Origin: Sneathiella sp.
GTDB lineage: Bacteria; Pseudomonadota; Alphaproteobacteria; Sneathiellales; Sneathiellaceae
DNA length: 64,000 nt
NCBI GenBank assembly: GCA_002706985.1
Contig: PAKP01000037.1
Span: 1-64,000 of the forward strand
Direction: 5' to 3'
Made by a program: the position numbers and the translations under genes. Under the pieces are notes generated by a model. It worked only from the letters and a program-made list of their open reading frames with translations. It was not told the origin of the DNA and did no database searches. This document shows positions 1-64,000 of the stretch, piece after piece (the first letter of the stretch is position 1; each line of letters starts with the position of its first letter).

Positions 1-1191
1 ATCAATATCCGCCGCTTTTACCTCGACAAAAGGAAAGCGCAGCCCAACGGAGCCAAAGCGCACCTCGCCCTGCTGAGGCTGCATGGTTGTGAAGCATGTC
101 ACCTCCGTCATCCCGTAGCCTTCAAGCATGGGGACGCCGGACTTTTCACTGATTGCCTTCAAAACCTCAATCGGGGCGGCGGATCCGCCGGTCAGTCCGG
201 CTCTTAAAGTGCTGATATCGGCGTCCCCGACCGGTACGTTCAACAAGGCCGACATCATGGTCGGCACACCACCGAGAACGGTTACGTTATATTTATCTAC
301 AAGGCGCCAGTAGTTCCCGATCACCAGAGGGTCACGAAAACCCTGGGGACTGACAATCACCAGGGTGATACCGTTTAGCATCGGGACCAGCCCGACGACG
401 ATGGAGCCACTGATATGGAACATTGGTAACCCGGCCAACAGGCAGTCTTTTTCAGAATAACCCAGACCGAAACCGCTCGAGGCGATCTGGGAGAGCTGCA
501 TCCTGTTGGTGTGGGGCGCAAGTTTAGGCACACCGGTCGTTCCGCCTGTATGATAGTAGCCGATAACATCATCTAGGGAGTCATTGAGCGGGCCGTTTAT
601 TGCACTCGCATCCTGCTTTGTTGTCTCTGCATCCAGCGGGAAAATTTTCTTGCCATCGCATTCCTTGTCACCACCAAGCACATATACAGCCTTAAGATTT
701 GGCATGCGTTCGATAACATAGGCAGCCTTTTCCCAGAGTTCCGGGCTCAGCGCCTGTCCGGTCGCAATGAGAATGGTGGCATTCGCCGCTTCCGCGATAC
801 CGTGAATATGCTCCGGTTCCAGCAAGGGGTTGACTGCATTGACCGTTCCCACTGCCTCCGCACCCAGCATCGTAAAATATGCCTGGGGACAGAGCGGCAG
901 AAGATAGGTAACTGTCTCTCCCTTCTTCAGACCTGCGGAAAGAAACAGATTGGCTGTCTGGTTCGCCTTGGCCAGCAACTCCCGGTACGTGATTGGAATA
1001 CCCTCTCCCATCGGATCGCCTGGCGGCAAAGTGATCAGGGCAGGCTTATCCACAAATTTCTCAACGGTGGCGCAAAACGCATCATATACCGAATGATAAG
1101 GAACCCATTGCTCGATCGGTGTCTGCTCAAACTTTTCAACATCCGCAAGCGAATTAAAGGGTAAGTTGAAGGCTTTCAGCGAATTCGCCAT
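1..1191 (-). CDS. Acyl-CoA synthetase (AMP-forming), C-terminus beyond window
   Basis: This is an AMP-binding enzyme of the FadD / acyl-CoA synthetase superfamily, which activates a carboxylic acid to its adenylate and then to the CoA thioester. Reading minus from an ATG at 1191, the frame stays open to base 1, giving 397 codons; the C-terminal subdomain is off the window. The adenylate-forming P-loop YYHTGGTTGVPK, the FHISGS stretch and the EGYGMTEVT motif are all visible, so the N-terminal catalytic domain looks intact. The substrate cannot be read from sequence: fatty, aryl and short-chain acids are all possible. It is divergently oriented from the PfkB kinase, with a 144-bp intergenic region that must hold both promoters. 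Confidence 0.88.
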   Translation of the reverse strand, partial: MANSLKAFNLPFNSLADVEKFEQTPIEQWVPYHSVYDAFCATVEKFVDKPALITLPPGDPMGEGIPITYRELLAKANQTANLFLSAGLKKGETVTYLLPLCPQAYFTMLGAEAVGTVNAVNPLLEPEHIHGIAEAANATILIATGQALSPELWEKAAYVIERMPNLKAVYVLGGDKECDGKKIFPLDAETTKQDASAINGPLNDSLDDVIGYYHTGGTTGVPKLAPHTNRMQLSQIASSGFGLGYSEKDCLLAGLPMFHISGSIVVGLVPMLNGITLVIVSPQGFRDPLVIGNYWRLVDKYNVTVLGGVPTMMSALLNVPVGDADISTLRAGLTGGSAAPIEVLKAISEKSGVPMLEGYGMTEVTCFTTMQPQQGEVRFGSVGLRFPFVEVKAADID

Positions 1192-1335
1192 TCTTTTTTC
1201 TCCCAAGGTATTTTATTTTTATTCAGGATGATTGGTCATCTCTCATTATGTCGTTCATGATGCCATATTAAAGTCAGGACACAATGAAAAACTGGTGATC
1301 TTACTTCGCCAGTTTTTGCAGCCCCCGGAGGTTTT

Positions 1336-2394
1336 ATGAAGGACTTAAAGGATTTAACGGCCCTTACCATCGGCTCCGCGACAATTGATATCATTGCCTC
1401 GGTCGAGGATCAGGATATCGAGCGCATGACGATGCATAATGCCACGTCATCCTTCCTTCTGCTCGAAGAAGGCCGGAAGATAGACGTCAGTTCCATCAAG
1501 TCTTCTGTCGGCGGTGGCGGTACGAATTCCGCCGTCGCGCTCGCACGCCTTGGATATCATACCAGTGCTTTCGTAAAGACCGGCAAGGATATTGAAGGGG
1601 CGAAAATAAAAGAAGAACTCAAGGCGGAAAACGTAAAAACCAACTTGATGATTCTGGATGATAGGCTAGCGACCGGGCAAGCCATCATGATCATGTCTCA
1701 TGTCCGCAACCCCACCATATTCACCAACCGAGGAGCCAACACGTCACTCACAACTGACGAAATCGAACCTGACCTGTTTCACCAGAAGGATCTGGTTTAT
1801 ATCGCCAGCCTGTCTGGCAATTCAGCGGCCTGCCTCACCCATATTACGCGCCTTGCCAAGGAGGCAGGCGCCTTCGTGGCGACAAATCCGGGTATCCGTC
1901 AGATTACATATTGGGCGGGCGACATTGTGGAAGCTTTGATGCATGTGGATCTGCTATCCATCAATGCCGTAGAGGCCGAACAACTCGCCCTTACACTGTT
2001 ACCCAAAGGACAGCCGATCTCCGCAGAAAGAGCCGCGATTGATGGCCCGCTTCTGCTGGATAAAGGATTGGGCGGGCGATCCTTCGAGAGTTTTGTCAGG
2101 GAAGTCTGCAAACTCGGACCGAAGATTGTTCTGGTCACCAATGGTGCGGAAGGGGCCTATGCCGGCACATCAGACGGCATCCGGTTTCATCCGGCCGGCA
2201 AAGCAGAGGTCGTCAATACCGCAGGCGCCGGAGATGCGTTCGCAACCACCTTTTCCGCCTACGCCGCCGCCGGGGCGGAACTTGAGACTTGTCTGGAGGC
2301 GGCAACGGCCAATGCGCTATCCGTCATCGCCGCGCCGGATACTCAGAGCAGTTTGTTGCGACTGAAGGAATTACAAACGTTGTTACGTGCCTGA
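1336..2394 (+). CDS. PfkB-family carbohydrate/nucleoside kinase
   Basis: A 352-residue ribokinase-fold kinase that would phosphorylate a sugar or nucleoside with ATP in the cytoplasm. The N-terminal glycine-rich signature VGGGGTNSAVALARLG follows an opening 'LTIGSATIDIIASVED' strand. The C-terminal PfkB signature NTAGAGDAFATTF carries the anion-hole glycines and the catalytic Asp. The start is supported by a GGAGG 6 bases upstream of the ATG. The protein is somewhat longer than ribokinase (about 310 aa), and an insertion lies near residues 215-250. Family members include ribokinase, adenosine kinase and 2-keto-3-deoxygluconate kinase; the substrate is not decidable from sequence. The next gene downstream is an unrelated FecR protein. 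Confidence 0.88.
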   Translation: MKDLKDLTALTIGSATIDIIASVEDQDIERMTMHNATSSFLLLEEGRKIDVSSIKSSVGGGGTNSAVALARLGYHTSAFVKTGKDIEGAKIKEELKAENVKTNLMILDDRLATGQAIMIMSHVRNPTIFTNRGANTSLTTDEIEPDLFHQKDLVYIASLSGNSAACLTHITRLAKEAGAFVATNPGIRQITYWAGDIVEALMHVDLLSINAVEAEQLALTLLPKGQPISAERAAIDGPLLLDKGLGGRSFESFVREVCKLGPKIVLVTNGAEGAYAGTSDGIRFHPAGKAEVVNTAGAGDAFATTFSAYAAAGAELETCLEAATANALSVIAAPDTQSSLLRLKELQTLLRA

Positions 2395-2472
2395 GATCAC
2401 AACAATCGGGATCTATCATTGTACGTCCCTCCTGAATGATATAGTACGGGGTCAATCAGGAGCGCTATCGTT

Positions 2473-3099
2473 ATGGTTAAAAATCTTCTCTTAAACGTTG
2501 TTATCTCGGCTCTGTTTGTAATATGCACAGTGTCACTGGCAATGGCCGAGGACATTGGTACGGTAACAAGGCTGAAAAACACTGCATCTGTTGTTCGTGC
2601 CGGTCAGCAAATGGATATTGAAACCGGTTTCAAGATTCAGGAATTCGACGAAGTCCTGTCCGGAGAAGAGTCGCGCGTTGAAATCACCTTTCATGACGGA
2701 ACAAAGCTCAATATCGGCGCAGATTGTCATATCGTCATCGACAAATTTATGTTCGATCCCGATGTCGGTATCGGCATTGCAATTTTAAGGGCCATGCAGG
2801 GACCGTTTCGCTTTATTACAGGCCACATTGGCAAAACCCGTGACCCTCAGATTGTCGTTCAATCCCGTTTTGGTGTGATCGGCGTTCGTGGGACCGATTT
2901 CTGGGCCGGTCCGTCGCGCGGTCAGTATGGCGTCTTATTGCTTGAAGGGTCTATATCCGTGACCAACCCGTCCGGTCAACGTATCCTTAACGAGCCGGGA
3001 ACCGGCGTCAATCTGACAAGCAATGAAGTGCCACCAAGTGAGGTAACGACGTGGGGCGCTACCCGGGCCGCAGAGGCGCTGGCGGCAGTCGCATTCTAA
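2473..3099 (+). CDS. Secreted FecR-domain protein (paralogue 1)
   Basis: A 208-residue protein with a clear Sec signal peptide (hydrophobic core at residues 5-22, cleavage after AMA) and one FecR domain. The FecR core is seen in VEITFHDGTKLNIG and VIGVRGTDFWAGP, followed by a beta-rich tail (GVLLLEGSISV). Classical FecR is an inner-membrane anti-sigma sensor with an N-terminal cytoplasmic region. Here the domain is purely exported, with no transmembrane segment after the signal peptide and no fecI or TonB receptor nearby, so a FecI-type role is unlikely. It is a tandem paralogue of the gene 230 bp downstream. Its molecular function is unknown; a periplasmic binding or scaffold role is a guess. 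Confidence 0.85.
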   Translation: MVKNLLLNVVISALFVICTVSLAMAEDIGTVTRLKNTASVVRAGQQMDIETGFKIQEFDEVLSGEESRVEITFHDGTKLNIGADCHIVIDKFMFDPDVGIGIAILRAMQGPFRFITGHIGKTRDPQIVVQSRFGVIGVRGTDFWAGPSRGQYGVLLLEGSISVTNPSGQRILNEPGTGVNLTSNEVPPSEVTTWGATRAAEALAAVAF

Positions 3100-3330
3100 G
3101 GTGCATTGGTTTGTCTGTGCATTTCAAGAGACTCTTTAAACAGGATGGCCTGATAAAAATAACCTCCTAGAGCATGAAACTTTAACCCGGCTTTGTTCGT
3201 TGTTACTGTACTGCCCATAATTAAAGTGATCCTTTACGGTGACTTCTTCGTATTCATGGGTAGTACGTAGGGTTGGGCATATCTGCCCACCTGACCAGTT
3301 ATCTATGAATTCCCTTTCGAGGAGAGCGGT

Positions 3331-3966
3331 ATGCTAAAGAAAATGCTTATGGTTATTTCACTAACGATTGTTGGCGCTATTTCGACAACCGGACAGAGCT
3401 TCGCCGCCAATTCCGAGGTCGGAACCGTGACCCGGCTGCAAAGCGCTGCAGAAATAGTCCGTGACGGCAAAGGTATTCCGCTCGAAGTTGGGTCAATCGT
3501 TCAGGAAAATGATGAAATTAACTCCAAAGCGGATGCCCGCGTTGAAATTACCTTCAATGACGGGACAAAGCTCCTGATCGGAGAAAATGCCCGCATTGGG
3601 ATTGATGAGTATCTTTATGAGCCTAAAAATGGTATTGGCACTGCAATATTGAGTGCGCTTCAAGGACCGTTTCGCTTTATCACGGGCAAAATCAGCGAGA
3701 TGAAGGAGAAACGTCTCGAAGTGAAGACCAGTCTGGCCACAATTGGCATCCGCGGGACTGACTTCTGGGGCGGGCCGTCCATGGGCACCTACGGTGTCTT
3801 TCTGTTTGAGGGCACAATTGTTGTCTTTAATTCGGATGGTGGTCGGATTGTAAGTACTCCGGGTACCGGCGTTGATGTGGATGGTATGAATATCGCGCCA
3901 GGCGAAGCAGAACAATGGAATGAAGAGCGGGCTCAGGCAGCTGTTGCTACTATAACGTTTAGATAG
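3331..3966 (+). CDS. Secreted FecR-domain protein (paralogue 2)
   Basis: A 211-residue paralogue of the preceding gene, with the same architecture: signal peptide ending near SFA, then a FecR domain with VEITFNDGTKLLIG, ALQGPFRFITGKI and TIGIRGTDFWGGP. The two proteins align along their full length, so this is a tandem duplication with considerable divergence. The start is set by GAGGAGAGC just upstream of the ATG. As with its twin there is no sigma factor, receptor or secretion system beside it. The 230-bp spacer between the two copies suggests separate promoters. The PAS-type gene begins 20 bp downstream and may be co-transcribed. Confidence 0.85.
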   Translation: MLKKMLMVISLTIVGAISTTGQSFAANSEVGTVTRLQSAAEIVRDGKGIPLEVGSIVQENDEINSKADARVEITFNDGTKLLIGENARIGIDEYLYEPKNGIGTAILSALQGPFRFITGKISEMKEKRLEVKTSLATIGIRGTDFWGGPSMGTYGVFLFEGTIVVFNSDGGRIVSTPGTGVDVDGMNIAPGEAEQWNEERAQAAVATITFR

Positions 3967-3986
3967 TTAGGCCCTTCAGGAGAGCG

Positions 3987-4496
3987 ATGGATCGAGTTTA
4001 TGTAGACCTTCCCCTATCATCCGATAGTCTGAAAGGAATTCGTGACTACTGGATGTCATTGCGGGGAAGCCGAAAAATGCCGACGCGCCCGGAATTCGAT
4101 CCAACTGCTATCGTCCGTCATCTCCCATATGTAACGCTGGTCGATGTCTTTGAAGCTCCGTTGCGGTTTCGTTATCGGCTCATTGGAACCGGAATCACCG
4201 AGCTCGCAGACCGCGATGTAACGGGAAAATGGCTCGATGAAGGTCTTTATGGTGAGAAAACAGAAGATATTCTCTGGGCTTATAAGAAATGCGTAACGGA
4301 AAAGCAGCCGATTGCGGTTCGCGAGCAAGTCCAGTTCGTTGAAAAAACCTGGTTCACCATCGATGTCATATTATTGCCATTCGGAGATTCAGACGGCAAT
4401 ATCAATGTAATCTTGGGTGCCTTAGATTTGACTGCGGGCGGCGCGGAAACGCCCGGCATCAAACGAAGCTATATCCTGAATTGGGAGGCGACCTAA
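3987..4496 (+). CDS. PAS-domain protein (PAS_5-like)
   Basis: A 169-residue soluble protein without signal peptide or membrane segments. It resembles the PAS_5 family common in Rhodospirillales: an N-terminal 'IRDYWMSLRGSRKMPTRPEF' type segment, then 'LPYVTLVDVF', then 'FRYRLIGTGITEL' and a second half with 'FTIDVILLPFGDSDGNINVI' strands. Proteins of this family are single PAS modules with no output domain, presumed small-ligand sensors. The gene starts 20 bp after the second FecR gene, with AGGAG before the ATG, so the two may form a transcription unit. The ligand and partner are unknown. Confidence 0.7.
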   Translation: MDRVYVDLPLSSDSLKGIRDYWMSLRGSRKMPTRPEFDPTAIVRHLPYVTLVDVFEAPLRFRYRLIGTGITELADRDVTGKWLDEGLYGEKTEDILWAYKKCVTEKQPIAVREQVQFVEKTWFTIDVILLPFGDSDGNINVILGALDLTAGGAETPGIKRSYILNWEAT

Positions 4497-4520
4497 GACC
4501 CTTCACATTGTAAGGGTCTT
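4495..4520. terminator. Hairpin between convergent genes
   Basis: A perfect 9-bp inverted repeat, AAGACCCTT / AAGGGTCTT, with an 8-base loop. It overlaps the stop codon of the PAS gene and precedes the 3' end of the convergent yeiH-type gene. No long T-tract follows on either strand, so it is a weak intrinsic terminator at best. Confidence 0.5.
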
Positions 4521-4537
4521 GATCGCAAGCGCGGTCT

Positions 4538-5557
4538 TTAAAGAAAATACACCCCGCCGATGAGCACCCACGCTGCGATAAACAGGGTTTGCAACGTGAT
4601 AAGAAGCACCGGTTGATACCCGATGGTCAGAATATTCTTTAGGGAAGTTTTCACTCCCAAAGCAGCTATCGCAGTCACCAGACACCAGGATGAAAGCGGG
4701 ATCAGAATTTCTTTCGCTACCTCTGGAACCATCTGCATACTGTTGAGGCCGACACACAGACAAAAGCCAATCACAAAAAACGGCAGTGGAAGACCTTTTA
4801 CGACAGCTGAGTTTCTCCTACTGAAATAGAGGGAAATGACCAGCACGATCGGGACCAACAACGATACTCTCAATAATTTCGTGATCGTCGATATATCCCC
4901 TACTTCCGACGATATGCCATATCCCGCTCCAACAACCTGAGCGACATCATGAATTGTGCCGCCAAGGAAAATTCCGGCAAAACTGTCATCCAGATGCAGG
5001 GTGTTGACCAGAATAGGATAAATAATCATGGCCAAAGTGCTGAGCGCCGTGACGGCAATAACCGTAAAAACCGCATCCCGCTCGCCATTCGGGGATTTTG
5101 GCAGAACAGCCGATATGGCAAGCGCCGCAGACGCCCCGCATATAGCAACCGCACCACCGGTCAAAAGTCCGAAACGTTTGCCACGCCCCAGTAGTCTGGA
5201 GAGCAAAATACCAACAAGAATAGTCGCGCCAACGCCCGTCAAGATAATCCCGACCGGCGCCCATCCTAGGGATAAAACGTCATCAAGCGTCAATCTCAAC
5301 CCAAGCAGCGCTACGCCAAAACGCAACAATGTGCTGGAGGAGAACTGGATACCAGCTGAACATTTCCCCTCTTCGGCCAGGAAGTGAAATGCAATTCCTA
5401 ACAAAAGGGCAAACAACATTTGTGGTGCCGTGTAATGCTCAGCCAAAAGACGGGCGGCCGCGGCGATGGTCAGGCAAAGAAGCAACCCCGGAAAATAGGA
5501 GGTGCTTTTGTCATACTGGGATTTAAGATTTGACTTGAGTTGAGGGATAGATTTCAT
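4538..5557 (-). CDS. YeiH-family putative sulfate exporter
   Basis: A 339-residue polytopic membrane protein with about ten hydrophobic segments, of the YeiH / UPF0324 family (COG2855). The conserved GGAVAICGASAALAI and GGTIHDVAQVVGAG segments are present. Members are annotated as putative sulfate exporters, largely because a relative (TauZ) sits in taurine-dissimilation clusters; transport has rarely been shown directly. The gene lies 16 bp downstream of the marR gene and closes the minus-strand catabolic cluster that contains a DszB-like protein and a sulfonate-type ABC importer. An outlet for sulfite or sulfate released by the pathway is therefore a reasonable inference. The family call is firm; the substrate is not. 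Confidence 0.85.
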   Translation of the reverse strand: MKSIPQLKSNLKSQYDKSTSYFPGLLLCLTIAAAARLLAEHYTAPQMLFALLLGIAFHFLAEEGKCSAGIQFSSSTLLRFGVALLGLRLTLDDVLSLGWAPVGIILTGVGATILVGILLSRLLGRGKRFGLLTGGAVAICGASAALAISAVLPKSPNGERDAVFTVIAVTALSTLAMIIYPILVNTLHLDDSFAGIFLGGTIHDVAQVVGAGYGISSEVGDISTITKLLRVSLLVPIVLVISLYFSRRNSAVVKGLPLPFFVIGFCLCVGLNSMQMVPEVAKEILIPLSSWCLVTAIAALGVKTSLKNILTIGYQPVLLITLQTLFIAAWVLIGGVYFL

Positions 5558-5573
5558 CTTAAACGCACCAGCC

Positions 5574-6053
5574 TTATTTTGGCTGAGCGAAAATGGCGCT
5601 GCTTCCGTTACGCATCAGGGCGATTTTATCTACCAATCGACTGGTAATATCATTGAACGTCTTGACCTCTTCTTCCGTGAGAACTGATAACAATTCTTCC
5701 TCAAACTGCAAGCCGAGTTCAGAAATCTTCTCATATATCTTTTCGCCATCCCCCGTAAGCTTGATGAGAGTTCTCCGGCGATCAGTTTCATCTACCCAGC
5801 GGTTTACCAGACCGCCACGTTCCAGATCTGTTATGGCACGGGCAACCGTCATCTTCTCCATTGCGGAATATTGCGTCAGTCCGGAAACAGTGGTTGGCTG
5901 CAGTTGATGTGTGGCTGCCAGCATCCGCCACTGCGGCACACTTAGTTTGAAAACCGGTTCATACATTCTCAGGAAAACGGCGCTGATCTCGTTATCCAAT
6001 CGCGACACACGATAGGGGATGAAATTGGAAAGTATAAGCTTCTGCTTTTTCAT
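5574..6053 (-). CDS. MarR-family transcriptional regulator
   Basis: A 159-residue winged-helix regulator of the MarR type. The recognition helix region 'YSAMEKMTVARAITDLERGG' and the wing 'WVDETDRRRTLIKLTGDG' (conserved D-R-R) are clear. Long helices at both ends would form the dimer interface. MarR proteins next to aromatic catabolic genes usually repress them until the aromatic substrate or its CoA ester binds. The start is supported by AAAGG six bases upstream of the ATG. It lies between the FAD hydroxylase (133 bp upstream) and the exporter gene (16 bp downstream), so it is likely co-transcribed with the exporter and may control the whole cluster. Confidence 0.87.
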   Translation of the reverse strand: MKKQKLILSNFIPYRVSRLDNEISAVFLRMYEPVFKLSVPQWRMLAATHQLQPTTVSGLTQYSAMEKMTVARAITDLERGGLVNRWVDETDRRRTLIKLTGDGEKIYEKISELGLQFEEELLSVLTEEEVKTFNDITSRLVDKIALMRNGSSAIFAQPK

Positions 6054-6126
6054 TAATACCTTTGCCGAGACAGAAAATGCGAATCGCTTGCCTAGCCCTT
6101 CACGTGATTATCTGCGGCTGCCTCTC

Positions 6127-6136
6127 AATTGCAATT
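6127..6136. promoter_or_regulatory. Candidate MarR operator upstream of marR
   Basis: A perfect 10-bp palindrome, AATTGCAATT, in the 133-bp gap between the FAD hydroxylase stop and the marR start. AT-rich palindromes of this sort are typical MarR sites and autoregulation is usual for the family. The assignment rests only on position and symmetry. Confidence 0.35.
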
Positions 6137-6186
6137 CTATTCTTGATTTGGCCTATAATTGTTACGTTAGCCAGACAAACTCGCCC

Positions 6187-7374
6187 TTATTCGGACAATT
6201 CTGTAGTTACTGCATCATATCCATATATCCAGCGATAACGCGTGTCAACGCGGCCGCTTTCGTACTCACGGTCGATATGCTCCATACCCTGATCGCGCTC
6301 TTGGAGATTTGGATTATGCACACGTTTTAGCTGTTTAGCAGAAAGTTCGACAATTGCCTTTGTCCGCTCTTTTCTTGCCTCTTCGTATATGCGAAGGGCC
6401 TTTTCAGGGGCGTCCAGAAAGGCAGACAATGCCCGCGCCAGAACCACGCCATCCTCGAAAGACATATTCGCCCCCTGGCTCAGGAAAGGTAGTGTGGAAT
6501 GGCACGCATCGCCCAATAAGGTTACTCGGCCCTTGCTCCAATCAGCAAGAGGCTGGCGTACAATAAGAGCCCATTTATAGGGTGTTTCAATGTTTTCGAC
6601 CATCAGGTGAACATTCTTGTGCCAGCCGACGAAATCCTGCATCGCCTCTTCAGTCGTGCCTTTCTGATTCCAGCCCTCAACTGTCCAATCATCACGATCT
6701 ACCATGGCAATAAAATTGAGCAGTTTTCCCTTACGCACAGGATAAGTAACGATATGCGCCTTCGGGCCCAACCACATCGAGCCCCCCTTAAGATCAATAT
6801 CCTCGTCAATTGCGTCGGCCGGCACCAATCCGCGCCACGCCATACAGCCTGTGAATTCCGCCTGATCCTGACCAAACAGACTGCGGCGAACAGCAGAGTG
6901 AATGCCATCGGCGCCAATCACGAGATCAGCGCTAATCCTTGTACCATCCTCAAACTCAACGTTTACCGTGTCATCAACCTGAGTCTGGGATTTGAAACAT
7001 TTATTCAGATACACAGCTCCGGGCTTTCGCTTTTCCAAGGCTTCTTTCAACAAACCGAGCAGATCAGCACGGTGGAAAGTCAGATAAGGCGCACCATATT
7101 GATTTTCTTCTCCAAGTCGCATGAAATCTCGGGTTTCGGCGGTATCCCATAGATAAATTGTCTTACCCGTGGTTTCCGTTCCAACGTTGAGCAATTCCTC
7201 CTCAAGGTCTAACGAAAGCAGGGCACGAGAACCATTCGGCGTAAGTTGTACGCCTGCCCCGACCTCTCCCAGCTCGGCCGCCTGTTCATAGACTTCAACA
7301 TCAAATCCCTTGCCGTGCAGCGCGAGCGCAGCTGAAAGTCCGCCCAGACCTCCACCAATAATTGCAACTTTCAA
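6187..7374 (-). CDS. FAD-dependent aromatic hydroxylase (salicylate hydroxylase-like)
   Basis: A 395-residue class A flavoprotein monooxygenase, a single-component NAD(P)H-dependent enzyme that hydroxylates a phenolic ring. The Rossmann FAD motif GGGLGGLSAALAL is at the N-terminus, 'LVIGADGIHSAVRR' provides the DG motif, and 'GRVTLLGDACHSTLPF' is the second FAD-binding GD motif. Its nearest described relatives are salicylate and 3-hydroxybenzoate 6-hydroxylases. Because ring cleavage in this cluster is by homogentisate dioxygenase, the likely product is homogentisate, so 2- or 3-hydroxyphenylacetate is an inferred substrate. The start is a TTG one base after the fumarylacetoacetase stop. The strong AAGGAGG that serves it is formed by the last codons of that gene, implying translational coupling. 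Confidence 0.88.
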   Translation of the reverse strand: MKVAIIGGGLGGLSAALALHGKGFDVEVYEQAAELGEVGAGVQLTPNGSRALLSLDLEEELLNVGTETTGKTIYLWDTAETRDFMRLGEENQYGAPYLTFHRADLLGLLKEALEKRKPGAVYLNKCFKSQTQVDDTVNVEFEDGTRISADLVIGADGIHSAVRRSLFGQDQAEFTGCMAWRGLVPADAIDEDIDLKGGSMWLGPKAHIVTYPVRKGKLLNFIAMVDRDDWTVEGWNQKGTTEEAMQDFVGWHKNVHLMVENIETPYKWALIVRQPLADWSKGRVTLLGDACHSTLPFLSQGANMSFEDGVVLARALSAFLDAPEKALRIYEEARKERTKAIVELSAKQLKRVHNPNLQERDQGMEHIDREYESGRVDTRYRWIYGYDAVTTELSE

Positions 7375-7375
7375 G

Positions 7376-8719
7376 TTATCCTCCTTCTTTACTGTCTACC
7401 GGCTCAGCCGCGGATATTATTGTGCCATTGCATTCCCCGAAACCGATCGTCCGGTATCCGTCTCTTTCACACCAAGCCGACAGGAAGACGGTATCTCCGT
7501 CTTCAAGAAAACTGCGACTCTCAGTATTCGAAATTTGGACAGGGAGCTTACCTCCCTGTGTTACCTCTATCAGGGCACCGGTTTGATCTGCCCCCGGCCC
7601 CGACATAGTGCCGCTCCCGAACAGGTCCCCTGCCCGCAGATTGCATCCATTCACCGTGTGATGAGCGACCATTTGCGCCGGTGTCCAATATGAATATTTG
7701 AAGTTACTCAGGCCGAGACGCTTGGGCGGCAAGCCGTCCCCCTTCATTTTCACGGAGTGGATCGAAACATCGAGGTACATATCTATGCCGCAATTTGCCT
7801 CTTCCCTATCTGAATTAAGATAAGGGAGAATAGTTCTACCCTCCGCCTCTTTCATAGGAGTTCGAAATGGGGCGAGCGCTTCCATAGTGACGATCCAAGG
7901 AGAGATCGTGGTTGCGAAGTTCTTGCCCAAAAACGGTCCGAGCGGTTGATACTCCCATGCCTGAATATCCCGCGCCGACCAGTCATTCAGAAGGCAAACC
8001 CCAAAGAGATGCTGTTCTGCCTCGTCAATGGAAACTGGAACATTCCGCTGATTACCCATCCCAACGAACAGCCCAACCTCCATTTCATAGTCCAGCTTTT
8101 CGGATACAGAGACATGCGGCGGAGCATCAATCGAAGGCCGGATTTGACCCCTCGGCCTGACAATAGGCTCCCCTGAAACAACGATCGAGGATGAACGGCC
8201 ATGATACGCAATCGGCACCCATTCATAGTTCGGCATCAAGGGATTATCCGGCCTGAACAGCTTTCCGATATTCGTCGCATGATCAATCGACGCATAGAAA
8301 TCCGTATAATCCATTATCGTCGCAGGGAGCGCATACTCCGCTTTTGACTGCTCTATCAAGCAATCCGGAACCTTGCCATCATAGGAGCTCCCCTGCCTTA
8401 ACAGTTCAAATAATGTGCTTCGTGTGCTGGACCAGATAGCCTCTCCTTCTGCCATGAAATTGTTGAGAGTGGACGCATACAGACTGTCCGGGATATTCAG
8501 CCGGGAGGTACGCGCGCTTTCCGATCGACCTAAGGCCGTCAGGTCCAGTATTTTGTCGCCAATACCCACACCGATACGAAACGTCTCATCTGTTCCTGAA
8601 CTACGGAACACTGCATAGGGCAAGTTCTGCAAAGGAAAAGGACTCCCCTGTTCATTTGCAGTCTCGACCCAACTCATACTATTTGGATCATGTGTTTCGT
8701 TCAGCAACGGCATTTCCAT
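7376..8719 (-). CDS. fahA: Fumarylacetoacetase
   Basis: This hydrolyses fumarylacetoacetate to fumarate and acetoacetate, the last step of homogentisate breakdown. The 447-residue length matches the family. The N-terminal SWVETANEQGSPFPLQNLPY is the family's SH3-like entry. The catalytic region 'YTDFYASIDHATNIGKLFRP' carries the metal-binding Asp and the His of the active site, followed by 'YHGRSSSIVVSG'. Further metal ligands lie in 'LDYEMEVGLFVG' and 'LLNDWSARDIQAWEYQ'. Its final codons overlap the ribosome binding site of the hydroxylase downstream. It lies 45 bp downstream of the ABC binding-protein gene, inside the homogentisate cluster. Confidence 0.95.
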   Translation of the reverse strand: MEMPLLNETHDPNSMSWVETANEQGSPFPLQNLPYAVFRSSGTDETFRIGVGIGDKILDLTALGRSESARTSRLNIPDSLYASTLNNFMAEGEAIWSSTRSTLFELLRQGSSYDGKVPDCLIEQSKAEYALPATIMDYTDFYASIDHATNIGKLFRPDNPLMPNYEWVPIAYHGRSSSIVVSGEPIVRPRGQIRPSIDAPPHVSVSEKLDYEMEVGLFVGMGNQRNVPVSIDEAEQHLFGVCLLNDWSARDIQAWEYQPLGPFLGKNFATTISPWIVTMEALAPFRTPMKEAEGRTILPYLNSDREEANCGIDMYLDVSIHSVKMKGDGLPPKRLGLSNFKYSYWTPAQMVAHHTVNGCNLRAGDLFGSGTMSGPGADQTGALIEVTQGGKLPVQISNTESRSFLEDGDTVFLSAWCERDGYRTIGFGECNGTIISAAEPVDSKEGG

Positions 8720-8764
8720 CCACTCTCACATCTGATCAAGATCAGTCCCAACCATCGGACGTTT

Positions 8765-9811
8765 TTACTGTACGTCCATCCGGGGGCCTTTGCGACCGAT
8801 CTTATCGAGCGCTTTGTTCAGATAGCTGAAATCAACCATATCTGTCATTTTCGGCTTTTCCTTGAGCATGCCCTTCTCAGTATACCAATCCATCGTCAGC
8901 TTGATTGTATCGGTATTAAAGTAACCATCCTCATTAAAACCGGGGAAGGCGATCTCATCCAGAATTGAGCGTTCTTTCAGACGGGCATACTCCGAAATGA
9001 TACCGAACAGTTCATCCTTGCCTTCATCGGTTTTGATAGCATCGAGATAGAAACGAACGCCTCTAACATACGCTTCCAGATACTTGGCCGCCTCCTCAGG
9101 CTTGTCATTCATAAAGGCTTCACCGTAAATAACCCCGGAAATGTTGAAATCAGGACTGATTTCATCTACGCCGATTATACGTACTCCCAGGTCGTTCTGG
9201 CCAGCACGCGCAACGAACGGTTCGACCAGAACTGCTGCATCCAGATTCTTGGTGGCGAGAGCCGCCATCATGTTCGGAAATGACAGAACTTTCAGTTCAA
9301 CGTCCGAAAGACTCATCCCCTCCTTTTTCAGGCCGAGGTCAAGCTGGATATCCAGCGGTGAGTTTGGGGAGACGGACCCTACCGTAAGACCCTTGAAGTC
9401 GGCAAGCGAAGTTGCCTTGCCGTCATCATACAGATCTTTGCGAACAACGATTGCATTAAACCCGTGACCAGAGGAGTTACGTCCCAAGTCCGCAACGAGC
9501 TTCATTTTAAGACCGTTTAGCTTCGCGTTATAAAAGCCGAGTGTCGGCGCACCCGCGGCTACATCGATCTGACCCGCGCTAAGGGGCGCGACCATCGTCG
9601 CCGTATTCTTGAAATTGACGATCTCGACATCAAGACCGGCTTCTTCAAAATAGCCTTTTGCTTTTGCAATCACGATCGGGCTGGCAGCAATGCTTCGAAG
9701 TGCTGCGACCTTCACCGGCACCAGTTCCGCCGCCATAGCAGCCGTGGATAAAACACCGAGCGACAAGGTTGCACATGCCGCAGCGATTATTGAAATCTTT
9801 CTCATCATCAT
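8765..9811 (-). CDS. ABC transporter substrate-binding protein, NMT1/TauA/SsuA type
   Basis: A periplasmic binding protein of the NMT1/THI5-like family, which serves sulfonate, taurine, nitrate and thiamine-precursor importers. A typical Sec signal peptide ends near AMAAE. The mature protein opens with 'LVPVKVAALRSIAASPIVIAK', and 'GLTVGSVSPNSPLDI' is the usual ligand-proximal loop. Several Met codons cluster at the start; the third in the run (9811) is placed 9 bases after AAGG and is preferred here. It lies between fahA and maiA rather than beside its permease, but the same operon supplies one permease and one ATPase. The ligand is probably the aromatic substrate of the cluster (inference). 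Confidence 0.88.
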   Translation of the reverse strand: MMMRKISIIAAACATLSLGVLSTAAMAAELVPVKVAALRSIAASPIVIAKAKGYFEEAGLDVEIVNFKNTATMVAPLSAGQIDVAAGAPTLGFYNAKLNGLKMKLVADLGRNSSGHGFNAIVVRKDLYDDGKATSLADFKGLTVGSVSPNSPLDIQLDLGLKKEGMSLSDVELKVLSFPNMMAALATKNLDAAVLVEPFVARAGQNDLGVRIIGVDEISPDFNISGVIYGEAFMNDKPEEAAKYLEAYVRGVRFYLDAIKTDEGKDELFGIISEYARLKERSILDEIAFPGFNEDGYFNTDTIKLTMDWYTEKGMLKEKPKMTDMVDFSYLNKALDKIGRKGPRMDVQ

Positions 9812-9882
9812 TACTTTCAACCTTTCTAAACTATGTTGGCGTTGTGGTTACAAAACATCCAATTGACTCACCCGAAATCCCG

Positions 9883-10593
9883 CTAATTGAATAACGTGGA
9901 ATCGGACTGCGTATCAGGATGGGCGTCAATAAAGCAGGGAAGTAAATTGCAGTTTTCCGCAATACTTCTAACCCGCGGGTAGTCCGACAAATCACAATTA
10001 AAACGCGTTGCATTATAGACCTGCGGTATCAGGCAAAAATCTGCCAGCGTCACGCTGTCACCAAGGCAATAGGCTTTGTCCTTGCCGTACTTCGCAAGAA
10101 GATCTTCAAAGGCCTTAAGACCGGTGGAAATCCAGTGGGCATACCAGCGCTGCTTCCGTTGTTCTGAAATGCCAAGGTCATCCGTGAGAAAATTGAGGAC
10201 ACGTACATTGTTCAAAGGATGAATATCGCACGCGATTACATTTGCCAGCATTCGCACATATGCGCGATCCTTGGGATCGTTCGGCAAGATTGGCGGCTGG
10301 GGACAAGTTTCATCCAGGTATTCGAGAATTGCCATCGACTGGCCCAATGAGAAATCCGCCTCTTCATAGCTTGGCACCAACATCTGTGGATTCACGCCCC
10401 AGAAATCACTTTGCAGATTCTGCTTTTGCGCCAGATTTATAGGCACCAATTCAAATGGAAGCTGCTTGAAGGCAAGCGCTATCCGCAGTCTGTATGCAGT
10501 GGAAGAACGCCAGTAGGAATAAAGAAGCCGATGCCTCTCGTCACGGCAATCTCGATTACCGCCTTTCGGAGTATGAGCTTCTTTAGCCTCCAT
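9883..10593 (-). CDS. maiA: Maleylacetoacetate isomerase (zeta-class GST)
   Basis: This isomerises maleylacetoacetate to fumarylacetoacetate using glutathione. It has the zeta-GST N-terminal motif YSYWRSSTAYRLRIAL, containing the SSxxxR signature, then 'LVPSYEEADFSLGQSMAILEYLDE' for glutathione binding. The C-terminal helical domain contains 'GDSVTLADFCLIPQVYNATRF', the conserved N-capping box. I chose the ATG at 10593, six bases after the permease stop, over an in-frame upstream Met (10623) that would overlap the permease. An atypical charged extension of about 20 residues precedes the domain with either start. It is the middle enzyme between HmgA and FahA in this operon. Confidence 0.93.
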   Translation of the reverse strand: MEAKEAHTPKGGNRDCRDERHRLLYSYWRSSTAYRLRIALAFKQLPFELVPINLAQKQNLQSDFWGVNPQMLVPSYEEADFSLGQSMAILEYLDETCPQPPILPNDPKDRAYVRMLANVIACDIHPLNNVRVLNFLTDDLGISEQRKQRWYAHWISTGLKAFEDLLAKYGKDKAYCLGDSVTLADFCLIPQVYNATRFNCDLSDYPRVRSIAENCNLLPCFIDAHPDTQSDSTLFN

Positions 10594-10598
10594 CCCAC

Positions 10599-11447
10599 TC
10601 ACCGCCTGTTCTTCGGCGCCCAAGGAAGGCAGGCGCGCTCTATGAAATCGAGGAAAGTGAAAGATGCCCAGCCAAGAAAACCAATGACGATAATCCCGAC
10701 AAACATCGACCGGACATCAAAAATCTGCCAGGAATTCCAGACCAGATATCCGATACCGCTCTCGGCGCCGACAAATTCCGCACTTACTAGAACGAGAAGC
10801 GAAACACCTGCACTCACGCGCAAACCGGCAATGATCATTGGCATTGCAGCCGGTAATGTAATTTTGAAAACGGACCGGATTTTCGAGACACGAAAGCTTC
10901 GGCCAACGTCCTTGTAAATGCTTTCAACGTTGGACACGCCGGCGACCGTATTGATCACCATGTAAAAAAAGACGGCAATTGCGACGACCACAAATTTGCT
11001 CATCTCCCCAAGGCCAAACAGCACCATGATCAAGGGAAAAATCGCAATTTTCGGTATGGGGTAGATCGATGCGATAATAGGTGACAGAACGGCGCCAACT
11101 ACTGGGATGACTCCCATCATCGTGCCGACAAAGATTCCCGCAATGGCACCAAAGAAGAAGCCGACACATATGCGAAGGAGCGAAATTGACAGGTCATCCC
11201 AAAGCGCACCACTTACGATCAGTTCATAAAAAGTTCCTGCAATCATGCTTGGCGCGGGAAATAAGCGTCTATCAAGAAGGCCAAGCTGAATAACGATTTC
11301 CCATATCAACAATAATATAAGCGGACTGGCAACAGTCAGTATCCTGTCCCGCTTTCTCCTGAACTTCTCTGCCTGACCAATATCTTTGGAGGGGGGGAAT
11401 TCAACCATTAATCCGACGGTCTGAGATTTGCTGTTTTGATCGTTCAT
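10599..11447 (-). CDS. ABC transporter permease, TauC/SsuC type
   Basis: The inner-membrane permease of the importer, with about six transmembrane segments. The first spans 'ILTVASPLILLLIWEIVIQL'. The cytoplasmic EAA-type coupling loop is read in 'VGRSFRVSKIRSVFKITLPAAMPMIIAG'-like sequence (positions about 10820-10910), which contacts the ATPase. The family (SsuC/TauC/NrtB) imports sulfonates, taurine, nitrate and related anions. The preferred start is the ATG at 11447, preceded by GGAG and 13 bases after the ATPase stop. The longer open frame to 11546 would overlap the ATPase by 86 bases and is not favoured. Confidence 0.9.
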   Translation of the reverse strand: MNDQNSKSQTVGLMVEFPPSKDIGQAEKFRRKRDRILTVASPLILLLIWEIVIQLGLLDRRLFPAPSMIAGTFYELIVSGALWDDLSISLLRICVGFFFGAIAGIFVGTMMGVIPVVGAVLSPIIASIYPIPKIAIFPLIMVLFGLGEMSKFVVVAIAVFFYMVINTVAGVSNVESIYKDVGRSFRVSKIRSVFKITLPAAMPMIIAGLRVSAGVSLLVLVSAEFVGAESGIGYLVWNSWQIFDVRSMFVGIIVIGFLGWASFTFLDFIERACLPWAPKNRR

Positions 11448-11460
11448 ATTACAAATCTCC

Positions 11461-12315
11461 TCATTCGATGATTTCCGGATCATTTCCGGTAGGGCCCAAG
11501 CCGACATGAATGGATTTAAGGAGCATTTCATACTCAGGCGTTGCACGGACCGCCGTCATATCCCGAGGGCGCGCAAATTCGGGCATATGTGTCTGCGTGA
11601 TATGGCCGGGAGGCCCGGTAAACACCAAAATTCTGTCCGCAAGGTAAATTGCTTCATCTATGGAATGGGTCACGAAGACGATGGTCTTGCCTGTCTCCTC
11701 CCAGATACGGAGCAGTTCATCCTGAAGCGTTGCCTTGTTCCGTTCATCCAGGGCAGAAAATGGCTCATCCAGCAATAGGACTTCCGGATCATTTGCAAAC
11801 GCACGGGCAATTGAAACACGCTGCTTCATTCCGCCAGAAAGCTGATGCGGAAAATGCTTGCTGAAGCTGGTCAGTCCAACCTTTTCAATATAGTAGGAAA
11901 CACGTTCCTTGATCAGCGCTTTAGGCGCATTCCGCGCGCGAAGACCAAAGGCAACATTCTCCCAGACGTTCAGCCATGGAAAGATGGAGACTTCCTGAAA
12001 TACGATTGACGTTGGTGGTTGGCCGGTGCTTTCCTGATGAAAGCGTAACGTGCCCTCAGTATGCTTCTCCAACCCCCCCAAGATGCGGAGGAGTGTCGTT
12101 TTTCCGCATCCTGACGCCCCCAGAACACAGACAAACTCTCCAACACCGACATCCAGATCTATGGATTTGAGCGCCTGAAATTCATCCGATCCGACCAGGA
12201 ATTTTTTCCCCAGCCCTCGAAGCTCCATTGATACCCGGGATGATGTGGTGCCTTTCTGAGCGTCAACCATATGCGCCTTCATTCCGGTTTCGACACCTTT
12301 CGTCGATGGCTTCAT
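11461..12315 (-). CDS. ABC transporter ATP-binding protein, TauB/SsuB type
   Basis: The 284-residue nucleotide-binding subunit of the importer. Walker A is GASGCGKTTLL, the ABC signature is LSGGMKQRVSIARAF and Walker B is VLLLDEPFSALDE, followed by the H-loop 'IVFVTHSIDEAIYLADRI'. This last segment is characteristic of the nitrate/sulfonate/taurine subfamily. It has an N-terminal extension of about 30 residues before the ABC domain. The start codon overlaps the hmgA stop (ATGA), so the two are translationally coupled. That ties substrate uptake to ring cleavage in one operon. Confidence 0.93.
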   Translation of the reverse strand: MKPSTKGVETGMKAHMVDAQKGTTSSRVSMELRGLGKKFLVGSDEFQALKSIDLDVGVGEFVCVLGASGCGKTTLLRILGGLEKHTEGTLRFHQESTGQPPTSIVFQEVSIFPWLNVWENVAFGLRARNAPKALIKERVSYYIEKVGLTSFSKHFPHQLSGGMKQRVSIARAFANDPEVLLLDEPFSALDERNKATLQDELLRIWEETGKTIVFVTHSIDEAIYLADRILVFTGPPGHITQTHMPEFARPRDMTAVRATPEYEMLLKSIHVGLGPTGNDPEIIE

Positions 12316-13595
12316 TGATTCACCGCCCTTTTCCTAAAGCCATCCCAACACTGGAGGTAGTCTCTCTGACGCCAGCCCGATTCAACGGCGCATTTTGTCG
12401 GCAAGATTGGCAAACGGCTCTCAAACATGAAGGCATAAGTATTGTCCAGCTTATGTGGTGCAAGTTCGTTTGTTATCCCGTTCTGATAAGTATCCAGATC
12501 GGGCCCATGCGGGACCATTCGGTTATGAAGGCTCACCCCTCCCGGCGCGAAGCCGGTTGCCTTGCCTTCATAGACGCCCTGCACGCTGCCCATAAATTCA
12601 CTCATCACATTGCGATGGAAATATGGGGGCCGGAATGTATTCTCCATGACCTGCCATCTTGGGCAGAATGCAACAAAATCAATATTGGCTGTTCCGACCT
12701 CATGGGAGGGTGAAGTAAGAACCGTATTGATGGAGGGGTCGGGGCTGTCTACCGAAATAGACCCGAAGGTAACAAAATTTTCCAACTCGAACTTGTAGGG
12801 AACCAGGTTTCCATGCCAGCCGTATACGTCAAATGGCGTAGGAACTCCGCGTGACACCCACATTCTATCCCGGTACTTGCTGTAGATATCATAAACCCCG
12901 TCCTTTTCAATCTTGGCATCAGGCACCAGAAAATCCTTGGGGTTGGCAAGACCATTTGCACCGATTGGTCCGAGGTCTGGAAGCCGAAATGCCTTGCCGT
13001 GATTTTCACATATGTAACCGGCAGACGGTCCTTCCAGAAGATCCACTTTAAATGTCATCCCTCTCGGAATGAGCGCAATCTCCGTTGGCGCGAGGGTGAA
13101 TTTTCCGAGTTCCGTGATGATCTCAATTTTCCCGGCATAGGGGACGACAAGCAGTTCACCATCATGATTTTTGAATGCCCGGTTCTCCATTCCCTTGTTC
13201 AGCGCATAGCTATGAACGGAAATATTCACTGCCTCGATACTTTCTGAATCCTTGCCAAGTGTCATCAGGCCATCCAGAAAATCACAGTCCGCCTCCGGCA
13301 TCGGCCTGGGGCTCCAGCGCATGGGCACTGGACCGGCATCCTGAACTTCCGCTGCTGCTGCGAAGTTATCAAATATGACGTTCTCTTGCTCTGTTACCCG
13401 CGCAACGGACGGAAGGGCACGATACATCCAAGTCCGGCGATTTTCCCCTCGCGGCGCAGTAAAGGCTGTCCCGGAAAGCTGCTCTGCATAGAGGTCATCC
13501 TTAATCTTCTGCGGATTGTTTTGTCCGCTTACCAGAACTCCGGGCATGACTTCAGACGAAAAATGGTTACCAAATCCGCTCATTTTTTCTGTCAC
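12312..13595 (-). CDS. hmgA: Homogentisate 1,2-dioxygenase
   Basis: The non-heme Fe(II) enzyme that opens the homogentisate ring to maleylacetoacetate. The family's N-terminal signature is nearly intact: SGFGNHFSSE, then GQNNPQ and YAEQLSGTAFTAPRGENRR. The iron ligands lie in the C-terminal half, with PPYFHRNVMSEFMG (His and Glu) and 'HNRMVPHGPD' (His). Length (427 aa) is normal. It starts at a GTG preceded by GGAG at 8 bases. Gentisate dioxygenase was considered and rejected, because the signature is specific to the homogentisate family. No 4-hydroxyphenylpyruvate dioxygenase gene is in the cluster, so homogentisate must be supplied by another route. Confidence 0.95.
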   Translation of the reverse strand: MTEKMSGFGNHFSSEVMPGVLVSGQNNPQKIKDDLYAEQLSGTAFTAPRGENRRTWMYRALPSVARVTEQENVIFDNFAAAAEVQDAGPVPMRWSPRPMPEADCDFLDGLMTLGKDSESIEAVNISVHSYALNKGMENRAFKNHDGELLVVPYAGKIEIITELGKFTLAPTEIALIPRGMTFKVDLLEGPSAGYICENHGKAFRLPDLGPIGANGLANPKDFLVPDAKIEKDGVYDIYSKYRDRMWVSRGVPTPFDVYGWHGNLVPYKFELENFVTFGSISVDSPDPSINTVLTSPSHEVGTANIDFVAFCPRWQVMENTFRPPYFHRNVMSEFMGSVQGVYEGKATGFAPGGVSLHNRMVPHGPDLDTYQNGITNELAPHKLDNTYAFMFESRLPILPTKCAVESGWRQRDYLQCWDGFRKRAVNQ

Positions 13596-13654
13596 GGTTG
13601 ACTCTCCCTATGCCTTCAAAACTCGTTCGGCTTTTGACATCAGAGTCCCTCCTC

Positions 13655-14056
13655 CTATTCATCGTCCGCGCATATAGCAACGGCTTCCACCTCGATCAGC
13701 AACTCCGGTTTGATCAGGGTATCGACCGAGATAAGAGTGCTGGTAGGCGGCGCATCAGTCAGATAGTTCCGACGAACATCTCTGACAGTTTTTACTTTTT
13801 CAGGGGTCATCTGCTTTATGAGGATAAGGCATCTTACAACATCGGAGAACTCAGCCCCAGCGGCACTGAGTGCCCGGCCGATATTCTCATAGACCTGTTC
13901 TGTTTGCTTCTTCAGATCACCCACACCAACGATGACGCCCTCAGAGTCATAAGAGACCTGACCGGAAATATGGATGATGCGCCCACCTGTCGATATGGCA
14001 ACATGGCTATATCCACTCGGTGTTGCCATATCTTTGGGATCAAGAAACTTGTTCAT
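13655..14056 (-). CDS. RidA/YjgF/YER057c-family protein
   Basis: A 133-residue chorismate-mutase-like trimer protein of the RidA family. 'IIHISGQVSYDSEGVIVGVGD' and 'LKKQTEQVYENIGRALSAAG' are the characteristic strands and helix. 'PPTSTLISVDTLIKPELLIEVEAVA' carries the conserved C-terminal strand, where the Arg of true RidA (C/S-T-R-V) is replaced by Ser-Thr-Leu-Ile. The missing Arg suggests it is not a classical 2-aminoacrylate deaminase. RidA relatives in catabolic operons can be hydrolases of enamine or imine intermediates. It is placed 59 bp after hmgA upstream and 4 bp after the DszB-like gene, tightly within the operon. Confidence 0.82.
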   Translation of the reverse strand: MNKFLDPKDMATPSGYSHVAISTGGRIIHISGQVSYDSEGVIVGVGDLKKQTEQVYENIGRALSAAGAEFSDVVRCLILIKQMTPEKVKTVRDVRRNYLTDAPPTSTLISVDTLIKPELLIEVEAVAICADDE

Positions 14057-14060
14057 CTAT

Positions 14061-15107
14061 CTACCTTTCCAACATCGAAATCTTTAAGGGGGAGTCGATT
14101 ATCCAATCCTCTACGGAGAAATCATTCTCGATAAAACCGTATTCCCGCAGGAAATCCTTTTGCGAACGAACCGCAGCAATAGAATCCGGCTCAAGCCCGA
14201 CCTTCAAATTTGAGAAAATGTCATGTCCATATGAGGGGATCACCCAATCTTCCGAGCATCCAACATCATTGGCAATACTACGGACCGCGGCGGCCTCATT
14301 TTTTCCCGCCCAATCTGCGGCCAGATTCAAGGCACGAATGAAAGTACCAACGGTTTCAGGTTCCTTTTCCGCCAGATCACGATCCACCGTCAACACGTTC
14401 GGCGTTTGATTGTTAATATGCCGATCCGCTCCAATCCAAGCACCTAAATTTATAAGCTCGCGCGCACGTATCTGATCTCTCAACTGCACACCAAGCGCAC
14501 CAGATGTATATATGACATCGACGTCACCCTTTATGAAGGCAAGCGTCTCTTCCGTTTGCCGCTGCGCACGCGCCTTACCGGACCAGAGCGAGGGATCTTT
14601 TGACCCGTCTGCTTTCTTCTGCTCAATATAATGATCTTCAACTGGCAACGTAACCAGTTCCACATCATCGAAAGTGAGGTCGGCCTTGTTCAGAGCTGCC
14701 TGATATCCACGCAAGCACATGGCTCTCCAGAAATCTATTTTCTCATGAACCCGCGTCGGGACGGCAAGTCTGGCGCCAACCAGATCTTCCGGCTTCTCAA
14801 TAGGCGCATCCGAGCGAACAAGTAGAGACTGATACTCTTTTGTCCAAGCGATACCTATGAGTGCCGTATTCGCCCCGCGAGACCTGGACCAGATGGGCGG
14901 AATATTTCCGCCCTGCCGGAACATCTCCCCGATGCTATGGGAGAAATGGGAGTTACGTTCCGTCTCTGATTTCATCTCTGCGATTGATTTCAGCCTGATA
15001 CCTGATCGCTCGAATTCACTCTGCAATTGACCAGCATCAATTGCTACTCCTGTTGCCGTCGGCAGCGGACACCGGCTGTACCATAATGTCGAAGACTCCT
15101 GGCTCAC
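14061..15107 (-). CDS. DszB-like (sulfinate desulfinase-like) protein of the periplasmic-binding-protein fold
   Basis: A 348-residue protein of the NMT1/substrate-binding fold but with no signal peptide, so it should be cytosolic. It resembles DszB, the 2'-hydroxybiphenyl-2-sulfinate desulfinase of Rhodococcus. The DszB catalytic Cys27 context (YSNCPVPNA) aligns with YSRCPLPTA here (Cys13). His60, Arg70 and Gly73 of DszB align with His54, Arg64 and Gly67 in SHFSHSIGEMFRQGGNIPPI, with the same 10-residue His-to-Arg and 3-residue Arg-to-Gly spacings. Further shared segments are 'LLVRSDAPIEKPEDLVGARL' and 'LTFDDVELVTLP'. This comparison is from memory of DszB. The start is GTG after GGAGCG. The function inferred is C-S (or analogous C-X) cleavage, not ligand transport; the substrate is unknown. 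Confidence 0.75.
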   Translation of the reverse strand: MSQESSTLWYSRCPLPTATGVAIDAGQLQSEFERSGIRLKSIAEMKSETERNSHFSHSIGEMFRQGGNIPPIWSRSRGANTALIGIAWTKEYQSLLVRSDAPIEKPEDLVGARLAVPTRVHEKIDFWRAMCLRGYQAALNKADLTFDDVELVTLPVEDHYIEQKKADGSKDPSLWSGKARAQRQTEETLAFIKGDVDVIYTSGALGVQLRDQIRARELINLGAWIGADRHINNQTPNVLTVDRDLAEKEPETVGTFIRALNLAADWAGKNEAAAVRSIANDVGCSEDWVIPSYGHDIFSNLKVGLEPDSIAAVRSQKDFLREYGFIENDFSVEDWIIDSPLKISMLER

Positions 15108-15157
15108 GATTAAATCGCTCCTAATTGAGACCTGTCACTGCCACCAATAGCGCACAC

Positions 15158-16249
15158 CTAGCCTGCGTAATCGTAAAAGCGAGACGCATTGTGCCAAAGC
15201 AGCTTTTCCATGGTTTCAGGGTTCAGATCCTTGCGAACCCCAAACTCTTCAAGAGGGTTTTCGTGTGCTGCGTCATCGAAATGCGGCAGATCGGTACAAA
15301 TCATAAAAATATCATTGCCGATTTTACCGGCCATATAATCGAGGTCTTCAGTGGGTTCAGCGCACACGAAAACCCGGCCTTCATCGATAAACTTGTCCAC
15401 AGCCTTATTTCCTTTTCTCCGCAACGCACCGACAGCTCCCATCAGCCAATCGGACCCTGCTGTCTCGAGGAATCCCCAACGTAACTTTGGGAACTCTGTT
15501 GCCAGTGGTGTTTCCATCAGGTTGTAAAAGGCGAACTGGACAATCAGCGGACCAATCAAACGCTTCACCCGACCGGGCCAGAATGGCTCTTCACCAGGAA
15601 TACGCTGCTGATACTGGAACATTTCCCGAATTGCCGGGCTTCCTGAACCAATATGAACAGCCATCGGCAGATTGCGTTTTTCCGCCTCTGCATAAATCGG
15701 ATAGAAATCCGGATCGCTGATTGGCTTATCCCATTCAAGACCCCGCATGAAAATGGAGGCAACACTGCCCATTTCACACACGCGATCAATTTCCTTAACT
15801 GCCGCCTCCGGATCGCGAAAAGGCACCATCGCAGCATAGCGCATTCGCCCACCGGACTGCTTAACCTGACCAGCGACATAGGTATTGTAGCTTTTCATCA
15901 ACTCCGTCTCTAACGCGGCATCCTCGCACAGATTTAACAGGCCGAAGGTCGGATAGATGATCTGGATATCGATATTTGCCCTGTCCATATCCGCGAGGCG
16001 GGCAGGGATCGATTCCAGCGTTTGGGATTCTATCGGGTATCGTTTGCCGACAGACCGCGCGCCGATTGGCGGAGATGCTCCGAACAGCCGCACTTTCTCA
16101 TCAATCAGCCAAGCCGCATTGAATACGGTCAGCGATGTATCCTCCGGCAATTCTATAGCCAGAGGGCGGCGGGCATGGAACTCTTTTGGCAAATGCTGCC
16201 AAGCCAGTTCATTCTCCATAATATGAGCATCAGAATCGAAAACACGCAT
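15158..16249 (-). CDS. COG2159 amidohydrolase-fold enzyme (decarboxylase/hydrolase)
   Basis: A TIM-barrel metal enzyme of the amidohydrolase 2 family, about 363 residues. It belongs to the subgroup whose N-terminal motif is DSDAHIME (Asp7-x-His9 in place of the usual HxH). Later metal or catalytic residues are visible in 'LPMAVHIGSGSP' (His) and 'MICTDLPHFDDA' (Asp). Characterised relatives include ACMS decarboxylase, gamma-resorcylate decarboxylase and 5-carboxyvanillate decarboxylase, so a decarboxylation or hydrolysis upstream of ring hydroxylation is plausible. The ATG at 16249 follows AAGGTGG at 6 bases, better than the adjacent TTG. It is the first gene of the minus-strand catabolic operon. 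The exact reaction is not decidable. Confidence 0.85.
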   Translation of the reverse strand: MRVFDSDAHIMENELAWQHLPKEFHARRPLAIELPEDTSLTVFNAAWLIDEKVRLFGASPPIGARSVGKRYPIESQTLESIPARLADMDRANIDIQIIYPTFGLLNLCEDAALETELMKSYNTYVAGQVKQSGGRMRYAAMVPFRDPEAAVKEIDRVCEMGSVASIFMRGLEWDKPISDPDFYPIYAEAEKRNLPMAVHIGSGSPAIREMFQYQQRIPGEEPFWPGRVKRLIGPLIVQFAFYNLMETPLATEFPKLRWGFLETAGSDWLMGAVGALRRKGNKAVDKFIDEGRVFVCAEPTEDLDYMAGKIGNDIFMICTDLPHFDDAAHENPLEEFGVRKDLNPETMEKLLWHNASRFYDYAG

Positions 16250-16326
16250 CAATTGCCACCTTCAAAATATAGAAACATCAGATCAGGTATCGTCGGTTAA
16301 GTCCTGCATTTAGTAACATTTTATAC

Positions 16327-16336
16327 TATTATAATA
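16327..16336. promoter_or_regulatory. AT-rich palindrome upstream of the catabolic operon
   Basis: A perfect 10-bp palindrome, TATTATAATA, within a near-perfect 16-bp one, about 80 bp upstream of the first operon gene. The region is strongly AT-rich and would suit both a -10 element and a MarR-type operator. No clean -35/-10 pair was assigned. Confidence 0.3.
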
Positions 16337-16449
16337 CTAATAGATCATAAAATGACATACTGCGCAAGAATTTTCTAAGGATACGGGAAAGCAAGACGTC
16401 AGCGTATACCCGCCGGAAAATACCTTGAAAACAGATTTTATAAATAAAA

Positions 16450-16628
16450 TGGTTTCCGTATATACTCCCAGAGCCGGAAGCTTTTCCTTGCCGACGAACC
16501 GGTATGTATTATGCCAGTATTTGCTGCCATTAGGCCGGATCTCCAGATACGGGCCTTTTTCCATCGGGCAGCTTGTAAGGCTTATGTCGGGCGGCTGCGG
16601 ATTTACATTGTATATCGGTTAGGGCCAT
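16450..16628 (-). pseudogene. P4-type tyrosine integrase N-terminal remnant (frameshifted, truncated)
   Basis: Reading minus from an ATG at 16628, the frame gives MALTDIQCKSAAARHKPYK then LPDGK, the arm-binding N-terminus of P4-like integrases. It then breaks at a run of five A bases. Removing one A restores the frame as GPYLEIRPNGSKYWHN, then YRFVGKEKLPALGVYTET, the classic continuation of that domain. Homology ends there, about 60 codons in, and no catalytic domain (R..HxxR..Y) follows. The remnant lies 165 bp past the 3' end of tRNA-Gln and in the same orientation, the standard layout for tRNA-integrated islands. It is a dead gene marking a former integration. Positions 16253-16449 beside it are AT-rich and hold no other gene I can support. 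Confidence 0.85.
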
Positions 16629-16630
16629 TT

Positions 16631-16679
16631 GGGGGTAGATTGATTCTGAGAATTTGGAGATACCCCCTAGTGTACCCCC
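16631..16679. repeat. Three GGGGGTA motifs between tRNA-Gln and the integrase remnant
   Basis: TACCCCC occurs at 16661-16667 and 16673-16679 (12 bp apart, same strand), and GGGGGTA at 16631-16637 in the opposite sense. Short repeats of this type are common just upstream of P4-type integrase genes, where the arm-binding domain and excisionase bind. Assignment as old att arm sites is inference from position. Confidence 0.5.
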
Positions 16680-16792
16680 AATTTTTCTGGATGTAAGAGG
16701 TTAATATCAGACTGCGTAGGACGTGACATTCCAACAATTCATTGTTTTTATTTATTATTTTGGATGATATTGGATTAGGTGAAATGAGGTTC

Positions 16793-16867
16793 TGGCTGGG
16801 GTGGCAGGATTCGAACCTGCGCATGACGGGATCAAAACCCGTTGCCTTACCGCTTGGCTACACCCCA
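16793..16867 (-). tRNA. tRNA-Gln (anticodon UUG)
   Basis: The minus strand folds as a complete cloverleaf. The acceptor stem TGGGGTG pairs with CACCCCA, followed by discriminator G and an encoded CCA at 16795-16793. The D-arm begins AGCCAAGCGGTAAGGC. The anticodon stem ACGGG/CCCGT encloses TTTTGAT, giving anticodon TTG (UUG). The T-arm contains GGTTCGAATCC. Length including CCA is 75 nt. Its 3' end faces the integrase remnant, so it is the likely integration target. Confidence 0.97.
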
Positions 16868-16953
16868 ATGAGGAGCCTCTTTCTAGCTAAAGGCCCGGGT
16901 AAGCTCAAGGCAAAATTTGAAAAAATACAGAAAAGCAGAAACGCCATAGTTTC

Positions 16954-17805
16954 TTAGCTGATTACCGTCGCCCGGACCCACCAGTCTGGGTGTCGCGACT
17001 GTATGCTCTCTGCCGCGTTGCGGGCGGCTTTTGCCGTTTCAAACAGGCCGAAAACCGTTGCGCCACTCCCGCTCATACGCGCAAGCTGACATCCTGTCTC
17101 TCCGGCAATTTCGTCAATAACACTCTCAATTTGCGGCGCGATTTGAAATGCCGGAGCCTGCAAATCATTTCCTGTTCTCTGAAGAGCAGAAATGAGATCC
17201 GCCTCATTGCCTTCCTTTACGTTCAAACCGGATTTCGGCGCATTTGATATTTCCAGATGTCGAAAGACATCTGCAGTGGATACCGATATATTGCAATTAA
17301 CCAGTATAATATGGATTTTCGGGATAATCAGGCCCGAGCTTAGCTGCTCCCCGACGCCGGTCATAATCGTTGGCTTGCCGTACAAACATACGGGCACATC
17401 TGCACCAAGCGAAAGGCCAAGGTCCGCCAATTGCCGGTCGAACAGTCCAGTTTCCCAAAGCTTGTCCAAAAGCTGCAAGGCAAGAGCGGCATCCGCTGAG
17501 CCACCGCCTATTCCCGCCGCGATCGGTAGATTTTTGACCACTCTTATTTTGGCGCCTTTTTTTTCCGCTGTATTTTCCTGAAGGAGTCGTGCAGCCTTTA
17601 AAATGAGGTTGTCATCGGTCGCGGGAATCCCGGCAGAAAAAGGTCCGGAAATTTCCAATGAAAGCGAGCTGTCACTTTCGACCGTCAGCTTGTCACCATA
17701 GTCTGCGAATACAACGAGGCTGTCGAGCAGATGATAGCCATCCGACCGCCTACCTGTCACATGCAGATAGAGGTTAATCTTTGCACGGGCAACGCCCGTC
17801 AACAT
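16954..17805 (-). CDS. ispE: 4-diphosphocytidyl-2-C-methyl-D-erythritol kinase
   Basis: A GHMP kinase of the MEP isoprenoid pathway, phosphorylating CDP-methylerythritol. The N-terminal 'ARAKINLYLHVTGRRSDGYH' motif is diagnostic. The ATP-binding motif 'LPIAAGIGGGSADAALAL' is intact, and the C-terminal 'LARMSGSGATVFGLF' is the third GHMP motif. I favour the Met at 17805, ten bases past the stop of the upstream TPR gene, because the resulting 283 residues match the family; an in-frame ATG at 17838 would overlap that gene by 23 bases. A second MEP-pathway gene, ispH, lies elsewhere in this window. Confidence 0.95.
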   Translation of the reverse strand: MLTGVARAKINLYLHVTGRRSDGYHLLDSLVVFADYGDKLTVESDSSLSLEISGPFSAGIPATDDNLILKAARLLQENTAEKKGAKIRVVKNLPIAAGIGGGSADAALALQLLDKLWETGLFDRQLADLGLSLGADVPVCLYGKPTIMTGVGEQLSSGLIIPKIHIILVNCNISVSTADVFRHLEISNAPKSGLNVKEGNEADLISALQRTGNDLQAPAFQIAPQIESVIDEIAGETGCQLARMSGSGATVFGLFETAKAARNAAESIQSRHPDWWVRATVIS

Positions 17806-17815
17806 TTGCGGTGTG

Positions 17816-19552
17816 CTACTTCTCGGCCTTGATGTCATCCTGAAGGCCGGATTTCAGCTTCTCGCGAATTAAGGGGGCGAGTTCGGTTGAGGGTTCAAGC
17901 CAGAGCGCCCGCTGCCATTGATAGCGCGCTTCTTCCCGCCGACCGACACGCCAGTAAGCATCGGCGAGATGGTCGGTGATTGTCGGATCCGCAGCCTCCA
18001 GCGAGACGGCCTTTTCAAGCTGGGTTACCGCATCGTCATAATCCCCAAGCCGATAGTAAAGCCAGCCGAGACTGTCCACGATAAAGCCGTCACGCGGACG
18101 CAGCGAGACAGCCTTGATCAGCATATCCTTTGCCTGTTCCAGATTCTCGTTCCGGTCGACCCAAGAGTAAGCGAGATAGTTCAGAACCTGCGGATGATTC
18201 GGCTGAAGTTCCAGCGACTTTATCAAATCCGCTTCGGCGAGCGGCCATTGCTTGGACTGTTCATAAGCAATACCCCGGGCATAGAACAGTGACCAGTGCC
18301 GTTGCTGAAAATCCGGCAGGCGCTCAATGGCGCGCCCGTAATCCTGGGCTGCCGTCTCCCAGTCCTTAGAATCTCGACTGACATCTGCAAGTACCACAAG
18401 TGCCTCAATATCCTTTGGATATGACGCGGCAACAGACTCGAGCATGGCCTTCGCTTCATCGATATTGCCAAGTTTATATGTCGCCCATGCCGCTCGGATT
18501 TGCGCGTTCCGGCCATGAGCGGATTGCGCTTTCACTTCGCTGTATAAATTCAAGGCTTCCTGCCACCTGCCTCTATCTTCCGCTGTTTCCGCAAGCAGCA
18601 CCCGGGCCATGGGGAAGTTCGGCTTCAGATCGAGAGCGAAGTAAATATAGGTTGCAGCAACACCGACGGCGCGTTCCTGCCCGATGATGGACGCAGCGCT
18701 GTAAAGCGCTTCGGCTGCGCCATCAACGGCATTTTCCACAACAGGTGTCAACGGACGATCTGACGCCAGATCGACAAGTTCAAGATGTATTGTCGGACTT
18801 AAAGGATACTGCTCAATATAGTCTTCAAATATCTTGCGGGCTTCTTCCCGCCGCCCTGTCCTGTCGAGGTAGAATCCATAAGACTGCACCAGACGCACGG
18901 CCCGTCCTGAAGGTCCGTCAAGCGCCCTTGCATATTCTTCATCTGCACGCGCGCGGTTTCCGGAAACGTCGCTCAATAAGGCTATCTGATACTGCTTGAG
19001 CGCATCAAAGCCATTGTATTTATCAAGCGCATCCAGCTCTGAAATTGCTGTATCTGTCTGTCCCTGCCCAAGCTTTACCCAGGCCATCAGTAACGGTTTC
19101 AACAATACATTGAATCCATTGTCCCCTGTTTTCTCAAGATAGCTTTGCGCGGCCGGAAAGTCCTTTTGACGCAGAGCCTCAATCGCCAGAACGAGATTTG
19201 CTGTCGAATTATCTTCGGACTGCCCCACAACTCTTGGGGCTAGGGCCTTGGCACGCTGAACGTCGCCCTTTGCAAGCGCCGCCTGCATTGTCAGCCCCAG
19301 AAGGACACTGTCACTCTCTCTGTTTCGCAGAGCCTCATCGAAATATAGAAGGGCAGCATCAGCATCCTGCTCGCGGAGCGCTTCCCTCCCCGCAAGATAC
19401 TGACCGAAGTAAGAAGGTGGAGACTCTTCTACCGTACCGCCAGCATCCTGAAACATGCCCGGAAGTGAGTTTCCTTCGTTCGAGGCGCTGCTTGTGGCGC
19501 ATGCACCAAGCGCCACGGTTAGAAATACGCTACCAAACACCAGTTTAAACAT
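17816..19552 (-). CDS. TPR-repeat lipoprotein
   Basis: A protein of about 578 residues built from tetratricopeptide repeats, for example 'YWRVGRREEARYQWQRALWL' and 'YYRLGDYDDAVTQLEKAVSL' near the C-terminus. I start it at the Met 21 codons into the open frame, because that gives a proper lipoprotein signal, MFKLVFGSVFLTVALGAC, with the lipobox Cys at residue 18. A longer start at 19615 would bury the signal sequence. TPR proteins of this kind, directly upstream of ispE, are conserved in many alphaproteobacteria. A role in protein interactions at the outer membrane is likely, but no specific function can be given. Confidence 0.85.
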   Translation of the reverse strand: MFKLVFGSVFLTVALGACATSSASNEGNSLPGMFQDAGGTVEESPPSYFGQYLAGREALREQDADAALLYFDEALRNRESDSVLLGLTMQAALAKGDVQRAKALAPRVVGQSEDNSTANLVLAIEALRQKDFPAAQSYLEKTGDNGFNVLLKPLLMAWVKLGQGQTDTAISELDALDKYNGFDALKQYQIALLSDVSGNRARADEEYARALDGPSGRAVRLVQSYGFYLDRTGRREEARKIFEDYIEQYPLSPTIHLELVDLASDRPLTPVVENAVDGAAEALYSAASIIGQERAVGVAATYIYFALDLKPNFPMARVLLAETAEDRGRWQEALNLYSEVKAQSAHGRNAQIRAAWATYKLGNIDEAKAMLESVAASYPKDIEALVVLADVSRDSKDWETAAQDYGRAIERLPDFQQRHWSLFYARGIAYEQSKQWPLAEADLIKSLELQPNHPQVLNYLAYSWVDRNENLEQAKDMLIKAVSLRPRDGFIVDSLGWLYYRLGDYDDAVTQLEKAVSLEAADPTITDHLADAYWRVGRREEARYQWQRALWLEPSTELAPLIREKLKSGLQDDIKAEK

Positions 19553-19699
19553 TTTCACGCCTGCGTCCGTCATTTCTGTCGATCTATACTTAAGTTTTAA
19601 GACCCAACGCTTCACACGCCAGAGACGTCAACCTACTCTCTGGTATGTAGGGCATCCAGAACCCGCATTAAACAAAATTCCGGTATTCAGGCGAATTTT

Positions 19700-21349
19700 C
19701 TACATATTCGGATAGTTTGGGCCGCCGCCGCCTTCCGGAACCACCCAATTGATGTTCTGTGTCGGATCCTTAATATCGCATGTTTTGCAATGAACGCAGT
19801 TCTGCGCGTTGATTTGAAGCCGTGGGTTAGATCCATCGTCCTCGGTCAAAAACTCATAAACGCCCGCCGGGCAGAACCGTTGTTCCGGCCCCGCATATTC
19901 CGCATAGTTTACCGAAACAGGAATGCTGTCATCCTTCAGTGTGAGATGGACTGGCTGATCTTCCTCATGGTTTGTGTTAGACAAAAAGACCGAAGAAGGT
20001 TTGTCAAAAGTATAAACTCCATCATACTTCGGATAATCGATTTTCTTCGCGTCCTTCGCCTTTTTCAGCACCGAATAATCATCATGATGCTTGAAAGTCC
20101 AAGGAGCCTTGCCCCCAAGTATCTTCAAATCTAGCCCTGTATACAATGTTCCGGCAAGCAAGCCCCATTTGAATGCCGGCCGACTGTTGCGTACACGGTA
20201 CAATTCGTCATAGACCCAGGAATCCTTGTAAAGTGCCGGGTAAGTATCGAGAACCTTGCCAGGCGTCTCCGCATTCAGCTTCATTTCCGCAACAATGGCT
20301 TCCGCCGCCATCATCCCTGATTTCATAGCGGTGTGAGAGCCCTTGATCTTCGGCACGTTCAAGAAACCCGCACAACATCCAATGAGAGCTCCACCCGGGA
20401 AAACCAGCTCAGGAACCGACTGGAAGCCGCCTTCATTGATCGCCCGCGCTCCGTAGGAAATGCGCTTTCCGCCCTTCAGCATCTCCTGCATCATCGGATG
20501 TGTCTTGAACTTCTGGAACTCGTCATACGGCGAAAGATAGGGGTTTTCATAGTCAAGGGCGACAACAAAGCCGACATAAGCCTGGTTGTTATCCAGATGA
20601 TAGACGAAGGATCCGCCATAGGTATTGCGATCAAGCGGCCAGCCGAAACTGTGAAAAATCTGGCCCTCCTTATGCTGCTCCGGGTCCAGTTCCCACAGTT
20701 CCTTGATCCCGATACCAAACGTCTGGGGATCACAATTCTCCCGCAAGCCGAACTTTTCGAACAGTGTTTTCGTCAGGGAGCCACGGACACCTTCCGCAAA
20801 CAGGGTGTATTTGGCATGAAGCTCCATACCCGGCTCATAAGAACCTTTGTGCTCGCCATCCCGGCCAATTCCCATATCACCGGTTGCAACTCCCTTAACG
20901 CTGCCATCTTCGTGATACAGGACCTCAGCCGCCGCGAAGCCCGGATAGACTTCCACCTCGAGTGCCTCGGCCTGCTCCGCGAGCCAACGGCAAAGATTTC
21001 CGAGACTGATAATATAGTTTCCGTGATTATGCAATTGCTTCGGCAACAGAAAGTTTGGAAAGCGAAGCTCACTCGACTCTGTCATAAAGAAGAATTTTTC
21101 GGATTTGACCGGCGTGTCAAGGGGAGCGCCTTTTTCCTTCCAGTCAGGAATAAGCTCATCAAGAGCCCGGGTCTCGAACACATTGCCCGAGAGGATATGG
21201 GCGCCGATTTCAGATCCCTTTTCAAGAACGCATACGGAAATGTCGATGCCGGATTCAATACTCAACTGACGCAGCTTTATTGCTGCGGACAGTCCGGCAG
21301 GGCCGCCGCCGACAATAACAACATCAAACTCCATAGATTCGCGTTCCAT
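19700..21349 (-). CDS. Electron transfer flavoprotein-ubiquinone oxidoreductase
   Basis: The membrane-associated FAD/[4Fe-4S] enzyme that passes electrons from ETF (fatty acid and amino acid dehydrogenases) to ubiquinone. The FAD Rossmann motif [17 protein letters not shown] is N-terminal. '[20 protein letters not shown]' is the conserved substrate/membrane region. The C-terminus holds the cluster cysteines in 'CPAGVYEF' and '[13 protein letters not shown]'. Length about 549 residues is typical. The start ATG (21349) is preceded by GAGG at 6 bases; an adjacent GTG at 21352 is less likely. Confidence 0.96.
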
Positions 21350-21352
21350 CAC

Positions 21353-21671
21353 AAGCCTCTTTTTTACTTATTCCGGCTTATCGACAGCCGTTACATATTG
21401 TTGAACAGGAGTTTCCAAAAAGGACTCCCAAATGCCATTGTCTGACAATTTTGACCCTGACACTATATTTTTTTTAAAGTGCGTCAATCCCGATTACGGG
21501 CCATTTCGGCAGTTTCCGGCCATTTTATCGCGGGCCTTCTGTAAGATAATGTCACTAATTCTTCTAAAATCAAGCTGGCCGCACAGGCAACTTGTGACCA
21601 CCGCTCTACAACAAATAAATTTTGCTGCCTACTCTCTTCTCCAAACGGGAAAAAGGTTGTTATGATAGGGC
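21353..21671. other. Intergenic region between divergent genes
   Basis: This 319-bp gap separates the divergent ETF-QO and uracil-DNA glycosylase genes and must contain both promoters. I see short AT-rich stretches, including a run of eight T bases near 21469, but no convincing gene, RNA or repeat. Confidence 0.5.
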
Positions 21672-22487
21672 ATGCTTCAGAATCCCGCTGATATCACCGC
21701 ACTGCTCAACTTCTACCTCGATGCCGGGGTGGAAGAGACAATCGGTGAAGAACCGGTCAACCGTTTCAATATGGTGCCGCCAAAAGCAACAGTAGCACCG
21801 AAAGAGCCGTCCGCCGTGCGTCCGGCAAGTCCAGAAAAAATCAAAAAGCCGGAAGCTGTGCAATCTACGGCTGTTCCGTCTCTGACGGAAGGAATTCGTG
21901 AGGCGGAGGCAGTCGCCAAATCGTGCAAAACGATCGATGTCCTCAGGCAGGCTCTCGAGAAATTTGAATATTGCTCACTTAAAAAACTGGCATCTCACAG
22001 TGTCTTTGCGGAAGGAAACGCTCAATCCCGGCTTATGATTATCGATCGCCAACCGTCCGGGGATGAAGATCGGAGCGGGCGACCCTTTGCGGGGGCGGCA
22101 GGTGAGCTATTGGATAAAATGTTGGCTGCTATCGAGATTGATCGCAGTGATGTATATCTCGCCAGCGCAATTCCCTGGCGCCCGCCGGGAGGACGTGCCC
22201 TTACGGATGAAGAACGCGCCCTGTGCCTTCCATTTGCCCTTCGGCATATTGCATTGGTCAAACCGGACTTTGTCCTGGCCTGCGGTGAAGCCGCCAGTTA
22301 CCTGCTTAATCAAAAAACCGGGGTCAACAAGCTGAGGGGCGTATGGAAAGATTTGCAAATTGACTCAGTTCGGGCAAAAATGCTTCCGATTTTTCATCCG
22401 GCCTTTCTAATCGATCAACCTGGGCTGAAGAAGTATGCTTGGTCTGATCTTCTTGGTCTGAAAGCGGCGATGAGAGAAAAACAATAA
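21672..22487 (+). CDS. Uracil-DNA glycosylase, family 4/5 type
   Basis: A 271-residue DNA-repair protein that removes uracil from DNA. The catalytic motif region reads 'DRQPSGDEDRSGRPFAGAAG', in which GEDE of typical family 4 enzymes is altered to GDED. The second motif is 'LPIFHPAFLIDQPG'. The four cluster-binding cysteines typical of family 4 are not obvious: 'CSLKK' occurs near residue 100, but the usual CxxC pair is missing, so the [4Fe-4S] cluster may be absent or variant. An N-terminal low-complexity linker of about 80 residues precedes the domain, as in other alphaproteobacterial members. Confidence 0.8.
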   Translation: MLQNPADITALLNFYLDAGVEETIGEEPVNRFNMVPPKATVAPKEPSAVRPASPEKIKKPEAVQSTAVPSLTEGIREAEAVAKSCKTIDVLRQALEKFEYCSLKKLASHSVFAEGNAQSRLMIIDRQPSGDEDRSGRPFAGAAGELLDKMLAAIEIDRSDVYLASAIPWRPPGGRALTDEERALCLPFALRHIALVKPDFVLACGEAASYLLNQKTGVNKLRGVWKDLQIDSVRAKMLPIFHPAFLIDQPGLKKYAWSDLLGLKAAMREKQ

Positions 22488-22548
22488 CCATTTCCTAACG
22501 GGTTCGCCGTAACCTGTCGGCTGCATTAGAATAACTATTGTCTGGTTC

Positions 22549-24324
22549 ATGAAATTCATTCCCAGAATAATTGCCGTTCTGGCACTTTTGATATCAACCC
22601 TTGCATGGGGACCCTCCCTGGCGATAGCGAACGCCGTTCCCCCTGTTCTTTCTACCGCCGATGCGGAACGGTATCGGGCTATTTTTGCACTTCAGGATGT
22701 CGGGCAATGGAAAAAAGCTGATGAGTTGATCAAGGCTCTTACGAATAATATCCTGATCGGCCACGTCAAGTTTCAACGCTATATGCATCCGACAAAATAC
22801 CGGGCGAGTTATGAAGAGCTTCATTTGTGGATGAAGGCCTATTACGATCATCCGGAAGCCCATCGCATCTATCGGCTGGCCAAAAGCCGACGTCTGAAAG
22901 GATGGAAACCTCTTCCAGAGCCGCTACATGGCCGATATCTGGGTGGCACCGGACCGGGACAGCCCGTATTTCTCTCGCGCCCCTACAAAAGTGAGCGGAA
23001 ACGGTCTGCGCAGACCCGCAATGATGTCGCCCACGCAAAACGCGTCGTGGGCCGCTATCTTTACCGCGGACAGCCAACGAACGCCGCCAAATATATTTCT
23101 CAAAAGAAAATACGAAACCTGTTGGACCAGGTAGAACTTGATCTCTTGCGCGAGAAGATTGCGAAAAGCTATTTCCTCTATGCCCGGGACGAACGTGCCA
23201 TCGAATTTGCAGAAGCCGCACTCAACAAGTCGCGGAAAAATGTCCCTCTTGCCGGTTGGACGGCCGGTCTGGCTGCATGGCGGCTCGGAGAAATCGAGAA
23301 AGCCGCGCAGCACTTTGCCGCCCTCGCAGAAACGAGCCGGATTTCCGACTGGAACTTTACCGCTGCGAATTGGTGGGCCTCACGTGCGTATCTGAAACTG
23401 GGTGAGCCGAAAAAAGCATATTATTACCTTGAACAGACGGCAAGCCAGCCGCGTACTTTTTATGGCTTGTTGGCATTGCGTCAGCTTGGTGTTGAAAAAC
23501 CTTTCAGTTGGGACCTGCCGACTTTGGAGCCGGAGAACATTGCCTGGCTAATGAAAATTCCTTCTGCGAAACGGGCTGTCGCGCTCAGCGAAGTCGGAAA
23601 ATATGATATGGCCGCTCAGGAACTGCGCGCCGCCTTCCCGAGTGCAAACGAGAAACTGGCCCCCTTGTTGCTCGCTCTTGCGGAAGATATCGGCGCGCCC
23701 TCGGTTGCCATGCGAATGGGATTGTATCTTTGGGAAAGCGAGAATGTGACCTGGGATGCCGCTATCTATCCCATGCCAAAGTGGCAGCCCGGAGACGGCT
23801 TCAAGGTAGACCGCGCCCTTCTTTATGCCTTTATGCGCCAGGAGTCGGGCTTCTATTCTTTGGCCCGCAGCGGCGCGGGCGCCAAGGGCCTGATGCAGAT
23901 TATGCCCTCCACCGCGAGTTATCTCTCGGGCGACAGGTCGCTGCGGAACAGAAACAACAACAAGCTGTTCGATCCGACTTATAATCTTGAGCTTGGCCAG
24001 AAATATCTGACATATCTGATGGAATACAAGGATATCGATACCAATCTGTTCCATTTGACCGCGGCCTATAATGGCGGCCCCGGAAATCTGAAAAAGTGGA
24101 AATCGGAGACGAAATACAGTGAAGATCCCCTGTTCTTCATTGAAGCGATGCCGAGCAAGGAGACCCGCAACTTTATCAAGCGGGTATTGACGAACTTCTG
24201 GATATATCGCCACCGGATGGGACAGGACCTGCCGGGGCTGGACCAGATTGCGAGCGGCAGCTGGCCCGAGTACCAGTCACTGGACCTGAATGAAAGCGAG
24301 GTTGCCGATAATGCCGGGAATTGA
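22549..24324 (+). CDS. slt: Soluble lytic murein transglycosylase
   Basis: A 591-residue periplasmic peptidoglycan-cleaving enzyme. A signal peptide ends near LAIANA. A long alpha-superhelical region, residues about 30-410, has TPR-like helices (for example 'YFLYARDERAIEFAEAALNK'). The C-terminal goose-lysozyme-type SLT domain contains the catalytic Glu in 'YAFMRQESGFYSLARSGAGA', then 'KGLMQIMPSTASYL', and 'FHLTAAYNGGPGNLKKW' with the AYNxG motif. The gene's end overlaps the start of moaB by 14 bases. Confidence 0.94.
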   Translation: MKFIPRIIAVLALLISTLAWGPSLAIANAVPPVLSTADAERYRAIFALQDVGQWKKADELIKALTNNILIGHVKFQRYMHPTKYRASYEELHLWMKAYYDHPEAHRIYRLAKSRRLKGWKPLPEPLHGRYLGGTGPGQPVFLSRPYKSERKRSAQTRNDVAHAKRVVGRYLYRGQPTNAAKYISQKKIRNLLDQVELDLLREKIAKSYFLYARDERAIEFAEAALNKSRKNVPLAGWTAGLAAWRLGEIEKAAQHFAALAETSRISDWNFTAANWWASRAYLKLGEPKKAYYYLEQTASQPRTFYGLLALRQLGVEKPFSWDLPTLEPENIAWLMKIPSAKRAVALSEVGKYDMAAQELRAAFPSANEKLAPLLLALAEDIGAPSVAMRMGLYLWESENVTWDAAIYPMPKWQPGDGFKVDRALLYAFMRQESGFYSLARSGAGAKGLMQIMPSTASYLSGDRSLRNRNNNKLFDPTYNLELGQKYLTYLMEYKDIDTNLFHLTAAYNGGPGNLKKWKSETKYSEDPLFFIEAMPSKETRNFIKRVLTNFWIYRHRMGQDLPGLDQIASGSWPEYQSLDLNESEVADNAGN

Positions 24325-24859
24325 TACATCCCGCCCCTTCATCAAAGTCCGCATTGCTGTTCTGACGGTATCAGACAGCCGAACCATCGCGGAGGACAAG
24401 TCCGGGCAGACGCTGGTAGACAGGCTGGAAGCCGCCGGACATATCCTCGCGGATCGCAAGATCGTCAAGGATGAAATCTCGGATATTCAGAAAACGGTAA
24501 AACAATGGATCGCAAATGCTGATGTCGATGTTGTCATTTCGACAGGCGGCACCGGCGTTACCGGGCGCGATGTCACGCCGGAGGCTTTCGCCGGCCTTTA
24601 CGAGAAGGAAATTCCCGGTTTCGGCGAGCTTTTCCGAATGCTGAGCTATCAGAAAATCGGCACCTCCACCATTCAATCCCGGGCGAGCGCCGGGGTTGCG
24701 GGTGGCACCTATCTCTTTGCACTGCCAGGCTCCACCGGGGCGGTAAAAGACGCCTGGGACGATATCCTTGTGCATCAGCTTGATTACCGCTTTATGCCTT
24801 GCAATTTTGTCGAGTTATTTGACCGTCTGCAGGAACATGAAAAGCGCTCCAAAGGCTAG
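24311..24859 (+). CDS. moaB: Molybdenum cofactor biosynthesis protein B
   Basis: A MoaB/MogA-type protein that adenylylates molybdopterin ahead of metal insertion. 'VLTVSDSRTIAEDKSGQ', 'VISTGGTGVTGRDVTPEAF' and 'ALPGSTGAVKDAW' are the family motifs; the Asp of TGRD and the GTG loop bind the pterin and nucleotide. I choose the ATG at 24311 (MPGIDTSRPF) over one seven codons upstream, as it gives the usual length of about 182 residues. It overlaps the 3' end of slt by 14 bases, suggesting co-transcription, though the two functions are unrelated. Confidence 0.93.
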   Translation: MPGIDTSRPFIKVRIAVLTVSDSRTIAEDKSGQTLVDRLEAAGHILADRKIVKDEISDIQKTVKQWIANADVDVVISTGGTGVTGRDVTPEAFAGLYEKEIPGFGELFRMLSYQKIGTSTIQSRASAGVAGGTYLFALPGSTGAVKDAWDDILVHQLDYRFMPCNFVELFDRLQEHEKRSKG

Positions 24860-24966
24860 TCGCCAGTATCTGTTGCGGCGAATTCTATTGATTAGTGAAA
24901 CCCAATCTTAATTCCTCGCCGATAAGGTGCAGGTTTCGCAACCGGAAAAGAAATCAACGATATTTA

Positions 24967-25326
24967 ATGAAACGCTTCTTTACGACTACTCGATACCGCG
25001 AACATAATCGCAAGGACCTCCGTCACGAGGTTCCTAAACTCCACTTGATGTTAGGTGATCGAGAATTCTCTACCTATGACTGGAGCCTTGGCGGGTTTCG
25101 CATAGACGATTTCAAGGAACGCCCTCCGGTCGGTGAGAAAATGCGCGTTACCCAAATCGCTTACGATACCGAAAATACGGTCACAACTGATTCAATTGCG
25201 ATAGTCACTCGCATTCTAATCGGTAAGAACCAGGTGGCTTTCAGCTTTAACAAGCTTGACGAGGAAGCCTATGACTTCCTCGAACAAGCAAGTATGCAAA
25301 GGCTGGCCCAACTTGGCGATATATAG
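24967..25326 (+). CDS. PilZ-domain protein
   Basis: A 119-residue single-domain protein with the c-di-GMP-binding PilZ signature. The RxxxR motif is RKDLR (residues 15-19) and the D/NxSxxG motif is DWSLGG (near residue 40). With both motifs intact, c-di-GMP binding is likely. An in-frame ATG at 24895 would add 24 residues of low similarity to the family, so the later ATG is preferred. There are no motility, cellulose or alginate genes nearby, so its partner is unknown. Confidence 0.85.
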   Translation: MKRFFTTTRYREHNRKDLRHEVPKLHLMLGDREFSTYDWSLGGFRIDDFKERPPVGEKMRVTQIAYDTENTVTTDSIAIVTRILIGKNQVAFSFNKLDEEAYDFLEQASMQRLAQLGDI

Positions 25327-25338
25327 TTACCCCCGGAG

Positions 25339-26061
25339 CTATACTGATATCCAGTATCCGTCCGGCGACAGGCAGGATGTCATGACATGGCTCGTGCTAT
25401 GAGTCCGATGGTATAATATCTGCCGATACTGCTTGCAGAGGCTGCCCCGGTTATCGAAGCCTTCGCGTAATATCACAATACTGCCGCGGTGGACACCATC
25501 GCGCCAGCTGATTGTCTGCCCCACAGGCGCATCCAGCGCCAGATAAAGGGCCTGATGATGCTTCTCTAGCTGAAGCGCGGATAGATTGACGACAAACCGC
25601 ACATTGACAAATGGCCAGTAGAACCCCCGGTAATGATAATGCCCGTAATAACTAGGATAATGATGGGGCTTCACATAAACATATTTCGGCCGGTATGGAT
25701 GGTTATAATAATGCTTCGCACGCGGTTTTACATAATGAACTCTGGGCGGATGCTTCGGAACCGGCTTCGCATAATAAACATTCTTTACCCTCTTCGGGTT
25801 CGGCGTTGCGTAATAGACCTTGTCGCCATGGTTTGAATGATACTTTTTATGCTGTTTGGAATGGCTTTTACTTCCCCGGTGATTTGTCTTTTGATCACCC
25901 CAGTGTTTCTTATGGCCGCCCTTCCAACCCGGTTCAGAATGGTGAGACACATGGCCTTTTGATTCATAAGTATATTTTCCATCTTTACGCGCCTCTGCCT
26001 CTAACGGCAGCAGGCCACCCAGCAAGACCGCCCCCAGCAGGAGATAACTGAATTTCCCCAT
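25339..26061 (-). CDS. Secreted His/Tyr/Lys-rich protein with 17-kDa-antigen-like C-terminus
   Basis: A 240-residue exported protein with a signal peptide ending near AEA. The mature N-terminal half is strikingly rich in His, Tyr and Lys: HHYPSYYGHYHYRG and many K-H-Y repeats, consistent with metal binding or a sticky surface layer. The C-terminal half (from about residue 160) resembles the C-terminal domain of 17-kDa rickettsial-type surface antigens: 'ALDAPVGQTISWRDG', then 'GSIVILREGFDNRGSLCKQY' and 'MTSCLSPDGYWIS'. The two-Cys arrangement fits that domain. The neighbours give no clue to its role. Confidence 0.75.
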   Translation of the reverse strand: MGKFSYLLLGAVLLGGLLPLEAEARKDGKYTYESKGHVSHHSEPGWKGGHKKHWGDQKTNHRGSKSHSKQHKKYHSNHGDKVYYATPNPKRVKNVYYAKPVPKHPPRVHYVKPRAKHYYNHPYRPKYVYVKPHHYPSYYGHYHYRGFYWPFVNVRFVVNLSALQLEKHHQALYLALDAPVGQTISWRDGVHRGSIVILREGFDNRGSLCKQYRQILYHRTHSTSHVMTSCLSPDGYWISV

Positions 26062-26181
26062 TTTCCTTCTCCTTCCCTTTTGTCCGTCTTTACATTCAAC
26101 GATAAAGCGCTGGAATTCCGTTGCAAGTTCGCTATATTTAATGTTCTTGTTTTGTTCTTTTTGGTTTGGTAGTATATAGCT

Positions 26182-27279
26182 ATGCAGGAAACCGAAATCA
26201 TACCCTTTGATAAAAACAAACGCCGGGGGCGGGGCGCGATCGTCAATCCTGACAGCCGTTTTGAATCAGAAGAGCGGGACTTTATTGACGATGGCTGGAA
26301 TTTCTCTGATGCAGAGAATAAGACGAGCAGGCTCAAGACATCCGTAACACTGGAACACCCAAAATCAGTTATCAGTAAGAACTTCTCACCGGATCTTCCT
26401 TTTGACAGATCGATCAATGCCTATCGCGGCTGTGAACATGGGTGCATCTATTGTTATGCACGGCCGAGCCATGCCTATATGAATCTCTCTCCCGGTCTCG
26501 ATTTCGAGAGCAAGCTTTTCGCCAAGCCGAATGCGGCCGAATTGCTCGCTCGTGAGATTTCACGGCCTGCGTATCGTTGCCGCCCGATAGCGCTTGGTAC
26601 CAATACGGACCCCTATCAGCCGATTGAGAGAGATTTAAGGATAACGCGTGAAATCATCGAAGTGCTGGCAGAAGCCCGGCATCCCCTCACCATAACAACG
26701 AAATCAGATCTGGTTTTACGGGATATTGATATTTTGGCGCCAATGGCGAAAGATAATCTTGTTGCTGTCGGCATCTCCGTCACGACGCTCGACAATCGCC
26801 TGTCCCGCGTTATGGAGCCGAGAGCCAGCGCACCGCATAAACGCCTCAAGGCGATAGAAACGTTATCCAATGCGGGCATCCGCACCCTCGTGCAATCCTC
26901 TCCTGTTATTCCGGGACTGAATGATCAAGAACTGGAGCAAATACTCACCGCGGCCCGAGATAAAGGTGCAGACAGCGCCCTTTATCTGTTGCTGCGATTG
27001 CCGCGGGAAGTGGCAAGCCTGTTTGAAAACTGGCTGATCGAGCATTTCCCGGATCGGGCCTCAAAAGTAATGAAACTTGTTCGCTCTACCCGCGCCGGCA
27101 AGGATTACGATCCTGAATTCGGCACACGTATGGTCGGCACAGGCCCCTATGCTGCGCTTATTAACAAACGATTTCAGCTTGCCTGTCGCCAGCTCGGCTT
27201 TTCAGGCAGTAAATACGATCTTGCGACAGATTTGTTTGTCAAACCGGGACAGGACAGGCGACAAATGGACTTATTCTAG
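26182..27279 (+). CDS. PA0069-family radical SAM protein
   Basis: A 365-residue radical SAM enzyme of the SplB-like PA0069 family. The [4Fe-4S]-binding motif CxxxCxxC is CEHGCIYCYARPSHAY. The N-terminus 'RRGRGAIVNPDSRFE' is a hallmark of this family. 'LGTNTDPYQPIERDL' and 'VGISVTTLDNRLSRVMEPRA' are further conserved regions. The family is widespread in Proteobacteria, often near DNA-repair or cell-cycle genes, but its substrate is not established. The next gene, rnhB, begins 26 bp downstream. Confidence 0.9.
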   Translation: MQETEIIPFDKNKRRGRGAIVNPDSRFESEERDFIDDGWNFSDAENKTSRLKTSVTLEHPKSVISKNFSPDLPFDRSINAYRGCEHGCIYCYARPSHAYMNLSPGLDFESKLFAKPNAAELLAREISRPAYRCRPIALGTNTDPYQPIERDLRITREIIEVLAEARHPLTITTKSDLVLRDIDILAPMAKDNLVAVGISVTTLDNRLSRVMEPRASAPHKRLKAIETLSNAGIRTLVQSSPVIPGLNDQELEQILTAARDKGADSALYLLLRLPREVASLFENWLIEHFPDRASKVMKLVRSTRAGKDYDPEFGTRMVGTGPYAALINKRFQLACRQLGFSGSKYDLATDLFVKPGQDRRQMDLF

Positions 27280-27305
27280 ATCGATGCCTGTGCTATTGAG
27301 GGCGG

Positions 27306-27919
27306 ATGGTAAAAACCCCTTCAATACTTCCTGATTTATCTTTTGAAAGCCTTGAAAAAGGTTATGTTGCGGGCGTTGATGAGGTTGGGCGCGGCCCGTT
27401 TGCGGGACCGGTTGTCGCGGCCGCTATCGTTCTGAACCCGCCGAATATTCCTCTCGGCATCCAGGACAGCAAGAAACTCTCCAAGACAAAACGGGAAGAG
27501 TTATACACGTTGATACTGGCTTCCTCGCACGTCGGAATAGGCGAAACAAGCGTAGAAGAGATTGACGAGTTGAACATCCTGCAGGCAAGCCTGCTTGCAA
27601 TGAGACGGGCGGTTGCAGCCCTTCCCTGCCCCGCCGATGTCGCCTTGGTAGATGGAAACCGTGACCCCGGACTTGGAATTTCGACGCGCCTGATTGTGAA
27701 AGGAGACAGCCGCTCCCTCTCTATTGCGGCGGCTTCGATAGTGGCAAAAGTGACACGGGATCGGAAAATGTGTGCTCTTGCTGAAGAGTTTCCACACTAT
27801 GGATGGGAGAAAAACGCCGGATATGGCACGGCGGAGCATCGCAAGGGATTGCGTGATTTCGGAGTGACGCCACAACATAGGCGAAGCTTCGCACCAATTC
27901 GCGCACTTCTTGCATGTGA

Positions 27920-27923
<4 letters not shown>
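27306..27923 (+). CDS. rnhB: Ribonuclease HII
   Basis: This removes RNA from RNA-DNA hybrids and misincorporated ribonucleotides. The catalytic motif VDEVGRGPFAGPVV supplies two carboxylates, and 'LVDGNRDPG' and 'ASIVAKVTRDRKM' (with its Asp) supply the rest. Its 205 residues match the family. The start is ATG at 27306. A CtrA-like sequence overlaps the stop codon and lies upstream of ccrM. The window also encodes the unrelated ribonuclease HI. Confidence 0.95.
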
Positions 27924-29115
<1,192 letters not shown>

Positions 29116-29149
29116 GGGCATTGCGCCCCGGAAAATGCAAGGGGTCGCG

Positions 29150-29566
29150 ATGAAGAAAGTATCAACAGCTCTTTTCCTGGGCGGAGTTCTCGCCATATCA
29201 GCAGCCAATCCGGCATTATCATATGAGGAATCCCGTTTCCTCGGCATTGACCGCGATGCCAACGGATCAATATCTATGGAAGAGGCCCAGGCCTATCGGG
29301 CCCGATTGTTCAAGGAATATGACCTCAACTCCGACGGCAAGGTCGAATATGAGGAATATGTCGAGGCGGAAGGCCTGCGTTCCGTGACTGCAACGCCTTA
29401 TTCCAAGGTTCCCGTTCCGGATGAATATCGCGAGATGGACAGCGATGGTGACACCGTTGTCACAATGGAGGAAATCACGACCGCTGGCGCCGCGCGCTTC
29501 AAATCGCTCGACAAGAATGCTGACGGGCAGGTTTCAAAGGACGAATTCGTTAGCCCGGGCCTCTAA
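29150..29566 (+). CDS. Secreted EF-hand calcium-binding protein
   Basis: An exported protein of about 138 residues with a signal peptide (MKKVSTALFLGG start, cleavage near ALS) and four EF-hand-like loops: DRDANGSISMEE, DLNSDGKVEYEE, DSDGDTVVTMEE and DKNADGQVSKDE. The third lacks the usual Gly at position 6 (DSDGDTVV), so it may bind poorly. The ATG at 29150 follows GGGG and puts the signal peptide at the N-terminus, so it is preferred to one five codons earlier. Periplasmic calcium binding is likely; the role is unknown. Confidence 0.85.
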   Translation: MKKVSTALFLGGVLAISAANPALSYEESRFLGIDRDANGSISMEEAQAYRARLFKEYDLNSDGKVEYEEYVEAEGLRSVTATPYSKVPVPDEYREMDSDGDTVVTMEEITTAGAARFKSLDKNADGQVSKDEFVSPGL

Positions 29567-29581
29567 ATCGCTCCAATAACG

Positions 29582-30670
29582 TTACCGGCTTTCGAGAACC
29601 GCCTTTACCACCTTGGTCATAAGGGTCGGCAAGGCGTAGCTGCCGAACTCATCAGGGTCAATCCAGACAGCCCCGTCGAGTTCCAGCTTCTCAGGTGACG
29701 TGAGTTGAGCGGCCACGGGCTGTAATTCCAGATGGAAATGAGTAAAGGTATGGCGCACCTGCTTCCGGACGGAAATATCGTTCAAGAGGTTTGAGGGTTG
29801 CCCCTGAAGTAAATGTTCCACCGCCGCCTTCGTTTCCAAGGCTTCATCCGCCCAGTCAGTTGATGGAAACTCCATCATCCCGCCGAGCATGCCCTTTTCT
29901 GCGCGACGGCGCATAAGCACATGGCCGTCCGGCCGCTGCAGCCAGAAAATTACCGCACGCCGCGTCGGCTTAATCTTCTTTGGTGCTTTGACAGGGTAGT
30001 TTTCCATGTCCCCTGCCGCGAAAGCAGCACAATAGAATGACACCGGACAGACAGAACAGTTTGGATTTCTTGGCAAGCAAATTCCTGCGCCAATATCCAT
30101 CAGAGCCTGCGCGTAGTCGCCCGGCTGCTCTATCGGTGTCAGTTTCGCCGCAAATTCGGTAATTTCCTTTTTTGCGGCCGGCAGCGACGTCCGGATACGA
30201 TAAAGACGGCTTATGATACGCTCGATATTTCCATCCACCACCGTCTCCGCCTTCCCGAAGGCAATAGCCGAAATCGCCGCAGCGGTATATGGTCCGATAC
30301 CAGGGAGTGCACGGAGCCCGGCCATATTATCTGGAAAGACGCCATTGTGCTCTCTTGCAACAGCAATGGCACATTTATGGAGATTTCGCGCCCGCGCATA
30401 ATATCCAAGCCCGGCCCAGGCAGTCAGGATGTCATCAAGCGGCGCCTCCGCCATATCGGTTATGCTTGGCCAGCTTTCCAGAAATTTTCTGAAATACGGA
30501 CCAACAGTGGCGACCGTCGTCTGCTGCAACATGATTTCGCTGAGCCAAACATGATAAGGGTCCGGTTGCTCACCAGGAAGGCTTCGCCACGGCAACCGCC
30601 TGGCATGGCTACCATACCAATCGAGAATCGCGGCGGAAAAAGACTTTCGTGAAGGCGTCTGATGGATCAT
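29582..30670 (-). CDS. mutY: A/G-specific adenine glycosylase
   Basis: A DNA-repair enzyme removing adenine mispaired with 8-oxoguanine. The helix-hairpin-helix 'LRALPGIGPYTAAAISAIAF' and the catalytic Asp in 'ALMDIGAGIC' are present. The iron-sulfur motif CLPRNPNCSVCPVSFYC has the C-x6-C-x2-C-x5-C spacing. The C-terminal NUDIX-like 8-oxoG recognition domain starts near 'RRAVIFWLQRPDGHVLMRRR'. Length 362 is normal. It converges on the EF-hand gene with a 15-bp gap. Confidence 0.95.
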   Translation of the reverse strand: MIHQTPSRKSFSAAILDWYGSHARRLPWRSLPGEQPDPYHVWLSEIMLQQTTVATVGPYFRKFLESWPSITDMAEAPLDDILTAWAGLGYYARARNLHKCAIAVAREHNGVFPDNMAGLRALPGIGPYTAAAISAIAFGKAETVVDGNIERIISRLYRIRTSLPAAKKEITEFAAKLTPIEQPGDYAQALMDIGAGICLPRNPNCSVCPVSFYCAAFAAGDMENYPVKAPKKIKPTRRAVIFWLQRPDGHVLMRRRAEKGMLGGMMEFPSTDWADEALETKAAVEHLLQGQPSNLLNDISVRKQVRHTFTHFHLELQPVAAQLTSPEKLELDGAVWIDPDEFGSYALPTLMTKVVKAVLESR

Positions 30671-30754
30671 ATTAAGGTGACGTTATGAGCAAACTTGCGA
30701 CGACAAGCAATGAAAATCTCCCCGAACATCAATGATGAGCATTAAAGGAAGAGA

Positions 30755-31264
30755 GTGAAACAAACTCAAAAAAGCGCCGGACTGCGGGCGATTGCGAGCC
30801 TTGTCGGAAAGTCCTCCCGTGCAGTGCTTGTTCGGCGCGGCTTTGCACAGGCTGATATTCTGACGCATTGGCCAACAATCGTCGGCCCAAATCTCGCGAA
30901 TTGTTCCAGCCCTGAAAAACTCAATTATTCTCGTCAGAAAAATAGCGAAGCAACTCTTCGCATCCGCGTCGCACCAGGCTGGGCTCCTGAATTCCAGCAT
31001 TTCGAACCCCTGATTATCGAACGAATTAACAGCTTTTTCGGCTATCGCGCGATTGCAAAACTGCAGTTGATACAGGCGCCGGTGCAAAGACCGGAAGTAA
31101 AGCGAGAAAGACATACTGCCCCCTTGAGCGACGCTCAAAAGGAATGGGTCAAGGAGACGATCAGGAATGTCTCGGACGCAGCGCTGAAAAAACGGCTTGA
31201 GGCTGTCGCGACGTCCATGCTCGGAGCACGGAACAGGGAAACGAAGAGCAAAGATCACACCTAA
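30755..31264 (+). CDS. DUF721 / DciA-family protein
   Basis: A 169-residue protein of the DUF721 family, whose better-studied members (DciA) recruit or load the replicative helicase DnaB in bacteria that lack DnaC. The N-terminal globular part runs from 'VRRGFAQADILTHWPTIVG' to 'GYRAIAKLQLIQAP'. The C-terminal part, 'LSDAQKEWVKETIRNVSDAALKKRL', is a short helix pair. The start is GTG after AAGGA at 5 bases. It is divergent from mutY and followed by dsbA. A helicase-loading role here is inferred from the family. Confidence 0.8.
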   Translation: MKQTQKSAGLRAIASLVGKSSRAVLVRRGFAQADILTHWPTIVGPNLANCSSPEKLNYSRQKNSEATLRIRVAPGWAPEFQHFEPLIIERINSFFGYRAIAKLQLIQAPVQRPEVKRERHTAPLSDAQKEWVKETIRNVSDAALKKRLEAVATSMLGARNRETKSKDHT

Positions 31265-31342
31265 AAGAGGGTCAGCCTCTATAAAACATAGAAAACGGCA
31301 TTATGTTGCGATTGTTCACAGGAATCGTTTGAGGATTGAAGA

Positions 31343-32017
31343 ATGAAAAGTTATAGTGACACCATATCTAGTATGAAAGTTAAAAAATTGGCTATATCTC
31401 GGCGTAATTTTATTAAAACTGGCAGCGTTTTGCCATTTGCCGCAGCGGCGGCGGCAGGGCTTTTTTCCGCGACCGATGCCCATGCAGCAAAACCGCAGAT
31501 TCTGCAAAGCGATCACGTGATTGGCTTTCCAACGGCGCCCATCACGATTATCGAGTATGCGTCATTGACCTGCGGCCATTGCGGCAACTTTCACAACTTC
31601 ACTTACGGTGATCTGAAAAAAAACTATGTGGATTCGGGTAAAGCGAAGTTTGTTTATCGTCACTTCCCGCTCGACCGGTTTGCCTTCATTGCTGCAATTC
31701 TCTCAGAATGCACCAGCGATGACAGCGCGTTCTTTGAAATGATCGGCACTCTGTTTGAACAACAGGGAGAGTGGACAAGAGCATCTGATCCCGCCCTTGC
31801 CCTGATCGAAATAGGTGAGCAAAACGGCATCTCCCTGGAACAATTTGTCACCTGCCTTACGGATCAGGAACTGGTGGACGGCATTGCATCGGAAAGCCTG
31901 ATCGGATCAACGCAGTTTGGTGTCGATTCGACCCCCACCCTGTTCATCCAAGGCGAAAAATACCAACGCGACCGAAGCTTTGAGGCAATGGACAGTTACC
32001 TGAAAACATTAGCGTAG
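31343..32017 (+). CDS. DsbA-family thiol-disulfide oxidoreductase, Tat-type signal
   Basis: A 224-residue periplasmic thioredoxin-fold protein. The signal has a twin-arginine motif, SRRNFIKTG, followed by a hydrophobic Ala-rich stretch and cleavage near AHA. The redox site is CGHC in 'YASLTCGHCGNFHNFTYG'. The cis-Pro loop is 'GVDSTPTLFI'. DsbA/DsbG-like proteins with a Tat signal are common in Alphaproteobacteria. The start ATG at 31343 is preceded by GAGG at 8 bases. smc follows 22 bp downstream. Confidence 0.88.
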   Translation: MKSYSDTISSMKVKKLAISRRNFIKTGSVLPFAAAAAAGLFSATDAHAAKPQILQSDHVIGFPTAPITIIEYASLTCGHCGNFHNFTYGDLKKNYVDSGKAKFVYRHFPLDRFAFIAAILSECTSDDSAFFEMIGTLFEQQGEWTRASDPALALIEIGEQNGISLEQFVTCLTDQELVDGIASESLIGSTQFGVDSTPTLFIQGEKYQRDRSFEAMDSYLKTLA

Positions 32018-32039
32018 ATTACCGAGTGATGGAGAGGCT

Positions 32040-35000
32040 GTGAAGTTTGCACATTTAAGACTGTCCGGGTTTAAATCCTTCGTAGAACCCACGGAACTCC
32101 TTATTAAAGATGGTCTGACAGGCATTGTCGGCCCAAACGGATGCGGCAAATCCAATCTTGTCGAAGCCCTGACGTGGGTGATGGGCGAAACCTCGGCGCG
32201 CAATTTGCGCGGCGGCGCCATGGACGACGTGATCTTTGCCGGTACAGCCTCGCGCCCGGCCCGCAATGCAGCGGAAGTCACGCTTGGCCTTGATAATAAA
32301 GAGCGGGTTGCCCCTGCTGCCTACAACGATTCGCCGGAATTGGATGTCACGCGCCGTATTCGCCGTGAAACCGGATCGGATTACCGCATTAACGGCAAAG
32401 TCGCACGGGCGCGTGATGTTCAGCTTCTCTTCGCGGACCTCGCAACCGGGGCCCACTCTACTGCCATTGTCAGTCAGGGGCGCGTGGGCGCTCTGATTAA
32501 CGCCAAACCAAAGGAACGCCGACACCTCTTGGAAGAAGCGGCTGGCATATCCGGATTACATTCCCGCCGTCACGAGGCCGAGCTCCGCCTCAACTCCGCC
32601 GAGGCCAACCTAGAACGGGTTGAGGATGTAATCGAGCAGCTTGAGGTCCAGCTTACAAACCTGAAAAGGCAGGCCCGTCAGGCTAATCGCTATCGCAATA
32701 TTTCCGGCCATATCCGCAAGACTGAAGCCCTGCTGTTATATCGCAAGCACCAGCAAGCGCAGGAAAAAGCGGCAGATGCCCGTCATAAATATGAACAGGC
32801 TGTTATGGCGGTGAACGAGTTGACACGACAGGCCGCCGTCGCCGAGTCGGCCACATTGCGCGCGAATGATGCCCTCAAACCGCTTCGTGATGCGGAGGCT
32901 GAGGCCGCGTCCGCGGCGCATCGACTAACCGTCGCACGGGAAAATCTGGATGCGGAGGAAGAGCGGGCAAAACGGACGAAGCAGCAACTGGAAGACCGTA
33001 AAAGCCAGATTTCAAGTGATATGATCCGCGAGAAAGATCTTGAAAAAGATGCAGCGGAAGCGATTACACGTCTGGAGGCGGAGAAAACCGATCTGCAAGA
33101 AGAAATAGAGAGTGCAGGGCCAAAGGCGGAAGCAACCCTCGCAAAGGTCAATGAGCTGAATACAGCCCTTCAGGAGTTTCAAAGCGGTTTTGATGCGAAA
33201 ACAGAAGCTGTGGCCGCAGAAACTGCGGAGCGGAACAGCCTGAGCCAGCAAATTGAAGCCGCTACTGCACAGCTTGAAAAATTAACGAAGCGGCTCTCAG
33301 ACCTGAAAGCAGAACGAGCCTCTTTGAAGGAAAAACTTGGAGAAGGTGTGACTGACGCGCCCTCAGCCCAGCCATTGCAGGAGAAAATCGCAGCTCTTAA
33401 CGCCCTTAACGCGGCGACCGATGAAGCGGAAATGCTTCGGCAATCTGCGGACGGTGCCGAGCGTGAAGCGCGCGAGAAAGTCAAGCTGGCAGAACGCGAC
33501 GTAACAGCCCTTGAAGCAGAAGAAAGCGCGTTGATCCGGCTTCTCGAGACCGGAGATGATGGTGAATGGAAGGGCATCATCGAAGCGCTGACAGTCAGTA
33601 AAGGCTATGAAGTAGCGCTTGGCGCGGCGATCGGAGACGAACTTGAAGCACCCGCGGATGAAGCCGCGTCAGCCTACTGGCGCCTGATCGATCGCAAAGA
33701 GGCCTCGCAGGGATTTCCGGGCGCCCTTCCTACGCTTGATCAGTTTGTCACAGGTCATGAAGCCTTAAAGGCGCGGCTTGCCCAGATCGCGATTATAGAG
33801 GCCAAGGACGGACCGGATTTGCAAGCCAAGCTAAAGCCGGGGCAACGGCTTGTAACCCGGGACGGTAATCTTTGGCGATGGGATGGTTTTACGCAAAAAT
33901 CGGGCGCCAAAACGGCAGCCGCCGCCCGGCTGGAACAGCGGAACCGCCTGGAAGAAATTGCCAAAGAACTGGTAAAGAAGCGCGCCACGCTCACGAACAT
34001 GACGAACGATCTGAAATCCTGCACGGATTTGCTGAATGACGGCACGGAAAAACTGAAAACACTGCGCCGTCAACAACGCGAGCAGGAACAGGAGCTTTCG
34101 AAGCTCCGCGCCGTCCATGCAGAAGAGATTCGTGAAAACGCCGCCAAGCAGTCCCGTTTATCCTCGCTGGAGGAGAGCATCGCCGAGCAATCCACTGAGC
34201 AGGAAGCCCTTGAGAATGATTTGGTGGCAAAGCAGGATGCTCTTGCCAAAATGCGGGATATGGCCGGAAGCCGCAGCGAAATAGAAACGCTGAGAGCAGA
34301 GCTTCATGAAAAACGGGATGAACTTGCCATCCTCAGAAGCGAATCGGACCGAATGACAAGAGAAGCCGCCGCGCGACGTGACCGGCTGACCGCAATCGAC
34401 AGCGAGGTCATGGGCTGGATCGATCGCAACAAGAATATGGCCGAACATTTTGTCCAGCTTGAAATGCGCTTCAAGGATACTGCGGAAGAGCTTGCCGAGA
34501 TCGAGGGCAAACCGGAGGAAATTGCGGCAAAGCGAAATAACCTTATGGATGAAATCGCCCGCGCCGAAGGACGCAGGAATAGCGCCAGAGACAAACTCGC
34601 AGAGGCCGAATCGGTTCTATCGGAATGTGACGCCGCCTTGAAAAAATGTCAGGATGCCCTCGCAACATGCAGGGAAGAGCGGGTGCGTCATCAATCCGAT
34701 GTCGAACATATGACGGAAGTACTGAAAAACCTTGCCGAGCAGGTGCGGGAAAAACTCAACTGCACTCCTGATCAGATCAAGTCTGCGGGCGGAATTGAAG
34801 AGGGAGAGGAAATCCCGCCCGTTGAAGACAGTGAACGCAAGCTGGACCGGCTCAAACGCGAACGTGACGGCATGGGACCAGTCAACCTGCGCGCGGAAAT
34901 AGAGGCCGAAGAGGTGCGGGAGCAGCTTACAACACTCACGAATGAGCGTGAAGACCTCCACGCGGCCATTGCACGACTGCGGCAGGGCATAGCAGGACTT

Positions 35001-35501
35001 AACAAGGAAGGCCGGGAAAGATTACTGACTGCCTTTACGAAGGTCGACCAACATTTTCAGGAGTTGTTCAAACAGGTTTTTGGTGGTGGCCAGGCACATC
35101 TGACCCTGACGGAATCTGATGACCCATTGGCCGCTGGCCTGGAAATCATGGCGAGCCCGCCCGGCAAAAAACTTCAGCTCATGTCGCTGCTCTCCGGCGG
35201 CGAGCAGGCATTGACTGCCGTGGCGCTGCTTTTCGCCGTGTTCCTCACCAATCCGGCACCGATATGCGTGTTAGACGAAGTCGATGCGCCGCTGGACGAC
35301 GTTAACGTCGAACGGCTGTGTCATCTCCTCGAGAGTATCGCCCGGGATTCCAACACGCGCTTTCTTGTCATAACCCATCATCCCATCACCATGGCGCGGA
35401 TGGACAGACTGTTTGGCGTGACGATGATGGAGCGCGGAATTTCACAGCTTGTCTCCGTCGATCTTGAGAAAGCCAAGGAGATTACAGAAAGCGCCGCATA
35501 A
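32040..35501 (+). CDS. smc: Chromosome segregation protein SMC
   Basis: The condensin ATPase, 1153 residues. The N-terminal Walker A is IVGPNGCGKSNLVEAL, with R-loop 'TSARNLRGGAMDDVIFAG'. A first long coiled coil runs from about 165 to 490, the hinge from about 500 to 620 (around 'IIEALTVSKGYEVALGAAIG'), and a second coiled coil to about 990. The C-terminal ABC signature is LSGGEQALTAVALLF and Walker B is ICVLDEVDAPLDD. It starts at GTG with GGAG upstream, 22 bp after dsbA. scpA and scpB are not in the window. Confidence 0.95.
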   Translation: MKFAHLRLSGFKSFVEPTELLIKDGLTGIVGPNGCGKSNLVEALTWVMGETSARNLRGGAMDDVIFAGTASRPARNAAEVTLGLDNKERVAPAAYNDSPELDVTRRIRRETGSDYRINGKVARARDVQLLFADLATGAHSTAIVSQGRVGALINAKPKERRHLLEEAAGISGLHSRRHEAELRLNSAEANLERVEDVIEQLEVQLTNLKRQARQANRYRNISGHIRKTEALLLYRKHQQAQEKAADARHKYEQAVMAVNELTRQAAVAESATLRANDALKPLRDAEAEAASAAHRLTVARENLDAEEERAKRTKQQLEDRKSQISSDMIREKDLEKDAAEAITRLEAEKTDLQEEIESAGPKAEATLAKVNELNTALQEFQSGFDAKTEAVAAETAERNSLSQQIEAATAQLEKLTKRLSDLKAERASLKEKLGEGVTDAPSAQPLQEKIAALNALNAATDEAEMLRQSADGAEREAREKVKLAERDVTALEAEESALIRLLETGDDGEWKGIIEALTVSKGYEVALGAAIGDELEAPADEAASAYWRLIDRKEASQGFPGALPTLDQFVTGHEALKARLAQIAIIEAKDGPDLQAKLKPGQRLVTRDGNLWRWDGFTQKSGAKTAAAARLEQRNRLEEIAKELVKKRATLTNMTNDLKSCTDLLNDGTEKLKTLRRQQREQEQELSKLRAVHAEEIRENAAKQSRLSSLEESIAEQSTEQEALENDLVAKQDALAKMRDMAGSRSEIETLRAELHEKRDELAILRSESDRMTREAAARRDRLTAIDSEVMGWIDRNKNMAEHFVQLEMRFKDTAEELAEIEGKPEEIAAKRNNLMDEIARAEGRRNSARDKLAEAESVLSECDAALKKCQDALATCREERVRHQSDVEHMTEVLKNLAEQVREKLNCTPDQIKSAGGIEEGEEIPPVEDSERKLDRLKRERDGMGPVNLRAEIEAEEVREQLTTLTNEREDLHAAIARLRQGIAGLNKEGRERLLTAFTKVDQHFQELFKQVFGGGQAHLTLTESDDPLAAGLEIMASPPGKKLQLMSLLSGGEQALTAVALLFAVFLTNPAPICVLDEVDAPLDDVNVERLCHLLESIARDSNTRFLVITHHPITMARMDRLFGVTMMERGISQLVSVDLEKAKEITESAA

Positions 35502-35573
35502 GCGCGTTATGGCCTTACAACAACATTGAAATACGGCAATTTAAAAACTGTCGAAAAAGCGGTCCTTAAGGTC

Positions 35574-35602
35574 TTGACACCCAAGGGGGCAGACCGTATG
35601 TT
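35574..35602 (+). promoter_or_regulatory. Predicted sigma-70 promoter for the atp F0 operon
   Basis: TTGACA (35574-35579) and TATGTT (35597-35602) are separated by exactly 17 bases, about 60 bp upstream of the atpI start and past the smc stop. The -35 is a perfect consensus match and the -10 matches four of six. Confidence 0.6.
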
Positions 35603-35661
35603 TCCCGCGCTTTCTGTAGGGGTGGATGGGCAGCGAATGAGCTACCTGTCAGGAGATGTGA

Positions 35662-35979
35662 ATGAATGAACCTGAACCTCCCTCGGAAGAAGATTTCAGC
35701 GCTCGACTGAAAAAGGCGCAGCAGCAACAGGAACAGGCGTCCTGGCAACGTAGCGACTTGAAGGTAGAGCGAAGCGCAGGCGCGGGCAAAGCCTGGAGGC
35801 TGTCGGTTGAGATGGTCGCCGCGTTATTAGTTTGTGGCTGGTTTGGCTGGTTGCTCGACAAATGGTTGGACACGAAGCCTTGGGTGATGCTGGTATTTTT
35901 GATTGTTGGCGCAGCCGTTGGTCTATACAACGTCATAAAGGTCGCCAGACGCATGAATAGCGGTGAATTTGAGGAATAG
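35662..35979 (+). CDS. atpI: ATP synthase protein I
   Basis: A 105-residue protein with two transmembrane helices ('VEMVAALLVCGWFGWLLDKWL' and 'WVMLVFLIVGAAVGLYNVIK' regions) after a charged, Gln/Arg-rich N-terminal tail. It assists assembly of the c-ring or Mg2+ supply in the family. The AGGAG before the ATG is well placed. It is the first gene of the F0 operon atpI-atpB-atpE-atpF'-atpF. Confidence 0.88.
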   Translation: MNEPEPPSEEDFSARLKKAQQQQEQASWQRSDLKVERSAGAGKAWRLSVEMVAALLVCGWFGWLLDKWLDTKPWVMLVFLIVGAAVGLYNVIKVARRMNSGEFEE

Positions 35980-36041
35980 ATATCGAGCTCTTCATGGCGG
36001 ATATCTTGGGAAAGTTGAAACAGTAGAACGGGAACAGCATC

Positions 36042-36779
36042 GTGGCGGCAGAACATAGCCCTCTTGCGCAATTCGAGATTAAGCGCCTTGTTGAAATGAA
36101 CGTTGGCGGCCTTGATGTCTCTTTTACAAACGCCTCTCTTTTCATGGTAATCGCCATTGCTGCGGTAACCTTGTTCCTGACATTGAGCATGCGGGGCCGG
36201 GCCATGGTGCCTGGACGAATGCAGTCCATGGCCGAGCTCAGCTATGAATTCATCGCCAATATGGTCAAGGACAATGTCGGATCTGAAGGCCGGAAATACT
36301 TCCCCTTCATTTTCACTCTGTTCATGTTCGTGCTGTTCTGTAACCTGCTTGGAATGATCCCCTATACCTTTACGGTAACCAGCCAGATTATCGTGACATT
36401 TGCACTGGCCGCGGTTGTCTTCATCGGCGTGACGCTGATTGGTATTTTCAAGCACGGGTTCAAGTTTCTGACCTTTTTTGTCCCAAGCGGCGTTCCGGTT
36501 GCCCTGTTGATCATTCTGGTCCCGATCGAGATTATCTCTTATTTTGTCCGCCCCATCAGCCTCTCTGTCCGACTATTTGCCAATATGCTGGCCGGTCATA
36601 CACTGTTGAAAGTGTTTGGCGGGTTTGTGGTCGGCCTCGGCCTTTACCTCGGCTGGCTGCCACTTGGGTTTATCGTTGTCCTGACAGGCTTGGAATTCCT
36701 GGTTGCCTTTTTGCAGGCCTATGTGTTTGCCATTCTGTCATGCCTCTATCTTAACGATGCGCTTCACCTGCATCATTGA
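36042..36779 (+). CDS. atpB: F0F1 ATP synthase subunit a
   Basis: The proton-channel subunit, 245 residues, with five to six membrane helices. The essential Arg is in 'PISLSVRLFANMLAGHTLLK'. 'GLEFLVAFLQAYVFAILSCLYL' is the conserved C-terminal helix. It begins at GTG. Subunit a works with the c-ring to carry protons through the membrane. Length and motifs are standard for Alphaproteobacteria. Confidence 0.95.
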   Translation: MAAEHSPLAQFEIKRLVEMNVGGLDVSFTNASLFMVIAIAAVTLFLTLSMRGRAMVPGRMQSMAELSYEFIANMVKDNVGSEGRKYFPFIFTLFMFVLFCNLLGMIPYTFTVTSQIIVTFALAAVVFIGVTLIGIFKHGFKFLTFFVPSGVPVALLIILVPIEIISYFVRPISLSVRLFANMLAGHTLLKVFGGFVVGLGLYLGWLPLGFIVVLTGLEFLVAFLQAYVFAILSCLYLNDALHLHH

Positions 36780-36831
36780 GTTTTCGTTAATCTTCAACTT
36801 TGGTTGTTCTTGATTTAGAAGGAAAAATATT

Positions 36832-37056
36832 ATGGAATTAGAAGCCGCTAAGATGATCGGTGCCGGCCTTGCGACTATCGCACTTGCAGGTGTGGGTGTA
36901 GGTATCGGAAATATCTTCGGATCCTATGTTTCTGGCTCTTTGCGTAACCCTGCTGCAGCTCCGAAAGTTTTCGGTAACGTTCTGCTCGGCTTTGCCCTGA
37001 CAGAAGCTGTTGCGCTGTTCGCGCTGGTTATCGCATTCCTGATCCTGTTCGGTTAA
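36832..37056 (+). CDS. atpE: F0F1 ATP synthase subunit c
   Basis: A 74-residue hairpin of two hydrophobic helices that assembles into the rotor ring. The Gly-rich first helix '[18 protein letters not shown]' and the polar loop RNPAAAP precede the second helix '[19 protein letters not shown]', with the proton-binding Glu at residue 58. No sodium-binding signature (Q..ET) is seen, so it is a proton-type ring. Confidence 0.96.
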
Positions 37057-37106
37057 TCAAACTTTCTCATTGAAAGACTACCGATCGGTTGGATTAAGGA
37101 GCCGGT

Positions 37107-37598
37107 ATGCCGCAACTTAATATTGCAGATTTTCCGCCGCAGCTAATATGGCTCGCAATCACATTTGTCATCTTGTATTTCCTGATGGCAAAGGTGGCGA
37201 TACCCGGCATTTCAGATGTTCTGGAAAGCCGGCAGAATCGTATTACGTCGGATCTGGAAGAAGCAAAACGGCTGAGTGAAGACGCGGACAAGGCGAAAGC
37301 CGACTATGAGGAAGCTCTCTCTCAGGCCCGCTCCAAAGCCCATGGCATCGTTTCCGAGCTAAAGGCTTCCATGGCCAAGGAACAGGAAGCCAGCAAGGCA
37401 GAGCTGGATGCGGAATTGGCCAAGAAAGCCAAAGCTGCCGAGGCAAGCATCCGACAAGCTAAAGAAACAGCGCTTAGCCATGTCCGTGAAATCGCGGCCG
37501 ATACCGCTAAGTCCGCTGTAACCAAGCTTGTTGCTCTTGATGTTTCCGACAAGGATGTCGAGACAGCTGTTGCCGCAAGCATGAAGGGAGACGCCTGA
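37107..37598 (+). CDS. F0F1 ATP synthase subunit b'
   Basis: A 163-residue peripheral stalk subunit with one N-terminal membrane helix ('LIWLAITFVILYFLMAKVAI') and a long charged coiled coil. Two different b-type genes side by side, as here, are typical of photosynthetic and other alphaproteobacteria and give a b/b' heterodimer. The following b gene overlaps it by one base (TGATG). Confidence 0.93.
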   Translation: MPQLNIADFPPQLIWLAITFVILYFLMAKVAIPGISDVLESRQNRITSDLEEAKRLSEDADKAKADYEEALSQARSKAHGIVSELKASMAKEQEASKAELDAELAKKAKAAEASIRQAKETALSHVREIAADTAKSAVTKLVALDVSDKDVETAVAASMKGDA

Positions 37599-38083
37599 TG
37601 CTACAAGATCCCACATTCTGGGTCGCTATCGCGTTTCTTGGCTTTATTGCCCTCCTTGTCTACTTCAAGGTACCGCCGCTGGTTGCTAAGCAGCTGGATG
37701 CGCGTGCCGACAAGATTCGGAGCGAGTTGGAAGAAGCAAAGAAACTGCGCGAGGATGCGCAGGCTCTTTTTGCAGATTATCAGCGGCGACAGCATGATGC
37801 CATGCAGACAGCGGAAGATATCGTTGCCAGAGCCAAGGAAGATGCGGAAATTCTGCGGAAGGAAAGCATCAAGGAGCTTGAGGCTAACCTTGCGCGCCGT
37901 CAGGAACTGGCCGAAATCAAGATTCGACAGGCCGAAGAAAAAGCCGTTGCCGAGGTTCAGGGGATTGCCGTTGATGTCGCAATCGCAGCGGCAGCCAGGC
38001 TGATGCAGGATGGCCTCAAGGGCGATAAGGCTGATGCCCTTATTGATCAATCCATCTCCGGACTTGAAAAACAGCTCAATTAG
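37598..38083 (+). CDS. atpF: F0F1 ATP synthase subunit b
   Basis: A 161-residue partner of b', with a single N-terminal helix ('FWVAIAFLGFIALLVYFKVP') and a coiled coil rich in Glu, Lys and Arg. Together they hold the F1 head against rotation. The F1 genes (atpHAGDC) are not beside it, as usual in Alphaproteobacteria. An intrinsic terminator follows immediately, so the operon ends here. Confidence 0.95.
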   Translation: MLQDPTFWVAIAFLGFIALLVYFKVPPLVAKQLDARADKIRSELEEAKKLREDAQALFADYQRRQHDAMQTAEDIVARAKEDAEILRKESIKELEANLARRQELAEIKIRQAEEKAVAEVQGIAVDVAIAAAARLMQDGLKGDKADALIDQSISGLEKQLN

Positions 38084-38106
38084 CTGAAAAGAAACTCAAC
38101 AATCAA

Positions 38107-38135
38107 AGCCTCGTAGCTTCTACGGGGCTTTTTTT
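38107..38135 (+). terminator. Intrinsic terminator of the atp F0 operon
   Basis: A ten-base-pair stem (AGCCTCGTAG / CTACGGGGCT, one T-G wobble) with a three-base loop is followed by a run of seven T bases, 23 bp after the atpF stop. It is a textbook rho-independent terminator. Confidence 0.93.
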
Positions 38136-38165
38136 GTGCCCGAACTCCTTTACCACCGTCACAAG

Positions 38166-38194
38166 AAAAAAGCCCCGCCTTTTAAGGCGAGGCT
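38166..38194 (-). terminator. Intrinsic terminator of the gcv operon
   Basis: On the minus strand, AGCCTCGCCTT pairs with AAGGCGGGGCT (one wobble) and is followed by six T bases, 26 bp after the gcvPB stop. Its flanks (AGCCTCG and GGGGCTTTTTT) match those of the convergent atp terminator. Confidence 0.93.
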
Positions 38195-38220
38195 GTAGTA
38201 TGCAGCAAACGAAGGGAGGC

Positions 38221-39804
38221 TTAGGATGCTGCAGAAAGGGCTGTGCCTTCTTTGTCGGAATTTTCCGGTGCCGTCCAGCGCAATACAGGGTTTCGGGCGG
38301 CACCGGTTTCATCAAGCCGTCGCCGAGGGGCAAAATGCGGTGCGGTAAGAAAATCATCTGCTTCTCCCGCTTTAGCTTTTTCAAGCAGATGACTCATGGC
38401 GCCAATAAACAGATCGAGCGTCTGGCGCGATTCGCTTTCCGTCGGCTCAATCAGCATCGCTCCATGAACGACAAGCGGAAAATACATGGTCATCGGATGG
38501 TAGCCTTCGTCGATCATCGCCTTTGCGAGATCCAGCGTGGTGACACCTGTTCCTTTAAGGGTGCTGTCATCGAACAAGGCTTCATGCATACAAATCCCGG
38601 GGAACGGGGAGTGTAGCTTGTCCTGTAGCCCTACCCTGACATAGTTGGCATTCAGAACTGCATCTTCAGCAATTTGCCTCAGGCCGTCTGCACCGTGGCT
38701 CTGCATATAGGCGAGTGCCCGGATAAACATGCCCATCTGACCGTGGAATCCCTTCATTCGGCCAAAGCTTTGCTGCGCAGCGCCTTCCGTCTGTTCAACC
38801 AGATCAAAGCCTTCCTTGCCACGGGTAACGAAGGGAACCGGCGCAAATGGCGCGAGCGCGTCAGACAAGACAACAGGACCTGAACCCGGCCCACCGCCAC
38901 CGTGCGGTGTCGAAAAGGTTTTGTGCAGGTTGATATGCATGGCATCGACGCCAAGGTCACCCGGACGCACCCGCCCCAGAATGGCGTTAAGGTTTGCTCC
39001 GTCACAATAGAAATAGCCTCCGGCCTCGTGAACCAGATCGGCAATCTTCTTCACGTCCGTCTCAAACAGGCCGCAGGTATTCGGATTTGTCAGCATCACC
39101 CCGGCAACATCGGGGCCAAGTTTGGCGGCAAAGGCATCGAGATCCATCCGTCCGTCTTTTCGTGCTGGAACCGCTTCTACCTTATAACCACACAGGGCGG
39201 CAGTGGCAGGATTGGTTCCATGCGCCGACTCCGGCACGAGAATACGCGTACGTGCCTCTCCTCTCGCTTCATGGGCAGCACGAATGGCCATAACGCCGCA
39301 AAGCTCTCCATGAGCGCCTGCGGCAGGAGACATGGCAACTGCCGGCATTCCTGTGATCGTTTTCAGCCAGTGAGCAAGGCTGTCAATAATTTCCAGCGCG
39401 CCCTGTACCGTGCTGGTCGGCTGCATGGGGTGAAGATCCCCGAGGCCCACAAGCCGGGCAACCTTTTCGTTGATCCGCGGGTTGTGTTTCATAGTGCAGG
39501 ATCCAAGCGGGTAAAAGCCTGAATCAATGGCATAGTTCTGTCGGCTTAACCGCACAAAATGCCGAAGCACCTGCGGCTCCGAGAGATCGGGCATTCCGAT
39601 CGGATCCTTGCGATCCAATCCGCCAAGTCGGCTTTTGACGGTTTCCGGCTCCGCCATATCCACGCCGATGCGTCCGGGCACCCCCTGTTCGAAGATAAGA
39701 GGGGATTCAAGCTCTAAACCCTTGTTGCCAGTAAATGTCTCCATTTGCGGATCCGTGCTGTCAACAGCTGCGGGCTGGGTCGGGCGACCTTTATTATTCA
39801 GCAT
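38221..39804 (-). CDS. gcvPB: Glycine dehydrogenase (decarboxylating) subunit 2
   Basis: The PLP-bearing subunit of the two-part P-protein of the glycine cleavage system. The PLP Lys is in 'DAMHINLHKTFSTPHGGGGP', and 'YCDGANLNAILGRVRPGDLG' and 'MSPAAGAHGELCGVMAI' are conserved. Its 527 residues match the split type. The start overlaps the gcvPA stop by one base. Together with GcvT and GcvH it converts glycine to CO2, ammonia and methylene-THF. It is last in the gcv operon, just before the terminator. Confidence 0.95.
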   Translation of the reverse strand: MLNNKGRPTQPAAVDSTDPQMETFTGNKGLELESPLIFEQGVPGRIGVDMAEPETVKSRLGGLDRKDPIGMPDLSEPQVLRHFVRLSRQNYAIDSGFYPLGSCTMKHNPRINEKVARLVGLGDLHPMQPTSTVQGALEIIDSLAHWLKTITGMPAVAMSPAAGAHGELCGVMAIRAAHEARGEARTRILVPESAHGTNPATAALCGYKVEAVPARKDGRMDLDAFAAKLGPDVAGVMLTNPNTCGLFETDVKKIADLVHEAGGYFYCDGANLNAILGRVRPGDLGVDAMHINLHKTFSTPHGGGGPGSGPVVLSDALAPFAPVPFVTRGKEGFDLVEQTEGAAQQSFGRMKGFHGQMGMFIRALAYMQSHGADGLRQIAEDAVLNANYVRVGLQDKLHSPFPGICMHEALFDDSTLKGTGVTTLDLAKAMIDEGYHPMTMYFPLVVHGAMLIEPTESESRQTLDLFIGAMSHLLEKAKAGEADDFLTAPHFAPRRRLDETGAARNPVLRWTAPENSDKEGTALSAAS

Positions 39805-41147
39805 CAGAGCACCTCCTTCAACGCCGCGACAAATTGGTCCATATCCGAGAGGGAGCAGGTTTCCGTTGCAGCTACAAGCAGCAGGTCAGACATATCTGGA
39901 TTATCCGGGATCAGGCGAGAAACCGGCACACCGCCCAATATGTCTTTTGCCGCCAGTTTCTCCACAATAGATGACGCATCGCCGGAAAGCCGGACTGTGA
40001 ATTCATTAAAGAAAGTGTCATTGACGATTTCAATGCCGTCTATCGCCTCAAGCTTTTCTGCCAGCGTGACAGCCTGAGAATGATTAAGCTTTGCCAGCTT
40101 CGCAAATCCAGTCTCGCCCAAAAGGCTCATATGTATTGTAAAGGTCAAGGAGCAGAGCCCCGCATTTGTACAAATATTGCTAGTCGCTTTTTCGCGCCTG
40201 ATATGCTGCTCCCGTGTGGAAAGCGTGAGGACAAAACCACGCTTGCCATCCTGATCGACGGTCTGCCCGCAAAGCCGCCCCGGCATCTGGCGAACAAATT
40301 TCTGACGTGTGGCGAGTAAGCCGACATAGGGGCCGCCGAATGATAGCGGCACCCCGATGGACTGGCCTTCTCCCGCAACGATATCCGCCCCCATGTCGCC
40401 CGGCGGGATGATCGCGCCAAGCGAGACGACTTCATTGACAACAACAATCAGAAGGGCACCGGCTTCATGGCATTTATCGGCAAGCGCCGTAAAATCCTGG
40501 ACGCGGCCAAAGAAATCAGGATTCTGAACAACGACACAAGCTATGTCTGACCCGATATGTTCATCAAAATCCTCGTTGCCTTCCAATACAGGAGGGAGGT
40601 TTTTTGTCTCGAATTCTGTAAATTGCAGGGTCGTCCGCGTCACATCCCGATAATGGGGGTGCAAATTACCCGAAACAACTGCCTTCTTGCGACGGGTTAC
40701 CCGGCACGCCATCAAGACCGCTTCCGCGCAGGAGGTTGCGCCATCATACATTGACGCGTTTGCGACCTCCATCCCGGTTATCATCGCCACCTGGGTCTGG
40801 AACTCAAACAGTGCCTGTAGCGTACCCTGACTGATTTCCGGCTGGTACGGCGTATATGACGTCAGAAACTCGGATCGCTGGATTATATGATCGGCAACCG
40901 AGGGGACATGATGCTGATATGCACCGGCTCCCAAAAAACAGGGTGTCATATATGGAGAAAGGTTCTTCGCAGCAAGAGTGCGAAAATTCCTTTCAACCGT
41001 CATTTCGCTCTCATGCAACGGCAGGTCAAGCAAGCCGTCAAGCCGCGCCTCTTGCGGAATATCCGCGAAGAGGTCATCAACGGACGAGACGCCAATCTTT
41101 ACCAGCATTTCTTGCCGCTCTTCCGCGGTATGGGGCATATATCTCAT
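39804..41147 (-). CDS. gcvPA: Glycine dehydrogenase (decarboxylating) subunit 1
   Basis: The 447-residue N-terminal half of the P-protein. '[19 protein letters not shown]' and '[20 protein letters not shown]' are signature regions, with '[19 protein letters not shown]' following. The start overlaps the gcvH stop by four bases (ATGA), consistent with a coupled operon. Split P-proteins are found in many bacteria, whereas E. coli has a fused one. Confidence 0.95.
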
Positions 41148-41521
41148 TCGTCGAGACCCTCGACGTAGCTCTTGTAGGTCTCTTCATCCATCAGGTCATC
41201 AATCTCGGTACTGTCCGTTACCTTGACTTTTGCGAACCAGCCCCCCTCCAGAGGAGCCTCGTTGACCAGTGTCGGCGATCCATCCAGGTCTTCATTTACC
41301 TCGATCACCTCACCGCTGACAGGAGAGTAGACTTCTGATGCGGCCTTGACGCTCTCGACTACGGCAAGTTCGTCACCTTTCGAAATATCCGAGCCTACTT
41401 CCGGAACTTCCACATAGACCACGTCTCCCAGCTGTCCCTGGGCATAATCACTGATGCCGATCGTTGCCACATCGTCCTCCAACAGTACCCATTCGTGATC
41501 TTCCGTATACCTGTATGACAT
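41144..41521 (-). CDS. gcvH: Glycine cleavage system H protein
   Basis: The lipoyl carrier of the glycine cleavage system, 125 residues. The lipoylated Lys is residue 59, in [18 protein letters not shown]. '[20 protein letters not shown]' is the typical N-terminus. It shuttles the aminomethyl group between GcvP, GcvT and Lpd. It lies 20 bp downstream of gcvT. Confidence 0.96.
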
Positions 41522-41541
41522 TCATTAACTCCGTTAGAAAA

Positions 41542-42651
41542 TTAACCTCGATAATAACGCTGCTCGACAAAAGGCATTTTTACGACGGTCGCAGCGCGCG
41601 CTTTCCCTCTGACAAGCAAATTGATTTTCGTACCCACCCCTGAGAATGCAAGGGGGACATACCCCATAGCAATAGGAGCCTCCAGACAGGGAGAGTAACC
41701 ACCGGACGTTACTTCGCCAATCACATTACCGTCTTCGTCCGCAATTTCCGTATGTTCCCGCGCCGGCGCCCGTCCTTCTGGGAGGATGCCTACCCTTTTC
41801 ATAGCCGGTTTATTAGCGATTTCAGCCTGAATAACATCAGCACCAGGGAAGCCCCCCTCCTCGCGTCGACGCTTGCTAATCGCCCAGAGCAGTCCGGCAG
41901 AAATTGGCGTGGTCTGTTCATTCAGATCATGTCCATACAGGCATAGGCCTGCTTCAAGACGCAACGAATCGCGCGCGCCAAGCCCGATCGGAGCGACTTC
42001 ATCCTCCGCCAGCAATTTCCGGCAAAAGGCAACGGCATGTTCATTCGGAATGGAAATTTCATAGCCGTCTTCACCGGTATAACCGGAACGCGTCACAAAA
42101 CAGGGAACGCCATCCAGAGACACTTCCCGAAAGGTCATGAATGGCATTTTCGTCACGTCATCCGCATACCGTGCAAGTACAGTGGCAGCTTTGGGCCCCT
42201 GCAAGGCGACAAGCGCCCTGTCGGCAAGCTCCCGGACTTCCGCCTTGCCAGCAAGCCCCTTTTCAAGCAAGGCAATATCCTGCTCCTTGCAGGCGGCATT
42301 GACGACGACGAAAAGGTCCTTTTCCCGGCGCGTCACGATCAAATCGTCCAAGATGCCGCCTTCATTATTGGTGAGGAAGCTATAGCGCATTTCACTGGGT
42401 GCCAGCGCCTGGATATCTCCGGGGATCAATTCTTCAATCGCGGAAGCAGGATCATCCCCCGATATAACGACCTGCCCCATATGAGAGACATCGAACAATC
42501 CTGCAGAATCGCGGGTTTGCAAATGTTCTTTAAGGATTCCCGCCGGATACTGGACAGGCATATCATAACCCGCGAACGGCACCATCTTTGCGCCCAATTC
42601 GACATGCAGATCATGAAGGATAGTTTTTTTTGTGGTAGATGCTTCACTCAT
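41542..42651 (-). CDS. gcvT: Aminomethyltransferase (T protein)
   Basis: The THF-dependent T-protein, 369 residues, that forms methylene-THF and ammonia. 'PVQYPAGILKEHLQTRDSAGLFDVSHMGQ' region motifs and 'RSGYTGEDGYEIS' identify it, and 'LGARDSLRLEAGLCLYGHDL' carries the catalytic Asp region. It is the first gene of the operon and lies immediately downstream of a tandem glycine riboswitch. Confidence 0.96.
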   Translation of the reverse strand: MSEASTTKKTILHDLHVELGAKMVPFAGYDMPVQYPAGILKEHLQTRDSAGLFDVSHMGQVVISGDDPASAIEELIPGDIQALAPSEMRYSFLTNNEGGILDDLIVTRREKDLFVVVNAACKEQDIALLEKGLAGKAEVRELADRALVALQGPKAATVLARYADDVTKMPFMTFREVSLDGVPCFVTRSGYTGEDGYEISIPNEHAVAFCRKLLAEDEVAPIGLGARDSLRLEAGLCLYGHDLNEQTTPISAGLLWAISKRRREEGGFPGADVIQAEIANKPAMKRVGILPEGRAPAREHTEIADEDGNVIGEVTSGGYSPCLEAPIAMGYVPLAFSGVGTKINLLVRGKARAATVVKMPFVEQRYYRG

Positions 42652-42704
42652 ACGTCAATCCCGGTTTCAGACAAAAGGCTATGTCCCAACGCTAGCTCTG
42701 CTGG

Positions 42705-42905
42705 AACCTACCCCCTCTGTCTTATAACCTGAGAGATTTGACGATTATGGATGCCGCAATGATGGCAACCATCTCGCTTACCCCTTCGGTGAAATCACAA
42801 CCGTGATTTGCTTTCCAGAGTTTCATCCCCCTGCGGTCCGTTTGCCTGAGAGTTTCCGGGGTGGTTGCTCCTTCGGCGATGGTTTAGACGCCCATCTCTC
42901 CCGCG
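42705..42905 (-). promoter_or_regulatory. Tandem glycine riboswitch
   Basis: On the minus strand two glycine aptamers occur in series before gcvT. Aptamer 1 starts with GGGAGAGA, contains GCCGAAGGAGCAA and AACTCTCAGGCAAA, and ends near GACCGCAGGGGGATG. Aptamer 2 contains CACCGAAGGGGTAAGC and AATCTCTCAGGTTATAAGAC, and ends near AGACAGAGGGGG, about 55 bases from the start codon. Glycine binding normally turns the gcv operon on. Confidence 0.92.
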
Positions 42906-42980
42906 GGGATCGACTGAATATGTAAGAATAATAAGAATGATTTCGCTTTAGTCAAACAAGTAATGTTCTTTTGCTGACCT

Positions 42981-43547
42981 TCAGCTTTGAAGCTCCAATT
43001 GCTCTCTGGTTAATTGAAACCCGATGATGATGACATAATCACCGCCGGTTTTTAGGCCCGTCAACGGGATACGCTGCTGCAGTTCTTCCTGAACGGTCGC
43101 GCGCCGTCGCCCCTCCTCGACTTCCAGAGGGCTGTAGAAAACCTCCTTGGCGATGATTTCCCCCGACCGCTCGGCAATTGCCACAAAGAACGGAAATTCC
43201 TCTGTCTGGCTCTCTGCGGCCGGGCCTTTGGTCGCGCCGATGCGCAGGATCAGTTCGACCACAACCGCTGTATCGTCATCCACATACTGACATTGCCCGC
43301 TAAACGGTACGATGATTCCCTCAAAACGAACATCGACAAGATCCCGTCCTTCTCCCTCCCGGAACAGGGTGATCGTTTCTGCGCCGGGCAGGACTTCCAC
43401 TCTTGGACACGGCAGAGGTGGCTTAGACGATCCGAAAATATTGAAGATATCGGTATCGACGCTTCCGCTACAGGCCGACACCAAAAACAACGGGACTCCC
43501 AACACAACCATGCGGGAAAGTTTATATAAAAATTTAAGCAAGGTCAT
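42981..43547 (-). CDS. Conserved hypothetical lipoprotein
   Basis: A 188-residue protein with a lipoprotein signal: hydrophobic 'MVVLGVPLFLVSAC', with the lipobox Cys at residue 26. No further membrane segment is present. The mature part contains two Cys (in 'LPCPRVEVLPG' and 'GQCQYVDDDTAVVV') that could form a disulfide, followed by beta-rich sequence. I recognise it as the type of small lipoprotein conserved in Rhodospirillales, but know no function. It is divergent from ispH. Confidence 0.65.
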   Translation of the reverse strand: MTLLKFLYKLSRMVVLGVPLFLVSACSGSVDTDIFNIFGSSKPPLPCPRVEVLPGAETITLFREGEGRDLVDVRFEGIIVPFSGQCQYVDDDTAVVVELILRIGATKGPAAESQTEEFPFFVAIAERSGEIIAKEVFYSPLEVEEGRRRATVQEELQQRIPLTGLKTGGDYVIIIGFQLTREQLELQS

Positions 43548-43764
43548 AGGGTCCCGACGAGTTTAAATTACTAATTTTTACCAACATATAAAGGAATTGC
43601 CGCACCATTATGGCCATTGCCATTTCAATTTACCTCGCCTTGTTATGGCATTACACTTGAAACTGTTGTATGAGTCCGGCAAATCTAGAACGGACTGACG
43701 CAATAAGCAAGTTTTCACCGGGACATCATTTTAATTGTCAAACATGACCCGGAACGGAAAGAGC

Positions 43765-44724
43765 ATGAACATAGAAAAACGCACATTATTACTCGCAGCA
43801 CCACGTGGATTCTGCGCCGGCGTAGACCGTGCAATACAGATTGTAGAACGGGCACTGGAGAAATATGGCGCGCCGGTCTATGTCCGCCACGAAATCGTGC
43901 ACAACCGCTTTGTTGTTGAAAATCTCGAGAAAAAAGGCGCCGTCTTTGTCGACGAGCTCAAGGATATTCCAAAAGGTGTGCCGGTTATATTCTCGGCGCA
44001 TGGCGTCGCAAAATCCGTACCAGCAGAGGCTGAAAACCGGAAAATGTTCTACATTGATGCCACATGTCCACTTGTCAGCAAGGTGCATCGGGAAGCCGAG
44101 CGTCATGAGCGCGACGATAAGGAAATAATCCTTATCGGGCATCGTGGACATCCGGAGGTAATCGGGACCATGGGGCAGCTCGCCGAGGGGAAAATTACCT
44201 TAGTGGAAACGGCGGACGAAGCGCGAGCGTTTGTTCCCAAGCAGGTCGGCAAGGGCCTTGCTTATCTCACACAAACGACATTGTCCGTAGATGAGACTCG
44301 GGAAATTGTCAGCATCCTGAAAGAACGCTTTCCGGCCATCGAAAGCCCCAAGAAAGAAGATATTTGCTATGCGACAACAAACCGGCAGGCAGCGGTAAAA
44401 ATTCTGGCTGAGCGCTGCGAGGGTCTTCTGGTGATAGGCGCCCCGAACTCATCCAACTCCATGCGACTGGTAGAGGTTGCCGAAAAATCTGGCTGCGCCG
44501 AGGTTGCCATGGTCCAGCGCGCCTCCGATATTCCGTGGGAACGATTTAGCAATATCGGCACAATCGGCATTACGGCCGGGGCATCTGCCCCCGAAACCCT
44601 CGTGGAGGAAGTTGTCGATGCTTTCTCCCGGCGGTATGAAGTGTCCGTGGAAGAAATCGTAACCAATCAGGAACAGGTGGTTTTCAAGATGCCGAAGATT
44701 CTGGAACACGAAGGTGCTGCCTGA
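43765..44724 (+). CDS. ispH: 4-hydroxy-3-methylbut-2-enyl diphosphate reductase
   Basis: The last MEP-pathway enzyme, a [4Fe-4S] reductase producing IPP and DMAPP. The three cluster cysteines are in [11 protein letters not shown] (Cys17), '[19 protein letters not shown]' and '[14 protein letters not shown]'. I choose the ATG at 43765, with GGAAAG upstream and the usual N-terminus ([17 protein letters not shown]); upstream TTG and ATG codons add 10 residues without similarity. thrB starts 3 bp after its stop. Confidence 0.95.
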
Positions 44725-44727
44725 TTC

Positions 44728-45693
44728 ATGGCCGTTTACACTGAAATTTCAGATGAAGAGCTGGACGGCCTGCTCGGTCAGTATGATCTGGGACAGGCAC
44801 TTTCCTGCAAAGGTATCGCGGAAGGCGTAGAAAACTCCAATTTTTTGCTCCATACGGAGGCTGGATATTTCATCCTCACTCTTTATGAAAAACGCGTGCA
44901 TGCGGAGGATCTGCCGTTCTTTCTTGGCCTGATGGAGCATCTAGCGGCGGGTGGATTTACATCGCCTCGCCCGATACCGGCAAAGGATGGCCGGAACCTC
45001 AAGGAAGTTGCGGGGCGTCCGGCCGCGATCATTGAATTCCTAGATGGCCGGTCCGTTCAGCGGATCACGCCCCAGCATTGTGCATTGCTGGGGCAGACCC
45101 TGGCGCAACTGCATACCATTGGCAGCGACTTCAAACTCCAGCGGACAAATACCCTCTCTGTGTCAAACTGGCGGCCGCTTTATACGGCTTGCCGGGATAG
45201 CGATCATGGAAACATGCCCGATGATCTTTTACCAGAGATCGAGGCGGAGATTGGCTATCTTGAGGCTCACTGGCCGTCGGGTCTGCCAAGCGGCGTCATT
45301 CATGCGGATCTCTTTCCGGACAATATCTTTTTTCTGAACGACCGGGTAAGCGGTGTTATCGACTATTATTTTGCCTGTAACGATTTTTTCGCATATGACC
45401 TAGCGATCTGCCTGAATGCCTGGTGCTTTGAAAATGACGATAGTTTTAATATTACCAAGGCGCGGAAGTTATTGAACGGCTATCGGGAAGTCCGCAATTT
45501 CTCCCAGCAGGAACTTGATTTCCTGCCACTTCTTTGTCGGGGTGCTGCCGTACGGTTTTTACTCACCCGACTGTTTGACTGGCTCAATCAGGTTGAAGGG
45601 GCGCTGGTTAAACCGAAAGACCCCCATGAATATTTAAAAAAGCTTCAATTTCATCAGGCCGTAATATCCGTCGCCGCGTACGGCCTGGAATGA
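44728..45693 (+). CDS. thrB: Homoserine kinase (APH-fold type)
   Basis: A 321-residue aminoglycoside-phosphotransferase-fold homoserine kinase, the form found in alphaproteobacteria, supplying O-phosphohomoserine to ThrC. The catalytic loop 'GVIHADLFPDNIFFLND' (HxDxxxxN) and 'GVIDYYFACNDFFAYDLAI' (metal Asp) are clear. The order ispH-thrB is widely conserved in the class. threonine synthase (thrC) lies 6 kb downstream. Confidence 0.94.
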   Translation: MAVYTEISDEELDGLLGQYDLGQALSCKGIAEGVENSNFLLHTEAGYFILTLYEKRVHAEDLPFFLGLMEHLAAGGFTSPRPIPAKDGRNLKEVAGRPAAIIEFLDGRSVQRITPQHCALLGQTLAQLHTIGSDFKLQRTNTLSVSNWRPLYTACRDSDHGNMPDDLLPEIEAEIGYLEAHWPSGLPSGVIHADLFPDNIFFLNDRVSGVIDYYFACNDFFAYDLAICLNAWCFENDDSFNITKARKLLNGYREVRNFSQQELDFLPLLCRGAAVRFLLTRLFDWLNQVEGALVKPKDPHEYLKKLQFHQAVISVAAYGLE

Positions 45694-45710
45694 CTAAAGA
45701 CGGAATCACA

Positions 45711-46439
45711 TCAGTCGAAAAGTGAATCGATCTCATCCTGAGAAATTTCATGTCCTTCCGGCTGCGGGCCACTTAATTCCACATCCTCATCAAACTGTGG
45801 CTTAAACTCCTCTACCTCCAGCTCTTGCAGCTCGTCTTCCCCACCGAGAATATCAATCATCTTGGTAATGCGCTCATCAACAAAGCCGAGCGTGGCAACG
45901 ACCTTTGAAATACGCTGGCCGGTCACGTCCTGAAAGTTACAGGCTTCGTATATTTTCATAACAGCCTTGCCTATCGCTTCAAGACTCTCCATTTCTTCCG
46001 GTGAACTCGCATGCAATTCAAGACTCTCGCTTTTATCTTCAATCGTTTCGACAGCTTCCAGGATTGTATTCGTGGCTGTTTCCGTATCGCCAACAACCGC
46101 GTCAAGCTGATCGGTGACAGAGCCAAGCTTCTGACCGCTTCTCGATGAACTCAAGGAAGCTATTTCACGCCGGGTTTCAAGGATGACGTCAGACAGTTCC
46201 TGCAACTCACTTCGGAGCACCTCCAGCTCGGCGGAAGCTTTCGCTTCCTGAGCTTCCTCTGCGATAACCTCAATCGGATCGGCTTCGCCAAGCATTGCCT
46301 TGATATCGCCCAGCGCACTCATAAGATTTTGGTACTGTTCCCCGTTTATACCATCCGAAGCAGGATCGTGAGCCATGGGAATGGTCGAACCAAATTGTTT
46401 TATTTCCGCCGAGAATAGCTTTTTCTGCATCTTGCTCAC
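45711..46439 (-). CDS. cheZ: CheY-P phosphatase CheZ
   Basis: A 242-residue mostly helical protein. The catalytic region reads 'EACNFQDVTGQRISKVVATL', where QDVTGQ matches the CheZ active-site QDLTGQ with its catalytic Gln. The C-terminus SQDEIDSLFD is the CheY-binding tail. The start is GTG, 5 bases after GAGG. CheZ dephosphorylates CheY-P in chemotaxis. No other chemotaxis gene is in the window, so it stands apart from its pathway. Confidence 0.85.
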   Translation of the reverse strand: MSKMQKKLFSAEIKQFGSTIPMAHDPASDGINGEQYQNLMSALGDIKAMLGEADPIEVIAEEAQEAKASAELEVLRSELQELSDVILETRREIASLSSSRSGQKLGSVTDQLDAVVGDTETATNTILEAVETIEDKSESLELHASSPEEMESLEAIGKAVMKIYEACNFQDVTGQRISKVVATLGFVDERITKMIDILGGEDELQELEVEEFKPQFDEDVELSGPQPEGHEISQDEIDSLFD

Positions 46440-46620
46440 TTAAACCTCTTCATTCGAAACGGGTATAGATTTCCGTTCATGCCCGGTAAATTTGACGGCA
46501 AGGCGCTAATTTTCGGTTAAAATCGTTCCTTTTTCTAAAATTGCTCCGCTGAGGCAATCATGCTAATTAGCCGACCTAGGCAGAGGTGTTCGTTTGGTAA
46601 ATCTATTCAGGAGTATGATT

Positions 46621-47064
46621 TTGGCGGAGAAAATAGTTGTGATTTACACGGATGGCGCCTGTTCCGGAAATCCCGGTCCCGGCGGCTGGGGCGCGCTCTT
46701 GCAATATAATGGAAAAACAAAAGAACTCTTTGGTGGAGATGCGGAAACCACCAATAATCGCATGGAACTTACCGCCGCGATCGAAGCAATTAATTCGCTG
46801 AAACGCAGCACCATCGCCGAACTGCATACGGACAGCACTTACGTCAAGGATGGCATCACCAAATGGATGGCCAACTGGAAAAGAAACGGTTGGAAAACGG
46901 CAGCAAAAAAGCCGGTAAAGAATAAGGATCTCTGGCTGGCGCTCGACGACGCCATATCAAAACATCAGATTCGCTGGAAATGGGTCAAGGGCCATGCCGG
47001 TGACCCCGGAAATGAAAAAGCCGACGAACTTGCCAACGCCGGCATGGAAAAATTCAAGAAGTAG
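46621..47064 (+). CDS. rnhA: Ribonuclease HI
   Basis: This degrades the RNA of RNA-DNA hybrids. The four catalytic carboxylates lie in [15 protein letters not shown] (Asp), '[14 protein letters not shown]' (Glu), '[11 protein letters not shown]' (Asp) and '[16 protein letters not shown]' (Asp). The best start is the TTG at 46621, 7 bases after AGGAG, giving [12 protein letters not shown]; upstream in-frame codons would lack a ribosome site or lie too close to it. Confidence 0.95.
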
Positions 47065-47092
47065 TCCGCGAGATCAACTCAAGCGGTTAACG

Positions 47093-47118
47093 ATGGGGAA
47101 GGCCATGGCCCTCCCCAT
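47093..47118 (+). terminator. Terminator downstream of rnhA
   Basis: ATGGGGAAGG pairs with CCCTCCCCAT (one mismatch) around a CCATGG loop, followed by TAAATTAAAAAC. It lies between convergent rnhA and the peroxiredoxin gene, and may serve both. Confidence 0.65.
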
Positions 47119-47129
47119 TAAATTAAAAA

Positions 47130-47609
47130 CTAGAGCTGACCGAGAAGAGTTTCTGCATCGGATACTTCAAAACCGCCGGTTTCTTCCAGGTTGAGCTGCG
47201 ATACCACGCCATCATCGACAACCATGGAATAGCGGCGGGAACGGACACCCAGTCCGGCACCGGACGCATCGAATTCAACGCCCATTGCTTTGGTAAAGGC
47301 AGCATCCGGATCCGCTACCATCTTGATGCTTCCTGCGTTGTGATCCTTCCCCCATGCGGCCATGACAAATGGGTCATTTACAGACAAACAGACAATATCG
47401 CTGACACCCTTGGAATTCAAATTTGCCGTATTATCAACGAAACCCGGCAAATGCTTGGCGGAACATGTCGGCGTATAGGCCCCGGGCACAGCAAACAACG
47501 CAACTTTCTTGCCGCCGAACAAATCCGCTGTTGAAACCTTGGACGGCCCTTTGTCCGTCATCATCATCAAATCGACATCTGGAAGTTTGTCACCAACTTT
47601 TATCGTCAT
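47130..47609 (-). CDS. Peroxiredoxin (Prx5/AhpC-TSA type)
   Basis: A 159-residue thiol peroxidase. The peroxidatic Cys is residue 49, in FAVPGAYTPTCSAKHLPGF. No resolving Cys is evident, so it is probably resolved by glutathione or glutaredoxin. Prx5 proteins are usually cytosolic; no signal peptide is seen. The gene is convergent with rnhA, which is common in Alphaproteobacteria. Confidence 0.92.
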   Translation of the reverse strand: MTIKVGDKLPDVDLMMMTDKGPSKVSTADLFGGKKVALFAVPGAYTPTCSAKHLPGFVDNTANLNSKGVSDIVCLSVNDPFVMAAWGKDHNAGSIKMVADPDAAFTKAMGVEFDASGAGLGVRSRRYSMVVDDGVVSQLNLEETGGFEVSDAETLLGQL

Positions 47610-47708
47610 TTTAATATCCTGTTGTATGTAGTTGCGTAGTGGCTTTCGGTAAAACTAACATAGTCATGTCTGCCGAAATTAAAAGTTTTCTAAGTTATGG
47701 CACCGATT

Positions 47709-48554
47709 TTATTCTATGCGCAACGGCCCTTGCGCGACCTTGCCCTCATCACTTACGGTAACCATAATTTGCTGACCGGCCAGAACATCTGTCTTCGCCG
47801 GAAGATTCGCTTTCAAAGTAAAATCTGCCGTCTTCCGATCCTGCGATACCTCCTTCGACATCAACTCGAAATAAGCTCCCTCGATCCCCTCTATAATAAT
47901 TTGCGGAGAATCGAAGGGTATACTGGCGTATGCGGTCACCCTGAAATCTTCACCGTTCAGCGCTATAGCGCTCGCCCTGTTGATCGCAACGCCTGACGTC
48001 CCGATAACAGCCGGAACATGCTTTGCATATTGATCGATGATGGCAGCCTCCTTAGAGATCTTGGCTGTATCCGCACCTAGAGCAAGCGTGAAGGCATGAT
48101 CATAGGGAATACAGATATTTTCACATATACCCAGTTGAAGCCGCAGCTTTAGGTCAAGCGGTTCGCCTGCCTCTTTCAGCGTGACATCTATTGGAAAAAT
48201 CACCTCATCATGATAACCCCAGCTCGTCAGGCCATAGGTTTCAAATTTCTCGGGTAAAGGCCAGGAAATCGACACGTCTTTTAGATTTTCCGAACCGGAC
48301 CAATCGAAATATGGCGGTATTCCTGCATCCCCTGGTGTTCGCCAGTAGGTTTTCCAACCCGGGGCCAATTTAATTTGAAGACCGATGCGTACAGAATCGC
48401 GGCCAGCTACTCCATCACGCTCGGATATCAGCCGTAAACTGGATTGGTCTGTCCTGACCCAATCGGAACTAGAGGCCGTACTCACATTCGCAGCGAAGAA
48501 GGTACCCAAGCACATCAGCATTGTATTCAGTAAAGCTGTTATGTTTATTTTCAT
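47709..48554 (-). CDS. Stand-alone DsbD N-terminal (DsbD-alpha-like) domain protein
   Basis: A 281-residue exported protein with a signal peptide (hydrophobic residues 4-24). It is homologous to the N-terminal periplasmic domain of DsbD: 'LAPGWKTYWRTPGDAGIPPYFDWSGS' region, then 'PLDLKLRLQLGICENICIPYDHAF', in which CENIC gives the two redox cysteines. The membrane core and thioredoxin domains of DsbD are absent, so electrons must come from a separate DsbD/CcdA-like protein. Members of this type are found in Alphaproteobacteria. Confidence 0.82.
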   Translation of the reverse strand: MKINITALLNTMLMCLGTFFAANVSTASSSDWVRTDQSSLRLISERDGVAGRDSVRIGLQIKLAPGWKTYWRTPGDAGIPPYFDWSGSENLKDVSISWPLPEKFETYGLTSWGYHDEVIFPIDVTLKEAGEPLDLKLRLQLGICENICIPYDHAFTLALGADTAKISKEAAIIDQYAKHVPAVIGTSGVAINRASAIALNGEDFRVTAYASIPFDSPQIIIEGIEGAYFELMSKEVSQDRKTADFTLKANLPAKTDVLAGQQIMVTVSDEGKVAQGPLRIE

Positions 48555-48688
48555 CCCGCCGGAACCTTTTATCCATCAACAGGTTTGAACAGTTATATAA
48601 AACATTATTTAAGGGTTGGTATGTCACAATCGCGTCATGAAAAGTTTTTGGCGCTGGGAATTTTTGTCAGAAGACACATATTTATACT

Positions 48689-49264
48689 ATGACAGTAAGC
48701 ACAATTGATGCCGGTTATCTGGATGGCAAACTCTTGGTCGCTATGCCCAGTATGGGGGATCCGCGGTTTAAAAAAGCCGTAATTCTTCTCTGTGCCCATT
48801 CTGAATCAGGTGCAATGGGAATTCTTCTTAACCGTTCCCTGGATGCCCTGAGCTTCGATGATCTGCTTGAACAACTGGAAATACCGAAAACGGACAGCGC
48901 CAGCCAGATTAATATTCATTTTGGCGGCCCGGTGGATACTGAAAGGGGCTTCGTTGTCCATTCTACAGATCTTCTGTATGAAACCACCTTGGTCATCAGC
49001 GATGACATGGCGCTGACCGCGACTGTCGACATGCTGAAAACCATTGCACAGGGGAGCGGCCCTGAAAGCAGGTTTCTGGCGCTTGGATACTCCGGTTGGG
49101 GTCCCGGTCAGTTGGAGCAGGAAATTCAGGAAAACGGCTGGCTTGTTGTCGATCCGGATACAGAAATCGTCTTTGGATCAGCGCTTGATACCAAGTGGGA
49201 AGTCGCCATTAACAAGCTAGGCGTTGATCCCTCCCTTCTCTTCGGTGATATCGGCCACGCTTGA
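48689..49264 (+). CDS. YqgE/AlgH-family protein
   Basis: A 191-residue protein of the UPF0301 family. 'LDGKLLVAMPSMGDPRFKKA', 'GAMGILLNRSLDAL' and 'GGPVDTERGFVVHS' are the family's conserved segments, as is 'LGYSGWGPGQLEQEI'. The family is widely conserved in Proteobacteria and once linked to alginate regulation in Pseudomonas; the biochemical role is unknown. It converges on the GNAT gene. Confidence 0.92.
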   Translation: MTVSTIDAGYLDGKLLVAMPSMGDPRFKKAVILLCAHSESGAMGILLNRSLDALSFDDLLEQLEIPKTDSASQINIHFGGPVDTERGFVVHSTDLLYETTLVISDDMALTATVDMLKTIAQGSGPESRFLALGYSGWGPGQLEQEIQENGWLVVDPDTEIVFGSALDTKWEVAINKLGVDPSLLFGDIGHA

Positions 49265-49273
49265 CGTGATATT

Positions 49274-49858
49274 TCAGGGCGCGATTCTGTCGGTCCGCAG
49301 TAACGCATACAAAGAGTGATCATGCCAGACACCATTGATGCAGAGATATTCTCTCGCCAACCCCTCTTTTGAAAACCCGACTTTCTCAAGCAGGCGGGAA
49401 CTCGGAATGTTCGATGGTAGACAGGCGGCTTCAATCCGTCGCAGGCCGAATTCGCTGAACAGCACTGGAATCAGACCGCAGAGCGCCTCAAACATATAGC
49501 CTTTACGGGCATAGCGTTTCCCTGTCCAGTAACCGAGCGTTCCGGTCTGGGCAACGCCGCGGCGTATGTTACCCAGCGTGATGCCGCCGATAATATCTTC
49601 GCTCTCACGATCAATGAGAAAAAACGCCTGCCCCATATCATCTTTGACGTCCCTGGCATAACGCCGCAGCCGTGCCCGAAAGCTCGCTTTGGTAAGAGAG
49701 TCCATCGTCCAGACGGGTTCCCATGGGACAAGGAAGTCACGGCTCTCAGCGCGCACATCCGACCATTTTTCCCAATCGGAAATCCGTGGAGGACGCAAGA
49801 TAAGCCGCTCTGTGATGACTTTTGGACCGCTTCCCATCAATGACAGTTTATCCAACAT
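49274..49858 (-). CDS. GNAT-family N-acetyltransferase (RimJ-like)
   Basis: A 194-residue acyltransferase related to RimJ/RimL. 'TERLILRPPRISDWEKWSDV' is the typical start, 'IIGGITLGNIRRGVAQTGTL' is the central strand, and the acetyl-CoA loop is 'GYWTGKRYARKGYMFEAL' (Gly-x-x-x-R-x-x-G). The C-terminal 'SSRLLEKVGFSKEGLAREYL' completes the fold. Protein N-terminal acetylation is likely, but the target is unknown. It lies close behind the M16 peptidase gene. Confidence 0.9.
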   Translation of the reverse strand: MLDKLSLMGSGPKVITERLILRPPRISDWEKWSDVRAESRDFLVPWEPVWTMDSLTKASFRARLRRYARDVKDDMGQAFFLIDRESEDIIGGITLGNIRRGVAQTGTLGYWTGKRYARKGYMFEALCGLIPVLFSEFGLRRIEAACLPSNIPSSRLLEKVGFSKEGLAREYLCINGVWHDHSLYALLRTDRIAP

Positions 49859-49881
49859 CACCGCGGCCTCCTTATCACATC

Positions 49882-51141
49882 CTAGCTAAATCTTGCCGCG
49901 ATCCTGTCAAACGGATCAAGCTTTTTCAGTGGGCCAAGCGCCGCGAGGCTGGGCGTAACCCCAAAAAACAGCCGCCCCGCGAGATTTTTCGCATCCTCAA
50001 CCGTTACAGCATCAACTTTTTCAATGATTTCCGCGGCAGGCAGGACACGCCCATAAATGAGAACCTGCCGTGCGTGCACTTCAGAGCGCGACGCCGGGCC
50101 TTCCATCCCCATCAGAAGAGACGCCTTCAACTGCGCCTTTGCCCGTTCCACTTCCGCCACCTCAATGTCTTCGCTGGCACGAAACAGCTCATCACTCAGT
50201 ACATGGCTCAACTCGCCAATGTGATCCTCCCCCGTACCCGCATAAACGGAAAAGGTCCCCGTATCGGCAAATGACGAGGAAAAGCTGAAAACCGAATAGC
50301 ACAGGCCGCGGCGCTCCCGAATCTCCTGAAACAGGCGCGACGACATACCTCCGCCCAGCAGGCCGGACAAAATCTGTGCTGTATAGAAATCATCGTCCGA
50401 ATAGGAAAGCCCTGGAACCGACAGGGCGTAATGAACTTGCTCCAGATCCCGCTCTTCCCGATACTCGCCGCCCTGATAGACAGCCGGCTCCATCTGGGTT
50501 TCACCTTCCGTCGCCAACTCATCAAAGGCCCTCTCCGCCAGCTGCACCAGAGCATCATGATCGACCGCCCCGGACGCGCTTAAAACCATTTTCGGTGCCA
50601 AATAATGGCTCTTCATGTAATCGGCGATCATGGGACGATCAAATCCACGCACCTGTGCGACAGTCCCCAGAATGGAGCGGCCTATTGGCTGATTAGGATA
50701 GGACGTTTCCTGCAAATGATCGAAAATAACATCATCGGGGGTATCGTGCGTCTGCCCGATTTCCTGAACGATCACTTCTTTTTCTCGCGCAATCTCGGTT
50801 TGATCAAAGCTGGAGTGCTGCAGAATATCACCGAGAATGTCCACGGCGAGCGGCACATCATCCTTCAATACTCTTGCAAAATACGCAGTCTGATCACGGC
50901 TGGTATAGGCGTTGAGATGACCGCCAACAGATTCGATCACCTCCGCAATTTGAAGGGCCGACCGTTTTGACGTTCCTTTAAACGCCATATGCTCAAGCAC
51001 ATGGGAGATACCATTTTCCGCCGCCGTTTCATGGCGCGCGCCGGTATCGACCCACACACCAACTGCCGATGTCTCAAGACCCGGCATCGGGTCCGTGATG
51101 ACCCGCAATCCGTTCTTCAGCGTTGTGACTCTCGTGTCCAT
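49882..51141 (-). CDS. M16-family zinc metallopeptidase (mitochondrial processing peptidase-like)
   Basis: A pitrilysin-family protease of about 419 residues. The inverted zinc motif HxxEH is HVLEHMAFKGTS (His47, Glu50, His51 counted from the 51141 start). The third ligand Glu lies in the 'EKEVIVQEIGQTHDTPDD' region. It resembles the alphaproteobacterial relatives of the beta subunit of the mitochondrial processing peptidase. The gene lies next to thrC, with a 16-bp gap, in an order repeated across the class. The adjacent TTG at 51144 is an alternative start. Confidence 0.92.
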   Translation of the reverse strand: MDTRVTTLKNGLRVITDPMPGLETSAVGVWVDTGARHETAAENGISHVLEHMAFKGTSKRSALQIAEVIESVGGHLNAYTSRDQTAYFARVLKDDVPLAVDILGDILQHSSFDQTEIAREKEVIVQEIGQTHDTPDDVIFDHLQETSYPNQPIGRSILGTVAQVRGFDRPMIADYMKSHYLAPKMVLSASGAVDHDALVQLAERAFDELATEGETQMEPAVYQGGEYREERDLEQVHYALSVPGLSYSDDDFYTAQILSGLLGGGMSSRLFQEIRERRGLCYSVFSFSSSFADTGTFSVYAGTGEDHIGELSHVLSDELFRASEDIEVAEVERAKAQLKASLLMGMEGPASRSEVHARQVLIYGRVLPAAEIIEKVDAVTVEDAKNLAGRLFFGVTPSLAALGPLKKLDPFDRIAARFS

Positions 51142-51157
51142 CAATGTTCTTTCGTCC

Positions 51158-52564
51158 TCAAGCCTCGCTCAGTATGCGGGCATGATCTTTAATAAATGAT
51201 TTTACCGTTTCCACGTCGTTTGGCAAACTCACAAGCCTCTCTTCCCGTTCAAACAGATCCGCCATATGTTTGGGGAGAGCAGGTCGTTCGCCTGTTGCTT
51301 TTTCCACCGCATCAGGAAATTTAGCAGGATGTGCTGTGGATAGGGTAACCAGCGGCGTTTTCCCGTTTTTACGGCATTTTTTTCCGACAAAAAGACCAAC
51401 CGCTGTGTGCGGGTCAACCAGTTTCGCGCTATGCGCCAGGGTTCCGCGAATGGTCACAGAAGTGTCTTCTTCATCACATCGTCCGGCCGCGAAAATGCTC
51501 TCGTTCAGTCGGGACATATTGACCGAAAAACCTCCGTCCTGGTCCAGCTTCTCCATCAGCTCAGCAACCTCGTCCCCATCCCGCCCATAGAGATCGGCAA
51601 GGAAACGCTCAAAATTACTCGAGACCTGAATGTCCATACTAGGGCTGATGGTCGGATCAACCCCTGATTTCCGATATTCGCCGCTGTTGAAAAACCGCGA
51701 GAGGATATCGTTGCGATTGGTCGCCACGATGAGCTGTTCGATCGGCAATCCCATCTTGCTTGCCGCATATCCGGCATAAACATCACCGAAATTCCCGCTC
51801 GGAACGGAAAAGGAGATCGGGCGTTCTGGAGCGCCAAGGCTGACGCCCACAGTGAAATAATAAACAATCTGCGCCATCACACGCGCCCAGTTTATTGAGT
51901 TGACCGCCGAAACCGCAAGAGTATCGCGGAAGTCATGGTCATTAAACATCGCCTTGACCATGGCCTGACAATCGTCAAAATCGCCTTCAACCGCGATATT
52001 ATGAACATTTGCATCGGTCACCGTGGTCATTTGACGTCGCTGCACCTCTGATACCCTGCCATTCGGATGCAGGATAAAGATATCAACGGCCTCACGACCG
52101 CGGCAAGCCTCGATCGCGGCGGAACCTGTATCACCGGATGTTGCCCCGACAATCGTTACCCGTTTACCCACGCGCGCAAGCAGGTGATCATAGAGCAATC
52201 CGAGGAGCTGCAGAGCCACGTCCTTGAATGCCAGAGTTGGGCCATGATACAGCTCCATCAGGAATTCATTACTGCCGATCTGACTAACCGGTACGACCGC
52301 ATCATGGGAAAAGCTGGAATAGGCTTTTTTTGTCATGGCCCGGAAGTCTTCCGGGGCAACGCTGTCTCCCAGAAATGGCTGCAACAGGAAAGCCGCAGCC
52401 TCCGCATAGGACATGCCGGCGAGGCTCCTGATATCATCTCGGGAAAACTGCGGCCAGCTCTCCGGCAGATAGAGGCCGCCGTCCCGCGCGAGGCCGGTCA
52501 GGACTACTTCTTCAAAATTCAAAACAGGCGCTTTTCCACGCGTGCTGATATAGCGCAACCTCAT
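51158..52564 (-). CDS. thrC: Threonine synthase
   Basis: A PLP enzyme, 468 residues, making threonine from phosphohomoserine. The PLP Lys is in 'YHGPTLAFKDVALQLLGLLY'. 'TIVGATSGDTGSAAIEACRG' is the phosphate-binding motif. The N-terminal 'MRLRYISTRGKAPVLNFEEV' marks the class. The gene lies in the line ctaE ... SURF1 - M32 - thrC - M16, a conserved alphaproteobacterial order, and works with thrB in this window. Confidence 0.96.
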   Translation of the reverse strand: MRLRYISTRGKAPVLNFEEVVLTGLARDGGLYLPESWPQFSRDDIRSLAGMSYAEAAAFLLQPFLGDSVAPEDFRAMTKKAYSSFSHDAVVPVSQIGSNEFLMELYHGPTLAFKDVALQLLGLLYDHLLARVGKRVTIVGATSGDTGSAAIEACRGREAVDIFILHPNGRVSEVQRRQMTTVTDANVHNIAVEGDFDDCQAMVKAMFNDHDFRDTLAVSAVNSINWARVMAQIVYYFTVGVSLGAPERPISFSVPSGNFGDVYAGYAASKMGLPIEQLIVATNRNDILSRFFNSGEYRKSGVDPTISPSMDIQVSSNFERFLADLYGRDGDEVAELMEKLDQDGGFSVNMSRLNESIFAAGRCDEEDTSVTIRGTLAHSAKLVDPHTAVGLFVGKKCRKNGKTPLVTLSTAHPAKFPDAVEKATGERPALPKHMADLFEREERLVSLPNDVETVKSFIKDHARILSEA

Positions 52565-52638
52565 TCTCCCATATATGGATCAAATGGCGGGAGAGAGTAA
52601 CCATATGCGTTGCTTTCGCGCAAGTCCGGATGTCTCCC

Positions 52639-54141
52639 CTACGGTAAGTAACGTTCCTTAAGGTGGGCCTTGAAGGCGTCCACGGTCAGGGCAACCCCCG
52701 TCGCCGATTGCAAAATGCTGTCCGTAGATTGAGAACTGCCAAGTTCATGGATATTCCGCCGCAGCCAGCCGAGTAACTCGTTAAAACTTCCGGCTCTGAT
52801 CTTCGATGAGAAATCGGGAATATCCGACTTTGCTGCCCGATAAATCTGCGCAGCTGCCATGGCGCCCAATGTATAGGTCGGAAAATAGCCAAGTGCTCCA
52901 CTCGGCCAATGGATATCCTGAAGACAGCCAACCCGGTCATTTGGCGGCGTTATACCCAGCATTTTCCGCATGCCACTGCTCCAGGCCGCCGGTAAATCCG
53001 CCACCTCCAAATCACCCGATAAAAGTGCTTTCTCGAGTGAATAGCGCAAGATGACATGTAACGGATAAGTCACCTCATCCGCATCCACCCGGATAAATCC
53101 CGGCTCGACTGCCAGATATAGCCGCTCCAGATTTTCCTGCTCCCAGGCGGCACCGCTGCCATTAAACGCTGCCTTGATCCGTGGCAAGGCAAACGCGAGG
53201 AAATCAGGACCCCGGGAAAGCTGCATTTCAATCAGAAGAGACTGGCTTTCATGCAATGCCATTCCGCGCGCCGTGCCGACTGGCTGGGATCGCCATTTTT
53301 CAGGCAGTCCCTGCTCATACAGCGCATGCCCGGTTTCATGGAGTGTCCCCATCAGGCTTTGAGTGAAATCATCTTCCTCGTAACGGGTTGTCAGCCGAAC
53401 ATCATCCGGGATACCGCCGGTGAACGGATGGTGACTAATATCAAGCCGGCCATGATTAAAATCAAAACCGAGCGCCGTCATAAGTTCCTGCCCGAGCTGC
53501 TTCTGAATACTCTCGGCAAACGGGCCTTCCGGTTTGATGACAGCGGGCGCACTTTTCTGCCGCTCCAGTACAGCCCCCAGGAAATCGGGCAAAAAACCCT
53601 CCAGATCCGCGAACAATGGATCGATCACGGAAGCAGAACATCCGGGCTCATACTCGTCCAGAAGGGCATCATAGGGCGAAAGAGAAAAAGCAGCTGATTT
53701 TGCCTCCGCGATGTGTTGCGTGAGGCGGACCACTTCTGTCAACGAGGGGACAAGGCTGGCAAAGTCATTGTTCCGCCGCGCATCACGCCAAAGCATCTCA
53801 CAGTGCGATGTTGCGTGGGAATGTGCCTCAACAAGGTCCGGATCGACCGCCGTCGCATGCCGCCAGCGGTTCCGCATTTCCGTCAAATTAGCGTTCTGCC
53901 AGACATCGAGCGAATGGCTCCCTGCTTCTGCCTCGTCAAGCAGTTCTCCGATATTTTTCTGAACGAGTATGTCGTGGGATATCAGGCTTAAAGCCGCCAG
54001 CTGTTCTGCGCGGGCCTTACTCCCGCCCGCAGGCATTATCGTCGCGCTGTCCCAATGCAGCATTGCCGTCGCACCGGAGATGGCGGAGAGGCGCGCAAAG
54101 GTTTTTTCCAAACGGGAGTAGGCGGTTGACGTCTCAGGCAT
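52639..54141 (-). CDS. M32-family (Taq) metallocarboxypeptidase
   Basis: A carboxypeptidase of about 500 residues. The zinc motif HEXXH is 'LMGTLHETGHALYEQGLPE', and 'GMALHESQSLLIEMQLSR' carries the next ligand Glu region. I take the ATG at 54141 (MPETSTAYSRLEKTFARLS), which overlaps the SURF1 stop by 8 bases; an upstream start at 54195 adds 18 residues with no family counterpart. M32 peptidases are cytosolic and act on peptide C-termini. Confidence 0.93.
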   Translation of the reverse strand: MPETSTAYSRLEKTFARLSAISGATAMLHWDSATIMPAGGSKARAEQLAALSLISHDILVQKNIGELLDEAEAGSHSLDVWQNANLTEMRNRWRHATAVDPDLVEAHSHATSHCEMLWRDARRNNDFASLVPSLTEVVRLTQHIAEAKSAAFSLSPYDALLDEYEPGCSASVIDPLFADLEGFLPDFLGAVLERQKSAPAVIKPEGPFAESIQKQLGQELMTALGFDFNHGRLDISHHPFTGGIPDDVRLTTRYEEDDFTQSLMGTLHETGHALYEQGLPEKWRSQPVGTARGMALHESQSLLIEMQLSRGPDFLAFALPRIKAAFNGSGAAWEQENLERLYLAVEPGFIRVDADEVTYPLHVILRYSLEKALLSGDLEVADLPAAWSSGMRKMLGITPPNDRVGCLQDIHWPSGALGYFPTYTLGAMAAAQIYRAAKSDIPDFSSKIRAGSFNELLGWLRRNIHELGSSQSTDSILQSATGVALTVDAFKAHLKERYLP

Positions 54142-54859
54142 CAGGGTTTTGCTTGGCCTGACCCCGTTTGAGGCCATACACAACATAAATAACAATCATC
54201 GCCACGGCCAGCCCGAGCCAGGTAAACGCATATTGGATATGATTATTCGGAAGAGAAATGCGGGTTTGCCCTCCAATCGGTAATCCGCCGGGAACCTCAT
54301 TTGCATCCAGTTCGACAAATACCGGGGCAGTTTCTATCCCGAGATGGTCTGCCATGGCGGATAGCTCACCATAGAGCCAGACATTGTCCTCCGCATTGCT
54401 CTCGGGAAGAAATGACCATGATTTCTCCCATGGCTTTCGGGCAATGCCTGTGACCGTTATCTCTCCCTCAATCAATCCCTTGGCACGAGTTTCCGGAGCT
54501 TTCTTTGATTCCGGCACCCAGCCCCGATTTACGAGGACGATATCCCCTTCAGCGCTCCGTTTGAATGGCGTGATGATATGGAACCCGGCACGACCGGCTT
54601 CCGCATGCGCAAACAGATGAATTTCATGACTATGATCAAATTCCCCGGTCAGGCTGACCCTGCGGTAGTGCCATAGTTCAGGATCAATATCGCCAGGGGG
54701 CAGAGTTTCCGGCGCGGCCGAGAGCTGAGTTTCGATCGTATCAAGGAGATCGATTTTCCAGCTGTAACGGTTGATCTGCCACACTGTCAGCGCGAGCAGG
54801 ATCAGCACACAGGGAATTGTGATTAATGTCGGTAAAAGTCCGGGTGAAAAATTTTTCAT
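54134..54859 (-). CDS. SURF1-family cytochrome oxidase assembly protein
   Basis: A 241-residue membrane protein with an N-terminal helix ('LLPTLITIPCVLILLALTVW') and a C-terminal helix ('YAFTWLGLAVAMIVIYVVYG') flanking a periplasmic domain ('RRVSLTGEFDHSHEIHLFA', 'GFHIITPFKRSAEGDIVLVN'). SURF1 helps insert heme a into CtaD. The gene lies in the oxidase operon downstream of the DUF983 gene, overlapping the M32 peptidase gene by 8 bases. Confidence 0.93.
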   Translation of the reverse strand: MKNFSPGLLPTLITIPCVLILLALTVWQINRYSWKIDLLDTIETQLSAAPETLPPGDIDPELWHYRRVSLTGEFDHSHEIHLFAHAEAGRAGFHIITPFKRSAEGDIVLVNRGWVPESKKAPETRAKGLIEGEITVTGIARKPWEKSWSFLPESNAEDNVWLYGELSAMADHLGIETAPVFVELDANEVPGGLPIGGQTRISLPNNHIQYAFTWLGLAVAMIVIYVVYGLKRGQAKQNPDA

Positions 54860-54862
54860 GAA

Positions 54863-55237
54863 TTAATAACGCTCAATCTCGGAGCTGGCCTTATGCTTGA
54901 ATTGCAAAGCAATCAAATACGCCTTGAAGGGCCTTAAAAGCCCAAGACTTAATATCAGAATCATCGGTAGCCAGATTGTCAACTGCACCCAATAAGGCGG
55001 ATGGTAAATCAGCTCTGTGGCGACCGCGAGGCCAGCAACGATAAATCCAACTATAAAGATAATAAAAACCGCCGGTCCGTCACCGCTGTTTACGGCACTG
55101 AAATCCTGCCCGCAGTTATCGCAACTTTCCGCAACATCCAGAAAGCCAGAAAAGAGTTTCCCCTTTCCGCATGCCGGGCATTTGCAGGTAAGCCCGGCGC
55201 GGAAAGGGGAAACTGGCATGCCATAGGAATAGGGCAT
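54863..55237 (-). CDS. DUF983 family zinc-ribbon membrane protein
   Basis: A 124-residue protein with a double CxxC zinc ribbon (CKCPACGKGKLFSGF and ESCDNCGQDF) followed by two membrane helices ('GPAVFIIFIVGFIVAGLAVA' and 'VQLTIWLPMILILSLGLLRP' regions). Members are consistently located between ctaE and SURF1 in Alphaproteobacteria, suggesting an oxidase assembly role not yet shown. It lies 9 bp after ctaE. Confidence 0.9.
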   Translation of the reverse strand: MPYSYGMPVSPFRAGLTCKCPACGKGKLFSGFLDVAESCDNCGQDFSAVNSGDGPAVFIIFIVGFIVAGLAVATELIYHPPYWVQLTIWLPMILILSLGLLRPFKAYLIALQFKHKASSEIERY

Positions 55238-55246
55238 TTAGTCAGA

Positions 55247-56056
55247 TCAGGTCCACTCCGGTCCTGCACCCCACCAGTAAACGGCGAAGAAAAGGAACAG
55301 CCACACGACATCAACGAAATGCCAATACCATGCGGCAGCCTCCAGACCAAAGTGATGGGTCGGCGTAAAATGCCCTTTTGTCGCCCGAATCAGACAGACC
55401 AGCAGGAAGACCGTTCCGATAAAGACATGAGCGCCATGAAACCCGGTCGCCATATAGAAAGTCGACGGATAAATACCGTCCGAGAAACCAAATGCGGCAT
55501 GAGAATATTCATATATCTGAACCGCAGTAAAGCAGGCGCCAAGGATAACGGTCAGCAGCAAACCCTGAACCAGCCCCTTGCGGTCATCATGCTGAAGCGC
55601 GTGATGAGCCCATGTCACAGTTGTTCCGGACAACAATAGGATAACGGTGTTCAACAACGGTATATGCCACGGATTGAAGGTCAGAATGCCTTCCGGTGGC
55701 CATATCCCGCCGCCTACCTCACTCGGAAACAGACCAGCATCAAAATAGGCCCAGAACCAGGCAACAAAAAACATCACTTCCGACGCGATGAACATGATCA
55801 TGCCATATCGAAGGCCAAGCTGCACGACAGGCGTATGATGCCCCTCATGCTCGCCTTCCTTGACAACATCACGCCACCAGACGAATGCCGAATAACAAAG
55901 AGCAATAAACCCGATTACAAAGACCGCATAGCCTTTGTCATGCATCCACATAACAGCACCGATAGCCGTGACAAAGGCCGCAATTGACGAAAGTGCCGGC
56001 CAAGGCGACGGGTCGACCAAATGATAGTCATGTTGTTTGGCGTGAGAATCTGCCAT
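55247..56056 (-). CDS. ctaE: Cytochrome c oxidase subunit III
   Basis: A polytopic protein of about 269 residues with seven helices. '[20 protein letters not shown]' is its standard start and '[21 protein letters not shown]' its conserved end. '[20 protein letters not shown]' contains the conserved Glu of helix III. I choose the ATG at 56056, 7 bases after AGGAG, over an in-frame start at 56077. It stabilises the aa3 oxidase core. Confidence 0.95.
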
Positions 56057-56120
56057 TCCTAAACTCCTGCAAATCACCCGGAATGACTCCGGTCCTGAAA
56101 ATTACAAATTCACTCTTTGG

Positions 56121-56708
56121 TCAATTAACATCAACCGATTTCTTCTCGGCCTTTGCCGAAACTTCCGTCCCGTCATCATCATCGCTGACGAAGAAGGTAT
56201 AGGAAAGCGTTATAACCTTGACTTCCTTTGCGTTCGGATCGTTATCAATCTCGGGATCAACGAAGAATGTAACCGGCATATCAACGCGCTCACCCGGTTT
56301 CAAAACCTGTTCCGTAAAGCAGAAACAATCAATCTTGGTGAAATATTGCCCGACCTTTTGCGGGGTCACATTGAAGGTAGCGGTTCCCTTGATAGTGCGA
56401 TCGGTCGGATTATAGGCTTCATAAAAAGCAAGACCGCTCTCACCAACTTTCATGGTGATTTTATGTTCAACCGGTTTGAAGTCCCACGGCATTTCCCGGC
56501 TGGTATTCGCATCAAACTCAATCGTCATTTCACGGTCAAGGATCACATCCGGTGCAATCTCTGCCTGCTGCGTGGTGCCGCCATAGCCCGTCACACGGCA
56601 GAAAAGATCATATAATGGGACCGATGCATATGACAGACCGACCATCCCGATCACGACGGATACCAGAATAGCCGCAAGACGCACCGATTTATTGCTCTGC
56701 TTCTTCAT
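56121..56708 (-). CDS. ctaG: Cytochrome c oxidase assembly protein CtaG/Cox11
   Basis: The copper chaperone that builds CuB in subunit I. An N-terminal helix ('LAAILVSVVIGMVGLSYASV') is followed by a periplasmic domain. The copper-binding CFCF motif is in 'FTKIDCFCFTEQVLKPGERV'. The start codon overlaps the stop of the small 43-residue gene upstream, as ATGA. Confidence 0.95.
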   Translation of the reverse strand: MKKQSNKSVRLAAILVSVVIGMVGLSYASVPLYDLFCRVTGYGGTTQQAEIAPDVILDREMTIEFDANTSREMPWDFKPVEHKITMKVGESGLAFYEAYNPTDRTIKGTATFNVTPQKVGQYFTKIDCFCFTEQVLKPGERVDMPVTFFVDPEIDNDPNAKEVKVITLSYTFFVSDDDDGTEVSAKAEKKSVDVN

Positions 56709-56839
56709 CAGGCTCCCGCTCCGCCGGACATTTTCACGACAGTAATCAGGTAAAACAGAATCACAAGGGCGACGAGCACTCCTCCGACTACCAGGTTGCG
56801 GGTTCGCTGACGTTTTTGATGTTCATCATTACGCGTCAT
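56708..56839 (-). CDS. Small CoxF-like membrane protein of the oxidase operon
   Basis: A 43-residue open frame between ctaB and ctaG. It begins MTRNDEHQKRQRTRN and continues with a single hydrophobic helix (LVVGGVLVALVILFYLITVV), ending KMSGGAGA. The stop TGA overlaps the ctaG ATG. Position, length and single-helix architecture match the tiny CoxF-type genes seen at this spot in other Alphaproteobacteria. It is likely a subunit or assembly factor of the oxidase, unproven. Confidence 0.72.
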   Translation of the reverse strand: MTRNDEHQKRQRTRNLVVGGVLVALVILFYLITVVKMSGGAGA

Positions 56840-56840
56840 A

Positions 56841-57761
56841 TCAAATCACCGTCAGGACGAGATTTTCGCCAAGTAATGTGGCAAAAATCAAGAAAAGATA
56901 GAGCAAGGAAAAGGCGAATAGCTGCTTCGCACTCTCCTCATCCTTCTTGCGCCATACCTTAAGCGCCATCACCAGAAACAGTCCGCTCAGGAGTGCTGCG
57001 GCGGCGCCATAGAAGACGCCGGCATATCCAAGGACATATGGCATCACAGCAATTGGAAAAAGGAGAGCACTATACAGCACAATCTGGCGCCGCGTGACGT
57101 CGCGACCGGCAACGACTGGCAGCATCGGCACACCCGCTTTTGCATAGTCAATGTCACGCCAGAGAGACAACGCCCAGAAATGCGGCGGCGTCCACATAAA
57201 AATAATCGCGAATAGAACAAGCGATTCCGCACTCACATCGCCAGTAACAGCCGCCCAGCCAATCATCGGAGGAAAAGCGCCTGCCGCACCGCCGATAACA
57301 ATATTCTGCGGCGTCCGCCGTTTCAGCCACATGGTATATATGAAAACATAAAAGGCGATCGTAAGTGCCAGCAAAGCCGCCGCCACGTAATTCACAGCGA
57401 GCCCCATCAGCACGACAGAGGCGACAGAAAGAACGGTACCGAAGGCAAGGGCCTCATTCGCACTGACCCGTCCGGCTGGGATCGGCCGTTCCTGCGTCCG
57501 CTCCATCACGGCATCAATATCCGCGTCGAACCACATGTTGATCGCCCCTGACGCACCGGCGCCAATGGCAATACACAGAAGGGCCGTAATGGCGAGGACC
57601 GGGTGCAGAGTTCCAGGTGCAACAACAAGCCCGACCACTCCCGTAAACACAACAAGCGACATCACGCGCGGTTTCAACAGCGCGAAATAATCACTGACCC
57701 GCGTCAAATCAGTATTGACGCGGGTCTCGATTGCTTCTTTTCCAAGGCTTGTGTCAGACAA
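56841..57761 (-). CDS. ctaB: Protoheme IX farnesyltransferase (heme o synthase)
   Basis: A UbiA-family prenyltransferase, 306 residues with about nine helices, that farnesylates heme b on the way to heme a. The Asp-rich motif [19 protein letters not shown] and '[20 protein letters not shown]' are diagnostic. The start is a TTG, 6 bases after GGAG. It lies in the oxidase operon, which also needs a heme a synthase (ctaA) not in this window. Confidence 0.95.
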
Positions 57762-57779
57762 GGATGTCTCCTCTGGCCT

Positions 57780-59408
<1,629 letters not shown>

Positions 59409-60263
59409 TTATTCTGCGTTTGCAGGGGTGACCTGCGCAAATTTTATTGCCGGCGTTTCGCCACTTGCGAATTCTTGTTTGGCCTCAACAAGCCACTTGT
59501 CGTAGTCTTCTTTACTGACTGCCCGGATCATGATCGGCATAAAGCCATGGCGGGCGCCGCAAAGCTCGGAACACTGACCGTAATACATACCTTCTTTGTC
59601 GATCCGCATCCAAGTTTCATTCAGACGGCCCGGCACAGCATCCATTTTTACACCGAGCGACGGCATCGCCCAAGAATGAAGAACGTCTTCAGCCGTCACC
59701 AAAACGCGGATATTCGTGTCAATTGGTAGGACGATAGCATTATCTGTCGTTAGCAACCGCGGCTGTCCGGGCTTCAACTCATCCTCTTCAAGCATAATAG
59801 CTTCAAAGGCCAAGCCTTCTTCGTCCATGTACTCATAGCCCCAGTACCACTGATACCCGATTGCCTTGAGCGTCATATCCGGCGTTTCAATCCGATCGCC
59901 GTAATAGAGCAGTTTCAAGGAGGGGATCATGATGACAATCAGGATCATGACCGGGACAACCGTCCAGATAATTTCAATAAATGTATTATGGGACGTTTTG
60001 GATGGAGTCGGATTGGCCCGCTTGTTGAAGCGAATAATCACATAGATCAGCAAGAGCAGAACGAAAAGCGAGATGGCACTAATAATCCAGAGCAACAAGT
60101 CATGGAAGGAGTGCTGTTCAATCGCGACCGGCGAAAACGCCTCCTGAAATGTCGTCTGCCATGGCGCGGGCTGTCCTTGCTCCGCCGCGGCAACTCCCAT
60201 CGTCAAAAAACTGCCCGCAGCTGCGGCCATAAATGCGACAAGATTCTTAAACCTACCCATCAT
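59409..60263 (-). CDS. ctaC: Cytochrome c oxidase subunit II
   Basis: The CuA-containing subunit, about 284 residues. A signal peptide ends near AAAE, followed by two helices and a periplasmic cupredoxin domain. The CuA motif is 'YGQCSELCGARHGFMPIMI', with the His ligand earlier in 'VLHSWAMPSLGVKMDAVPG'. The ATG at 60263 is preferred over an adjacent TTG. No heme c motif is present, so this is the simple type of CtaC. Confidence 0.96.
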   Translation of the reverse strand: MMGRFKNLVAFMAAAAGSFLTMGVAAAEQGQPAPWQTTFQEAFSPVAIEQHSFHDLLLWIISAISLFVLLLLIYVIIRFNKRANPTPSKTSHNTFIEIIWTVVPVMILIVIMIPSLKLLYYGDRIETPDMTLKAIGYQWYWGYEYMDEEGLAFEAIMLEEDELKPGQPRLLTTDNAIVLPIDTNIRVLVTAEDVLHSWAMPSLGVKMDAVPGRLNETWMRIDKEGMYYGQCSELCGARHGFMPIMIRAVSKEDYDKWLVEAKQEFASGETPAIKFAQVTPANAE

Positions 60264-60266
60264 CAA

Positions 60267-60738
60267 TTCCCGTCTGTGATCACGTGACTATTTAACTCGA
60301 CCAGCTGTATGAGCCAGTATACGCCTACCCGGTCAAATTTTGGACAGTTTTTTGACTTATACTCACCTGATTGTAGCAAATCAAAATGCTTTCCGCCCAA
60401 TTGCGCCGGAAACTACACCACGGATACGGCAGATAACAAGCCTAAGACTGCATATTATCAGCATTTTGAGCGAAATATTTTTACGCTATTATGCGCCAAT
60501 ATCCAAATAAATGATTTTATTTCAATATGTTATGATCATAAATCCGAAATCTGGCGTGATTTGAGGCAACAATCTTTTTGAGGGGAAATTGTGACAATTT
60601 GTCACACCAATTTGCAGCATGAAGATTAAAGCGGATTAGAATCTTTCAAATCACTTTTTGCCCTCCCTCGACATTCGCGATCAAAAGACACATATTCATG
60701 TGAATGAAACCAGCAAAAGTACCGACCGGAGCGCCTTT
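60267..60738. other. Intergenic region upstream of ctaC and tldD
   Basis: A 470-bp AT-rich stretch between divergent operons. It must hold the promoter of the oxidase operon. It contains one notable palindrome (60590-60606) and otherwise nothing I can identify; a 90-codon open frame inside it lacks coding character. Confidence 0.5.
60590..60606. promoter_or_regulatory. Palindrome TGTGACA-ATT-TGTCACA upstream of tldD
   Basis: Perfect 7-bp arms separated by three bases, about 135 bp before the tldD start. The arms resemble CRP/FNR-family half sites (TGTGA..TCACA), but the spacing is seven rather than six, so the regulator is unclear. Confidence 0.45.
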
Positions 60739-62169
60739 ATGACCGATGTAGCAACAGCCAATGAGCTTTTCTTCCTGCCCACAGGCATGGATCGCGATGT
60801 GGTGGAGAAACAGGTTTCCGAGGCGTTAGCGTATGCCGATGATGGTGAGCTGTTCATGGAGTACCGTCAGTCGGAAGGCTTCTCGTTCGATGATGGCCGT
60901 CTGAAAAGCGCAAGCTTCGATACAACACAAGGGTTTGGTCTTCGTGCCGTCGTGGGCGAAGCTACGGGGTTTGCCCATGCATCGGAACTTAGCGAGCAGG
61001 CAATCCGCAATGCATCCAAGACCGTTCAGGCAGTTCAGACCGGGAAAAGCGGATCCATGACGCTGCCGCCTGCGGGTTCAAATCAGTCGCTCTACCGGGA
61101 TGACAATCCTTTAAGCGAAATTCCCTTCGATGCTAAGGTTAGGACCTTGTCGGAAATTGACGCCTACGCCCGCGCAAAGGACAGCAAGGTCGTTCAGGTT
61201 TCCGTCTCCCTCGCCGGATCATGGCAGGGGATCGAGATCATCCGCGCCGGCGGCGAGCGTGCGGGAGATATTCGGCCGCTCGTCCGGCTTAATGTCTCTG
61301 TTGTTGTGGAAAAGGATGGCAGACGGGAATCAGGTTCTCACGGCACAGGCGGCCGCACCGGATATGATTTTTATCTTCAGGAGTCGACCTGGCAGGCTGC
61401 TGTCGACGAAGCCTATCGTCAGGCTATGGTCAATCTTGACTCTGTTGCGGCCCCGGCCGGAGAGATGGATGTCGTTCTAGGGCCGGGCTGGCCCGGCATC
61501 ATCCTGCATGAGGCGGTCGGCCATGGCCTTGAAGGTGACTTCAACCGCAAAAAAACGTCGGCTTTCTCCAACCTTATGGGTCAGCGGATTGCCGCGCCTG
61601 GTGTAACCGTCGTGGATGATGGAACAATCGCCGATCGCCGTGGCTCCCTCAGCATCGATGATGAAGGTACCGCAAGCAGTTCAACGACACTTATTGAGGA
61701 TGGCATTCTGGTCGGCTATATGCAGGACAGGCAGAATGCCCGGCTGATGGGGGTTGAACCGACGGGAAATGGCCGACGCGAGAGCTACGCACATTTGCCG
61801 ATGCCGCGAATGACCAATACCTATATGCTAGGCGGCGACAAGGATCCGTCGGAAATCGTGAAATCGGTCAAAAAAGGGATATTCACGGCCAACTTCGGTG
61901 GCGGCCAGGTCGATATCACGTCCGGGAAATTCGTCTTCTCCTGTACGGAAGCCTACCTGATCGAAGACGGCAAGATTACGGCCCCTGTCAAAGGGGCGAC
62001 GCTGATCGGCACGGGAAGCGAAGCACTCAAAAAAGTAACAGCAATCGGCAATGACATGGCGCTCGATAGCGGGATCGGCACCTGCGGGAAAGCCGGACAA
62101 AGCGTTCCGGTCGGTGTCGGGCAACCGACCATGCTGATTGAAGGACTGACCGTTGGCGGCACGGCATAA
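60739..62169 (+). CDS. tldD: Metalloprotease TldD
   Basis: A 476-residue subunit of the TldD/TldE protease, which acts on peptides such as microcin precursors and antitoxins. The zinc motif HExxxH is 'IILHEAVGHGLEGDFNRKKT', about residue 256. The N-terminal 'DGELFMEYRQSEGFSFDDGR' and C-terminal 'ALKKVTAIGNDMALDSGIGTCGKAGQ' regions are standard. I use the ATG at 60739, with GGAG upstream; the longer open frame from 60658 (TTG) has no homology to the family. tldE is not in the window. Confidence 0.95.
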   Translation: MTDVATANELFFLPTGMDRDVVEKQVSEALAYADDGELFMEYRQSEGFSFDDGRLKSASFDTTQGFGLRAVVGEATGFAHASELSEQAIRNASKTVQAVQTGKSGSMTLPPAGSNQSLYRDDNPLSEIPFDAKVRTLSEIDAYARAKDSKVVQVSVSLAGSWQGIEIIRAGGERAGDIRPLVRLNVSVVVEKDGRRESGSHGTGGRTGYDFYLQESTWQAAVDEAYRQAMVNLDSVAAPAGEMDVVLGPGWPGIILHEAVGHGLEGDFNRKKTSAFSNLMGQRIAAPGVTVVDDGTIADRRGSLSIDDEGTASSSTTLIEDGILVGYMQDRQNARLMGVEPTGNGRRESYAHLPMPRMTNTYMLGGDKDPSEIVKSVKKGIFTANFGGGQVDITSGKFVFSCTEAYLIEDGKITAPVKGATLIGTGSEALKKVTAIGNDMALDSGIGTCGKAGQSVPVGVGQPTMLIEGLTVGGTA

Positions 62170-63013
62170 AAAAGCCCTGCACCTGAGGCTTTTGGTCTTC
62201 GGATTTTCTATTGCCTTGTTCTCATTGGCACTAAACATATTTGCGTCCCTTGCTCTCGCGGAGGCTGAAAACTGGCTGCCTCCGGGCAGTTCAACCGAGA
62301 TGCTGGATAGCCCGCCGCCGGAACTAATCAAGCCGGGCACAGAAAAAGACCGGGAATGGCTTTACGGTCGACTGCTGTTCCGCAGCCCCTCCCTGCTGGG
62401 TGAGAAAGCGGTCCGCATTGGACTGTCTTGCAACAGTTGCCATACCAATGGACATGTCAACACAAGCTTCTACATCAATGGTCTGTCCGACCGGCCCGGA
62501 CGGATAGATGTGACCAACCGTTTCTGGCAGGCCGGTTTCGAAGACGGCATCGCCAACCCGCTTGATATCCCGTCACTGCGCGGTTCAGCAGACAACAAAT
62601 TTTTCGGGACGGTCAATGTCTTCCCTGATTTACATGCCTTTACAAGTCATGTCATCATGATTGAATTTGCCGGACCAGAGCCGAACGAAGAGGCTATAAA
62701 GGCTTTGATATCATATATGAATTCTTTGGATATCAATGAGTTGGAAGAGTCAGAACCGGTTGTAGAAACAAGTTCAGACATGTCCTACATTTCCCTCCTG
62801 CATCGTCCATTGGAAAACAGGGACATGCCAGAGCTGGACAGACTGATCGACCTGATCCGAAGTGACTATGGACGCCGCGCGAAACTGCCCGCGGCCCAAA
62901 CAGATGCTCTTCACCTCACCGTATCAAGTCTGCGGGAGTTGCAAGACAAAGCTGCCAAAGATGACTTTGAGGCGGCTTTCGTGATTTATCGGAAATTAAG
63001 CAGCGATCAGTAG
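62153..63013 (+). CDS. c-type cytochrome, di-heme peroxidase-like, single CxxCH
   Basis: A 286-residue exported protein with an N-terminal hydrophobic signal (residues about 12-36). One heme-binding motif, CNSCH, is followed by '[27 protein letters not shown]', a sequence typical of the C-terminal heme domain of cytochrome c peroxidase / MauG proteins. The second CxxCH is absent, so it is a mono-heme relative. It starts at a TTG inside the tldD gene, 7 bases after AAGGA, overlapping it by 17 bases. Function unknown. Confidence 0.72.
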
Positions 63014-64000
63014 GCGTATTCGGTAAAGACGGGCTCGATATCCTCTTTCCATGCGCCGTGATATCGCGCCAGCATCTCCTCGGCTGGTGTCTGGCCGGAT
63101 TTGACAATGGTTTTAAGCGCATTCAGGAAATGGCTTTCATCTTCCCCGAAACTATCGAAACTTTTACGTGCCTTCAAACCGTATGTGGCAATTTCCAGCA
63201 CCTCCGAGGCCAGCACTTGCATGTCGCGACCATCCGGCATCTTCGTTTTGAGCGCCTGAGTGATGACGTCATTGCGAATTCGCTGGCGATCCGCCGCTGT
63301 CCAGTTCTTGACCAGATCCCAAGCATTATCCAGCGCCGTGTCATCGTATAACAGGCCAACCCACAACGCCGGTAGCGCACAGAGCCGTCGCCACGGACCG
63401 CCATCTGCGCCGCGCATCTCAAGAAAGCGCTTCATGCGGACTTCCGGAAACAGAGTTGTCAGATGATTGTCCCAATCCGCGAGGTTCGGCTTCTCACCCG
63501 GAAGGCCAGGTAATTTTCCGTCGAGAAAATCCCGAAACGACTGCCCGCTCACATCAAGATAGGTGCCATCTCGATAGACGAAATACATCGGCACATCCAA
63601 GGCATAATCCACATATCTCTCGAAGGAAAAGCCGTCTTCGAACACAAACGGGATCATGCCCGTCCGATCCGGGTCCGTATCCGTCCAGATAAAGCTTCGA
63701 TGGCTGAGATGCCCATTCGGACGGCCTTCCGTAAAGGGGGAATTCGCGAAAAGTGCCGTAGCCAACGGCTGTAATGCCAGACTAGTCCGGAACTTCTTGA
63801 TCATGTCCGCTTCTGACGCATAATCAAGATTTACCTGAACGGTGCATGAGCGGAACATCATATCCAGACCATGCTGCCCGCGCTTGGGCATGTAGCTTTT
63901 CATAATCTGGTAGCGCCCTTTGGGCATAATCGGTGTTTCCTCGCGGGTCCATTTAGGACTGAACCCGAGCCCGAGGAAACCAACCCCCATTTCATCGCCG
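63007..64000 (-). CDS. gshA: Glutamate-cysteine ligase, plant type, N-terminus beyond window
   Basis: The first enzyme of glutathione synthesis, ligating Glu and Cys. The frame remains open to the window's end, so the N-terminus is missing (331 residues seen). '[37 protein letters not shown]' region motifs, '[20 protein letters not shown]' and '[20 protein letters not shown]' fit the plant/alphaproteobacterial GCL type. The MaiA isomerase in this window uses glutathione. The 3' end overlaps the cytochrome gene by 7 bases, in convergent orientation. Confidence 0.9.

Follow-up and report, generated by a model that had tools for sequence, protein, structure and literature searches.

A putative DszB-family desulfinase encoded in a homogentisate catabolic operon of Sneathiella

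DszB (PDB 2de2, 2de3 and 2de4) is the 2'-hydroxybiphenyl-2-sulfinate desulfinase of the 4S pathway, and its reaction has been described as the one that limits the rate of that pathway and is understood least (PMC6100217). In the accessible text of the same study, Cys27 is the proton donor of an electrophilic aromatic substitution and is steadied by the H60-S25 dyad, in which Ser25 partners His60; Gly73 bonds with Arg70 and, when the transition state is reached, with the sulfinate as well; the RXGG motif that includes Arg70 is conserved across DszB homologues; mutations of Tyr63 and Gln65 affect activity, and the C27S variant is inactive (PMC6100217). A DszB-type desulfinase gene is also found in the Bds operon of Gordonia terrae C-6, which turns benzothiophene into o-hydroxystyrene. 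There it is accompanied by two monooxygenases, the substrate is a smaller aromatic, and transport genes of the sulfonate/nitrate/taurine type have neighbouring gene numbers (PMC3868597, accessible part). Compared by description, this operon differs from the locus reported here in that the accessible text does not mention homogentisate genes (PMC3868597). Periplasmic sulfonate-binding proteins of the SsuA/TauA type belong by profile to the same fold family (PF09084 NMT1, TIGR01728), but they are exported, lack the Cys-His-Arg set and occupy a separate branch of the tree described below.

We analysed a stretch of 64,000 nucleotides from Sneathiella (the window), in which a DszB-like gene, present as a single copy in the genome, lies in a compact row of genes (Table 1). 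The initial annotation held that its product carries no signal peptide, and this is borne out both by the upstream frame and by hydropathy. An AGGAG motif stands immediately 5' of the GTG start, and the frame above it runs for nine codons to a stop with no ATG, GTG or TTG among them, so the protein cannot be extended to include a signal peptide. The N-terminal peak hydropathy is 1.24, resembling the values of two DszB sequences (1.16 and 1.80), and seven of eight binding proteins reach 1.90 to 2.69, the eighth being SBP_Strep2 at 0.29. The protein has three cysteines, at positions 13, 131 and 284. A CCCFC motif is the hallmark of the THI5/NMT1 pyrimidine synthase, and inspection of all 348 residues found no such motif.

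Table 1. The operon and its neighbouring regulator gene in the window, in transcriptional order
Feature	Coordinates	Strand	Details
Amidohydrolase_2 protein, first gene of the operon	15158..16252	(-)	Pfam PF04909, E 6e-14
DszB-family protein (desulfinase-like)	14061..15107	(-)	348 aa, GTG start; key residues Ser11, Cys13, His54, Arg64, Gly66, Gly67
RidA-family enamine/imine deaminase	13655..14056	(-)	Pfam PF01042; TIGR00004 below cut-off
HmgA, homogentisate 1,2-dioxygenase	12312..13595	(-)	TIGR01015 543.5 bits (cut-off 510.75)
ABC importer ATPase (SsuB/TauB/NtrCD type)	11461..12315	(-)	NCBIfam matches listed all below cut-off
ABC importer permease (SsuC/TauC type)	10599..11546	(-)	NF008470 SsuC, below cut-off
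MaiA, maleylacetoacetate isomerase	9883..10623	(-)	TIGR01262 272.9 bits (cut-off 171)
True ABC substrate-binding protein	8765..9820	(-)	Hydrophobic N terminus; PF13379/PF09084
FAH, fumarylacetoacetase	7376..8719	(-)	TIGR01266 503.2 bits (cut-off 375)
FAD aromatic hydroxylase	6187..7374	(-)	NCBIfam matches below cut-off
MarR-family regulator (HpaR/BilQ-like)	5574..6053	(-)	Below cut-offs; 133 bp after the FAD hydroxylase gene

A search of the PDB placed DszB first, with 2de2 at E 1e-16 (residues 6-338 on 20-354) and 2de3 and 2de4 at E 2.7e-15; the next entry, the sulfonate-binding protein 2x26, reached E 0.046 over about 50 residues, and the solved structures that match the protein well are those of DszB only. 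Pairwise identity to a DszB is approximately 26%. The phmmer alignment sets Ser11, Cys13, His54, Arg64 and Gly67 on DszB Ser25, Cys27, His60, Arg70 and Gly73 in one register. The predictions made earlier from the sequence alone therefore survived alignment: Cys13 lies in the Ser/Thr-x-Cys context of DszB Cys27; Cys, His and Arg keep the DszB register in both the sequence and the profile alignment; the spacings of 10 between His and Arg and of 3 between Arg and Gly are exact in both proteins; and the Cys-His distance is indeed 8 residues longer (41 from Cys13 to His54, 33 in DszB). The match of Ser11 to Ser25 goes beyond what had been noted. The two proteins are thus alike in their full-length homology, short N terminus, Ser-x-Cys-Pro-x-Pro motif, His, and Arg-x-Gly-Gly register (here Arg64-Gln-Gly66-Gly67), and they differ in the Cys-His distance, in their operons (dszABC as opposed to homogentisate catabolism) and in two pocket positions, where the PDB-search alignment pairs Tyr63 and Gln65 of DszB with His57 and Ile59. 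From this replacement the substrate is probably not that of DszB itself. A loss of the DszB pocket residue Trp155 was considered and dropped, as phmmer pairs it with Tyr135 and another alignment disagrees.

Profile comparison with two DszB sequences gave E 3.2e-31 over 318 columns that include the active-site block, and comparison with six binding proteins gave E 4.9e-23 with an alignment that starts past the Cys; the two values are not strictly comparable because the profiles are of unequal depth. The protein exceeds the cut-off of the Pfam model PF09084 NMT1 (36.2 against 20.5) and stays below those of the binding-protein models TIGR01728 (67 bits against 163.5) and TIGR01729 (23.3 against 304.25). 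As a control, the exported binding protein of the same operon was compared with the PDB up to E 1; its 15 matches were transporters and THI5, and DszB was not among them. Judged by the full-length match, the profile score and this control, the resemblance to DszB is far beyond chance, and by these profiles DszB, the binding proteins and the DszB-like protein are one fold family in which DszB is the nearer, with the profiles being of unequal depth. An AlphaFold2 model, with the window protein and its relative from Sneathiella IN21 as input sequences, had a pLDDT of 41, too low to locate the residues in space.

To place the protein among its relatives, translated searches of plasmids and genome contigs were examined. 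At 1e-5 the plasmid search returned 93 records, of which the 60 listed are each 36-40% identical and mostly from Sinorhizobium and Rhizobium; the other 33 include some ordinary binding proteins (Shinella, S. mexicanum). Relatives also occur on plasmids of Burkholderia and Variovorax. The same search with DszB found mycobacterial DszB (65%) and then, among the best 60 of 81 rows, largely the same records. A single-protein search of genome contigs gave one relative, that of Sneathiella IN21, and a scan of viral contigs found no further usable relatives. The window protein is therefore not an isolated oddity, as relatives are common on rhizobial plasmids and present in Burkholderia and Variovorax. 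It is rare among sampled genomes: at 1e-20, two of the 25 genomes searched in the order encode it, and the family turned up in 4 of 385 from the class and 7 of 398 from the phylum, with the window's genome counted in each and at most the best five candidates per genome scored in the class and phylum scans.

In a 15-row alignment, Cys13, His54, Arg64, Gly66 and Gly67 are invariant and the Cys-His distance is 41 in every row. A table of 45 relatives, compiled from fetched loci after matches of fewer than 250 query residues were dropped, shows the same distance in 37, so the additional eight residues are not peculiar to the window protein. Cys is kept in 39 of the 45 (Ser in six), His in 42 and Arg-x-Gly-Gly in all, and the whole set is present in 38/45, whereas no binding protein of the eight carries it. 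At position 57, 42 relatives have His, as does the window protein. Position 11 is occupied by Thr in 42, by Ala in two and by Ser in one, the Sneathiella relative, and hence both Sneathiella proteins agree with DszB in having Ser at a site where the family mostly has Thr. The plasmid proteins that could be aligned, from Sinorhizobium, Rhizobium, Burkholderia and Variovorax, are about 35-40% identical to the window protein and have the same active-site block and Cys-His spacing. When the relatives were examined as possible signal-peptide-bearing binding proteins devoid of these residues, they proved instead to be DszB-family proteins with short N termini. Since DszB C27S is inactive according to the accessible text of PMC6100217, the six members with Ser in place of Cys may be inactive partners.

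A likelihood tree of 56 rows separated DszB and the family from eight binding proteins with support of 100/99, and the split was retained at 99/98 when five rows were removed and six binding proteins were left. The closest-homologue tree suggested with the initial annotation thus groups the protein with DszB and not with binding proteins. For both trees the program warned of long-branch meeting and of unusual letter composition in several rows. A constraint that joined the Sneathiella pair to the binding proteins was 8.6 log units worse, with a moderate p-AU of 0.038. Within the family the Sneathiella pair sits on a separate long stem, weakly beside a protein of Rhizobium ACO-34A (83/33), and the point at which DszB itself attaches is less certain owing to its long branch. 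Together, the sequence comparisons give good support to the window protein being a cytosolic DszB-family member with an intact site.

Gene neighbourhoods of the family outside Sneathiella were read by tblastn in 26 regions, 17 plasmid loci being among them. Here L049/L050 and L051/L052 were each taken as one region, the DszB reference locus L039 was not counted, and L044, L045 and L047 were excluded as binding proteins or a fragment. At 1e-8, a gene for a flavin monooxygenase of the LLM type, a DszC-type gene resembling acyl-CoA dehydrogenases, or both, were present in 25 of the 26 regions (LLM in 23, DszC-type in 13). In contrast, the same search found neither in 13 control regions, each 8 to 20 kb in length, which were mostly from Sneathiella and not taxon-matched to the family regions: eight Sneathiella hmgA regions, three other stretches of the window's contig and two Shinella plasmid regions (L044 and L045 being among the controls). 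PF08028 cannot tell DszC from ordinary acyl-CoA dehydrogenases, with 29 matches in the window's genome. Some family regions also carry SsuBC and msuE, and the importers nearby are of the dipeptide or Ssu type. Based on the difference from the controls, these regions look like sulfur clusters of the dszABC type. Those of their proteins that have an annotation are labelled 'ABC transporter substrate-binding protein', 'monooxygenase' or 'hypothetical protein'. The one exception was L043 of Rhizobium johnstonii, where no flavin monooxygenase was matched near a divergent member (28%, positions 5962-7137); genes for a homocysteine S-methyltransferase and a rhodanese lie nearby. As the relatives occur in sulfur clusters, it is the homogentisate setting and not the active site that is the unusual part of the Sneathiella locus.

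The DszB-like gene is the second of ten in the Sneathiella row, which runs from the amidohydrolase_2 gene through DszB-like, RidA, hmgA, ssuB-like, ssuC-like, maiA, binding protein and fah to the FAD hydroxylase, followed by the MarR-family gene. Gaps across the ten genes range from -86 to 62 bp, with 4 bp between the RidA and DszB-like genes, and from this spacing we infer that the ten are co-transcribed. In Sneathiella IN21 the genes follow the same order, with 67-88% identity, minus maiA, which had no match in its operon region (L048); the homogentisate setting of the DszB-like gene is therefore real and common to two genomes. The amidohydrolase, at 88% identity to its IN21 counterpart, was found at 1e-50 only in the window's genome among 398 genomes of the phylum. 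Between the two Sneathiella genomes the dN/dS of the DszB-like gene is about 0.07 with dS near saturation, and eight of the nine shared genes fall between 0.02 and 0.08 with synonymous sites likewise near saturation, RidA giving no value. The DszB-like gene thus appears to be under purifying selection. The stretch next to the IN21 operon (L048, 1579-6903) encodes a TRAP transporter, a ferredoxin-type reductase and a VanA-like Rieske monooxygenase. For this oxygenase the window's genome offers one partial match at 28% and no clear equivalent, and so the Rieske monooxygenase and TRAP transporter were placed outside the shared core of the pathway.

Alternatively, catalysis might have been lost, leaving a binding or sensor protein in the cytosol, or the gene might be an unlinked one that the operon carries by chance. 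The protein does match the TIGR01728 profile of sulfonate-binding proteins below cut-off, and the six relatives with Ser for Cys indicate that non-catalytic members may exist. However, the window protein has the complete catalytic set, and its gene occupies the same operon position, under apparent purifying selection, in two genomes whose DszB-like proteins differ by about 27%, which makes this explanation very improbable.

Hits to hmgA at 1e-50 showed that the operon copy is the sole one in both operon-bearing genomes, and that a different hmgA, 46-49% identical, is present in 11 of the 22 other Sneathiella genomes. Eight regions around this other type were fetched (14 kb each, one of 7.8 kb) and none contained a DszB-like gene or a related amidohydrolase gene. 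We then compared these groups for 4-hydroxyphenylpyruvate dioxygenase (HPD) in a search covering 18 of the 24 Sneathiella genomes. HPD was above cut-off in all 11 genomes with the other hmgA type; the two operon-bearing genomes had no recognisable HPD (a 21-bit partial match in the window's genome and no match in IN21). Among five genomes without hmgA, HPD was above cut-off in three, a two-piece gene in one and a 25-bit match in one. In these two genomes, the operon-type hmgA is accompanied by a lost or absent tyrosine route, and consequently the homogentisate of the operon is probably not derived from tyrosine. Homogentisate, or an analogue, is probably supplied through the other genes of the operon.

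The FAD hydroxylase may be one such gene, as its kind fits the making of a para-dihydroxy ring. Its nearest kinds are tropone 2-monooxygenase TrlE, NicC and 3-hydroxybenzoate 6-hydroxylase, and hydroxylases of these kinds also perform ipso-substitution with loss of CO2 (PMC11110157, accessible part). The top solved relative is TrlE (8rqh, 240 bits), only moderately above NicC, a 6-hydroxynicotinate 3-monooxygenase (207 bits), so a tropone pathway is not claimed.

Window positions 1-26000 and the 20 kb around the IN21 operon contain no LLM or DszC-type genes, so that the pair of DszA-type and DszC-type monooxygenases that defines a 4S (dszABC) cluster is lacking from both. The window's genome has one LLM monooxygenase, of the MsnO8 type, and no clear DszC, the best candidates being ordinary-looking acyl-CoA dehydrogenases at 25% identity. 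With no recognised sulfinate-forming oxygenase in this genome, the sulfinate would need to come from uptake or from an enzyme not recognised as such, which weakens a sulfinate-based reading; these absences are provisional, since the genome is 94.5% complete. The genes around the family elsewhere resemble those of sulfur assimilation (LLM monooxygenases, SsuBC and, in some regions, msuE), and by analogy the Sneathiella operon might scavenge sulfur from an aromatic sulfinate, with the homogentisate genes merely disposing of the ring. We consider this quite unlikely given that msuE and SsuD/DszA-type genes were unmatched in window positions 1-26000, that a family search assigned only the DszB-like gene and the Ssu-like importer to sulfur metabolism among the ten operon genes, and that the genes joined to them form a homogentisate carbon pathway with a terminal MarR-family gene resembling HpaR.

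The amidohydrolase raises another alternative. Its top PDB match is the putative amidohydrolase 8sm8 (E 4e-12), and its superfamily includes decarboxylases, those for gamma-resorcylate and 5-carboxyvanillate being among the weaker matches. The DszB scaffold might therefore have been recruited to a protonolysis in which CO2 and not SO2 leaves, with Cys13 protonating an aromatic carbon, the amidohydrolase as a second trimming enzyme and a sulfur-free aromatic acid being degraded. That the window's genome is devoid of a recognised sulfinate-making enzyme and that pocket positions 57 and 59 are unlike DszB would suit such a reaction, and a binding-protein fold is also that of 4,5-dihydroxyphthalate decarboxylase. 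Nevertheless, we regard it as unlikely, because the DszB active-site residues that were checked are kept, including the Ser11 replaced by Thr in most relatives, the importer most resembles the SsuBC/TauBC/NtrCD type (below cut-offs), and the remaining family resides in sulfur clusters.

The reading that we prefer, at a probability of roughly 0.55, is that the protein is a DszB-family C-S lyase that releases sulfite from an aromatic sulfinate and so feeds homogentisate. It would be an enzyme built on the fold of a substrate-binding protein. Going by its homologue DszB, the sulfinate group would be held by Arg64 and the Gly66-Gly67 loop, the thiol of Cys13 would protonate the sulfur-bearing carbon while the His54-Ser11 pair steadies the charge on Cys13, and SO2 would leave to become sulfite with the proton staying on the ring or vinyl carbon. 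In the predicted order of steps, the SsuABC-like importer would bring in an aromatic organosulfur compound, the putative desulfinase and the amidohydrolase would trim it, the FAD hydroxylase would place a hydroxyl para to the existing one, and HmgA, MaiA and FAH would yield fumarate and acetoacetate from homogentisate or a closely similar compound. We tentatively suggest, as a possibility going well beyond the desulfinase assignment, that this amounts to an undescribed Sneathiella pathway that mineralises an aromatic organosulfur compound as a carbon source, by Ssu-like uptake, DszB-family protodesulfination free of 4S monooxygenases, ring hydroxylation and homogentisate cleavage, with no recognisable route from tyrosine to homogentisate. 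A chemically suitable candidate substrate is a hydroxyphenyl-ethenesulfinate or sulfinophenylacetate such as benzothiophene could give rise to, which might reach homogentisate through 2-hydroxyphenylacetate.

The open-access literature yielded no description of a DszB homologue in a homogentisate operon, in agreement with the novelty claimed in the initial annotation, and no paper pairing homogentisate with a desulfinase. Papers combining sulfinate and homogentisate concerned tick cells and cancer antioxidants, judging by titles and the beginnings of abstracts, and the one combining benzothiophene and homogentisate concerned melanin analysis, judging by its title. Most members of a family with the DszB site go unnoticed because they are labelled 'ABC transporter substrate-binding protein', and one of its branches is tied to a carbon pathway and not to sulfur supply. 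The family offers new enzymes to test for desulfination, and the operon is a defined one in which the fate of aromatic organosulfur can be traced.

Several minor observations concern the family and the window. The Ser-for-Cys copy directly adjoins a Cys copy in L055 (9889-10911), L057 (8835-9869), L058 (10825-11847) and L059 (8939-9961), and lies in the same cluster as a Cys copy in L010 (6263-7276) and L013 (3228-4274). On a Hydrogenophaga plasmid (L047, 3962-4315), a truncated relative covering residues 228-319 sits beside an IS1071 transposase gene and near a PDR/VanB-type reductase gene. Beyond the MarR-family gene, the window encodes two adjacent and mutually similar secreted proteins (2473-3099 and 3331-3966) that resemble FecR-type domains by eye.
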